From assembly GCA_025360645.1 (NCBI GenBank), contig JANYBT010000030.1, forward strand, positions 1 through 37,673: a DNA stretch of 37,673 nt, given 5' to 3'. Shown one piece after another: positions 1-37,673 of this stretch. This stretch comes from Acidobacteriaceae bacterium (GTDB lineage Bacteria; Acidobacteriota; Terriglobia; Terriglobales; Acidobacteriaceae). The notes beneath the pieces were generated by a model, which saw only the letters and a list, made by a program, of their open reading frames with translations, searched no databases and had not been told where the DNA came from. The translations under genes and the position numbers were made by a program. Numbering within the stretch: the stretch's first letter is position 1; every line of letters begins with the position of its first letter.

Positions 1-2
1 AA

Positions 3-767
3 TCCGTGCTCTACAGCTTCCAGAGTGAGGAGACCGGCTGGTTTCCTCAATCGACTCTGGTGCGGGATGCGGCGGGCAATTTCTATGGCACCACCAACCA
101 GGGCGGCGCGTCGAGTACCGGAGTTGTCTTCAAGATCGACCCCACCGGCAACGAAACCGTGCTGTATACCTTCACTGGCGGTGCGGACGGCTACTCTCGC
201 AACGCGACTCTGGTGCGCGATACAGCCGGCAATCTCTATGGCACCACCTACCTGGGAGGCGCCTTCACCTCGCATTGCCTTCAGGGTTGCGGCACGGTGT
301 TCAAGCTCTCAGCCACCGGCACAGAAACCGTCCTGCAAGACTTCACCGCTGGAACCGTCGGGATGGACCCCTACGTAGGAGTGGCGCGGGACGCAGCCGG
401 CAACCTCTACGGCACCGTAAATGGCGGCCTGAACGGCTACGGAGAAGTGTTCAAGTTGAGTCCGCTGGGGGCCGAAACCGTGCTCTACAGTTTTATCGGC
501 GGTACGGATGCAGCCTCTCCTGGCGCATTGGTGACCGACACCGCCGGAAACCTCTACGGCACCGCCAGCGGAGGTACCTATGGCCACGGCTGTGTTTTCA
601 AACTGGATGCCGCGGGACACGAAACCATTTTGCATAGCTTCACCGGGAACATGGATGGTGGCAGCCCACTTTACTATCTGATTCGGGATAGCGCTGGCAA
701 TCTCTACGGCACCACTTCCTTCGGCGGCACCTACGGCTATGGAACCGTATTCGAACTGACTCCGTAG
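3..767 (+). CDS. GloVer-repeat secreted protein, C-terminal part (5' end outside window)
   Basis: The reading frame is already open at base 3, and the first GTG (base 6) lies in the middle of a repeat, so the gene starts upstream of the window. The protein consists of about six imperfect repeats of 35-40 residues with the pattern ETVLYSF..G..DG, then L.RD.AGNLYGTT.GG, then G.VFKL. This matches the GloVer (Gloeobacter/Verrucomicrobia) tandem repeat, a short beta-rich unit found in secreted proteins of Acidobacteria and Verrucomicrobia whose function is unknown. A related complete gene lies at 21386-22720. The last 31 bases overlap the 3' end of the convergent polysaccharide deacetylase. A surface or extracellular location is inferred from the family; the signal peptide is not in the window. 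Confidence 0.85.
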   Translation, partial: SVLYSFQSEETGWFPQSTLVRDAAGNFYGTTNQGGASSTGVVFKIDPTGNETVLYTFTGGADGYSRNATLVRDTAGNLYGTTYLGGAFTSHCLQGCGTVFKLSATGTETVLQDFTAGTVGMDPYVGVARDAAGNLYGTVNGGLNGYGEVFKLSPLGAETVLYSFIGGTDAASPGALVTDTAGNLYGTASGGTYGHGCVFKLDAAGHETILHSFTGNMDGGSPLYYLIRDSAGNLYGTTSFGGTYGYGTVFELTP

Positions 768-1498
768 GTTCGATTCGTTGGAGAAGAGCAGCCCATCATC
801 TCCGGCACCGTCACAAACTCGTACCCCTTGTCCCGGTACCGCGCAATCAACCGGTCAGTGGCAATGACGGTTTGCGAACGGTCCGCCCCCATCGCCTGGT
901 GGCTGCCGTCGTGGAGCAGAATCACGTTACCTCCCCCCACCCGGCGCGTCACCTTGCGCTCAATCACCTCGGCGGGTGGAGCGTTCCAGTCGTAGCCGGT
1001 GACATTCCACATGATGGGCTCCAAGCCGAATTCCCTGGCGACGCACAGCGTGACCGGCCGGCGCCCCCCAAAGGGCGGACGAAACAGCTTGGCTTGCAGG
1101 CCGGTTGCGTCGGCAATGGCCAGCTGGCAGTCCCGCAGTTGCGCTCGAGTCTGCGCCGCCGATTGGAAAATCAGGTTTGGATGGTCAAACGTGTGGTTGC
1201 CAATCGCGTGCCCCGCCGTCACGATCTCGCGCATAATGTCCGGCCGTTGCTTCACAAATCGCCCGATCACAAAGAACGTCGCCCGCACTCCATGCCGCGC
1301 CAGCACCTCGAGCAACCGCTGCGTATACGGATCGTTGGGGCCATCGTCATAGGTGAGGGCGATCTGCTTGCTGCCGCGCGGCAGCCCGGTGCGCGGCAGC
1401 CCAGTAAACGTTCGGCCATACCACTGCCCGGTCGGCGCCATAGACTGGTACCCCGCCGCCACCGCCACCGCCGCCGCCCCAATCCCGTAGCCGAGCAC
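737..1498 (-). CDS. Polysaccharide deacetylase (NodB/CE4 family)
   Basis: CE4 enzymes remove N- or O-acetyl groups from polysaccharides such as peptidoglycan or chitin-like polymers, using a metal bound by Asp-His-His. Visible motifs are TYDDGPN (motif 1), NHTFDHP (motif 2, H...H), RPPFGGRRP (motif 3), a conserved Trp in IMWNVTGYDW (motif 4) and LLHDG (motif 5), so the active site looks intact. A hydrophobic N-terminal stretch (LGYGIGAAAVAVAAGY) suggests a membrane anchor or signal. I chose the GTG at 1496-1498 because the hydrophobic segment begins there and a TACAAT box sits 6 nt upstream. The frame is open to a GTG at 1607-1609, which would add 37 residues of unconvincing sequence. The 3' end overlaps the convergent GloVer gene by 31 bases. 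Confidence 0.88.
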   Translation of the reverse strand: MLGYGIGAAAVAVAAGYQSMAPTGQWYGRTFTGLPRTGLPRGSKQIALTYDDGPNDPYTQRLLEVLARHGVRATFFVIGRFVKQRPDIMREIVTAGHAIGNHTFDHPNLIFQSAAQTRAQLRDCQLAIADATGLQAKLFRPPFGGRRPVTLCVAREFGLEPIMWNVTGYDWNAPPAEVIERKVTRRVGGGNVILLHDGSHQAMGADRSQTVIATDRLIARYRDKGYEFVTVPEMMGCSSPTNRTYGVSSNTVP

Positions 1499-1504
1499 CA
1501 GAAA

Positions 1505-1510
1505 ATTGTA
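1505..1510 (-). promoter_or_regulatory. Possible -10 box for leaderless deacetylase mRNA
   Basis: On the minus strand a TACAAT hexamer ends 6 nt before the GTG chosen as start for the deacetylase, so transcription would begin at or next to the start codon. I see no good -35 hexamer, so this rests on the -10 alone and on the similar arrangement before selA and both kinases. Confidence 0.3.
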
Positions 1511-1679
1511 TCGGAAGCGGGAAGTGGGGGTCCGAGAGTGCCGAGCCCACTGCGGAGGCACGGAGAAAATCAGGTCGCAATCGTGCCCCGCTGTGGGGCG
1601 TGACTGCACTTGTCATTTTTCTGCGATTGCTTCCCAGCCCGAAGCAAGTTATTCTTCTGCGAGCCCCAAAACACAGAAC

Positions 1680-2345
1680 ATGGCCAAGCTTTTCGAGCTG
1701 CCTCGCTATATCGCGATCGAAGGACCCATCCGGGTAGGCAAGAGCACTCTGGCGCAAGTGCTGGCCGAGCGGCTGAACGCCCAGCGCGTCATGGAACCGG
1801 AAGACAATCCCTTCCTGCAGGCGTTTTACGAAGGCGAGCCGGGCGCAGCCTTCCAGGCGCAGTTGGCTTTCCTCGTCCGGCGCTTCGACCAGTTGCGCGC
1901 CCTCGACCTCGGCGCGAAATCCAACCGCACCATTGTGGCCGACTACATCTTCGAAAAAGATAAGCTCTTTGCCTGCCTCAACCTCAACGACCTGGAACTG
2001 GACACCTACAACCGCTATTTCAATTATTTCCGCGACCACATCCCCAATCCCGACCTGGTCATTTACCTGCAAGCCTCGCCGGAAGTCCTGCAGAAGCGAC
2101 TCAAAAAGAAAAATGCTCCCAGCGAAAAGTCCATCAACGAAGACTACCTGCTCGAAGTCGTGAAGGCCTACGAGCACTTTTTCTTTCATTACACCTCGTC
2201 CGACCTGCTGATCGTGAACACCTCGGAAATTGATTTCGTCGACCGCAACGAAGATTTGCAGGAATTGTTGAAGAAGGTTTCTGCCCCGTTGAAGGGCACG
2301 CAATATTTCCTTCCCCTGGGAGGGCAAGACCCGGCTGACATCTGA
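1680..2345 (+). CDS. Deoxynucleoside kinase
   Basis: This protein of 221 residues belongs to the deoxyadenosine/deoxyguanosine kinase family, which phosphorylates deoxynucleosides to dNMPs in the cytoplasmic salvage pathway. The P-loop is near the N terminus (EGPIRVGKST). RRFDQLR and the following acidic VADYIFEKD segment fit the substrate region, and DLVIYLQASPEVLQKRLKKK is the typical strand plus LID arginine region. The ATG at 1680 starts just before the first core strand (LPRYIAIEG). The frame is open upstream to 1506, but that part overlaps the divergent deacetylase and does not look like the family. The exact nucleoside preference cannot be read from the sequence. The gene is followed, 91 bases on, by the lytic transglycosylase on the same strand. 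Confidence 0.9.
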   Translation: MAKLFELPRYIAIEGPIRVGKSTLAQVLAERLNAQRVMEPEDNPFLQAFYEGEPGAAFQAQLAFLVRRFDQLRALDLGAKSNRTIVADYIFEKDKLFACLNLNDLELDTYNRYFNYFRDHIPNPDLVIYLQASPEVLQKRLKKKNAPSEKSINEDYLLEVVKAYEHFFFHYTSSDLLIVNTSEIDFVDRNEDLQELLKKVSAPLKGTQYFLPLGGQDPADI

Positions 2346-2436
2346 GTTTCGGGCCCTTCGGGATGTTGACCCTGCGGAAACCGGTCTTGTAGCATCTGAT
2401 ACGTTTGGGGTGTGCGTCCGTAAACTGTTGATAACG

Positions 2437-4416
2437 ATGCGGATTCTTCGATTTCAGAAAGTGGGTTGGCTGCTCCCGGCATTGCTGCTGGGGGCCACGT
2501 CCTGCCAGAAACCGAAGGCTCGGGCGTTCCAGCCGACGGCACGGGCGAACGCGCCAGCCCTGATCGCGACGAATGCGCCGCCTCATCCAACTCAACCCGC
2601 ATCCCAAGCCAAGGCTCCTGCCGCCCCATCCACTCCAGTCGCGCTCCAAGTGGATCCCGCCGGTGAATTGATCCGAAAAGTTGAGCACGAGTATCAGGCC
2701 GGGCAGGTAAACTATGCCGCCGGACGCCTGGATGTCGCCAAGCAGAACTTCAACCGCGCATTCAACCTGTTGCTCAGCAGCGAGATCGACGTCCAGTCCG
2801 ACGACCGCTTGCGCCGCGAGTTCGACAGAATTGTGGACGGAGTCAATGCCATCGAAATGGCGGCCCTGCATCAGGGCGATGGCTTCACCGAGCAGCAGTC
2901 CGAGCCCGCCCCCATCGACGAAGCCAACGAAGTGACCTTCCCCGTCGACCTCAACATCAAAGCCAAAGCGGCTGCGGAAATTAAGAACACGCACTCCGAC
3001 CTGCCCCTCATGATGACCGACCAGGTGGCCGGCTACATCAATTATTTTTCGTCGCCGCACGGACGCCCCACCCTGGAACACGCGCTGGCGCGCTCCGGCC
3101 GCTACCGCGAGATGATCCGGCGGATTCTGAAGGAAGAAGGCGTCCCACAGGACCTGATCTATCTGGCGCAGGCCGAGTCTGGCTTCAAACCGCTGGCGCT
3201 CTCCCGCGCCGGGGCCCGCGGCATGTGGCAGTTCATGGGAAGCCGCGGCAAGTCCTATGGGCTGGACAAAAACTGGTGGGTGGACGACCGCCAGGATCCC
3301 GAGAAAGCCACCCGCGCGGCCGGCCATCACTTGCGCGACTTATACAACCAGTTTGGCGATTGGTACCTCGCCATGGCTGCCTACAACTCAGGGCCGGGAA
3401 CGGTGCAGCATGCCGTGAAGCGCACCGGTTACGCCGATTTCTGGGAACTCTACAATCGCAACGTGCTGCCCAAGGAAACGCGTAACTACGTGCCTATCAT
3501 TGTGGCCGTGACTATCATGGCCAAGAACCCCGAGCAGTACGGGCTGGACCATATCGTGGGCGACAAGCCGGTCGCGGCTGACAAGGTCAATATCCACTAT
3601 CCCCTGGATCTGCGGCTGGCAGCGGAATGTGTGGACGCCAAGGCCGGCGATCTGCAAGAGCTGAACCCCAGCCTGCTGCGTATGACCACGCCGCGTGACA
3701 AGGAATTCGAGTTGAACTTGCCAGCCGGAACCAAAGACAAGTTCCTGGCGGCGATAGAGTCCATCCCCCCCGACATGCGGGTATGGTGGCGCTATCACAA
3801 AGTGCAGCCAGGGGAAACCCTGGCGGCGGTGGCGCGTACGTATCGCACTACTCCGAAGGCCATCGCCGAAGCCAACAACCTGGATGGGGACGAACTTCTT
3901 GCGGATGCCAAGCTGATCATCCCTATTGCGCCAGGCAAGACGCTCCCCAACGAAGGCACAGCCAACGAAGGCAACGTCACTTACTCGCGGCGCTCGACGC
4001 CATATAAGGTGCACCGCGGTGATACTGTGCAGACCGTGGCGGATAATTTCGGCGTGCCTCCAGCCATGGTGCAAAAGTGGAACAATCTGAGAGGCGACGG
4101 CCTGCGCGGACACAAAGTCGTGTATGTGCACTTACCGCTGACTCCGGGACAGGAAGTGGCCGCAGCCAGCTCGTCGCACCACACCAGCAGCGGAGCGCGC
4201 AAGAGCAGCCGCGCAGGTAAGCGCAGCCGAACGGATAGGAGCAGCCGAAAAGGCAAGGAGCCCGCCAGCGCCAGAGTTCATCACACCGTCAAACACGGCG
4301 AGACGCTGTCGTCCATAGCCTCGCGCTACAACACCACAGTCGCCGCCCTGAAACAAAACAACCGCAACGTAGCCAGCCTAAGGCCGGGCCAGGTGCTGGT
4401 AGTAGGCAGCCGGTAG
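2437..4416 (+). CDS. mltD: Membrane-bound lytic murein transglycosylase D-like lipoprotein with three LysM domains
   Basis: MltD-type enzymes cleave the MurNAc-GlcNAc bond of peptidoglycan to give 1,6-anhydro ends. The ATG at 2437 begins a lipoprotein signal (hydrophobic run, then GATSC). A GTG at 2410 in the same frame would give a longer leader. After a low-complexity Ala/Pro region, the SLT domain covers about residues 180-330, with the catalytic Glu in QAESGFKP (about residue 247), the ARGMWQFM motif and the AAYNSGPG motif. Three LysM peptidoglycan-binding repeats follow: YHKVQPGETLAAVA, YKVHRGDTVQTVAD and HHTVKHGETLSSIA. A Ser/Arg/Lys-rich linker lies before the last LysM. At 659 residues it is longer than E. 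coli MltD (two LysM). It acts in the periplasm, probably in wall turnover. Confidence 0.93.
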   Translation: MRILRFQKVGWLLPALLLGATSCQKPKARAFQPTARANAPALIATNAPPHPTQPASQAKAPAAPSTPVALQVDPAGELIRKVEHEYQAGQVNYAAGRLDVAKQNFNRAFNLLLSSEIDVQSDDRLRREFDRIVDGVNAIEMAALHQGDGFTEQQSEPAPIDEANEVTFPVDLNIKAKAAAEIKNTHSDLPLMMTDQVAGYINYFSSPHGRPTLEHALARSGRYREMIRRILKEEGVPQDLIYLAQAESGFKPLALSRAGARGMWQFMGSRGKSYGLDKNWWVDDRQDPEKATRAAGHHLRDLYNQFGDWYLAMAAYNSGPGTVQHAVKRTGYADFWELYNRNVLPKETRNYVPIIVAVTIMAKNPEQYGLDHIVGDKPVAADKVNIHYPLDLRLAAECVDAKAGDLQELNPSLLRMTTPRDKEFELNLPAGTKDKFLAAIESIPPDMRVWWRYHKVQPGETLAAVARTYRTTPKAIAEANNLDGDELLADAKLIIPIAPGKTLPNEGTANEGNVTYSRRSTPYKVHRGDTVQTVADNFGVPPAMVQKWNNLRGDGLRGHKVVYVHLPLTPGQEVAAASSSHHTSSGARKSSRAGKRSRTDRSSRKGKEPASARVHHTVKHGETLSSIASRYNTTVAALKQNNRNVASLRPGQVLVVGSR

Positions 4417-4907
4417 AACCCCCAACGACCAGCGATTGGCCGTCCCCCACCCAGCAACTTGCCATGCGGCATTCCCTGGCGGCCGGAAGGTCGGCTGGGG
4501 TGGCGCCTACTTGGCCGTCCCCGTCCCAAGAAGGCGGCAAATAATTCACTTTCGGCTAATACTTTGTGGAAATTCCAGTAATCGCCTGTGTTTTCAACGA
4601 CTTAGCGCACCGCCGCCCGCAAACCCCTCCCTGCGAAGTTCTGGCGAGCCGCAAATGCGTTCGGACCCTTCGCGTAAAACCGACGCTAGTGCCATTGGCA
4701 AGCCCGTGGCTAGGCGACGGCAGGCTGGGTGGCCCCAATCTATGCCCAGAGTCGCCTAGAGCGTCCTGGGGCTTCCTGCGGCATCCTGGAGGCATTTCGG
4801 CCCCTAAAGCTCATTTTCGATTTATAGCTCACCACGTAGTGCAATTTTCACTCTATTGCACCGACTCGACCGCGCTTCCGGAAGACGCGCCCCCGCCCAT
4901 CCCCCGC
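4417..4907. other. Gene-poor gap between mltD and acpS
   Basis: These 491 bases hold no convincing gene; the open frames here lack family features and overlap each other on both strands. Two small structures are visible. One is the inverted repeat at 4710-4759. The other is GTGCAA/TTGCAC arms at 4839-4844 and 4856-4861, separated by 11 bases. The phrase TTGGCCGTCCCC also occurs twice, at about 4436 and 4511. The genes on either side converge here, so transcription termination is expected, but no hairpin with a T run was found. Confidence 0.5.
4710..4759. repeat. Inverted repeat with 9-bp perfect arms
   Basis: The arms CTAGGCGAC (4710-4718) and GTCGCCTAG (4751-4759) are exact reverse complements. 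Inside them CTGGG and CCCAG can form a second 5-bp stem. There is no T tract on either side. It lies between convergent genes and could be a terminator-like or other structured element. Confidence 0.45.
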
Positions 4908-5285
4908 CTAGCTCTCCAAAATCACATGTGCGATCGCCTGCTCCTCGGTGTGCGAGAGGGAAAGCGCGATATTCTTCACGCCCAGTTTTTCCGCCCACGC
5001 GGCGGCCTGGCCGCGGAACACAATGGTCGGACGGCTGCCGCCCGGCCGCACCACTTCAATATCGCGCCATCGCACCCCGCGGCTCCATCCTGTGCCTAGT
5101 GCTTTCATGGCCGCTTCCTTGGCGGCAAAGCGCGCGGAGTAACGCTCGACGCGGTTGGCCTTCGAGTCGCAGTAGGTCATCTCGCCGGAAGTGTAGATGC
5201 GATTCAGAAAGCGTTGGCCAAAACGACCGATCGCAGCCCGGATGCGCGGGACCTCCGCAATATCAATGCCGGTGCCGACAATCAT
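4908..5285 (-). CDS. acpS: Holo-[acyl-carrier-protein] synthase
   Basis: AcpS transfers 4'-phosphopantetheine from coenzyme A to the conserved serine of acyl carrier protein, which activates it for fatty acid synthesis. The protein has 125 residues, normal for the family. It shows the N-terminal GTGIDIAEVPRI motif (Mg-binding Asp), the RFAAKEAAMKALGTG motif and the C-terminal LSLSHTEEQAIAHVI strand. The ATG at 5283-5285 is chosen because the family begins MIVGxGxDI; seven in-frame codons lie upstream. It is the last gene of a minus-strand group selA, DUF488 protein, acpS, lying 38 bases after the DUF488 gene. It is likely co-transcribed with them, though I see no functional link. Confidence 0.95.
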   Translation of the reverse strand: MIVGTGIDIAEVPRIRAAIGRFGQRFLNRIYTSGEMTYCDSKANRVERYSARFAAKEAAMKALGTGWSRGVRWRDIEVVRPGGSRPTIVFRGQAAAWAEKLGVKNIALSLSHTEEQAIAHVILES

Positions 5286-5323
5286 GCAGCGAGGGTAACA
5301 CAGCAAGCGATAACGCAGCGGCG

Positions 5324-5854
5324 CTAGAACAGCGTCTCCGGGCCATAGAGCAGCTGGCCGTCCACCAGGCGGGCGATGTCCATTAGTTTGTGAGGACGCG
5401 CCGGGCCTTCGGCGTCGATGTGCAGCACTTCATGGCCGTGGGCCACGAGCCAATCCGATACCAGCATGCGATGGCAGCGGAAATAAACTCGCTCCGCGCA
5501 CATGTACGCCGTGGGGGCTTGCGCTGCGAGCTCGAGCAGGCGCGCGATGCCGGAGGCAAATTCCGCCGTCAGCATGTAGTCGGCATAGTTGCGGAACGAA
5601 GGGTGGCGCAGGCCGGGGTTGGGAGAATCGTCGCGCAGCTTCTTACGGAAGCCGCCCAGTTCCTTCATCCAGTGATATTGAATTCCTTCGGCCGGCAGCG
5701 TCGCCTCCAGCGATTCTCGGTTGAACCAGGGTTGGCGGCGCGACATGGGGAAGGAACGAATATCCACCAGATGAGCGATTTGATGGGCGTGCAGCGCGGA
5801 AACAAGTTCGGCAAGAGTACGAGTGGAGTGGCCGATGGTGTAGAGCGTGCTCAT
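5324..5854 (-). CDS. DUF488 family protein
   Basis: This 176-residue protein matches DUF488: the start TLYTIGHSTRTL, the HLVDIRSFPMSRR motif, the Trp-Met-Lys-Glu-Leu-Gly-Gly segment and the YMCAERVYFRCHRMLVSDWL motif, with Cys, Glu and His-Arg residues typical of the family. The biochemical role of DUF488 is not established. The ATG overlaps the selA stop codon by 4 nt (ATGA), so translation is probably coupled to selA. That is the only clue to function visible here. The protein is cytoplasmic, with no signal or membrane segment. Confidence 0.9.
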   Translation of the reverse strand: MSTLYTIGHSTRTLAELVSALHAHQIAHLVDIRSFPMSRRQPWFNRESLEATLPAEGIQYHWMKELGGFRKKLRDDSPNPGLRHPSFRNYADYMLTAEFASGIARLLELAAQAPTAYMCAERVYFRCHRMLVSDWLVAHGHEVLHIDAEGPARPHKLMDIARLVDGQLLYGPETLF

Positions 5855-7287
5855 TGGGCCGCAATTTGGCGGAGCGCCTCGGACACTTGCTCGTCCTGCT
5901 CGGGAAACACGGTGCGCAGGTCGAGCAGCACCCGTCCATCTTCCACACGCGCAATGATGGGCGGATCGGAGGCGCGCAAGCGAGTGCAGAGTGCATCGGC
6001 GCTCAGGTGTTCCGCGGTGACCGCAAGCAAAGTTGTGGGCAAGGTTGCGGAGGGAGCGGCGCCGCCGCCCACCACCGATTCGCCATGCACCAACTCAATC
6101 CGCAGCCGCGGCGCAGTCACGCGGGCAGCGAGCGCTTCGGCGCGGCGGGCGATGTCGTCGTTGCTTAAGCGCATCATGCGCAGGGCGGGGATGGCGTCAT
6201 GGTCCTGCTTCACGTAAGCCAGCAGGGTGGCTTCGAGAGCGGCATAGGTGAGCTTGTCTGCGCGCAGTGCGCGGAAGAGCGAGTTCGACCGCATGCGCGA
6301 GACTAGATCGGCGCGGCCCGAAATGATTCCCGCTTGCGGACCGCCCAACAGCTTGTCGCCGCTATAGGTCACGATGTCGACGCCCGTCCGCAGGCTGTCA
6401 AGCACGCCGGGCTCACCGGTGATGCCAACCGAGCGCAGATCGAAGAGCGCACCACTGCCCAGGTCTTCCAGCAGAGGGATGTTGCGCCGCTGGCTGAGCG
6501 CCACCAGTTCGGCCAGCGTGGGCTGCTCGGTGAAGCCGGTGATTTCGAAATTGGAGCGATGCACGCGCAGCAGCAGGCGGGTGCGGTCGTTGATGGCGCG
6601 GTCGTAGTCGTCCACGCGGGTGCGGTTGGTGGTGCCGACCTCGCGGAGAACGGCATTCGACTTCGCCATGACGTCGGGGATGCGGAACGAGCCGCCAATC
6701 TCAACCAGCTCCCCGCGCGAGATGATGACCTCGCCGTGTTCGGCCAGAGAGTTGATGCCAAGCAAGACCGCCGCGGCGTTGTTGTTGACCACGATGGTCG
6801 AGACCCGCGCTGCGGCAGCGCTCTGGCCGCTGGCGCCTTCGCTCAAGAGTTCGCGGAACAGGCGATCCACGTGCACATCGCGTTTGCCGCGCTCGCCAGT
6901 GTCCAGGTTGAATTCCAGGTTGGAATATCCGGCGGCGGCCTGGCGAAGACGATCGAGAGCGGCGGCAGCCAGCGGAGCGCGGCCAAGGTTGGTGTGCAGA
7001 ATGACGCCGGTCGCATTGATGACGGGCCGGAGCGAGTAAGCCATGGCGGCGCGAAGCTCGCGTGCCACTGCGCCAGCGAGTCCGGGCAAGGCGAGAGCCA
7101 GGCCAGGTTCGTCGAGCCGCCCGGCGGCAATTTCCTCACGCAGACGACCCAGGGCAGCGCGTGCGGCATCGGCAGCGGCAGGGTGTCCCTCGTGCGCGGC
7201 CAACTCAGTCACGGCGGGCATGCGCATGACTTCGTCCACCGAGGGCAGCTTGCGAAACAGATCGGCGTGGGCAGTGTTGATGGTCAC
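5851..7287 (-). CDS. selA: L-seryl-tRNA(Sec) selenium transferase
   Basis: SelA is a PLP enzyme that converts Ser-tRNA(Sec) to Sec-tRNA(Sec) with selenophosphate. The protein has 478 residues, close to the usual 460-470. The N-terminal FRKLPSVDEVMRMPAV segment is the tRNA-binding region of true SelA. The PLP domain has NATGVILHTNLGRAPL, NNNAAAVLL, the LLEDLGSGALFDL segment and the Schiff-base Lys (about K312) in TYSGDKLLGGPQAG. The start is the GTG at 7285-7287, with a GATAAT box 7 nt upstream and no Shine-Dalgarno sequence, suggesting a leaderless transcript. It leads the selA-DUF488-acpS group. selB, selD and tRNA-Sec are not in the window. Confidence 0.95.
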   Translation of the reverse strand: MTINTAHADLFRKLPSVDEVMRMPAVTELAAHEGHPAAADAARAALGRLREEIAAGRLDEPGLALALPGLAGAVARELRAAMAYSLRPVINATGVILHTNLGRAPLAAAALDRLRQAAAGYSNLEFNLDTGERGKRDVHVDRLFRELLSEGASGQSAAAARVSTIVVNNNAAAVLLGINSLAEHGEVIISRGELVEIGGSFRIPDVMAKSNAVLREVGTTNRTRVDDYDRAINDRTRLLLRVHRSNFEITGFTEQPTLAELVALSQRRNIPLLEDLGSGALFDLRSVGITGEPGVLDSLRTGVDIVTYSGDKLLGGPQAGIISGRADLVSRMRSNSLFRALRADKLTYAALEATLLAYVKQDHDAIPALRMMRLSNDDIARRAEALAARVTAPRLRIELVHGESVVGGGAAPSATLPTTLLAVTAEHLSADALCTRLRASDPPIIARVEDGRVLLDLRTVFPEQDEQVSEALRQIAAQ

Positions 7288-7294
7288 AGCAGTG

Positions 7295-7300
7295 ATTATC
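7295..7300 (-). promoter_or_regulatory. Putative -10 box of selA
   Basis: GATAAT on the minus strand ends 7 nt before the selA GTG, which places the expected transcription start at the start codon. No clear -35 hexamer is visible. Confidence 0.4.
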
Positions 7301-7381
7301 CCATTGCCGGGCCGAGCGGACGCCGGAAAAAATTCTTCGACGGGAGTTCGGAGACTCTGCCTCCGGCAATCAACAAGTTAG

Positions 7382-7409
7382 TTCTTGAAGTCGCTATTTC
7401 TTGAAGTCG
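7382..7409. repeat. 12-bp direct repeat at the end of kinase 1
   Basis: TTCTTGAAGTCG occurs at 7382-7393 and 7398-7409. On the minus strand the 16-nt unit covers the last codons and the TAG stop of the kinase gene, and the second copy lies just past the stop. It looks like a small local duplication. Confidence 0.7.
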
Positions 7410-10123
7410 GTGTTCCAGTTGGTCACCAACACCAGTGGCGAGGACAAGCCTTCCGGGTAGGTGGCGACGACAAAGCGCTGTCCGTCTGAAGCGGGAGCAT
7501 AGGGGACTCCCAGCGGCGCCAGGTAGCCAGCCTGATAAAGCACATGCGGCGGATCCATGGAAAACTCGTCACTGGCTGGGTTGACGCTGACGGCAAAAAA
7601 CGTTACGTCCAACCCGTAGAAGTACATTTCTTTGCTGTCGCCCCGCCAGGTTGGAAACGTGCCGCCACTCTGCGACACTTGCCACCGGCCTCCGCCGCTG
7701 GGGAAGTGAGTGACATAGATTTCTTCCCGTCCCGACTCGGTGGAACTGTAGGCCAGCCAGCGGCCATTGGGAGAGAGGCGATACTGAACAATTCTGGCTT
7801 GGGGAGACGGTGATTGCAGAATTGAAATCGGCTTCTCGTCGCCCGTGGTAGGGAGGGCCCAGATGCCAGCTCCGGAAGGACCCGACTGCTCCAGGTGAAG
7901 CAGGTAGCGACCATCCGGGGACCACTGTGGAGTGAGTTGGGATAAAAATTGTCCGCCAGAATCGCTCTTCATCAACGTTTCTTCCTGGCCGCTGCCGTTG
8001 GCGAATCTTGCGCAGAGGGAGGTTCCCATGGCCGGAGTCGCCCCAGCCTGTTTGGTATAAACCACCCGCTGTCCGTCGGCAGACCAGGAGGGTTCCAGAT
8101 GAGTGGCGCCGCCAAAAGTGAGGCGGGTGCGCGAGCCGCTCGCCAGGTCAAACACCCAAATATCAGCCTGAGGATCCCCCACGGCGATGGCGAGGCGTTT
8201 GCCATCGGGAGAGATCTGGCCGCTGCCTTTGTAAGGGCCCCGTTCCGCCACCTTGCCTAGAGTCTTCCCGCTGCGGTCTTGCCACAACAGATCGATGCCG
8301 CGGGCCTTGGAGCCGGGTTCATAGACCAGTAAGCCGTTTTGGCTGGCGGCGAACGAGGTGTGCCATGTGCCGGAATCATATTCCACCGAGTTGGCGACTG
8401 GCATCGCCTCGCCGGAGAACGTACCCGTGACCGGATCGAACTTCTGAGCCAGCAACGACGATTGAAGATGGTAGAGCAGATAGCCGGACGCATACTGAGC
8501 GTCGGAATCCGCATCAAGCACGCGCTTATATGACCCGTCGAGGAGGGAACCGAGATAAACGCCCTGGTCCGACCCGCCGGAGTGATTGGTAGCGAAAAAC
8601 AAGAAATGCTTTCCGTCGGGTAGGAAGCTGGGCCAGCGATGGGTGGTGTGCTTGGCGCCATCGAACTTCGTCAAGCGTTGCGGGGTTCCGCCCGAGGCGC
8701 TGATTCGCCACAAGGAGTCGCGATAATCCGGCTCGTAGATGATGACGTTGTCCTGGTTCCAGGACCCGCCCCGTGCATTGGGGGCCTCTGCCAGAATGGT
8801 GATCGGGCCGCCAGCGGCTGGGATTTTTTTCAAGTGGCCGTCGGCAAAGAAGCCGATCGATTTGCCGTCGGCAGACCAGAACGGAAAGATCGCACCGTCG
8901 GTGCCGTCGAGGTGCGTTGCGGTCAGGTCGCCGAAGAACTGCACCCAGAGGGTCTGGCGCTGCTTTTGAACGCGAGCGCAAAACGCGACGGCGGTGCCGT
9001 CGGCACTGATCGCCGGAGGACCCGAGAAATCACCGGTGAAGTCGAAGCCAGTCTCGGCGGGAGGAGGTAAATAGGACCGCAGGGTTGGTGCCGGCTCATG
9101 GGCTCGCAGGTTCGACGCGACCAAAGCCGCCAGCAGCAGGGCGGCCGCCGCCGCCCACAGCATGCGCTCGCGCAGGCGACGCCGCGGCGGTTCCAACGGC
9201 GCCGGGCTGATGCCGGAACCGCCCGCCGCAATCCAGCGCAACTCGCGGCCCACATCGGCGGCATTCTGCCAGCGCGATTCCGGATCCTTGGCCAGGCACT
9301 CCTGGACCACGTGGTCGAGCGCGGCCGGCGCCATGGGCTGAATCTTGCTCAGCGGCTCCGGCTCTTTCTCCAGAATGGCTGAGGCCACGGAGATTTGGCT
9401 CTTGCCCTCAAAGGCGTGCTTGCCTGTGATCATCTCGTACAACACGCAGCCAAAGCTGAAGATGTCGCTGCGCGCGTCGGCTTCCCGGCCCTGCAGCACC
9501 TCTGGCGCCATGAACTGGAAGGTGCCGACGATCGAGCCTTGCTGGGTAAGGGCTCCCGGCGAGGCAGCCAACGCCGACAGGTTCATGGTGGGAGTGGAGG
9601 GCGTCAGATGCCCGGTTTCGGCGGAGCCTATCGGGGCAAGTATCGCCGCCGCGGGCTTAGCCAGACCGAAATCCAGCAGCTTGGCGCCGGTGGCGGTGAG
9701 CATAATATTGCCCGGCTTCAAGTCGCGATGCACAATGCCGGCGCGATGGGCTTTCTCCAGCGCATCGCAAATCTGCACTCCGCACTCCAATGCTTGCTTA
9801 AGCGGAAGCGGCCCTTTCTGCAACCGCGTTTCCAGACTCTCGCCCTGCATATACTCCATCACCAGGTAGTCGGTTCCGTCCTGGTTGCCGACATCGTGCA
9901 GCACGCAAATGTGGGGATGGTTCAGGGAAGAGATGGCGCGGGCTTCGCGCTCAAAGCGCTGCTTGGCCTCAGGATTGGAAGAAAGGTGCGGCGGCAGGAT
10001 CTTGAGGGCGACGGTTCGGTCCAGGCGGGTGTCGCGGGCGCGGTACACTTCGCCCATTCCGCCAGCGCCTAGCGGCGCCTGAATCTCATACGGGCCAAGT
10101 TTGGTGCCAGCGGTAAGAGCCAT
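7394..10123 (-). CDS. Receptor-like Ser/Thr protein kinase with C-terminal TolB/WD40-like propeller (kinase 1)
   Basis: This 909-residue protein has a Hanks-type kinase domain at about 12-275: Gly-rich loop GAGGMG (19-24), Lys41 in VALKIL, HRDLKPGN (132-139), DFG (151-153), and APE (206-208). A membrane helix at about 321-337 follows an Arg-rich stretch. The rest (about 345-905) shows TolB/PD40-like propeller motifs such as DGKSIGFFADG, LPDGKHFLFF, SPDGKRLAI and SPDGRYLLHL. The topology would put the kinase inside and the propeller outside. Ligand and substrates are unknown. The active-site residues appear intact. It is a paralogue of the next gene (10197-12761), sharing the start [14 protein letters not shown]. 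It has a TATAAT box 10 nt before the ATG and no Shine-Dalgarno sequence. Confidence 0.93.
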   Translation of the reverse strand: MALTAGTKLGPYEIQAPLGAGGMGEVYRARDTRLDRTVALKILPPHLSSNPEAKQRFEREARAISSLNHPHICVLHDVGNQDGTDYLVMEYMQGESLETRLQKGPLPLKQALECGVQICDALEKAHRAGIVHRDLKPGNIMLTATGAKLLDFGLAKPAAAILAPIGSAETGHLTPSTPTMNLSALAASPGALTQQGSIVGTFQFMAPEVLQGREADARSDIFSFGCVLYEMITGKHAFEGKSQISVASAILEKEPEPLSKIQPMAPAALDHVVQECLAKDPESRWQNAADVGRELRWIAAGGSGISPAPLEPPRRRLRERMLWAAAAALLLAALVASNLRAHEPAPTLRSYLPPPAETGFDFTGDFSGPPAISADGTAVAFCARVQKQRQTLWVQFFGDLTATHLDGTDGAIFPFWSADGKSIGFFADGHLKKIPAAGGPITILAEAPNARGGSWNQDNVIIYEPDYRDSLWRISASGGTPQRLTKFDGAKHTTHRWPSFLPDGKHFLFFATNHSGGSDQGVYLGSLLDGSYKRVLDADSDAQYASGYLLYHLQSSLLAQKFDPVTGTFSGEAMPVANSVEYDSGTWHTSFAASQNGLLVYEPGSKARGIDLLWQDRSGKTLGKVAERGPYKGSGQISPDGKRLAIAVGDPQADIWVFDLASGSRTRLTFGGATHLEPSWSADGQRVVYTKQAGATPAMGTSLCARFANGSGQEETLMKSDSGGQFLSQLTPQWSPDGRYLLHLEQSGPSGAGIWALPTTGDEKPISILQSPSPQARIVQYRLSPNGRWLAYSSTESGREEIYVTHFPSGGGRWQVSQSGGTFPTWRGDSKEMYFYGLDVTFFAVSVNPASDEFSMDPPHVLYQAGYLAPLGVPYAPASDGQRFVVATYPEGLSSPLVLVTNWNTDFKK

Positions 10124-10133
10124 TTGTGGAGTG

Positions 10134-10139
10134 ATTATA
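10134..10139 (-). promoter_or_regulatory. -10 box of kinase 1, probably leaderless
   Basis: TATAAT on the minus strand, inside ATATATAAT, ends 10 nt before the ATG at 10121-10123. A start about 7 nt downstream of the box would leave a leader of only a few nt. The same GCG(G)AAC..ATATATAAT arrangement precedes kinase 2. A TGTT-CGCGA-AACA inverted repeat at about 10142-10154 borders the box and could be an operator. Confidence 0.5.
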
Positions 10140-10196
10140 TATGTTCGCGAAACATGAGCCTTGGCAGTCCGCGCGGCTCTTTTACTCCAATCCTAA

Positions 10197-12761
10197 CTAC
10201 TCCAATCCCTCGACCACCGACAGAGTCCCCAGAACTCGCGTGGCGCTGTAGGCATAGGTCTTACTGGCCTCGGCATAGACCAGCCTGATTTTTCTTACGG
10301 AACCGGCTTTGTCGCTCAGCGCCATCGTCGTGAGCGGGATGTGCTTTCCGGTCGCGACTTCCACACGGTAGAGACTTGCCTCCGAAGGTGTGGCCGAAGT
10401 GACCAACAGAGCTTCTCCATCCAGCGTCCATCGTTGCAAGACTTCCTCGGGCCCAATCCCTGGGACCACCTGCATCTTCTGGGTCTCAAGATTGAAGACC
10501 GCCCATTCCGCGGACCCATTTCGACCGGCAATCCGCTTGCCATCATTGGCTACAGAAATCCCGGTGAAATCGGGCGGACCGATGGGTCGGGGTAGCCCAC
10601 CCTCGATATCCAACTCATAGGTGCGGAGCGGCTGCCCTTGGGGCGCCCCGTCGAGCAGCAAATGCTTGCCATCGGGGAACCATGACACCAAGCTGTCCAG
10701 AGTCACGAGGTCGCCCAAAGGCAGACGGCGGCTGTCTCCGGTTCCGACTGGGTTCAGCGCAACCTGTGGTGGCCGGGTTGGCAGTTGAGCCGCGGTCATG
10801 GTACCGTCCGGCGAAAATCTTGGGACAGCGCCCGGGCCCAACGCCACCGGCGCAGAGCCATCGAGTTTCCGGTATCCCACCAGATACAACGTACCGGCGG
10901 TGGGCCCGCCGTATTCCAGGAAAACGATGGCCTTCCCGTTTGGCAAAATGTCTGGGCTGGTGGACCCATTGAACCATTCCAGACCGCGACGTTCTTTGCC
11001 GGTCGCGGGGTCGATCCCGGTGATTTCGGTGCGATGGTCCTCGCTGGAGAGCAGCACGCGCCCATCCGCCGCGATGTCCAGAAGGCGCATTCGACGCGGC
11101 GCCGACAGGATTTCGCGGACTTTGCCCCCCAGGCTGACTCCGTAAAGAAGTTGATCGGCGGATCCCTGGGCGGCAGTGAACCAGATTTCCGTACCGGTGC
11201 GCGACCAAGCCAACCCCTGCGCACCGGCAAATTCCTCGGTTAGTTGTTTATGGTTTCCGGCAGCATCCACTAAGGCCACCCAGCCCCGGTCGTCGCCATA
11301 CAACGGATGTTCTAGAAAGGCGACTTCTTTGCCGCTGGGCGATACGCGTACGTAATCGGCATAACCGGCGGTAGTGTAAAGCACCTTTCCGACCGGGTAC
11401 TCCAATTGGACCTGGCGGTTGGCCTTGCGAACCACTGCCAGTGACTTGCCATCCGGACTATAGTCCGCGGCAATGACGTCCTTCTGTTGCACGCGCGGCG
11501 AACCCCCGGCCATTTGAGTCTGCGCCATGGTTCCAATTAGGAAAGCTGACTCGAACACCGGATCGACGGCAAGTTCCACATCGCCACTGGGGGAAAGCGC
11601 CAGGAGTGCCGCGCCCGGCAAATCCACTTTCACCGACTGCGGGAATTCCGTGCGGACGGAGTAAACCTGGAGTGGATCATTGTTCCATTGAGCGCTGTAG
11701 AGGATGGTTTGCCCGTCGTTGGCAAAGCGCGCACTCGAGGGATAGCCCTGTTGATAGGTCAGCCGAGTGTATTTCGGTTGCGCTTTGGTGGCGGACTTTC
11801 GCCCGACCAGCCACATCGCTCCGGCCAGGAGGCAAACGGCGATGGCCGCCGCTGCCCAAGGCCACCAGGCGCGCACTGCCTTGGGCTGTGCCAGGTTTTT
11901 GGTGGACGAGGTTCCGCTCAGCGATTCAATGGCAAACGCCAGATCGCTCGCCGATTGGAATCGGCGCTCGACATTTTTTTCCAGGCAGCGACCGAGAATG
12001 CGTTGCAATCCCAGCGGACCTTGCCAGCCGGTTTCGCTCAGTTCGGGAGGCTCTTCGCGCAAAATGGCAGTCATGGTTTCAGCGGAGGTGTTGCGTTTGA
12101 AGGCCCGCTTGCCAGTGAGCATTTCGTAGAGCACTGCGCCAAAACTGAAAATATCGGAGCGAGCGTCAGTGGCCTCGCCGCGCACCTGTTCGGGCGACAT
12201 ATAGCCGACCGTGCCCATCACCATGCCGGGCGAGGTGGCTCCGCTGGCCAGAGTCAATTGGGTTTCGTTGCTGTCCTTGGGAAGCGCCAGCTTCGCCAGG
12301 CCGAAGTCGAGGATTTTGACTCGACCATCGCGGGTGATAAAAATATTCTCCGGTTTCAGGTCGCGATGGATGACTGCCTTCTCGTGAGCCGCCGCCAGTC
12401 CCTGGGCGATGCCGAGCGCGTACTCGATGGTGCGCCGCACCGGCAGCGGCCCCGCGTCAAGTGTTTCCCGCAGCGAGGTTCCGTCCAGAAGCTCGCTGAC
12501 CAGAAAGGGCGCGCCGGCATGGGTTCCGATGTCGTGGATGCCGAGAATGTTGGGATGGTTCAAAGCTGCGATGGTGCGGGCTTCCTGCTCGAAACGGTGC
12601 AGCCGGTCGGCGTCGGCGGTGAGCGACTCCAGCAGGACTTTAATGGCGACATCGCGTCCCAAACGGGTGTCCTTCGCGCGGTACACTTCGCCCATTCCGC
12701 CCGAACCCAGCGGCGCAACGATTTCGTAGGGACCGAGTTTGGTACCGGCGGTAAGGGCCAT
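10197..12761 (-). CDS. Receptor-like Ser/Thr protein kinase with C-terminal propeller (kinase 2)
   Basis: This 854-residue paralogue of the preceding gene has its kinase domain at about 12-280: GSGGMG (19-24), Lys41 in [14 protein letters not shown] (132-139), DFG (152-154), and SPE in [12 protein letters not shown] Trp-rich membrane helix lies at about 300-319. The 530-residue extracytoplasmic part is beta-rich with PD40/TolB-like motifs ([47 protein letters not shown]), though less regular than in kinase 1. The kinase regions are clearly similar while the sensor parts have diverged, so the two probably sense different signals. It lies 73 bases upstream of kinase 1 on the same strand and has its own TATAAT box, so it is separately transcribed at least in part. 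Confidence 0.93.
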
Positions 12762-12772
12762 GGGAAGTTGCC

Positions 12773-12778
12773 ATTATA
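12773..12778 (-). promoter_or_regulatory. -10 box of kinase 2, probably leaderless
   Basis: TATAAT within TATATATAAT on the minus strand ends 11 nt before the ATG at 12759-12761. A TTGTCT that could serve as a -35 lies 15 nt upstream of the box. The short distance to the start codon implies a leader of only a few bases. Confidence 0.5.
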
Positions 12779-12903
12779 TATACGTTCCGCAGGAGACAAG
12801 TTGCGCGACAGCGTCCGAAGCGGTTGCGTGTGGCGCGGCGGTGGGGAAGATTGGGCGGTGTGGACAGCCTGGGTGGGCCACCCGACACGGGCGGGGAATG
12901 TTG

Positions 12904-13968
12904 TTACACAGGCCGTCGCGGCATCAAGCAGCAATCCAGCGGACACACGTCGTGGCTGGGGCCGAATGCGCCCAGGGCGAGGCGCACCGGATCCGCCGAC
13001 ATGCGTTCCACGATCAACTCGCGAATCATGCTGATGAAAGCCGGGTGTGCTCCCACTGTGCCGGCGCGGGCCATGGGCAGGTCAAGCTGCTGGCAGAGGT
13101 CGAGCGCTTCGGTATCGAGATCGTAGAGAACTTCCATGTGGTCGGAGATGAAACCGATGGGCGCGATGACCACTGCCGGCGCCGCCTGCTCCTGCTTCAC
13201 TTGGCGCAGGTAGTCGAGGATATCGGGCTCCAGCCAGGGTTGAGTGGCGGGACCGCTGCGGCTCTGGAAGACCAGGCGATGCGTCGGTCTGGCCAGTTCA
13301 TTCGAAACCAGGCCGGAGCGGCCCACTTCGGCAGAGACCAGGCGGCAGGCCTCCTCCAGTTGCTTGACGTAATTGCATCCCTGGGCCATGGAAAGCGGAA
13401 TGCTGTGGGCGGTGAAGATGATGTGAGCCTGGTCGCGCAGAGGCTCGGGGAGTTGGGCGGTGGCGGTGCGCACGCGTTCCGCCATGGGCAGCACAAATCC
13501 GGGATGGTTGAAGAATACGCGCAGCTTGTCCACCTGCGGCGCGCCTTCGCCTACTTCGGCCTGGGCGGCGGCGATGTTCTCGCGATACTGGCGGCAGCCG
13601 GAGTAAGAACTGTAGGCGGAGGTAAAGAATCCGAGGGCGCGCTGGATGCCGTCCGCCTTCATCTGGCGCAGAGTATCGGCCAGCATGGGATGCCAGTTGC
13701 GATTGCCCCAGTAGATCGGCAGGTGGGGCCCGTGCTGGGCCAGTTCAGCATCAAGAGCCGCGATCAACTGACGGTTCTGCTGGTTGATGGGGCTGCGTCC
13801 GCCGAAATGCTGGTAGTGCTCAGACACGGCCAGCATGCGTTCGCGGGGCACGTTTTTGCCTCGCAACACGTTTTCCAGGAAAGGCATGACTTCCTCGGGG
13901 GCTTCAGGGCCGCCAAAGGAAACCAGGAGGATGGCATCGTAGTTGGGATTCGGGTTGATCTCGGTCAT
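12904..13968 (-). CDS. hemH: Ferrochelatase with cysteines for a [2Fe-2S] cluster
   Basis: Ferrochelatase inserts Fe2+ into a porphyrin late in heme synthesis. The protein has 354 residues. It shows LLVSFGGPEAPEEVMPFL at the N terminus, the YWGNRNW motif, TSAYSSYSGCRQYRENI, and the active-site His in FTAHSIPLSMAQG (about H188); PIGFISDHMEVLYDLDTEA follows near the C terminus. Cys125, Cys342, Cys346 and Cys347 correspond in kind to the cluster ligands known from Mycobacterium and Myxococcus ferrochelatases (one internal Cys, three C-terminal), so a [2Fe-2S] cluster is likely by inference. Whether the substrate is protoporphyrin or coproporphyrin is not decided by the sequence. A 15-bp tandem repeat lies 9 bases before the start codon. 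The cytochrome c gene lies 230 bases upstream on the same strand. Confidence 0.94.
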   Translation of the reverse strand: MTEINPNPNYDAILLVSFGGPEAPEEVMPFLENVLRGKNVPRERMLAVSEHYQHFGGRSPINQQNRQLIAALDAELAQHGPHLPIYWGNRNWHPMLADTLRQMKADGIQRALGFFTSAYSSYSGCRQYRENIAAAQAEVGEGAPQVDKLRVFFNHPGFVLPMAERVRTATAQLPEPLRDQAHIIFTAHSIPLSMAQGCNYVKQLEEACRLVSAEVGRSGLVSNELARPTHRLVFQSRSGPATQPWLEPDILDYLRQVKQEQAAPAVVIAPIGFISDHMEVLYDLDTEALDLCQQLDLPMARAGTVGAHPAFISMIRELIVERMSADPVRLALGAFGPSHDVCPLDCCLMPRRPV

Positions 13969-13977
13969 GGAAAGGGC

Positions 13978-14007
13978 TTGGAGCGATCAGAATTGGAGCG
14001 CTCAGAA
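13978..14007. repeat. 15-bp tandem repeat just upstream of hemH
   Basis: TTGGAGCGATCAGAA (13978-13992) is followed directly by TTGGAGCGCTCAGAA (13993-14007), with one mismatch. The array starts 9 bases before the hemH ATG (minus strand), so it sits in the leader or promoter and could bind a regulator. Confidence 0.6.
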
Positions 14008-14198
14008 AATTATCAGATTCCGGCGCAGCCTGACTTGATTGTCGCACTTGCGAGACATCCGCCGGGAGGGGAGCTCCGTTGGAATAAGAGTTGCGCAGTT
14101 TTTCTTGAGGAGAAAGCGAGGAGAAAGGGCCAGGGCGGACGGGGCGACTCGAAACAGCCAGCCACCCCTCCCGTCGGATGCTGCGCAAAAAGCGGAAG

Positions 14199-14516
14199 CT
14201 ACTTCTTCAGGCCGCGGACGTATTTCACGAGCTCGTTGATCTGGTCCGCGCTCAACTTGCCGTCATAGGCGGGCATCTTGCCTTTGCCCTTGGTGATGAG
14301 GGCGTTCAGGTCGGCGTCCGACTGCTTCTGGACGTCAGCCGAGGCCAGGTCGCGCAGCTTCAGGCTTTTCCCCATGCCGGTTTCGCCCTTACCATCCGCG
14401 CCATGGCACAAAGCGCACTTGGCTTTGAAGGTGTCGCCAGCATCGGCAAATGACCAAGTGGAAAACACAAAAGTGACCGCCAACAGAACCAGAAAGATTC
14501 GAAAGGTATTTTTCAT
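14199..14516 (-). CDS. Small secreted c-type cytochrome
   Basis: This 105-residue protein has a signal peptide (MKNTFRIFLVLLAVTFVFS, cleaved near SFA-DAG), one heme c motif CALCH and a likely axial Met in GKGKMPAYDGK. It is a class I monoheme cytochrome c resembling the cbb3-type/c6-like periplasmic carriers (cytochrome_CBB3 domain). It probably carries electrons in the periplasm; its partner is unknown. A clear ribosome site, GAGGAGA, lies about 8 nt before the ATG. hemH lies downstream on the same strand, which fits a heme theme, but the 230-base gap gives no proof of an operon. Confidence 0.9.
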   Translation of the reverse strand: MKNTFRIFLVLLAVTFVFSTWSFADAGDTFKAKCALCHGADGKGETGMGKSLKLRDLASADVQKQSDADLNALITKGKGKMPAYDGKLSADQINELVKYVRGLKK

Positions 14517-14904
14517 TTCCAGCGTCTCCTCGTTGAGTGAATGAATGAATGCAATTGCCGCGTGTCCCGCAAACCTGAGCGCAGAGTTGACGGCGACTTA
14601 ACATAGCAGAAACGAGAGGCGAAACGATGTGTTTTGCATCACAGTTTTGAAATTTTGTTGCGATTTGCAACAGCCAGCCATCGGCACGAGTTTGGCCTGC
14701 TGAGTTTCCCACCGCGCTCGCTCCCCGCAAAAAGACACTGGCGACGAGTGATATGCCGCAGTAAGACCGTCCAAAAGGCCAGCCCTGCAAATGGCGTGGC
14801 CTGTAAGTGATTGAGACTAATAGGGCAGGTTCAATTTCGATCTCGCTTCAGGTTTGGCTATCGCTTTGCCTGAACTGAGGCAGGGCAAGCTGGGAAACGA
14901 GCCA
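14517..14904. other. Divergent intergenic region between cytochrome c and the GluTR-like gene
   Basis: No gene is seen in these 388 bases. They hold the cytochrome c ribosome site, a TGAA microrepeat (14538-14551), a small hairpin GTTGC/GCAAC (14657-14671) and a better hairpin at 14776-14802 (AGGCCA-GCC paired with GGC-TGGCCT, one bulge). Promoters for both genes must lie here, but no convincing -35/-10 pair could be read. Confidence 0.5.
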
Positions 14905-15681
14905 ATGCAACCGAACTTCATGATCATCGGGCTGACCCAAGACACGGCGCCGGCGTCGGTGTGGCAGCGGTTTTGGATCAGCGATAGCCGGACCTACGAA
15001 GCCCTGGGGGAGTTGTCACGGGCGGAGGGCGTGGAGGAACTGGTGGTGGTGGCCAGCCATGAACGGACCGAGTTCTTGCTCTGGACCGCCGATGCCAGCC
15101 TGGCCGCCAATTCGGTGTTGCGGTTCCTGACTGCGGAGTACGGGCTGACCTTGTGCGAATGGAAAACGTTTTACCGCCGGTTGGATGAATCCGCGCTGGA
15201 GCATTTGTTCCGCACTGCCGCCGGTCCGCGAGGGGCTTCCGAACTGGAGACGGCGCTACAGCAAGCGCAGAGCCTGGGGGCTTGCGGCACGGTACTGGCT
15301 GCGGTGCTGCAGAAAGCTCTGGCGGTGGCGCAAAGCGCTAGCAGCATTGGCCAAGACGAGGTATTTCGCAGCGAAGCTCGCCGGTTCCAGAAAGAATTGC
15401 TGGCCGGTTATGGCGCGGCGTTCACCTTCAAGCTGCGCCACCGCATCAGCGAGTTTTGCCGCAAAGAGTTGGAGATCTTCGCGCGGCAATATGGGCCGCT
15501 CCCGGAAGACCAAGAACGGCTGCTGAAACAAGTTTCCTGGCGGGTGGCCCAGAAAGCAGCGGCGGAGGTGACTCGCGAAGTAAGCCAAATCGCCGACCGC
15601 AGCGACCGGGAGGGAACACAACTGCTGCTGAATCGGATGCTGGAACCGGAGAAACGGGTTGCGGCGAGTGCAGCCAAATAA
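14905..15681 (+). CDS. Glutamyl-tRNA-reductase-like protein lacking catalytic Cys and NADPH domain
   Basis: This 258-residue protein is collinear with the N-terminal domain of HemA: MIIGLTQDTAP fits the GxNHxTAP start, VVVASHERTEF fits the LSTCNRTEL motif, and ALEHLFRTAAGPRGASELE fits the region before the GEPQILGQ motif. The catalytic Cys is replaced by His (about residue 52) and GEPQILGQ is not conserved. The whole Rossmann NADPH domain is missing; after about residue 150 the sequence passes to a helical part (EARRFQKELL ... FCRKELEIFARQYG ... LLNRML) like the HemA dimerisation domain. It should not be a working reductase; a regulatory or scaffold role is conceivable. The start ATG at 14905 is chosen because the HemA-like part begins there; a TTG at 14854 is in frame. 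A strong terminator follows at 15766. Confidence 0.75.
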   Translation: MQPNFMIIGLTQDTAPASVWQRFWISDSRTYEALGELSRAEGVEELVVVASHERTEFLLWTADASLAANSVLRFLTAEYGLTLCEWKTFYRRLDESALEHLFRTAAGPRGASELETALQQAQSLGACGTVLAAVLQKALAVAQSASSIGQDEVFRSEARRFQKELLAGYGAAFTFKLRHRISEFCRKELEIFARQYGPLPEDQERLLKQVSWRVAQKAAAEVTREVSQIADRSDREGTQLLLNRMLEPEKRVAASAAK

Positions 15682-15765
15682 GCGGCAGGCAGAGAAAACA
15701 CGGTAATCATTAGACTCGATTCATAACCCTTCTCCATTCGTACAGGTATCCATTCATACTGGCAG

Positions 15766-15789
15766 GGCCCTCGCGAGAGGGCCTTTTTT
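15766..15789 (+). terminator. Rho-independent terminator
   Basis: A perfect 7-bp stem, GGCCCTC (15766-15772) and GAGGGCC (15777-15783), closes a GCGA tetraloop and is followed directly by TTTTTT. It lies 85 bases after the stop of the GluTR-like gene and ends that transcript. Confidence 0.9.
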
Positions 15790-15855
15790 CATGCGTGCAA
15801 CCTCGTGGCGGGCGCATCTCCGATAGAATAAGAGTTTGATGAAGAGAGAAGAGTG

Positions 15856-16293
15856 ATGCCGGAACGAACCTTTACCCTGGCGGAGGCGCAAGGCTTGCTG
15901 CAAACCCTGGAGTCGCTGTTGCGTAGCGCCATCCAGAACAAGAAGCTGATCGAGGAAGTGGACCGGCTGTTCGAGGAAACTGCCTACCGGGTGCTGATGA
16001 ATGGGGGCATGTTGCTGGACAGTAAACACCTGGCGCGGCGGAAGGCGGAGCGGGAGCATGCCATTCAGCGGGCGCGGGACGCGGTCGCCGAAATCGACGC
16101 GATCGGGGTGCAGGTAAAGGACCTCGACATCGGATTGCTGGATTTTCCCTGCGAAGTGGAAGGCGAAATCATCCTGCTGTGCTGGAAGATGGGCGAGGCC
16201 AAGATCACGCACTGGCACAATACCAGCGAGGGCTTTGCCAGCCGCAAACCGATCGACGAACGGATTGAGCGCGCCGGGAAACGCGAGACCTAG
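15856..16293 (+). CDS. DUF2203 family protein
   Basis: This 145-residue cytoplasmic protein has the DUF2203 pattern: FTLAEAQGLLQTLESLL at the start, a long helical, charged middle part (coiled-coil-like, about 15-80), then the C-terminal GVQVKDLDIGLLDFPCEVEGEIILLCWKMGE motif and HWHNTSEGFASRKPID. The family has no known function. The ATG at 15856 is preceded by AGAGAAGAG, a fair ribosome site; a GTG directly upstream at 15853 is an alternative. The gene stands alone between the terminator at 15766 and a hairpin at 16351. Confidence 0.88.
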   Translation: MPERTFTLAEAQGLLQTLESLLRSAIQNKKLIEEVDRLFEETAYRVLMNGGMLLDSKHLARRKAEREHAIQRARDAVAEIDAIGVQVKDLDIGLLDFPCEVEGEIILLCWKMGEAKITHWHNTSEGFASRKPIDERIERAGKRET

Positions 16294-16308
16294 GGCGCAC
16301 ACTTCAGT

Positions 16309-16337
16309 TGCAAATCTGGCCACGTGCAAATCTGGCC
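16309..16337. repeat. 13-bp direct repeat
   Basis: TGCAAATCTGGCC occurs at 16309-16321 and again at 16325-16337, a period of 16 nt, just after the DUF2203 stop and before the Big_2 lipoprotein gene. It may be an operator or a simple duplication. Confidence 0.6.
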
Positions 16338-16350
16338 GCCAGGCGCGTTC

Positions 16351-16399
16351 TGTAGCAGGGAGCGGGAATCCTGCGACCCGAGTGCTCTGCTACAATTTT
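16351..16399 (+). terminator. Terminator-like hairpin overlapping a possible extended -10
   Basis: TGTAGCA (16351-16357) pairs with TGCTACA (16388-16394). AGC/GCT and GGG/CCC stems extend it inward, and ATTTTA follows, as in a weak intrinsic terminator for the DUF2203 gene. The same bases contain TGCTACAAT, a good extended -10 for the lipoprotein gene 34 bases on, so either or both readings may hold. Confidence 0.4.
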
Positions 16400-16433
16400 A
16401 GAGAGCCCAGACCACAAGAAGAGGCCGTACTCC

Positions 16434-17069
16434 ATGACTTTTGTTCGGCGAACGATTGTATTGTGCTCCGTCCTGGCAGTGGTGCTGGGGATTGGGTTCA
16501 GCCTAGGCTGCAACTTTTTCGTGAACCCCACGCTCACCACGATCACGGTGACGCCGCCCACGCCTTCCATCACGCAGGCCACAACGTTGCAGATGACGGC
16601 CACCGGCACTTTCAACGACGGCAGCATTAAGACGCTGACCGGGAACGTGTTCTGGACCACCTCAGCGTCAACTGTGGCTACGGTGAGCAATGCGGGACTG
16701 GTGTCGGCATTGGCCCCGGGCACGGCGACCATCACCGCGAGTTCGGCCAACATCAGCGGCTCGACGACCCTCACCGTGTCCGTGGCCAACCTGGTTTCGA
16801 TTACCCTTGCTCCCACCAATCCGAGCATCAAGCAAGGGGCGACGCAGCAGTTCACGGCGACGGGTTCGATACAGGGCGGGGGAACCGTCGATATCACAAA
16901 TTCCGTGACCTGGACGGTCACCGGCAGCACCATGGTCAACATCTCCAGTGCCGGATTGGCGTCGACCACAGGCACTTTCACGGTGCCGGTAACGGTGGTG
17001 GTGCAAGCGACCACGACCAGCAACACGGGGACCCTGACGGCCCAAACCAATCTGACCATCAATCCATGA
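16434..17069 (+). CDS. Lipoprotein with two bacterial Ig-like (Big_2) domains
   Basis: This 211-residue protein starts with a lipoprotein signal (MTFVRRTIVLCSVLAVVLG, lipobox FSLGC). Two Ig-like domains of about 85 residues follow. Each opens with LxxITVTPPTPSI or LVSITLAPTNPSI and contains the typical Q(F/M)TATGxF/SxxGG, VTW and VATVSNAGLVSALAPGTATITA (Big_2) strands. It is rich in Thr, Ser and Ala and lacks a catalytic motif. It is probably anchored on the cell surface or in the outer membrane with an adhesive or structural role (inference). The gene ends 40 bases before pfkA on the same strand. Confidence 0.88.
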   Translation: MTFVRRTIVLCSVLAVVLGIGFSLGCNFFVNPTLTTITVTPPTPSITQATTLQMTATGTFNDGSIKTLTGNVFWTTSASTVATVSNAGLVSALAPGTATITASSANISGSTTLTVSVANLVSITLAPTNPSIKQGATQQFTATGSIQGGGTVDITNSVTWTVTGSTMVNISSAGLASTTGTFTVPVTVVVQATTTSNTGTLTAQTNLTINP

Positions 17070-17109
17070 CGCGAACGACATTGACGCGACAGTGACGGAC
17101 GGGAAAGAC

Positions 17110-18174
17110 ATGTCCACAATTCGCTGTATTGGTGTTTGCACCGGGGGCGGCGACGCTCCCGGCCTGAACGCGGTCATCCGCGCGGTCGTCAAATCGGCAT
17201 TCCTGAAATACGGCTGGAAGGTCATCGGCATCCCCGACGGCTTCGACGGGCTGATCTGGCCGGAACGTTCCCACGAACTCACCCTGAAAGACGTCAGCGG
17301 AATCCTGCCGCGCGGCGGCACCATCCTGGGGACCACGAACCGCGGAGACCCATTTCACTACAAGACGATTGAGGATGGCCACGAAGTGGTGCGCGACATC
17401 TCAGACCAGGTGCTTGCGAACGCGGCCAAGCTGGGCATTGACGCCATCATCAGCATTGGGGGCGACGGCTCGATGAAGATCGGCCTCGACCTGTATCGGG
17501 CTGGCATGAATCTGGTGGGCGTACCCAAGACCATTGACAACGATCTTTCGGCCACCGAAGTGACGTTTGGCTTTGATACCGCGCTGCATACCGCCACCGA
17601 CGCGATTGACAAGATCCACACCACGGCGGAATCGCACCACCGCGTGATGGTGGTCGAAGTGATGGGGCGGGATGCGGGTTGGATAGCGCTGGAAGCGGGC
17701 ATCGCCGGCGGGGCGCACATCATTCTGATTCCGGAAATTCCATTCTCGATCGAGAGCCTGTGCGCGCATGTGGCGCTGCGCGAAAGCTACGGCAAGCGCT
17801 TCACGATTGTGGTGGTGGCGGAAGGCATTCATTTGCCGCCGGAGATGAGGCACATGTCGCGCGGGATGCCAGTCGGGAACCTGGTGGGGGATGCAATTGC
17901 GCTGATGTCGCGGCGCGAGGTGCGGGTGAGCGTGCTGGGACACATTCAGCGCGGGGGATCGCCTTCGCCGTACGACCGGATTCTGGCCACGCGGTTCGGG
18001 GTGGCGGCGGTGGACCTGATCGCGGCCGGCCAATTTGGCAAGATGGTGTGCCTGCAGCAGGAGTGCATCCGGGCGGTGGACATCGCCGACGCGGTGGGAT
18101 TGCTGAAGACGGTAAACCCGGCGGGGGAGTTGGTGCGAACTGCGCGAGCGATTGGGATTGGGTTTGGGGATTAA
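17110..18174 (+). CDS. pfkA: 6-phosphofructokinase
   Basis: This enzyme phosphorylates fructose 6-phosphate to fructose 1,6-bisphosphate, the committed step of glycolysis. The protein has 354 residues. It shows TGGGDAPGLNAVIR (nucleotide loop), GGDGS (117-121), PKTIDND with the catalytic Asp (D143), the MGRDAGW motif and GHIQRGGSPSPYDR. Gly120 at the position of E. coli Gly104 suggests ATP rather than pyrophosphate as donor. Lys140, at the position of Gly124, is however a feature of the PPi and mixed group III enzymes, as in ATP-using actinobacterial PFKs. The ATG at 17110 fits the family start; the frame is open to a GTG at 17092. No terminator with a T run was found after it. Confidence 0.94.
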   Translation: MSTIRCIGVCTGGGDAPGLNAVIRAVVKSAFLKYGWKVIGIPDGFDGLIWPERSHELTLKDVSGILPRGGTILGTTNRGDPFHYKTIEDGHEVVRDISDQVLANAAKLGIDAIISIGGDGSMKIGLDLYRAGMNLVGVPKTIDNDLSATEVTFGFDTALHTATDAIDKIHTTAESHHRVMVVEVMGRDAGWIALEAGIAGGAHIILIPEIPFSIESLCAHVALRESYGKRFTIVVVAEGIHLPPEMRHMSRGMPVGNLVGDAIALMSRREVRVSVLGHIQRGGSPSPYDRILATRFGVAAVDLIAAGQFGKMVCLQQECIRAVDIADAVGLLKTVNPAGELVRTARAIGIGFGD

Positions 18175-18361
18175 GAGCGTCAGTGACCAATGGCCGGACT
18201 AGTCGGGTCCTTCGGTTCTTTAACATGGTCGTGCCAATGGTTCGCTGCGTTCAATTTGTGAGTCAGTAGGCTATGGGCATAGCTCTCCTCGCTAGTTCCC
18301 TATTGCTGAGCAGGGGCTGAGTCGGCATCGCTCGGGGGCACTGTCAACATAGCTCATTCGA

Positions 18362-18703
18362 TTATTCTCCTTTAGTGGATGGGCCGAAGCCCCAACGTTC
18401 GCGCAGGCGTTGCCGGAACTGTTCCCGCTCCTCCGGGGTCAGGTTGCCGCAGCGGTCCTTTATGCGATTGCGGAACCCGGATGGGCGGTATCGGTGCCCG
18501 CCCGACATCCCCCCAAACAGGATGCGGCTTAGCGCGAGCAGTCCGAGGGCTTGCCAGAAGGTGATCGTGCGCCAGCCAAACAGCGGCGGCAGCAAGCAGT
18601 TCCACAAGTGCATCACCATCTGGCCGCCGATGAAGATAAAGAGCACGATGCCCAGGATCACCAGTGGTGCGAAGAAAATCACTTTTTGCCATTTCGGTCT
18701 CAT
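18362..18703 (-). CDS. Small membrane protein downstream of an ECF sigma factor
   Basis: This 113-residue protein has two hydrophobic helices (VIFFAPLVILGIVLFIFIGG and TITFWQALGLLALSRILFGG) and a charged Arg-rich C-terminal tail with LTPEEREQFRQRLRERWG. It is not a family I recognise by name. The tail resembles the Glu/Arg-rich ends of small metal-resistance or sensor membrane proteins. Its ATG lies 12 bases after the sigma factor stop, so the two are surely co-transcribed. It occupies the place where an anti-sigma factor is usually encoded, but no zinc-finger (ZAS) motif is present. An overlapping frame at 18372-18719 was rejected as a shadow. Confidence 0.8.
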   Translation of the reverse strand: MRPKWQKVIFFAPLVILGIVLFIFIGGQMVMHLWNCLLPPLFGWRTITFWQALGLLALSRILFGGMSGGHRYRPSGFRNRIKDRCGNLTPEEREQFRQRLRERWGFGPSTKGE

Positions 18704-18715
18704 AGATTCGTTCCC

Positions 18716-19270
18716 TCATGCTTTCGTAAATTCGTCGTAGATGGTTTGCAGCCGCTCGCGTAGATGCAACACCGCGTAGCGCTTGCGCGAGAGCAGCGTG
18801 TTGACACTGACGCCGGTCTCGGCGGCCATCTGCTTGAAGCTGCGGCCCTCGAGTTCGTGCGCGACAAACACGTTGCGCTGCTCTGCTGGCAACTCGGCCA
18901 GCGCTTGTTCCAGCTCTTCAAGAAGAAGGTGGCGGAAGTACAGCGCTTCCGGCCCGGCCTCGGGCGAGGGCAACAGGTCTTCGATCTGCAGCAGCTCGCC
19001 CGCTTCATCCTCGAGCGCCGCCTCGCTGAAGGCTTTCGGCTTCGGCTTGCAGAAGAGGTCGGTGATGCGATTGCGCGCCACGCGAAACAGCCAGCCGGTG
19101 ACGTGCTCGATCGGCATCAGCAGGCGATTGGCCTCCACCAGTTCGTAGAAGACCTCTTGCACAATGTCCTCCGCGTCCGAGGGATCAGGCACCCGGCGGC
19201 GAATGAAATTGCGCAGCCGGGACTGCTCACGCTTGACCACATCGGAGATACGCTGGTCTTGTTTTGCCAT
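18716..19270 (-). CDS. ECF-type RNA polymerase sigma factor
   Basis: This 184-residue sigma70-family protein of the extracytoplasmic-function type has region 2 (RNFIRRRVPDPSDAEDIVQEVFYEL, then GWLFRVARNRITDLF). After a 60-residue acidic linker comes region 4 (LPAEQRNVFVAHELEGRSFKQMAAETGVS, then a recognition helix with NTLLSRKRYAVLHLRERL). The linker is longer than usual. The ATG at 19268-19270 begins MAKQDQRIS; ten further in-frame codons upstream are unlikely. It directs transcription of an unknown regulon. The following small membrane protein is its only operon partner. Confidence 0.9.
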   Translation of the reverse strand: MAKQDQRISDVVKREQSRLRNFIRRRVPDPSDAEDIVQEVFYELVEANRLLMPIEHVTGWLFRVARNRITDLFCKPKPKAFSEAALEDEAGELLQIEDLLPSPEAGPEALYFRHLLLEELEQALAELPAEQRNVFVAHELEGRSFKQMAAETGVSVNTLLSRKRYAVLHLRERLQTIYDEFTKA

Positions 19271-19613
19271 TGGCCGGGTTGGTCTTAGCGCTAGGTCCAT
19301 CTACTCATGTAGACGAACGGCGATGGGAAATATTGTAGAGCGCCGTTGCCGATGACAATAGCCTCCGAACCGGGTTACGCAGTGGAGAGTGGGCCAAGGA
19401 GCGCTCCCGGAGGTCACGCGCGGGGAGGCGAGTTCGCCCCCGAATGTTGGGTGACACCGACCCGCCTGAAAGGCCCGTCGCACCACACGCAAAACGGCCA
19501 GAATAACACCTGTAAATCGTAAGTATTAGTTGGAGAATAATTGTGGTTGCGCCCAAGCAAGTAACGTGCTAAGCTCCCACGAAACGTTTGACTCTATGTT
19601 CTAGGAGAGTGTG
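19271..19613. other. Divergent intergenic region, sigma factor / secreted protein
   Basis: No gene is seen in these 343 bases. A TCTAC/GTAGA mini-hairpin lies at about 19301-19314 before the sigma factor gene. TTGCGC and TAAGCT spaced by 17 nt (about 19548-19576) are a weak promoter candidate for the plus-strand gene, whose ribosome site AGGAGAG lies at 19603-19609. Confidence 0.4.
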
Positions 19614-21329
19614 ATGCGCCGCTTCATGTTATCCAGCATAGCTCTGTTGTGCACTTCATCTTTAGTGCTTGCCGCGAAACCAGGCAGCGCACCTCAGAAT
19701 GTGGTGAACGTCCTGACTCGCCAGAATGACAATCAACATACGAGCCAGAACCTGCAGGAGAGTATCCTGACGCCAGCCAATGTAAATTCAACCGGATTCG
19801 GCAAGCTGTTCAGCTTTCCAGTGAACGGACAGGTTTATGCGCAACCGCTGTACGTGCAAAACGTGACCATTCCCAGCAAGGGAACTCACAATGTAGTGTA
19901 CGTGGCAACCGAGAACGACAGCGTTTACGCGTTCGACGCGGACAGCGCCAAACTCAATCCACAACCGCTATGGCAGGTCACTTTCCTGAAACCACCGAGC
20001 GTGCTGGGAGTGCCGTGCGCGGCGGGTGCGGGAATTTGTCAATTGTTTCCCATCGTCGGGATCACGGCGACTCCAGTGATCAATTTGGCGACCAACACTC
20101 TTTTCGTAGTGGCGCGCACGCAGGAAACTACTGGAACAGTGGTGTCTTACGTCACCCGGCTACACGCGTTAGACCTATCGAGCGGCGCCGAGCAAGCAGG
20201 CAGCCCGACAATCATCTGCTCGGGATCTGGAAACAAGGGTTGTACTTTGATTTCCGGGTCGTCTGTAGTCTTTGCTCCACAGCACCAACAGGGACGTCCC
20301 GGCCTTCTTCTTGTAAGCACGCCGGGATTTGCGCAGGGAGTGTTGTTTTTGGGATTTGCGGGGGACGGGGGCTGGGTGCTGGCGTATGACGCGGCGACCC
20401 TACAATTCCTCGCGGCGTTTATCACGACCGACCAAAAGAAACACACCAGTCCACCGCCGGGATTGCCGGGAAATGGCCAAGCCGGTGTCTGGGGCGCCGG
20501 GGGCGGGATGACTGCCGATTCGTTGGGAAATGTTTACGCCATTACGGGAGACGGCTTTTTCGATGGCGTTACTAACTGGGGAGACAGCGTGCTCAAATTG
20601 GCGCTGACACTCAACTCCTCAACCGGGACGTATACGCTGGCGCCAACGGATTACTTCACTCCCAGCGATCAGGCTTGCCGTTTCTCGGTGGGTTTAGATT
20701 TGGGATCCACATCGCCGCTGATTCTGCCTTCGCAAGGCGGCACGACGCCCAACTTGATGATCATCGCCCCGAAGTCTTCCACCAGTTGCGACCCCACTTC
20801 GAGCATCTATGTCGTGAACCGCGATCAGATGGGCCATATGGGAGGACAAGTTTCGCTGTCAAACGGAAGCCGCAAAGGCGACGAAAACTCTCCTGCTTAC
20901 TGGGCAAGCGCCACCAGTCACTACATTTATAACGGTGGAAGAAATAGCGATTCGACGGGAGAGCCGCTGCGCGCGTTTACGGTGTCGTCTGCGGGCGTGA
21001 GCACGGACTCTGCGATGAGCACGGCTAACAAGTTCCTGCTCGGGACCTCGCCCGCGATTTCTTCGAATGGCACCAGCAACGGCATTGTGTGGGCGCTCGA
21101 TCGCACCGAGAGTGGGGACATTCTCCCGGGAACTTTGCCTATCGTGCTGCACGCGTATGATGCCACCAAGTTAAGCACAGAACTCTACAACTCTTCCCAA
21201 ACCACGCGGGGGCGCGATACTGCGGGCCCCTCAGTCAAGTTTCAGGTTCCCACCGTGGTGGATGGGAAGGTATATGTGGGAACGCAAACCGAGCTCGATG
21301 TTTACGGGCTCTGCCCATGCCCGCAGTGA
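19614..21329 (+). CDS. Secreted PQQ-dehydrogenase-like beta-propeller protein
   Basis: This 571-residue protein has a signal peptide (FMLSSIALLCTSSLVLAA). The mature part has strands such as GQVYAQPLYVQNVTI, HNVVYVATENDSVYAFDAD, WVLAYDAATLQFLAAF, NVYAITGDG and GKVYVGTQTELDVYGL, which resemble the outer beta-propeller repeats of quinoprotein dehydrogenases. Several Cys residues occur in pairs. I see no PQQ-binding or catalytic signature, so enzyme activity should not be assumed. The AGGAGAG site lies very close to the ATG at 19614 (GTG 19611 is adjacent and in frame). The 3' end overlaps the open frame of the next gene, but that gene's likely start is 56 bases further on. Confidence 0.82.
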   Translation: MRRFMLSSIALLCTSSLVLAAKPGSAPQNVVNVLTRQNDNQHTSQNLQESILTPANVNSTGFGKLFSFPVNGQVYAQPLYVQNVTIPSKGTHNVVYVATENDSVYAFDADSAKLNPQPLWQVTFLKPPSVLGVPCAAGAGICQLFPIVGITATPVINLATNTLFVVARTQETTGTVVSYVTRLHALDLSSGAEQAGSPTIICSGSGNKGCTLISGSSVVFAPQHQQGRPGLLLVSTPGFAQGVLFLGFAGDGGWVLAYDAATLQFLAAFITTDQKKHTSPPPGLPGNGQAGVWGAGGGMTADSLGNVYAITGDGFFDGVTNWGDSVLKLALTLNSSTGTYTLAPTDYFTPSDQACRFSVGLDLGSTSPLILPSQGGTTPNLMIIAPKSSTSCDPTSSIYVVNRDQMGHMGGQVSLSNGSRKGDENSPAYWASATSHYIYNGGRNSDSTGEPLRAFTVSSAGVSTDSAMSTANKFLLGTSPAISSNGTSNGIVWALDRTESGDILPGTLPIVLHAYDATKLSTELYNSSQTTRGRDTAGPSVKFQVPTVVDGKVYVGTQTELDVYGLCPCPQ

Positions 21330-21385
21330 ACGACGAGGCAATGGCATTCGCTGCTTTTTGGCAGCACTATCTAGATGGAGGAGAC

Positions 21386-22720
21386 ATGTTGACACTCACG
21401 GCTAGCTTTCGAACAGCAGTCCACGCGATTGGGGCTCGGGTTAGAACGATCAGAGTCACCCGCTGGGCATGCCTGGCAGTGCTGGGCTTGGTGGCGGTTT
21501 GCGGCATCGCGAGCGCTACTACAGAGAGTACTTTGTTTGGATTCACTCTGGCGAAGAGCGGTGCATTCTGGCCTCAAGGCGGGCTGCTGGAAGACGCATC
21601 GGGCAACTTATATGGCGCCACCGAGGGAGGCGGCACCTATGGTGTGGGGACAATATTCGAACTGTCGCCTCCGGCGCAGGCGGGCGGGGCATGGACGATG
21701 ACTACCTTGTACAATTTTCAATCGTACGGCGGAGATGGAATCACGCCCAGCAGCGAACTCACCATGGACAGCGCGGGCGCGCTGTACGGCACGGCATATG
21801 TCGGCGGAGATCCGGCGTGTTCGTGCGGAGTGGTGTACAAGCTAAGTCCGCCCGCTACCCTCGGTGGAGTATGGAATGAAAAGATTCTGTACGCATTTTC
21901 CGCTGCCGGATCTGACGGGCGACTACCCAATGCCGCGGTGGTTTTGGATGCAACCGGGGCTCTCTATGGAGTCACGCAACGGGGCGGGACATTCGACAGC
22001 GGAGTGATTTACCAGATCGCTCCCCAGTCCGATGGAACATTTCATGAATCCGTCCTTTATTCGTTTGGAAACACCAATGATGCGAGCACGCCGAGCGGGC
22101 CGCTGGTGTTTGATTCGGCGGGTACCCTGTACGGCGTGGCGGCCACAGGCGGAGTCGCGAACGGCGGAGCCTTGTACCATCTCATTCCCCCATCGGCGAC
22201 GGGGGGGGCCTGGACGGAGTCGGTCTTGTTTTCCTTCGGCAGCCCAACATCGTCTGGAAATGGTCCGGCAGGAAACCTGGTATTCGACAGCATCGGTAAC
22301 TTATACGGCGTGACCAGTGCGGGCGGAGCGAAGCAGGGTTATGGGGTAGTGTACGAGTTGAGTCCTGCCACCAGCAGTTGGACCCAGAGTATCTTGTGGC
22401 AGTTCGATAGAACTACAGGCAACAACCCGGTGGGCGGTTTGACGCGGAATCCGATCGATGGATCGCTTTACGGAACCACCACCGGCGGTGGGGCAACTTT
22501 CCCCCCGTCTGGGACGGTGTTCCACTTGTCACCTCCCGCCACACAAGGCGGCCAGTGGACAGAAGCAACGCTCTACTCCTTCGCATATTTTGGCGATGGA
22601 AGTTTGCCGTCAGGTCGTTTAACCCGGGACGTCAACGGGACACTCTATGGCACCGCTTTGAATGGTGGCCTGTACGGTTGTGATGGGTATTGTGGGACGG
22701 TGTTTTCCATCGTCCCCTAA
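21386..22720 (+). CDS. GloVer-repeat secreted protein
   Basis: This 444-residue protein has a long N-terminal signal (Arg-rich start, then WACLAVLGLVAVCGIASA). It contains about eight repeats of the GloVer type: GNLYGATEGGG, GALYGTAYVGG, GALYGVTQRGG, GTLYGVAATGG, GNLYGVTSAGG, GSLYGTTTGGG and GTLYGTALNGG, each followed by G.V..LSPP and W...LY.F. The ATG at 21386 has a strong GGAGGAG site at 21377-21383; the frame is open to 21317. It resembles the protein at the left edge of the window (3-767), though it carries extra LSPPA..GG.W inserts. A secreted, propeller-like structure is inferred; the function is unknown. Confidence 0.88.
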   Translation: MLTLTASFRTAVHAIGARVRTIRVTRWACLAVLGLVAVCGIASATTESTLFGFTLAKSGAFWPQGGLLEDASGNLYGATEGGGTYGVGTIFELSPPAQAGGAWTMTTLYNFQSYGGDGITPSSELTMDSAGALYGTAYVGGDPACSCGVVYKLSPPATLGGVWNEKILYAFSAAGSDGRLPNAAVVLDATGALYGVTQRGGTFDSGVIYQIAPQSDGTFHESVLYSFGNTNDASTPSGPLVFDSAGTLYGVAATGGVANGGALYHLIPPSATGGAWTESVLFSFGSPTSSGNGPAGNLVFDSIGNLYGVTSAGGAKQGYGVVYELSPATSSWTQSILWQFDRTTGNNPVGGLTRNPIDGSLYGTTTGGGATFPPSGTVFHLSPPATQGGQWTEATLYSFAYFGDGSLPSGRLTRDVNGTLYGTALNGGLYGCDGYCGTVFSIVP

Positions 22721-22732
22721 TTACCATAACGC

Positions 22733-22957
22733 TCATGCCCATTTTTCAAAGTAGCCGGTCTTCGCCCGTATCTTCACTCCCTCGAGCCCGGGGCGGATGA
22801 CGATTTTCCGGAAGCTTTCGTCCTTCACTTTACTGGTTGGGTAATAAGCTATCTCGTAGGAGGCGCGCAGCTCATCCGCGATTTGGTGGAAATAGAGGTT
22901 GGGGGAGGTCTGTTCGGCGTCGATGTGTAAGCCGCCCGAATCAGACGGGGCCGCGAT
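22733..22957 (-). pseudogene. C-terminal remnant of a VWFA-related acidobacterial protein
   Basis: Translating the minus strand from about 22957 to the TGA at 22733-22735 gives about 70 residues. They include SDSGGLHID, then FHQIADELRASYEIAYYPTS, DESFRKIVIRP and VKIRAKTGYFEKWA. This is the characteristic end of the VWFA-related Acidobacterial domain family (ADxTGG ... IADELRSQYxLGYYP ... RKIxVRV ... VRARKGY). No start codon or upstream part is present. The remnant begins where the permease gene ends and is in another frame. The VWA domain proper, with its MIDAS motif, is gone. It is a fragment left by a deletion or rearrangement. Confidence 0.75.
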
Positions 22958-23873
22958 TGTGGCGCAGCCGGACTGCGACGGCGAGAAACGCAGCCGCGAA
23001 CATCAAGCCGATCCACAGGCCCGGGCTGGAGAGAAATCTGAGCACGGTGTGTAGAGCGAGGGGCGCCATGGAAATGCTATCCACCGTGTAGGGCATGTCT
23101 TCAGCACCGGGCCCCACGCGGCCGCCCAGGAAGGCTCCGAAATGGGCGGTGTTAAAGGCGACCTTCTCGAGGAAGCCAATGGCAACCAGCGGCAAGGCGG
23201 CCCACAGAAACGTCGCGCGCCGCGCCCAGGCTGAGACCATGAGCACCCAGGCATAGATCGGGGCATACCACAGGCCATGCCCTGCCAGAAGGTGGTACAG
23301 CAGCATAAGCGACATCTGAAACAGCGGAACGTGCATCCACAAGAGGGAGACACTTTGCCCATTGCCCAGCAGAACGAGGGTGCTGAACATCAGCATGAGC
23401 CACTGGGTAGCGACAGTGATGGCGAAGGAGAGCAGCGGGATGATCACCATCGGGATGGTCGCCTTAGAGAGGACGGTGGTGAGGTCAGAAACCGGCAGCG
23501 ACTTCCAGAACAGGACACTGCGATCATGGCGTTCGCCATGCAGCGCGTCGAGACAATAAAAGAGGGCGACCACAAAGCCGCTTCCCATGATCAGAAGCGC
23601 AGCATAAGTGTAGGGTCGCTCGATCAACTCGTGGAGCTGCATGGGGGTGAGTGCCGACGCGCCTCGCATCTTTTCCGGCAGACGAAACAAGCTGATCAGG
23701 AAGCCGATTAAGAAGATGGCGGCGACGCCTAGCGGGGCGAGATAGACGGAACGGTTCTCCCACAATTCGCGTCGCACCGACCAGTACAGGATCCGCGTCG
23801 CCGGGATTACCGTGGGCGCGAGCACCTGCGATTCCTGGGTAGACCCGGGGATGGCGTTGGATTGCGTAGTCAT
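22941..23873 (-). CDS. ABC transporter permease
   Basis: This 310-residue membrane protein has about six hydrophobic segments (YLAPLGVAAIFLIGFLISLF, YAALLIMGSGFVVALFYCLDAL, IPLLSFAITVATQWLMLMF, VPLFQMSLMLLYHLLAG, FLWAALPLVAIGFLEKV, GLWIGLMFAAAFLAVAV). The motif DALHGERHDRSVLFWKSLPVSD is typical of ABC-2 permeases encoded with YtrA regulators. The ATG overlaps the ATPase stop by 4 nt (23870-23873), so the two are translationally coupled. The substrate is unknown; related Ytr-type exporters respond to cell-wall antibiotics (family knowledge). The stop codon lies within the start of the VWFA-like remnant. Confidence 0.9.
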   Translation of the reverse strand: MTTQSNAIPGSTQESQVLAPTVIPATRILYWSVRRELWENRSVYLAPLGVAAIFLIGFLISLFRLPEKMRGASALTPMQLHELIERPYTYAALLIMGSGFVVALFYCLDALHGERHDRSVLFWKSLPVSDLTTVLSKATIPMVIIPLLSFAITVATQWLMLMFSTLVLLGNGQSVSLLWMHVPLFQMSLMLLYHLLAGHGLWYAPIYAWVLMVSAWARRATFLWAALPLVAIGFLEKVAFNTAHFGAFLGGRVGPGAEDMPYTVDSISMAPLALHTVLRFLSSPGLWIGLMFAAAFLAVAVRLRHNRGPV

Positions 23874-24754
23874 TGAGCTGCTCCTTGTGTCGGCATGCTT
23901 CCGAGGATGGCAACGAACAGGTCGGCGATGCTGGGGGTGCGCACGTCGCCCAGGGCGGCGAGCTGGGGACGATCAATATTCTGATTGACCCCGCTATCGA
24001 AAAGCAGAATGCTGCGGCCGAGGACCTGGCGTTCGTGCATCGGCTTGAGCGCGCGGGCGGCGTCGGCGCGGGCGGGACGCACCGTCAGTTCCATATAGCG
24101 CGCCTCCAACTCTTCCATGCTGCAATCGAGAACGATGCGGCCGCGGTTGATGAACATGACATCGGTGAGGACGTGTTGGACTTCTTCCACCTGATGGGTG
24201 GTCACCACGATGGTGCGGCGGCCATCAAAGTAGTCGTTCAACAGGGAATCGTAGAACTGCTTGCGGTAGAGAATGTCGAGGCCGAGGGTGGGCTCGTCCA
24301 GCACCAGCAACTTGGCGTCCATGGCCATGACCAGAGCGAGGTGCAACTGGGTGACCATGCCTTTGGACAATTCGCGGACTTTGCTGGCGGGCCGGATGGA
24401 GGTCCTCGCCAGAAAAGCTTCCGCCTTGGTGCGATCAAAGCGCGGATGCACGCCGGCAACGTACTCGAGGGCCTGTGCAACCCGCATCCAGCGCGGCAGC
24501 ACGGCGACATCGGCAATGAAGCAAACGTCGCGCATGAGTTGATCGCGCTGGGTCCAGGGGTCGCGTCCGAGCACCTTCAACTCGCCCTGATACGGGGTGA
24601 GGCCGAGAATGGCGTGAAGCGCAGTGCTCTTGCCGGCGCCGTTGGGACCGATGAGTCCGAGGATGCGGCCCTCTTCGACCCGCAAATCGACGCCGTCAAG
24701 CGCGAGGGTGGCGCCGAAGGACTTGCGGAGACCGCGGGCTTCGATGACTGTCAT
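23870..24754 (-). CDS. ABC transporter ATP-binding protein
   Basis: This 294-residue ATPase shows Walker A GPNGAGKST, an LSKGMV signature (RELSKGMVTQLHLALVMAM), Walker B LLVLDEPTLGLD and the switch His in VVTTHQVEE. The C-terminal 70 residues carry the extra regulatory tail common in YtrB-type proteins. The ATG at 24752-24754 begins MTVIEARGLRKSFG and overlaps the GntR gene stop by 4 nt; the frame is open further upstream to 24898 but lies inside that gene. It is the energy unit for the permease encoded next. Confidence 0.94.
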   Translation of the reverse strand: MTVIEARGLRKSFGATLALDGVDLRVEEGRILGLIGPNGAGKSTALHAILGLTPYQGELKVLGRDPWTQRDQLMRDVCFIADVAVLPRWMRVAQALEYVAGVHPRFDRTKAEAFLARTSIRPASKVRELSKGMVTQLHLALVMAMDAKLLVLDEPTLGLDILYRKQFYDSLLNDYFDGRRTIVVTTHQVEEVQHVLTDVMFINRGRIVLDCSMEELEARYMELTVRPARADAARALKPMHERQVLGRSILLFDSGVNQNIDRPQLAALGDVRTPSIADLFVAILGSMPTQGAAQ

Positions 24755-25191
24755 GGTTTCGGTTCCTCTTCCGCGATTTTCGTAGGTGCGGCGCTTGGCG
24801 AGGTCGTGCTCGACGAAGACCCGTGGCTCACGTCTCCATCCAGCAGTTCTTCCGCTTTCAGGCCGAGTCGTTGGATGGTGGCCTGGATACGGGGCCACTC
24901 TTCGCCCAGAAACTTCTGGCGTTCGCCCTGCAGCAGCAGATGGCGAGCGCCCGCATTGATGAACATCCCGCGACCTCGCTTGCTTTCGACCAATTGTTCG
25001 TCGACCAGTTGTTGATAGCTCTTAAGGACGGTAAGCGGATTGACCCGATATTCCGCCGCCACGTTGCGCACGGAGGGCAGCGCATCGCCTTCCTTGAGCA
25101 CGCCGTCAAGGATCATCGCGACCACGCGGTCGCGAATCTGGCGGTAAATCGGCTGACTGTCGTTCCACTCACGGTCCATCATGGGTTCCAA
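24751..25191 (-). CDS. GntR family transcriptional regulator, YtrA type
   Basis: This 146-residue protein has an N-terminal winged helix (PIYRQIRDRVVAMILDGVLKEGDALPSVRNVAAEYRVNPLTVLKSYQQL, with the wing LVESKRGRGMF). A short helical C-terminal part replaces a large effector domain, which is the YtrA subfamily layout. Such proteins repress the ABC transporter operon they head. The gene overlaps the ATPase gene by 4 nt. The tail is rich in Ser and Pro. The first ATG (25189-25191) is used; ATGs at codons 4 and 5 are alternatives. The secreted-protein gene at 25229-25774 lies 37 bases upstream on the same strand and may belong to the same transcript. Confidence 0.93.
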   Translation of the reverse strand: MEPMMDREWNDSQPIYRQIRDRVVAMILDGVLKEGDALPSVRNVAAEYRVNPLTVLKSYQQLVDEQLVESKRGRGMFINAGARHLLLQGERQKFLGEEWPRIQATIQRLGLKAEELLDGDVSHGSSSSTTSPSAAPTKIAEEEPKP

Positions 25192-25228
25192 TAATCCTCA
25201 TCAAACCTTACCAGAGCTGCCGCGCGCC

Positions 25229-25774
25229 TCAGTTGACCCGGTGCAGGTCGAAGTGCGCGTGGATCGGCTTGTCCTTCATCATGAACGTCCACTCCTCGGT
25301 GTGATGGGTGGCGTCGATGAAGGTGAACAGCGAATGATGCATATGGTAATCCGTGCTGCCGCTGATGTCCTTGAACTCGAAGTCCACCGTCTTGCCGTCG
25401 GGCGACATCTTGCCGGTCATGCGCGGCCGGTTCCCGGCGTCGCAATAGTGAACCAGGGTGAGCTGGTCCGCGTCCACGTAAAGCATGGTGACCGGATGGT
25501 CGTACTTGGTGGCGTCCAACGGCGTTCCTGCTTCCTGGAACTCGTGCACCAGGACGTGTCCCCGCGAGGTCACGCGCAGCGAAAGGTGCATCTTGCTGCC
25601 TGACATCTCCGGCGCCTCTGGGACGGTGACGGTGCCTTCCCACTCTCCCGCCAGGCTTTTCATGGTTGTGAAGGATTTCTGGGCGTCAGATGGCGCGGGG
25701 GCGGGCGCGTCCGCGGCGAACGCGGGGGCGGCGATCAGAACGAAGAGCAGAGCAAGTGCGATGCGTGATTTCAT
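25229..25774 (-). CDS. Secreted protein of unknown function (DUF1579-like)
   Basis: This 181-residue protein has a signal peptide (MKSRIALALLFVLIAAPAFA). The mature part starts with an Ala/Pro linker, then KSFTTMKSLAGEWEGTVTVP. This LAGxWxG opening is shared with DUF1579 and lipocalin-like beta-barrels. Further strands carry HYCDAGNRPRM, DFEFKDISG and HTEEWTFMMKDKP. The ATG at 25772-25774 is preceded by AGGAGAA at 7-8 nt. The in-frame extension to 25864 is unlikely to be translated. It lies upstream of the GntR-ABC genes, so it may be part of that operon. Its role is unknown. Confidence 0.85.
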   Translation of the reverse strand: MKSRIALALLFVLIAAPAFAADAPAPAPSDAQKSFTTMKSLAGEWEGTVTVPEAPEMSGSKMHLSLRVTSRGHVLVHEFQEAGTPLDATKYDHPVTMLYVDADQLTLVHYCDAGNRPRMTGKMSPDGKTVDFEFKDISGSTDYHMHHSLFTFIDATHHTEEWTFMMKDKPIHAHFDLHRVN

Positions 25775-26092
25775 GTTGGGTTCTCCTTTTTCTCTTTTCT
25801 GTTTTGTATTTTCGAATCCAGTCGCGAAAGTGTTTTGGCGCCTTCGGTTTCGGGCAAGTGCCAAGTGCGTAATCGCAAACTTGAATTATACTGCTGTAGC
25901 TAACTATAACACTGACTGAAATGCAAGCTTTATTTTTATAATTATGTAAATCATTCAAACCAAAGCGCTTACGCTCTGTAACTTCGGTTTTTGTTCAGTC
26001 CATTACCCCCTGTGGGGCATGTGTATTCCCTGTTCCCTCAGACTGAAGGCAAGGAGTGCCGTCCCTTGGCGGGACTCGGGTCGGAGGCGCGC

Positions 26093-26122
26093 TCTAGCCC
26101 ATGACTCACGTCACGGGCTAGA
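26093..26122. repeat. Near-perfect 30-nt hairpin
   Basis: TCTAGCCC (26093-26100) pairs with GGGCTAGA (26115-26122). After a single A/C mismatch TGAC pairs with GTCA, leaving a TCAC loop. No T run follows. It could be a protein-binding palindrome or an mRNA structure. Confidence 0.6.
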
Positions 26123-26124
26123 AG

Positions 26125-26211
26125 AGCGTTCCGAAACTACGCGACCGTTCCGCCGCGACGCGACCGTTCCGCGACGGTTCGGGACCGTTCCGCCGCGACA
26201 TTACCTTTCCG
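26125..26211. repeat. Five-copy degenerate repeat with about 19-nt period
   Basis: The core ACCGTTCCG occurs at 26144, 26163 and 26184. Variants AGCGTTCCG and ACCTTTCCG occur at 26125 and 26203. Spacings are 19, 19, 21 and 19 nt. A further ACGGTTCGG variant lies at 26174. The array ends about 100 bases before the EF-P-like start codon. Confidence 0.65.
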
Positions 26212-26308
26212 GGGATGGCCTGCTATCCTAGATTTCACTGAAAAATTTGGCAAATGTGGGCTGAAGATGCGATCTTCGGCGTCCGCAATTGTCTTTCTGA
26301 GGAAACCA

Positions 26309-26884
26309 ATGGCTGCATTGATCGACGCCATCAGCGTCAAGCGCAAGATGTTTTTCGAGCATGAAAATACTCCGTTCCACTGTCTGGAAGCGGAGGTATC
26401 CACTCCCACCGCCCGCGGTGGCCAGACCCTGGTGCGCCTCAAGATGCGGAACATGATCACCCGCGCGGTCTTTGACAAGACCTTCAAGGCCAGCGACAAG
26501 TTTAAGGAGCCCGACCTGGAGACGGTGGAAGCCTCGTACTTGTATCGCGACGGCGAGGACGCCCACTTCCTGGACCAAGCGACCTTTGAGACCCACACCC
26601 TGTCCGGCGAAATGCTCAGCAGCGCTCTGGATTTTCTGGTGGAAGGGGCTTTAGTTCAGCTGCCCAAATACAAGGGCCACCCAATCGCGTTGCAACTGCC
26701 AGTTCAGGTCGAGCTTAAGGTCGCCTACACCGAACCCGGAGTGCGCGGCGACACCTCGAGCGGTAGCGTCACCAAGGCGGCCACACTGGAGACCGGGATT
26801 GAAATCCGTGTTCCCCTATTTATCCAGGAGGGTGAGAAGGTGAAAGTGAACACCGAAACGCGGGAGTTCGCCGGGCGCGCCTGA
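26309..26884 (+). CDS. Elongation factor P paralogue with EfpL/YeiP-like loop
   Basis: EF-P proteins bind ribosomes stalled on polyproline stretches between the P and E sites and speed peptide bond formation. This one has 191 residues. KOW-like domain I covers about 1-65; the two OB domains follow with SYLYRDGEDAHFLD, LPVQVELKVAYTEPGVRGDTSSG, TKAATLETG and VPLFIQEGEKVKVNTET. The loop that enters the peptidyl transferase centre reads STPTARGGQT, with Arg36 at the tip. It resembles the SPTARGA loop of YeiP/EfpL and not the PGKGG loop carrying the modified Lys of classical EF-P. The ATG at 26309 has a GAGGA site; the frame is open to 26267. It stands alone as a gene, after a repeated leader. Confidence 0.9.
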   Translation: MAALIDAISVKRKMFFEHENTPFHCLEAEVSTPTARGGQTLVRLKMRNMITRAVFDKTFKASDKFKEPDLETVEASYLYRDGEDAHFLDQATFETHTLSGEMLSSALDFLVEGALVQLPKYKGHPIALQLPVQVELKVAYTEPGVRGDTSSGSVTKAATLETGIEIRVPLFIQEGEKVKVNTETREFAGRA

Positions 26885-26913
26885 GTGGCTGCAAACTCTT
26901 GAACAGTCAAAGC

Positions 26914-26940
26914 CCCCGCCCAAGCCAAGCTTGAACGGGG
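26914..26940. terminator. Possible bidirectional terminator hairpin
   Basis: CCCCG (26914-26918) pairs with CGGGG (26936-26940), and CAAGC with GCTTG inside it, across a CC/AA internal loop. It lies between the convergent EF-P-like and DUF481 genes. There is no T run, so termination is inferred from position only. Confidence 0.4.
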
Positions 26941-26962
26941 CACCCTGTTGGGGCCAACCGAT

Positions 26963-28015
26963 TTAATGGGTGAAGGCGATGTTTATTCCAGTGGAGAAGA
27001 GGAGGTCGTTCTTCTTCGTCCCATTGGGCGGGTTGGTGACGTAAATATCGCCAAACGAGTTTTGCCATCCCAGCCATTTGTTGAGCTTGGTGACGGTGCC
27101 GAAGTTGAAGGTCCCGCGATATTCTCCGCTGTGAGACAAGTTTGGATAAAAGTAAACGCTCTGCTTCAGGACGGTGCTGGCGTGCAGCTTGTGCATGAAC
27201 TCTTCGCCTAGAGTGAGGGCTGCCAGGTTGCGCGAAAACACGGTGTAGCTCTCATGGGTGTAGTTGGCGCCGGCCAGTAGGTCGAGCGTGGTGGCGTCGC
27301 TTTTGATGGCGTGGAGGCCGAGACCGCCGCCGAAGACGGAGCGGAGGTTCAGTCCCTGCAAGTCATCGGTCTGGAAGTCCGCATTGGCAAAAGCGAAGAC
27401 TCGCGAAGTCAAGTTGTGGTCGTAGCGAGCGCCGCCTTGCACCGCGTTGGCGGTGGTAGAGGGTGACGCGGCCTTCACGTCGTTGGTGGCGTATATTGAA
27501 TTCGCATACAGGCCAAGTTTGTCGTGCAAGGTCTGGCGGGTCGCGGTGAATGCCACATTCAGGTTCTTGGTGGCGCTGTTGCCGCGAGTGAGAGCAAAGC
27601 CAACGTTGAGTCCACCGTTCCAGCCTTGCAGCATCCCGGGATGGAGGGTCTTCTCGTATGCAGTTTGCTCGGCATCATTCCGAATGATGGTGACCGTGCC
27701 CTTGGGGGCCTCGGCGGTGCCAGCAGTCTTGGTGACGACTTCCAGGTTGTCGCCCGAGGTGGAAACTGGGCCGACGATGGTCTTGCCGTCTTTCAGCCCG
27801 ATGTGCAGGTCTTTGTCCGACTGGATGCTCTCAATGGCGTCAAAATTCACGGTGACGTCGCCAGCGGCATCGGTGTGGAGCAGCAGGGTCTTGCCGTCCG
27901 ACTTCACGACGGTTCCGGTCAGGCGGTCGCCATTCTTCAAGGTGATCTGGTCGGCCAGCAGGCTGGTGGAGAGCAGAGCCAACAACGCAAAGGTGAAAAC
28001 GCTACGAAGACGCAA
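26963..28015 (-). CDS. DUF481 outer-membrane protein
   Basis: This 350-residue protein has a signal peptide (VFTFALLALLSTSLLA). An N-terminal small beta domain (DQITLKNGDRLTGTVVKSDGK, with GDVTVNFDAIESI) precedes the DUF481 barrel from about residue 140 (GWNGGLNVGFALTRGNSATKNLNVAFTATR) to the end (NDLLFSTGINIAFTH). Alternating strands and a C-terminal aromatic-containing strand fit an outer-membrane barrel. The likely start is the TTG at 28013-28015, because a strong GGAGGA site (28021-28026 on the minus strand) lies 5 nt before it. The frame is open to a GTG at 28073-28075, but that region is basic and lies before the ribosome site. Transport substrate unknown. Confidence 0.85.
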   Translation of the reverse strand: MRLRSVFTFALLALLSTSLLADQITLKNGDRLTGTVVKSDGKTLLLHTDAAGDVTVNFDAIESIQSDKDLHIGLKDGKTIVGPVSTSGDNLEVVTKTAGTAEAPKGTVTIIRNDAEQTAYEKTLHPGMLQGWNGGLNVGFALTRGNSATKNLNVAFTATRQTLHDKLGLYANSIYATNDVKAASPSTTANAVQGGARYDHNLTSRVFAFANADFQTDDLQGLNLRSVFGGGLGLHAIKSDATTLDLLAGANYTHESYTVFSRNLAALTLGEEFMHKLHASTVLKQSVYFYPNLSHSGEYRGTFNFGTVTKLNKWLGWQNSFGDIYVTNPPNGTKKNDLLFSTGINIAFTH

Positions 28016-28180
28016 GAAATTCCTCCAGAAAATAAATTTTTTGCTTGGGGGTTTACCGGCACAACGGGTGATCACTGGCCGCGCTTCTCATTACAGGGGA
28101 ATTCTGCGCGGACATTTCCCACCAGAACCTCTAATTCACGCTGCGGGGATGTCAGACAACACCAGCAAAAGCGAATGCAA

Positions 28181-28218
28181 AGCGGCGTCTTCGCTGGCGA
28201 TCTGCGAAGGGCGCCGCT
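28181..28218 (-). terminator. Hairpin after tatA
   Basis: AGCGGCG (28181-28187) pairs with CGCCGCT (28212-28218), with an inner TTCGC/GCGAA stem. It lies 8 bases past the tatA stop. On the minus strand it is followed by TTTGCATTCGCTTTTGC, a weak T-rich tail. Confidence 0.5.
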
Positions 28219-28225
28219 GGCGTGG

Positions 28226-28426
28226 CTAGGACTTTACGTCCGTCTTAGGGTCGATGCTGACGGTTTTGGTGTCAGCTGGGGGCGCTTCTTTCATGCTCTC
28301 TTTGAGTGAGCGAATGCCCTCGCCCAAACCCTTGCCCAGCTCCGGTAACTTTTTGGGGCCGAACACCAACAGCGCGATAAAGAAAATCACCAGCAAATGC
28401 ATGGGCTGAAACAAGCCGTCAAACAT
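28226..28426 (-). CDS. tatA: Sec-independent protein translocase subunit TatA/E
   Basis: TatA forms the pore part of the twin-arginine translocation system that exports folded proteins across the inner membrane. The protein has 66 residues: a short N terminus, one membrane helix (HLLVIFFIALLVFG), then the hinge FGPKKLPELGKGLGEGIRSLKESMKE amphipathic helix and a polar tail. The ATG at 28424-28426 has a GGAGGG site 4 nt upstream. No tatB or tatC gene is in the window, so the gene stands apart from the rest of the system. Confidence 0.93.
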   Translation of the reverse strand: MFDGLFQPMHLLVIFFIALLVFGPKKLPELGKGLGEGIRSLKESMKEAPPADTKTVSIDPKTDVKS

Positions 28427-28607
28427 GGAACCCTCCAGTGCCTGCTGCAGAACAGACACAATATTTCAAGTGGATTATCTTCCGGACGCAAACCCAGCCC
28501 GAGCGTCCTCTAGGGGGACAGCTAAGTTAACCATAACTGATTTCGCGGCATCCGGCAACCGCACTTCCGTGTCATTCGCAACTCTTGTGTTTTCAAACGC
28601 TTGCGCG

Positions 28608-29102
28608 CTATTCAGGTTGGAAACGCACCCAATTCCGGCCAGCGTACAGCCGGGTGGCATCGCCATCCTTGGTCATCTGCAACGGCACGGGACGATGCAG
28701 TTCGGAGTCGGTCTTGGAATCCACCACAATCAGGTCAGACGCGGCGACGTCGAGAATGCGGAACTTGCCCTGGCTGAAACCGAAACTATACTCGCCCGGC
28801 GGCAGGCTGTGGCCGTCGATGGAAAGCTTGGTCTCAGTGATGAAGAAGCCCTGATATTTGGCGGCAATATCGGCAGCATAACCAGAAGTATCGACCATGC
28901 CCGCCAGCACCAGCTTGCCACTCGCGGTTCGCAACCCTGCGGAGTTGCGAACTTGCACAGGCGCGCTCTGGCCCGCGAAAAAATAAGTGGCGGGCACCAA
29001 CTTTTTGACTTCGTCGGCGCCGAGAATGCCGGGCGCGGCCTGGGCGGCAGCCAGCGTCAACAGTAGAAGCACCGGAATTGCTCTGCGAAACGCGATGGGC
29101 AT
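28608..29102 (-). CDS. Small secreted protein of unknown function
   Basis: This 164-residue protein has a signal peptide (AFRRAIPVLLLLTLAAAQA, cleaved before APGIL). The mature part has LGADEVKKLVPATYFFAGQSAPVQVRN, then a repeating beta pattern (GKLVLAGMVDTSGY, ETKLSIDGHSLPPGEYSFGF, GKFRILDV, DLIVVDSKTD), and ends NWVRFQPE. I do not recognise a named family. The ATG at 29100-29102 has GGAGAA 8 nt before it; the 40 codons upstream in the same frame overlap the CBM9-like gene and are unlikely to be used. It follows the CBM9-like gene by 41 bases on the same strand, so the two are probably one operon. An extracytoplasmic binding or structural role is possible. Confidence 0.8.
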   Translation of the reverse strand: MPIAFRRAIPVLLLLTLAAAQAAPGILGADEVKKLVPATYFFAGQSAPVQVRNSAGLRTASGKLVLAGMVDTSGYAADIAAKYQGFFITETKLSIDGHSLPPGEYSFGFSQGKFRILDVAASDLIVVDSKTDSELHRPVPLQMTKDGDATRLYAGRNWVRFQPE

Positions 29103-29143
29103 TGTAGGGTTCTCCGTTCGTGAATGATTAGGATAGCAGCAAC

Positions 29144-29776
29144 TCAGAGTCCCGCGAACCGCATTTCTCCGAACGCGCTGGGCACGTGGAAATTTGGCTG
29201 CTCGGTGTGAGTCGGCTGCCAAGCCAGGTAGTGCCGGGGTTCCTGGGGACCTTCGACCCGATAGAAGTTAACCCGCCACGCGGCGGCCGGATCAAAGTTC
29301 TCGGTCAGGCGGCTCATGGGGATGGCCAACTCTGCGGTCCAGGTACGCGACGCTTCGTCCAGCCAAACCGAACGCGCTAATCCGCTGTGCAGATCTGCCA
29401 AACCGTTGGGCGAGATGGCGAGGTCAATCCATTGCCCATTGGGGCTGACTTCAAATTCGCGATAATGGCGCGAACGCGAGGGATCGGGCTGCAGGAAGAC
29501 TTCCGCCACGTCGCGGTCCCACAAATGGTCGCGACGGCCGCTGGCGTCGGCATCAGGAAACACAAATAACTGGCGATAGCGGCACTCGAGTCGCAGATAG
29601 AGGGTGGCGGCGGACCACAGGCAACGTACCGAGGTCTCCAGATCGCGGCCGACGTTCTTCCCCTGCCAATCGGCGCAGAAAGAAATAGGCTCGGCTCTAT
29701 TCCACTCTGGGCTGGGGCGTTCGGCGTCCAGCGCAATGGGGCTGCGCACGCGGGCTGCGACAATGGTTCCGCTCAT
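29144..29776 (-). CDS. CBM9-like carbohydrate-binding domain protein
   Basis: This 210-residue protein shows the family 9 carbohydrate-binding (DOMON-like) pattern: EWNRAEPISFC near the N terminus, TLYLRLECRYRQLFV, DHLWDRDVAEVFLQPDPSRSRHYREFEVSPNGQWIDL, RTWTAELAIPMSRL and WRVNFYRVEG, ending PNFHVPSAFGEMRF. The conserved W(D)xDVxEVF segment and the second Trp ligand region are present. No signal peptide is evident, which is unusual for a sugar-binding module, so it may act in the cytoplasm or use another export route. The ATG is at 29774-29776; the divergent ada gene starts 95 bases away. Confidence 0.87.
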   Translation of the reverse strand: MSGTIVAARVRSPIALDAERPSPEWNRAEPISFCADWQGKNVGRDLETSVRCLWSAATLYLRLECRYRQLFVFPDADASGRRDHLWDRDVAEVFLQPDPSRSRHYREFEVSPNGQWIDLAISPNGLADLHSGLARSVWLDEASRTWTAELAIPMSRLTENFDPAAAWRVNFYRVEGPQEPRHYLAWQPTHTEQPNFHVPSAFGEMRFAGL

Positions 29777-29871
29777 CGCTTTCCAAATCCTTACTCATAG
29801 TGTGCAGAAGATTTGCTTTGACCGCAAGATTCGGATAGCCCACCGCGGCGCGCTTCCCTATCTTGGAAGCC

Positions 29872-30984
29872 ATGGCAAGCAATGCGATACTCAACCAAGA
29901 CACCGCGATGACCGCAAAACTTCAGGGATTAACCAGGGACGACGAACGATGGGATGCGCTGATGGCGCGCGATGCCAGCCGCGACGGCCAATTTGTGTTC
30001 GCGGTCTCCTCGACCGGCATTTTTTGTCGCCCGTCCTGCCCGTCACGGCATCCGCGGCGGAGCAACGTCGCGTTTTATGACGGCGCCGAACAGGCGGAGC
30101 GGGCGGGATATCGCGCGTGTTTGCGCTGCCGTCCGAAAGCGGCGGATGGCAACCCGCAGGCTGCACTGGTGCGTGCCGTCTGCCGCTACATCGAACAGCA
30201 TTTGGAAAAAGGAGTCACGCTGGCTGCGATTGCGCGAGACTTCCGGCGCAGCCCTTTCCATCTGCAAAAAACATTCAAGGCCGCGCTCGGCATTACGCCA
30301 CGGCAGTACGCCGATTCCCGCCGTCTGCAGTTGCTAAAGCACGGCTTGCGTTCCGGACACAACGTGACCCGCGCCATGAATGACGCGGGGTACAGCTCCA
30401 GCAGCCGTCTGTACGAGCGCACCGCTTCCCAACTCGGCATGACGCCAGACAAGTACCGGAGGGGCGCGATTGCCGCCAGCATCCGCTACACCCTGGCCGA
30501 CTCTCCGCTGGGACGCATGTTGATTGCGGCCACGGATAAGGGAATCTGCTCCATCCAGTTTGCCGACAACGATGAAGACCTGCTCCGGGGCCTGACCCAT
30601 GAATTTCCATTCGCCACCCGCCGCCAGGACGATGCAGCGATGAAAGAATGGACGGTCGCCCTGCTGCAACAGATGAACGGCTATTCACCGGCACAGTCGC
30701 TGCCCCTCGACATTCGCGCGACTGCGTTCCAGCGCCGGGTGTGGAGCTGTTTGCAGAAGATCCCCTACGGCAGCACGCGTTCGTATCAGGAAATTGCGAA
30801 GAAGACCGGCAACGCGAAAGCCAGCCGCGCGGTGGCCCGCGCCTGCGCCACCAACCCGGTGGCAGTGGCCATCCCTTGTCATCGCGTGGTGCGGCAGAAT
30901 GGCGATATGGGGGGATACCGTTGGGGCGTGGAGCGGAAGCAGGCGCTGCTCGGACTGGAGCAGGCAGGTGTGGTGGCGCTGTAG
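29872..30984 (+). CDS. ada: Bifunctional Ada DNA repair protein / transcriptional regulator
   Basis: Ada removes methyl groups from DNA phosphotriesters and O6-methylguanine by self-methylation, and then activates the adaptive response. The protein has 370 residues. The N-terminal zinc domain has all four Cys (FCRPSC at 52 and 56, CLRC at 83 and 86). An AraC-type HTH pair follows (GVTLAAIARDFRRSPFHLQKTFKAALG and VTRAMNDAGYSSSSRLYE). The C-terminal methyltransferase has RATAFQRRVW and IPCHRVVRQNG with the acceptor Cys336. Both activities therefore look intact. The ATG at 29872 is used; the alternative at 29908 would give the same start as E. coli Ada. The gene is alone; no alkB or alkA lies next to it. 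Confidence 0.93.
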   Translation: MASNAILNQDTAMTAKLQGLTRDDERWDALMARDASRDGQFVFAVSSTGIFCRPSCPSRHPRRSNVAFYDGAEQAERAGYRACLRCRPKAADGNPQAALVRAVCRYIEQHLEKGVTLAAIARDFRRSPFHLQKTFKAALGITPRQYADSRRLQLLKHGLRSGHNVTRAMNDAGYSSSSRLYERTASQLGMTPDKYRRGAIAASIRYTLADSPLGRMLIAATDKGICSIQFADNDEDLLRGLTHEFPFATRRQDDAAMKEWTVALLQQMNGYSPAQSLPLDIRATAFQRRVWSCLQKIPYGSTRSYQEIAKKTGNAKASRAVARACATNPVAVAIPCHRVVRQNGDMGGYRWGVERKQALLGLEQAGVVAL

Positions 30985-31109
30985 CCGACCCGCGCTTAAG
31001 AAAATTTTCCACCGCGTGGGGTCGAACTCTCACGAGTCGTTATACTCAGTAACGCGGTAAGAACTTCGCACCCGCGCGATTTGAAGCAGGGGAGTCCGCC
31101 ACGTTTCCA

Positions 31110-31568
31110 ATGAGCGTCATCATTCGCCAGTCCCGCATCCATTCAAATGGCTGCTACACCACCGAGCCCATCAAACGCGGCACCCGCATCGTGGAATATG
31201 TGGGGCAACGCATTACCAAAGAGGAAGCCGACGAATTGTATGACGAAGTGGCGGAGACGTACTTGTTCGGCCTGGACGATGGCAAGCACGTGATCGATGG
31301 CTTTGGGGTGGCGGCGTTTGTGAATCACTCCTGCGCGCCCAACTGCGAGACCGACCAGATTGGCGGCAGCGTTTGGATTTCGGCCCGGCGCGATATCCAA
31401 CCCGGCGAGGAATTGACCTACGACTACAACCTATATGACGGGGACGACGACGCGCCTTGCTTCTGCGGAGCAAAGCGCTGTCGCGGCAGCATGTACTCGC
31501 TCAGCTTCCTGCGCAAGCAAGCGAAGCAGCGGGCCAACGGCAGCAAGCCCAATGGGAAGCCCGCCTAG
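31110..31568 (+). CDS. SET-domain protein lysine methyltransferase
   Basis: This 152-residue protein is a compact SET domain: HSNGCYTTEPIKRGTRIVEYVGQRIT at the N terminus, HVIDGFGVAAFVNHSCAPNCETD (the NHSC motif of the SAM and lysine channel), then PGEELTYDYNLYDGD with the catalytic Tyr, and a post-SET zinc motif (CFCGAKRCRG, with the NHSC Cys). SET enzymes transfer methyl groups from S-adenosylmethionine to lysine. In bacteria most substrates are unknown. The C-terminal tail is basic (KQAKQRANGSKPNGKPA). The ATG at 31110 is preceded by GGGG at some distance. The gene ends 39 bases before the convergent RND gene. Confidence 0.92.
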   Translation: MSVIIRQSRIHSNGCYTTEPIKRGTRIVEYVGQRITKEEADELYDEVAETYLFGLDDGKHVIDGFGVAAFVNHSCAPNCETDQIGGSVWISARRDIQPGEELTYDYNLYDGDDDAPCFCGAKRCRGSMYSLSFLRKQAKQRANGSKPNGKPA

Positions 31569-31607
31569 CCGCTTTCGCTCCAGGAAACTGGGCAAGCCAT
31601 TTGCGGG

Positions 31608-34600
31608 CTACACCATTTCCGGCGCGGTCTTTGCTTTGCCTCGCTCCCGCCAGCCTTCGATCAACAGATAGAGCACCGGGATAAAGAACAAATTCAAGAT
31701 GGTGGACATAATCATGCCGCCGAAGACGGTGGTGCCGACCGAGTGGCGGCCTTTTTCTCCGGCGCCCGAGGCAAAGACCAGCGGCACTACTCCTAGAATA
31801 AAGGCGAGCGAGGTCATCAGTATGGGGCGCAAGCGGATGCGGGCCGATTCCACTGCGGCTTCGGCAATGCTTAAGCCGCGATGCCGCAACTGCTCGGCAA
31901 ACTCCACGATCAAAATCGCATTCTTGCTGGACAGGCCCACCAACATCACCAGTCCGATCTGGCAATACACGTCGTTCTCCAGACCGCGCCCCCAGACCGC
32001 ACCCAGCGCGCCCAGCAACGCCATGGGAACCGCCAGCAGGACGATGAAGGGCAGCACGAAGCTCTCGTATTGCGCGGAGAGGGTCAGGTAAACCACCAGG
32101 ATCCCCAGCCCGAACAAGATGAAAGCGGTGCCGCCCGATTGCAACTCTTCGAGGGAAAGACCCGTCCACTCGTAGGTGTAGCCTTGCGGGAATACCTTCT
32201 TGCTCAAGTCTTCCATCGCCGTAATGGCCTGGCCCGAACTAAAACCGGGGGCCGCCGAGCCGTCAATTTCCGCTGACCGGAACAGGTTGTAGTGGCTGAT
32301 GACCTGCGGCGTAGTGGTCTGCGAAATCGTCAGCAGATTGCCCAGAGGGATCATAGCGCCAGAGTCCGAGCGAACGTAATATTGCTTGATGTCATCCGCA
32401 TTGGAGCGGAATTGCTGGTCGGCCTGTACATACACCCGATAAGACCGGTTGTTGAAGTCGAAATCGTTCACGTAGCTGGAGCCCATGTTTACGCCCAGAG
32501 TGTCAGTGATTTGTTGCAGCGAAACGTGCAGACTCTTGGCCTTCTCGCGGTCGATGGTGATCAGGTACTGAGGATCATTGGCGGTGTAGCTTGAAAACAC
32601 TCCAGTTAGATCCTTGCGCTGATTGCCTTGCGCGCTCATGTCCTGGGTAACCTTGGCCAGTTCTTCCAGCGTATGTCCGCCCTGGTCCTGGATCTGGAAC
32701 TGAAAACCACCGAATTGACCAAGACCATTGACTGCGGGCGGCTCGAAGGGAAAAACCAGCGCGCCATTCACTCCGAACAAGGGGCCGCGAATCTTGTTCA
32801 AGACGGCACTGGCGGTGTGCGCGCTGCCTTTACGCTTGGAGTAGGGTTGCAGAGTGGCGAAGATGATGCCCCGATTGGGGGCGCTGCCGGCAAAGCTGAA
32901 TCCGGAAATGGCAAAGACGTTCTGGATTTCCGGAACTCCGCGAAGCACTTGCTCCACCTGTTGATTGATGTTGTTGGTGTATTGCAATGACGCGCCCGAG
33001 GGCGATTGCACTGCGATAATCAAGTAGCCCTGGTCTTCGGTGGGCACGAAACCCTTGGGCACGCGTCCAAACACGAAGTAGGTCAGCCCCAAGCCCGCGA
33101 GAAATAAGATCACTGCAAGCACGCGGAGCTTTAGGAACGCAATCAGGGCGCGCCGATAGGCCTCAATCACTGCGTTGATGACTCGGTCCACTCCCCGGAA
33201 AAACGCACCTTTCTTGCCGTGTTGGCGACCCAGAAGGATGGCCGAGAGCGAAGGCGTCAGCGTAAGAGCGTTGAACGCTGAAATCGCGATGGAGAAAGCG
33301 ATGGTCAACGCAAACTGGCGGAACAGGATGCCGGTAGTGCCGGGAAAGAACGCCACCGGCACGAACACGGCGACCAGCACCAGCGAGGTCGCGATGACTG
33401 CACCCGCGACTTCTTTCATGGCGTCGGACGAGGCTTTGTGGGGATCAGTCTCGCCCTCCTGCAGGTGGCGCTCGATGTTCTCAATCACCACAATGGCGTC
33501 ATCGACTACCAGCCCGGTGGCCAGGGTGATGCCAAACAAAGTGAGGGTGTTGATGGAAAATCCGAGGAGCTTGATGAAGGCGAATGTCCCGATCAGCGAA
33601 ACCGGGATGGTGACCGCAGGAATGATGGTGCTGCGCCAGTCTTCGAGAAAAACAAAAATCACCAGGATGACCAGCACAATGGCAATGCCGAGAGTGCTTA
33701 GCACTTCCTGGATGGATTCGCTGACCGCCTCAGTGGTATCGAACGCGTTTTCATACTGCATGCCGGGCGGGAAGCGCTTGGAGAGACGGTCGAGCTCGGC
33801 GATGGCACGGCGGTGCACGTCGAGAGCGTTGGCGTCAGAGAGCTGCGTGATGCCTAGCCCGACTGAGTCGCGCCCGTTGTAGCGGAGGTCGGAACTGTAG
33901 TCTTCCGCGCCCAACTCCGCGCGCCCAACGTCCTTCAACCGCACCAGGGTTCCGTCAGCGTTGCTTTTTAGAATGACGTTTTCGAACTGATTTGGCTCGG
34001 AGAGCCGGCCCACGGCGCGGACGCTGATCTGGTACTGCTGTCCCGATTGAGTGGGGGGTTGGCCGACCTGTCCGGCGGCAACTTCCACGTTCTGCTCTTG
34101 CAGCGCGCTGACTACATCGGAGGCAGTCAGAGAGCGGCTGGCCATGCGCACCGGGTCCAGCCACAGTCGCATGGAGTATTTGCGTTCGCCGAAAATGAGC
34201 ACATCGGCCACGCCGGGCACGCGCTTCAGGGCGTCCTTGACATACACGTCAAGGTAGTTGCTCATGAACAGCGGTGAGTAGCGCCCATCGGGGGAATAGA
34301 CGGCCGCGCCGAAAACAAAATTGTTGGAACTCTTGGCAACGGTGACGCCCACCGCCTTCACGGCCCCGGGCAGCCTCCCCTGCGCGGTGTTGACCCGGTT
34401 TTGGATATCCACCGCAGCCAGATCGGCGTCGCGGCTTAAATCAAAAGTGGCCGTAATCTGGCTCAGTCCGTCGTTCGCGCTGGAGGAACTGATGTACTTC
34501 ATCCCTTGCGCACCATTGATCTGCTGCTCCAGGGGCGTGGTCACCGCAGATTCTACAGTTTGGGCGCTGGCTCCGGTGTAGAAACTGGTGACCGAGACCT

Positions 34601-34727
34601 GGGGCGGCGCCAACTGAGGGAATTGGGCAATGGGAAGCGAGGGAATGACTACCGCGCCCGCCAGAATAATCAGCAGCGCGCTTACCGTGGCGAATACCGG
34701 CCTTCGGATAAAGAAATCAACGAACAT
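31608..34727 (-). CDS. RND efflux transporter, HAE1 family (AcrB-like)
   Basis: This 1039-residue inner-membrane pump uses the proton gradient to export drugs or other hydrophobic compounds. It has the AcrB layout: FFIRRPVFATVSALLIILAG first helix, large periplasmic loops between TM1-2 and TM7-8, the proton-relay pair DD in GLVVDDAIVVIENIERH, FIPVLYL near the end, and the conserved VPVAFFPGTTGILFRQFALTIAFS segment. The length is typical. The ATG is at 34725-34727. The adaptor gene lies 78 bases upstream on the same strand, so they form one operon. No outer-membrane TolC-type factor is encoded in the window. Confidence 0.96.
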   Translation of the reverse strand: MFVDFFIRRPVFATVSALLIILAGAVVIPSLPIAQFPQLAPPQVSVTSFYTGASAQTVESAVTTPLEQQINGAQGMKYISSSSANDGLSQITATFDLSRDADLAAVDIQNRVNTAQGRLPGAVKAVGVTVAKSSNNFVFGAAVYSPDGRYSPLFMSNYLDVYVKDALKRVPGVADVLIFGERKYSMRLWLDPVRMASRSLTASDVVSALQEQNVEVAAGQVGQPPTQSGQQYQISVRAVGRLSEPNQFENVILKSNADGTLVRLKDVGRAELGAEDYSSDLRYNGRDSVGLGITQLSDANALDVHRRAIAELDRLSKRFPPGMQYENAFDTTEAVSESIQEVLSTLGIAIVLVILVIFVFLEDWRSTIIPAVTIPVSLIGTFAFIKLLGFSINTLTLFGITLATGLVVDDAIVVIENIERHLQEGETDPHKASSDAMKEVAGAVIATSLVLVAVFVPVAFFPGTTGILFRQFALTIAFSIAISAFNALTLTPSLSAILLGRQHGKKGAFFRGVDRVINAVIEAYRRALIAFLKLRVLAVILFLAGLGLTYFVFGRVPKGFVPTEDQGYLIIAVQSPSGASLQYTNNINQQVEQVLRGVPEIQNVFAISGFSFAGSAPNRGIIFATLQPYSKRKGSAHTASAVLNKIRGPLFGVNGALVFPFEPPAVNGLGQFGGFQFQIQDQGGHTLEELAKVTQDMSAQGNQRKDLTGVFSSYTANDPQYLITIDREKAKSLHVSLQQITDTLGVNMGSSYVNDFDFNNRSYRVYVQADQQFRSNADDIKQYYVRSDSGAMIPLGNLLTISQTTTPQVISHYNLFRSAEIDGSAAPGFSSGQAITAMEDLSKKVFPQGYTYEWTGLSLEELQSGGTAFILFGLGILVVYLTLSAQYESFVLPFIVLLAVPMALLGALGAVWGRGLENDVYCQIGLVMLVGLSSKNAILIVEFAEQLRHRGLSIAEAAVESARIRLRPILMTSLAFILGVVPLVFASGAGEKGRHSVGTTVFGGMIMSTILNLFFIPVLYLLIEGWRERGKAKTAPEMV

Positions 34728-34805
34728 GGGGATTGCTCAGTGCCTTCTTGTTTACTGGTGCTGGTTGGTGAATGTTGGCTCGTCTCGCAGACTTCCGCTT
34801 CGTCG

Positions 34806-35921
34806 CTAAGTACCGGCCGGTGCGCTCTGTTCCTGAATTGAGACCGGTACGCCGTCCACCAGAAACTGCGTGCCCCCGACGACGACCTTGTCGCCAGCTT
34901 TCACGCCGCCCAGTACAACATAGTCATTGCCGACAATCTGTCCGACCTGGATCGCTTTCTGGTGGGCCACTACCCCGCCCTTCGCGTCCGCTTCGGCGAC
35001 AAACACAAAGTAGAGGCCTCCAATGCGGTTGACCGAGAGCACAGGCACGGTGGGTTGGTCGTTGCTTCCCCAGATCACACGGGCGCGGATAAATTGCGCG
35101 GTACGCAGCGCGTCCTTCTGGTTCGCCACCGAAGCCTTCGCCAACACCGACTGGGTAGTGTTGTCCACCTGCGGAGAAATGAAGGTGACGCGGCTGTTGG
35201 CCAGTACCTTACCCGCGCCATCGACTAAATGCACCGGAAGATTCATCTTCAAGCGGGGAGCAATTTCAATGGGCACGTAGATGTAGGCTTCGAGCGCACC
35301 GGGCTGATCCACAGTGGTGAGAAGCGTGGAAGTGGTGACGCGATCTCCCACCCGCACGGGAATGTCACCCACCTGGCCAGTGCGAGGCGCGATAACTTTG
35401 TAGTAGCGGAGCTGCACGGATTCCTGGCGCACGGTGGCTTGCGACGCTTGCATTTGGGCCTGCGCGGAGTCGAGGCTCGCCTTGGCCTGGTCGAGTTCCT
35501 GCTTGCTGACCACTTGAGCGGAGTACAACCCCTGCACCCGTTCATATTGTTGCTGGGCCAATTTGACGTCGGCCTGCTTGGCGGCCTGCATGTCTTGCTG
35601 GGTGCGCAGGGTTGCTTGCTGCCGCGCCGGGTCAATCTGCATGATGGGTGAACCCGCCACCACGCGATCGCCGGAGTGGACGTAGATCTGGGTAATCTGC
35701 CCTTCGACCTGCGGCATCAGCACCGCCGAATCGCGCGACTTCAGGGTCGCGACATATTGGGTCGACTCGTCCACCCTGGACGGCTGAATGGTGACGACTT
35801 TGACCGGCACCGCCTGGGGTCCCGCTGGCGCGGCGGCTTTGTTGGCGCCGCAACCGGCCATGCTCAGTACTGCGCACGCCAGAATTGCAGCTGTCCATCG
35901 CGACAGCTCTTGCCTGCTCAT
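34806..35921 (-). CDS. RND efflux periplasmic adaptor lipoprotein (AcrA-like)
   Basis: This 371-residue membrane fusion protein links the RND pump to the outer-membrane channel. It has a lipoprotein signal (SRWTAAILACAVLSMAGC). The biotinyl-lipoyl-like domain follows (LMPQVEGQITQIYVHSGDRVVAGSPIMQID). Then comes a coiled-coil hairpin rich in Gln and Ala (QQYERVQGLYSAQVVSKQELDQAKASLDSAQAQMQ), the second lipoyl half (VIAPRTGQVGDIPVRVGDRV) and the beta-barrel and membrane-proximal domains. The ATG at 35919-35921 fits the signal; the frame is open to 36032. It is first in the operon with the pump gene. Confidence 0.95.
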   Translation of the reverse strand: MSRQELSRWTAAILACAVLSMAGCGANKAAAPAGPQAVPVKVVTIQPSRVDESTQYVATLKSRDSAVLMPQVEGQITQIYVHSGDRVVAGSPIMQIDPARQQATLRTQQDMQAAKQADVKLAQQQYERVQGLYSAQVVSKQELDQAKASLDSAQAQMQASQATVRQESVQLRYYKVIAPRTGQVGDIPVRVGDRVTTSTLLTTVDQPGALEAYIYVPIEIAPRLKMNLPVHLVDGAGKVLANSRVTFISPQVDNTTQSVLAKASVANQKDALRTAQFIRARVIWGSNDQPTVPVLSVNRIGGLYFVFVAEADAKGGVVAHQKAIQVGQIVGNDYVVLGGVKAGDKVVVGGTQFLVDGVPVSIQEQSAPAGT

Positions 35922-36221
35922 AAAATTGCCTCGAAGCGACAAAATCAAGTCCTCGGAAGAATGCTGTTTTGATTCTAACGATGCGCCACTGCAATGCGCC
36001 ACAGGCTGCCTAGAACGATTTCGAAATACCACTAGGACCGGTCTCGAATGGCTCTTGAGCGCTCACTTCAGAGGCGCCGCCAAAGCTCGTTAGAATCCGG
36101 GAATTGGCCCTCGATGCAACACTTGCAATCCCTATGCTATTCCCGCACTCGTAAGCTGAGTAGTAGATTCCCCTGCCACCGTCCACGCTGCTAAAAATAT
36201 TGCTTCTGTTACATTTTCCCT
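35922..36221. other. Divergent intergenic region, RND operon / threonine aldolase
   Basis: These 300 bases hold promoters for both genes. A TTACAT lies about 9 nt before the threonine aldolase ATG with no Shine-Dalgarno sequence, so a near-leaderless transcript is possible there too. No regulator gene for the pump is present, and no strong palindrome was noticed. Confidence 0.4.
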
Positions 36222-37265
36222 ATGACACCGAAGCGCAGCTTCGCCAGTGATAACAATGCGATTGTCCATCCAGAAGTGATGGAAGCCCTGATGCGGGCCA
36301 ACGAGGGCCACGTAGTGGGCTACGGGGACGACTCCTACACGGCGTCTGCCGTGCGCAAGTTTGAAGAGCACTTTGGCGGGGGCATTGCGGTATTTTTCGT
36401 GTTCAACGGCACTGCGGCCAACGTGCTTAGCCTGAGCGCGCTGGCGCAGCCGTATCATGCGGTGATTTGCGCCGAGGCTGCACACATCAGCACCGATGAA
36501 TGCGGCGCGCCGGAGAAATTTACCGGCTGCAAGCTGCTGGGCATTCCGGCGCCTGACGGCAAGCTCACCGTCGCTGCCGTGGCCCACGCGTATCACGGCA
36601 TCGGCGACCAGCACCATGTGCAGCCGCGTCTGCTTTCAATTACCCAGGCCACCGAAATGGGAACAATCTACAAGCCTGCGGAGGTGAGGGCGCTGGCGGA
36701 TTGGGCCCACCAACGCAAACTGTACTTGCACATGGACGGCGCACGCATCTCGAATGCAGCCGCCAGCCTGGGGTTGGGGCTACGGCAGGTGAGCCGGGAC
36801 TGCGGCGTGGATGTGCTCTCCTTCGGCGGGACCAAGAATGGCCTGATGGGCGCCGAGGCGGTTGTGTTTTTCGATGCCGCGCTGGCGCAGGACTTCCTGT
36901 TCCGGCGGAAGCAGAGCATGCAACTGGCTTCGAAGATGCGTTTTCTGTCGGCGCAGATGGAGGCGCTGCTGACCAATGGCCTCTGGCAGCGCAATGCGGA
37001 ACATGCGAACCAGATGGCCCGCCTCCTGGAAAAAGAACTGGCGACGATTCCCGAACTGCGGATTGTTTATCCGGTCGAAGGCAACGGAGTGTTCGCGCAG
37101 ATTCCGCAGCCGGCCATCGCGGCGATTCAGAAGCGATATTTCTTTTATGTGTGGAACGAAGAAGAAAATGTGGTGCGCTGGATGTGCTCGTTTGATACGA
37201 CCGAAGAGGATGTGCGGGAGTTTGCGCGTTTTGTCGGCGAAACCATTCGGCGACGCGGGCAGTAG
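36222..37265 (+). CDS. ltaE: Low-specificity L-threonine aldolase
   Basis: This PLP enzyme splits L-threonine (and allo-threonine) to glycine and acetaldehyde. The protein has 347 residues of fold type I: SFASDNNAIVHPEVMEALM near the N terminus, GGGIAVFFVFNGTAANVLSL (phosphate-binding Gly/Thr), HISTDECGAPE, YLHMDGARISNAAASLG with the PLP-pyridine Asp, and the Schiff-base Lys in LSFGGTKNGLMGAEAV. It fits the beta-eliminating lyase/threonine aldolase family well. Close relatives include phenylserine aldolase, so the exact substrate is an inference. The ATG at 36222 is used. A DegT-family aminotransferase follows 53 bases later. Confidence 0.9.
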   Translation: MTPKRSFASDNNAIVHPEVMEALMRANEGHVVGYGDDSYTASAVRKFEEHFGGGIAVFFVFNGTAANVLSLSALAQPYHAVICAEAAHISTDECGAPEKFTGCKLLGIPAPDGKLTVAAVAHAYHGIGDQHHVQPRLLSITQATEMGTIYKPAEVRALADWAHQRKLYLHMDGARISNAAASLGLGLRQVSRDCGVDVLSFGGTKNGLMGAEAVVFFDAALAQDFLFRRKQSMQLASKMRFLSAQMEALLTNGLWQRNAEHANQMARLLEKELATIPELRIVYPVEGNGVFAQIPQPAIAAIQKRYFFYVWNEEENVVRWMCSFDTTEEDVREFARFVGETIRRRGQ

Positions 37266-37318
37266 CACGGGGCTCGCCCTCTCCAGGGCCGCAGCACTCC
37301 TGCTAGAATTTCTCTTCT

Positions 37319-37673
37319 GTGAGCGGCCCCCTTGAGCCCGTCCCCTTGCTTGACCTGCGCCGCCAGTATGTCGGCCTGCGGGAAGAGATTCTGGCCGCCA
37401 TCACCCGTGTGTGTGATTCACAAACTTTTATTCTGGGGCCCGAAGTGGAAGCGCTGGAGCGTGAGATCGCCGCGTTCACCGGGTCGGCCTACGCCGTGGG
37501 ATGTTCCTCCGGCACCGAGGCGCTCTGGCTGGCCTTGATGTCCATCGGTGCGGGCGTCGGGAGCAGCGTGATTACCACTCCCTTCAGTTTTTTTGCTTCG
37601 GCCAGCTCGATTGCACGGACCGGAGCGCGGCCGGTGTTCGCGGACATTCACCCCGGCACCTTGAACCTGGATC
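37319..37673 (+). CDS. DegT/DnrJ/EryC1/StrS aminotransferase, N-terminal part (cut by window end)
   Basis: The open frame runs from a GTG at 37319 to the window end (118 codons) and continues outside. It shows PLLDLRRQYVGLREEILAAI, SQTFILGPEVEALEREIAAFTG, AVGCSSGTEALWLALMSIG, VITTPFSFFASASSIARTGA and RPVFADIHPGTLNLD. These are the family's conserved N-terminal motifs. Such enzymes transaminate nucleotide-linked keto-sugars for LPS, capsule or antibiotic sugars. The PLP Lys lies beyond the window. The GTG start is uncertain, as no Shine-Dalgarno sequence is visible; a TTG four codons on is an alternative. Confidence 0.88.
   Translation, partial: MSGPLEPVPLLDLRRQYVGLREEILAAITRVCDSQTFILGPEVEALEREIAAFTGSAYAVGCSSGTEALWLALMSIGAGVGSSVITTPFSFFASASSIARTGARPVFADIHPGTLNLD

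Follow-up and report, generated by a model that had tools for sequence, protein, structure and literature searches.

A gene in the window (the whole stretch of 37,673 nucleotides analysed here, from an Acidobacteriaceae genome) encodes a protein derived from glutamyl-tRNA reductase (GluTR, HemA) in which domain I is joined to dimerisation-like helices. Its sequence marks it as orthologous to HemA2, the name given here to a second GluTR of Terriglobia. The explanation that we favour, with a probability of about 0.55, is that the gene is a HemA2 turned pseudoenzyme, which has been retained as an inducible binding protein that tunes the formation of ALA. Literature searches for a GluTR pseudoenzyme returned no paper. 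A family in which one gene and promoter go with seemingly working proteins, with proteins devoid of the Cys and with proteins devoid of a whole domain provides a natural experiment on the non-catalytic roles of GluTR.

In most bacteria, GluTR is the enzyme of the committed step towards heme (PMC6399207); its mechanism, as described there, involves an attack by a Cys giving a thioester, followed by transfer of a hydride from the NADPH of the second domain. Catalysis would be impossible in the window protein because the Cys and the NADPH domain are gone and the GEP loop is broken; from the known mechanism, the thioester would be neither formed nor reduced. In the scheme that we propose, the protein would be expressed when an enhancer-binding protein activates the promoter located beside a divergent cytochrome c gene. 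Domain I, with its HemA2-specific residues, and the spinal and dimerisation helices would then dock on the genuine reductase (HemA1), on HemL or on Glu-tRNA, and docking on the ALA-forming system would tune the flux into heme.

To our knowledge, the plant proteins FLU and GBP and the bacterial protein HemX, all non-enzymatic partners of GluTR, bear no sequence relation to it, unlike the candidate modulator described here, which derives from the enzyme itself. Protein-level tuning of ALA synthesis, the role proposed here, would resemble that of FLU and GBP (PMC4726326) and of HemX (PMC10991733). In PMC10991733, the control of bacterial GluTR is presented as incompletely understood, the mode of action of HemX for instance being unsolved.

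Anatomy and descent of the window protein

The features of the region are collected in Table 1. The frame runs from ATG to TAA (258 aa) with zero internal stops, as the initial annotation had it, and its G+C content by codon position is gene-like. Domain I spans residues ~1-142 and is followed by a spinal helix and a dimerisation-like region (~145-258). The assignment of the N-terminal part to HemA domain I, made by eye in that annotation, was borne out by a match to the Pfam family GlutR_N over residues 8-145 (58 bits, E 1.2e-15, cut-off 27); the NCBIfam hemA models TIGR01035 and NF000744 gave 49-61 bits, for cut-offs of 209.55 and 429. No Rossmann-type domain was matched in a Pfam search extended to E 10, and ~164 residues of the Rossmann (NADPH) domain are missing in frame in an alignment with six HemA2 orthologues, in agreement with the absence claimed earlier. 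In the same alignment the ATCNRTE of the orthologues is replaced by ASHERTE (His for Cys and Glu for Asn), the GxNHxTAP position reads GLTQDTAP, and 8 residues (LDSMxxGE) that make up most of the GEP loop are missing in frame; the reported replacement of the catalytic Cys by His and loss of GEPQILGQ are thus confirmed.

Table 1. Features of the hemA2 region of the window
Feature	Position	Strand	Basis or remark
hemH, ferrochelatase	12904..13968	-	450.8 bits, cut-off 408
Small cytochrome c, divergent, recurrent neighbour of HemA2	14199..14516	-	family match, neighbourhood comparison
13-mer GTGATATGCCGCA, enhancer-like (UAS)	14748..14760	+	conserved; occurs exactly once in the genome
TAAGTGATTGA, IHF-like site (YAANNNNYTGA), flanked by the UAS and the promoter	14804..14814	+	pattern match
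TTGGC-TATCGCTT-TGC, sigma-54-type -24/-12 promoter (predicted)	14854..14869	+	pattern match; genome encodes RpoN
HemA2 pseudo-GluTR gene	14905..15681	+	Pfam, alignment, AlphaFold model, Foldseek, structure alignment
ASHERTE (ATCNRTE in relatives), codons 50-56; His at codon 52, the position of the catalytic Cys	15052..15072	+	alignment
Site where 8 residues (most of LDSMxxGE) are deleted in frame	15220..15231	+	alignment
Junction, ~164 Rossmann codons missing	15325..15360	+	exact join varies by ~10 codons between alignments
Terminator-like hairpin with a T run after it	15764..15785	+	82 nt past the stop codon

The AlphaFold model of the window protein had a pLDDT of 88.6 and a pTM of 0.76. The alignment supplied to the predictor was composed of the window protein and related loci, GluTRs included, and the GluTR-like fold obtained is a confirmation and not an independent discovery. 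A Foldseek search of the PDB returned seven matches at E<=0.001, every one a GluTR, and alignment of the model with 5yjl_B by VIA-align gave a Z of 23.1 over 233 of the 258 residues (rmsd 5.5) with both chain ends covered. Structure prediction, proposed in the initial annotation as a check, thus supported the GluTR fold and ancestry. For the dimerisation-like tail that it described, the indications were mixed: the model aligns over this region, though with GluTRs in the predictor alignment, and the GlutR_dimer match (residues 176-244, 19.4 bits, E 0.0013) is below the gathering cut-off of 22.9. The "strong" terminator was not established, as two such hairpins occur in the region for an average of 2.4 in shuffled sequences.

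The Pfam match, the alignment, the model, the Foldseek search and the structure alignment indicate that the resemblance to GluTR is not due to chance, and the anatomy and descent of the gene are secure. Domain I and, probably, the spinal and dimerisation-type helices are shared with GluTR HemA/GtrR (TIGR01035, NF000744; PDB 1gpj, 4n7r, 5che, 5yjl), from which the window protein differs by having no catalytic Cys, GEP loop or NADPH domain. That an assembly error fused the two ends of a normal hemA2 is scarcely credible even for a draft genome in 158 contigs, since the surviving parts also carry the Cys-to-His change and a separate 8-codon gap and since the same kind of gene is found in two other genomes. 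Apart from HemA1, PF01488 matched only two places in the genome, both more weakly and on contigs where no GlutR domain was found; the one located near a contig end had a best HemA E of 0.019 over 41 residues, which is not significant.

HemA2, a second GluTR of Terriglobia

Domain I of the window protein is 38-62% identical to the HemA2 matches, mostly >=50%, which places it closer to HemA2 than to HemA1 of its own genome (28%). HemA2 was detected in 78 of 398 sampled genomes of the family, its own included (E<=1e-18), and a class-wide sample of 399 genomes gave a match in 23 (E<=1e-14), of which 11 belong to other families. Ten named HemA2 loci belong to Acidobacteriaceae/Terriglobia MAGs, including four of Candidatus Sulfotelmatobacter. 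When genome contigs were scanned with the HemA2 alignment, the best 80 of 293 relatives comprised 10 HemA2, the others being HemA1-like by best score; a scan of genome contigs with the window protein alone yielded zero relatives, and a genus search for close relatives of the window copy returned only its own genome.

The window protein keeps 17 of the 22 near-invariant residues of domain I, those lost being R20, E21, the Cys, the Asp of the deleted loop and a Trp, and it keeps all nine HemA2-type residues that differ from HemA1 of its own genome (T55, F57, W60, A67, S70, L75, W86, F89 and R91). The C-terminal part retains 6 of 11 near-invariant residues. The start site, the signature residues, the divergent cytochrome c gene, the sigma-54-type promoter and the UAS are common to the window copy and to full-length HemA2; unlike the window copy, most HemA2 retain the Cys and the Rossmann domain.

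To compare loci, 80 HemA2 were collected, and eight of them (L072-L078 and L107) were dropped before Cys counts and trees, being located at contig ends or showing frame changes. Cys52 is kept in 60 of the 72 readable loci, and the TCNRTE motif is kept in 11/11 HemA2 from outside the family. HemA2 was probably intact in the ancestor. The initial annotation had named full-length orthologues as a sign of local decay, and in this respect its own check goes against it: some orthologues have lost the Cys and the domain, but most are full-length with both.

These counts are what would be expected if HemA2 were an accessory inducible reductase in the course of being lost, the window copy having stayed open by chance after losing catalysis and two pieces. 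The patchy presence of HemA2 in family genomes points in the same direction, and decay does occur in the group, with three frame-changed loci (L073, L076 and L077) and five copies of the full-length class that end at 400-417 aa. We consider local decay unlikely, although it has appreciable weight; the evidence bearing against it is given with the recurrence of the losses, the selection analysis and the promoter.

Several HemA2 loci have unusual structures. Loci L073, L076 and L077 have missing pieces in addition to the change of frame and are either pseudogenes or assembly errors. The copies with an early end form a sub-clade (L119, L122, L128, L138 and L139) in which the Cys is present and the last conserved helix residues are absent. 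Genome G229 carries two HemA2, a full-length one with Cys (L100, contig C25) and a Rossmann-less, Cys52-less one (L111, contig C131).

Catalytic features are lost repeatedly in HemA2

Cys52 is missing in 12 of the 72 readable loci, where it is replaced by Ser, Gln, Arg, Gly, Ser, Arg, Pro, Arg, Ala, Pro, Arg and, in the window, His. At least 8 changes at this position are required on the tree, 6 of them forced by starred branches. Between 19 and 21 of the 22 near-invariant residues of domain I persist in the full-length copies without Cys52. In L079 (293 aa) and L111 (298 aa) the Rossmann domain is gone in frame as well, and these two loci match only GlutR_N and GlutR_dimer. All three Rossmann-less copies, counting that of the window, also lack Cys52 (p 0.0037 in a hypergeometric test without correction for kinship).

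The relationships of the Rossmann-less copies were analyzed by clade tests that used 39 of 74 rows. A single clade of the window copy, L079 and L111 was rejected (p 2e-16), as were clades of L079 with L111 (p 7e-6) and of the window copy with L111 (p 0.014); a clade of the window copy with L079 was not rejected (p 0.35). At least two separate excisions of the Rossmann domain are therefore supported, and three are probable in view of the different join sequences and residues. Genus searches of 24 and 45 genomes revealed no Rossmann-less sister genes beyond L079 and L111. Pseudoenzymes in general have lost catalytic residues and retained the fold, as has the window protein; beyond this, HemA2 has lost a whole cofactor domain, and more than once.

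Among full-length copies, the GEP motif is intact in 1 of 9 without Cys52 compared to 47 of 60 with Cys52 (Fisher p 0.00018), and the nucleotide-binding motif in 2 of 9 compared to 57 of 60 (Fisher p 3.7e-6), neither test being corrected for kinship. In independent pairs, breakdown of the motifs and loss of Cys52 mostly go in the same direction, the pairs being too few for significance. It is well supported that HemA2 repeatedly loses its catalytic Cys yet keeps its reading frame, and the recurrence of Cys and Rossmann losses in other loci with intact frames speaks against local decay of the window copy.

The Cys may have been displaced by one position in relatives (TCNR to TCCR to TRCR), these copies possibly still being reductases. 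A Cys53 is indeed present in 7 of the 12 Cys52-less copies (L104, L111, L113, L126, L127, L129 and L132), among which are both sister pairs used for dN/dS below. Displaced catalysis is inapplicable to the window copy, in which the two positions are His-Glu, and to L042, L079, L109 and L134; with the GEP and nucleotide-binding motifs breaking down alongside the loss of Cys52, we regard it as very improbable.

HemA1 retains the catalytic Cys

A full hemA elsewhere in the genome, which the initial annotation suggested looking for, was found on another contig (G000:C105). It encodes a normal HemA of 427 aa with STCNRVE and GEPQILGQ, to which the window protein is 28% identical. HemA1 is present in 10 of the 12 genomes with a Cys52-less HemA2, each time with the catalytic Cys, and the Cys is kept in 23/23 further related loci. 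Among 70 HemA1-like loci of the wider set, the pattern could be read in 60, all with the Cys; STCNR occurs in one frame or another in 8 of the ten others, the last 2 remaining unread. Every readable HemA1 thus retains the catalytic Cys. Reference sequences from minus-strand loci lacked the first codon, which left the HemA1 query and one alignment a single residue short.

HemA1 was not found at E<=1e-20 in genomes G361 and G372 (78% and 84% complete), and incompleteness may be the cause. As their HemA2 are Cys52-less, this absence argues against reading these two copies as pseudoenzymes. The HemA2 of G361 (L126) and of G372 (L132) carry Pro-Cys at positions 52 and 53.

Selection on Cys-less copies and on the window branch

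Purifying selection acts in Cys52-less relatives. Two sister pairs of Cys52-less copies gave an omega of 0.135 (L113/L127, 2dlnL of 107.6 versus omega=1) and of 0.104 (L126/L132, 147.3), both pairs carrying Cys53 and belonging to one sub-clade, so that the neighbouring Cys could have taken over. Single branches leading to Cys-less copies, whose omegas include the time preceding the loss, gave similarly low values: in copies with neither Cys52 nor Cys53, omega was 0.169 for L079 (2dlnL 39.0), 0.150 for L109 (38.6), 0.154 for L134 (31.6) and 0.059 for L042 (40.3, saturated), and it was 0.135-0.140 for L111, which has Cys53 (2dlnL of 36-39 for the L079 and L111 branches). With the reservation due to Cys53, recurrent loss of the Cys at dN/dS well below 1 weakens a simple reading as local decay.

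Over the branch leading to the window copy, omega=1 was rejected with three reference pairs (2dlnL 36-51; dS saturated), and the frame has zero stops in 258 codons despite 53-57% amino-acid divergence. In simulations of neutral evolution to 43-47% identity, with the whole divergence charged to the window side, a mean of 11-13 stops accumulated and none of 300 frames stayed stop-free for each of four references. Other observations are more favourable to decay. No end branch of the tree is as long as that of the window copy (1.32 for a median of 0.1), and the C-terminal part of this copy has diverged, as seen from the residues kept and from the sub-cut-off Pfam match. Furthermore, 1.0-1.7% of simulated frames were stop-free if half of the divergence was neutral and 12-18% if a quarter was, so selection on the window copy may have ended recently. 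On balance, we lean towards the window copy still being functional.

More generally, GluTR may have a second, non-catalytic job, with HemA2 repeatedly becoming a pseudoenzyme and its NADPH domain being cut out in frame at least twice, and probably three times, to give a compact two-domain regulator of ALA synthesis that binds the genuine HemA, HemL or Glu-tRNA; we advance this broader proposal tentatively, at a little under even odds.

A conserved sigma-54-type promoter precedes HemA2

HemA2 genes are preceded by three blocks at fixed places, the 13-mer at ~-157, the IHF-like site at ~-101 and TTGGC-N8-TGC at ~-53. We take YAANNNNYTGA to be the IHF consensus and the spacing of TTGGC-N8-TGC, with its GG and GC elements, to be that of the sigma-54 -24/-12 promoter consensus. 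The -24/-12 pattern was exact in 66 of 79 loci (0 in shuffled sequences) and had at most one mismatch in 77 (1.4 in shuffles), while a spacing one base shorter or longer gave 0 exact matches. The 13-mer was exact in 25 of the 79 loci and had at most two mismatches in 60 (0.2 in shuffles), and the IHF-like pattern was exact in 38 (0.4 in shuffles); all these counts are inflated by kinship among loci. Outside the family, where no shuffles were made, the promoter was found with at most one mismatch at -51 to -61 in 9 of 10 HemA2 with upstream sequence. A search of window positions 14480-15000 against Rfam gave only four matches, far below the gathering score, and the conserved blocks are therefore read as DNA sites and not as a known RNA family. 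Combined, these patterns predict a sigma-54-type promoter for HemA2, and RpoN is encoded in the genome of the window.

In the window, the UAS, the IHF-like site and the -24/-12 elements are all exact, despite the longest end branch, and both deletions in the gene are in frame. The fully kept promoter, together with the two other cases in which the NADPH domain was lost in frame, further weakens a simple reading as local decay. The promoter suggests that heme synthesis in Acidobacteria is tied to a sigma-54 enhancer circuit; a literature search on such a connection returned no paper.

Two candidates were rejected. As a marker of a regulon, the UAS has one exact copy in its own genome and 0-2 per genome in 12 relatives, 6 of which have any, with some copies lying away from HemA2. 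A sigma-54 site for the cytochrome c gene was exact in 1 of 49 loci, which is unconvincing. The UAS was not found (5 mismatches) in the Cys-less loci L042 and L134.

Neighbouring genes

The initial annotation had placed the gene near hemH and a cytochrome c gene. Both are present, but hemH, a neighbour here, is not near HemA2 in the six larger neighbourhoods that were compared. The divergent cytochrome c gene is recurrent, lying within 900 bases of HemA2 in 49 of 80 loci, the window included. The other recurrent neighbours form clusters of which one member each was scanned against families. A cluster of NtrC-type sigma-54 response regulators is represented in 27 loci, in 24 of which the gene is convergent downstream of HemA2, and is a candidate activator of the HemA2 promoter. 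A radical-SAM cluster is represented in 21 loci, in 15 of which the gene is upstream on the same strand, with a cytochrome c neighbour in 0/15; the member scanned, from L079, is AhbD-like (heme b synthase; 485 bits, cut-off 500). An iron-sulfur subunit of molybdenum hydroxylase is found in 18 loci and a Crp/Fnr regulator in 15. In the stretch of the window that was compared, none of the NtrC-type, radical-SAM, molybdenum-hydroxylase or Crp/Fnr genes was found. The neighbours of HemA2 fit an inducible respiratory or heme-demand circuit.

The HemA2 scaffold could instead have been retained for a non-tetrapyrrole ligand, or for a redox or stress role tied to the cytochrome c and molybdenum-hydroxylase neighbours. 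The frequency of these neighbours and of the NtrC-type regulator is in keeping with such a role, as are the conserved HemA2-specific residues that differ from HemA1. The radical-SAM genes upstream on the same strand, AhbD-like in the one scanned, point to tetrapyrroles, and we give this explanation little credence compared with a pseudoenzyme that tunes ALA formation.

The NtrC-type regulator is present for example at L081, L082, L085, L093, L099, L100, L106, L113, L129 and L135, among others; downstream of HemA2 in the window, a DUF2203 gene stands in its place. The same-strand radical-SAM genes are those of L072, L074, L075, L077, L079-L081, L083-L086, L093, L096, L099 and L100. Beside hemH, two large tandem frames on the reverse strand (7394-10123 and 10197-12761) appear protein-kinase-like by eye and have the same 14-residue beginning.
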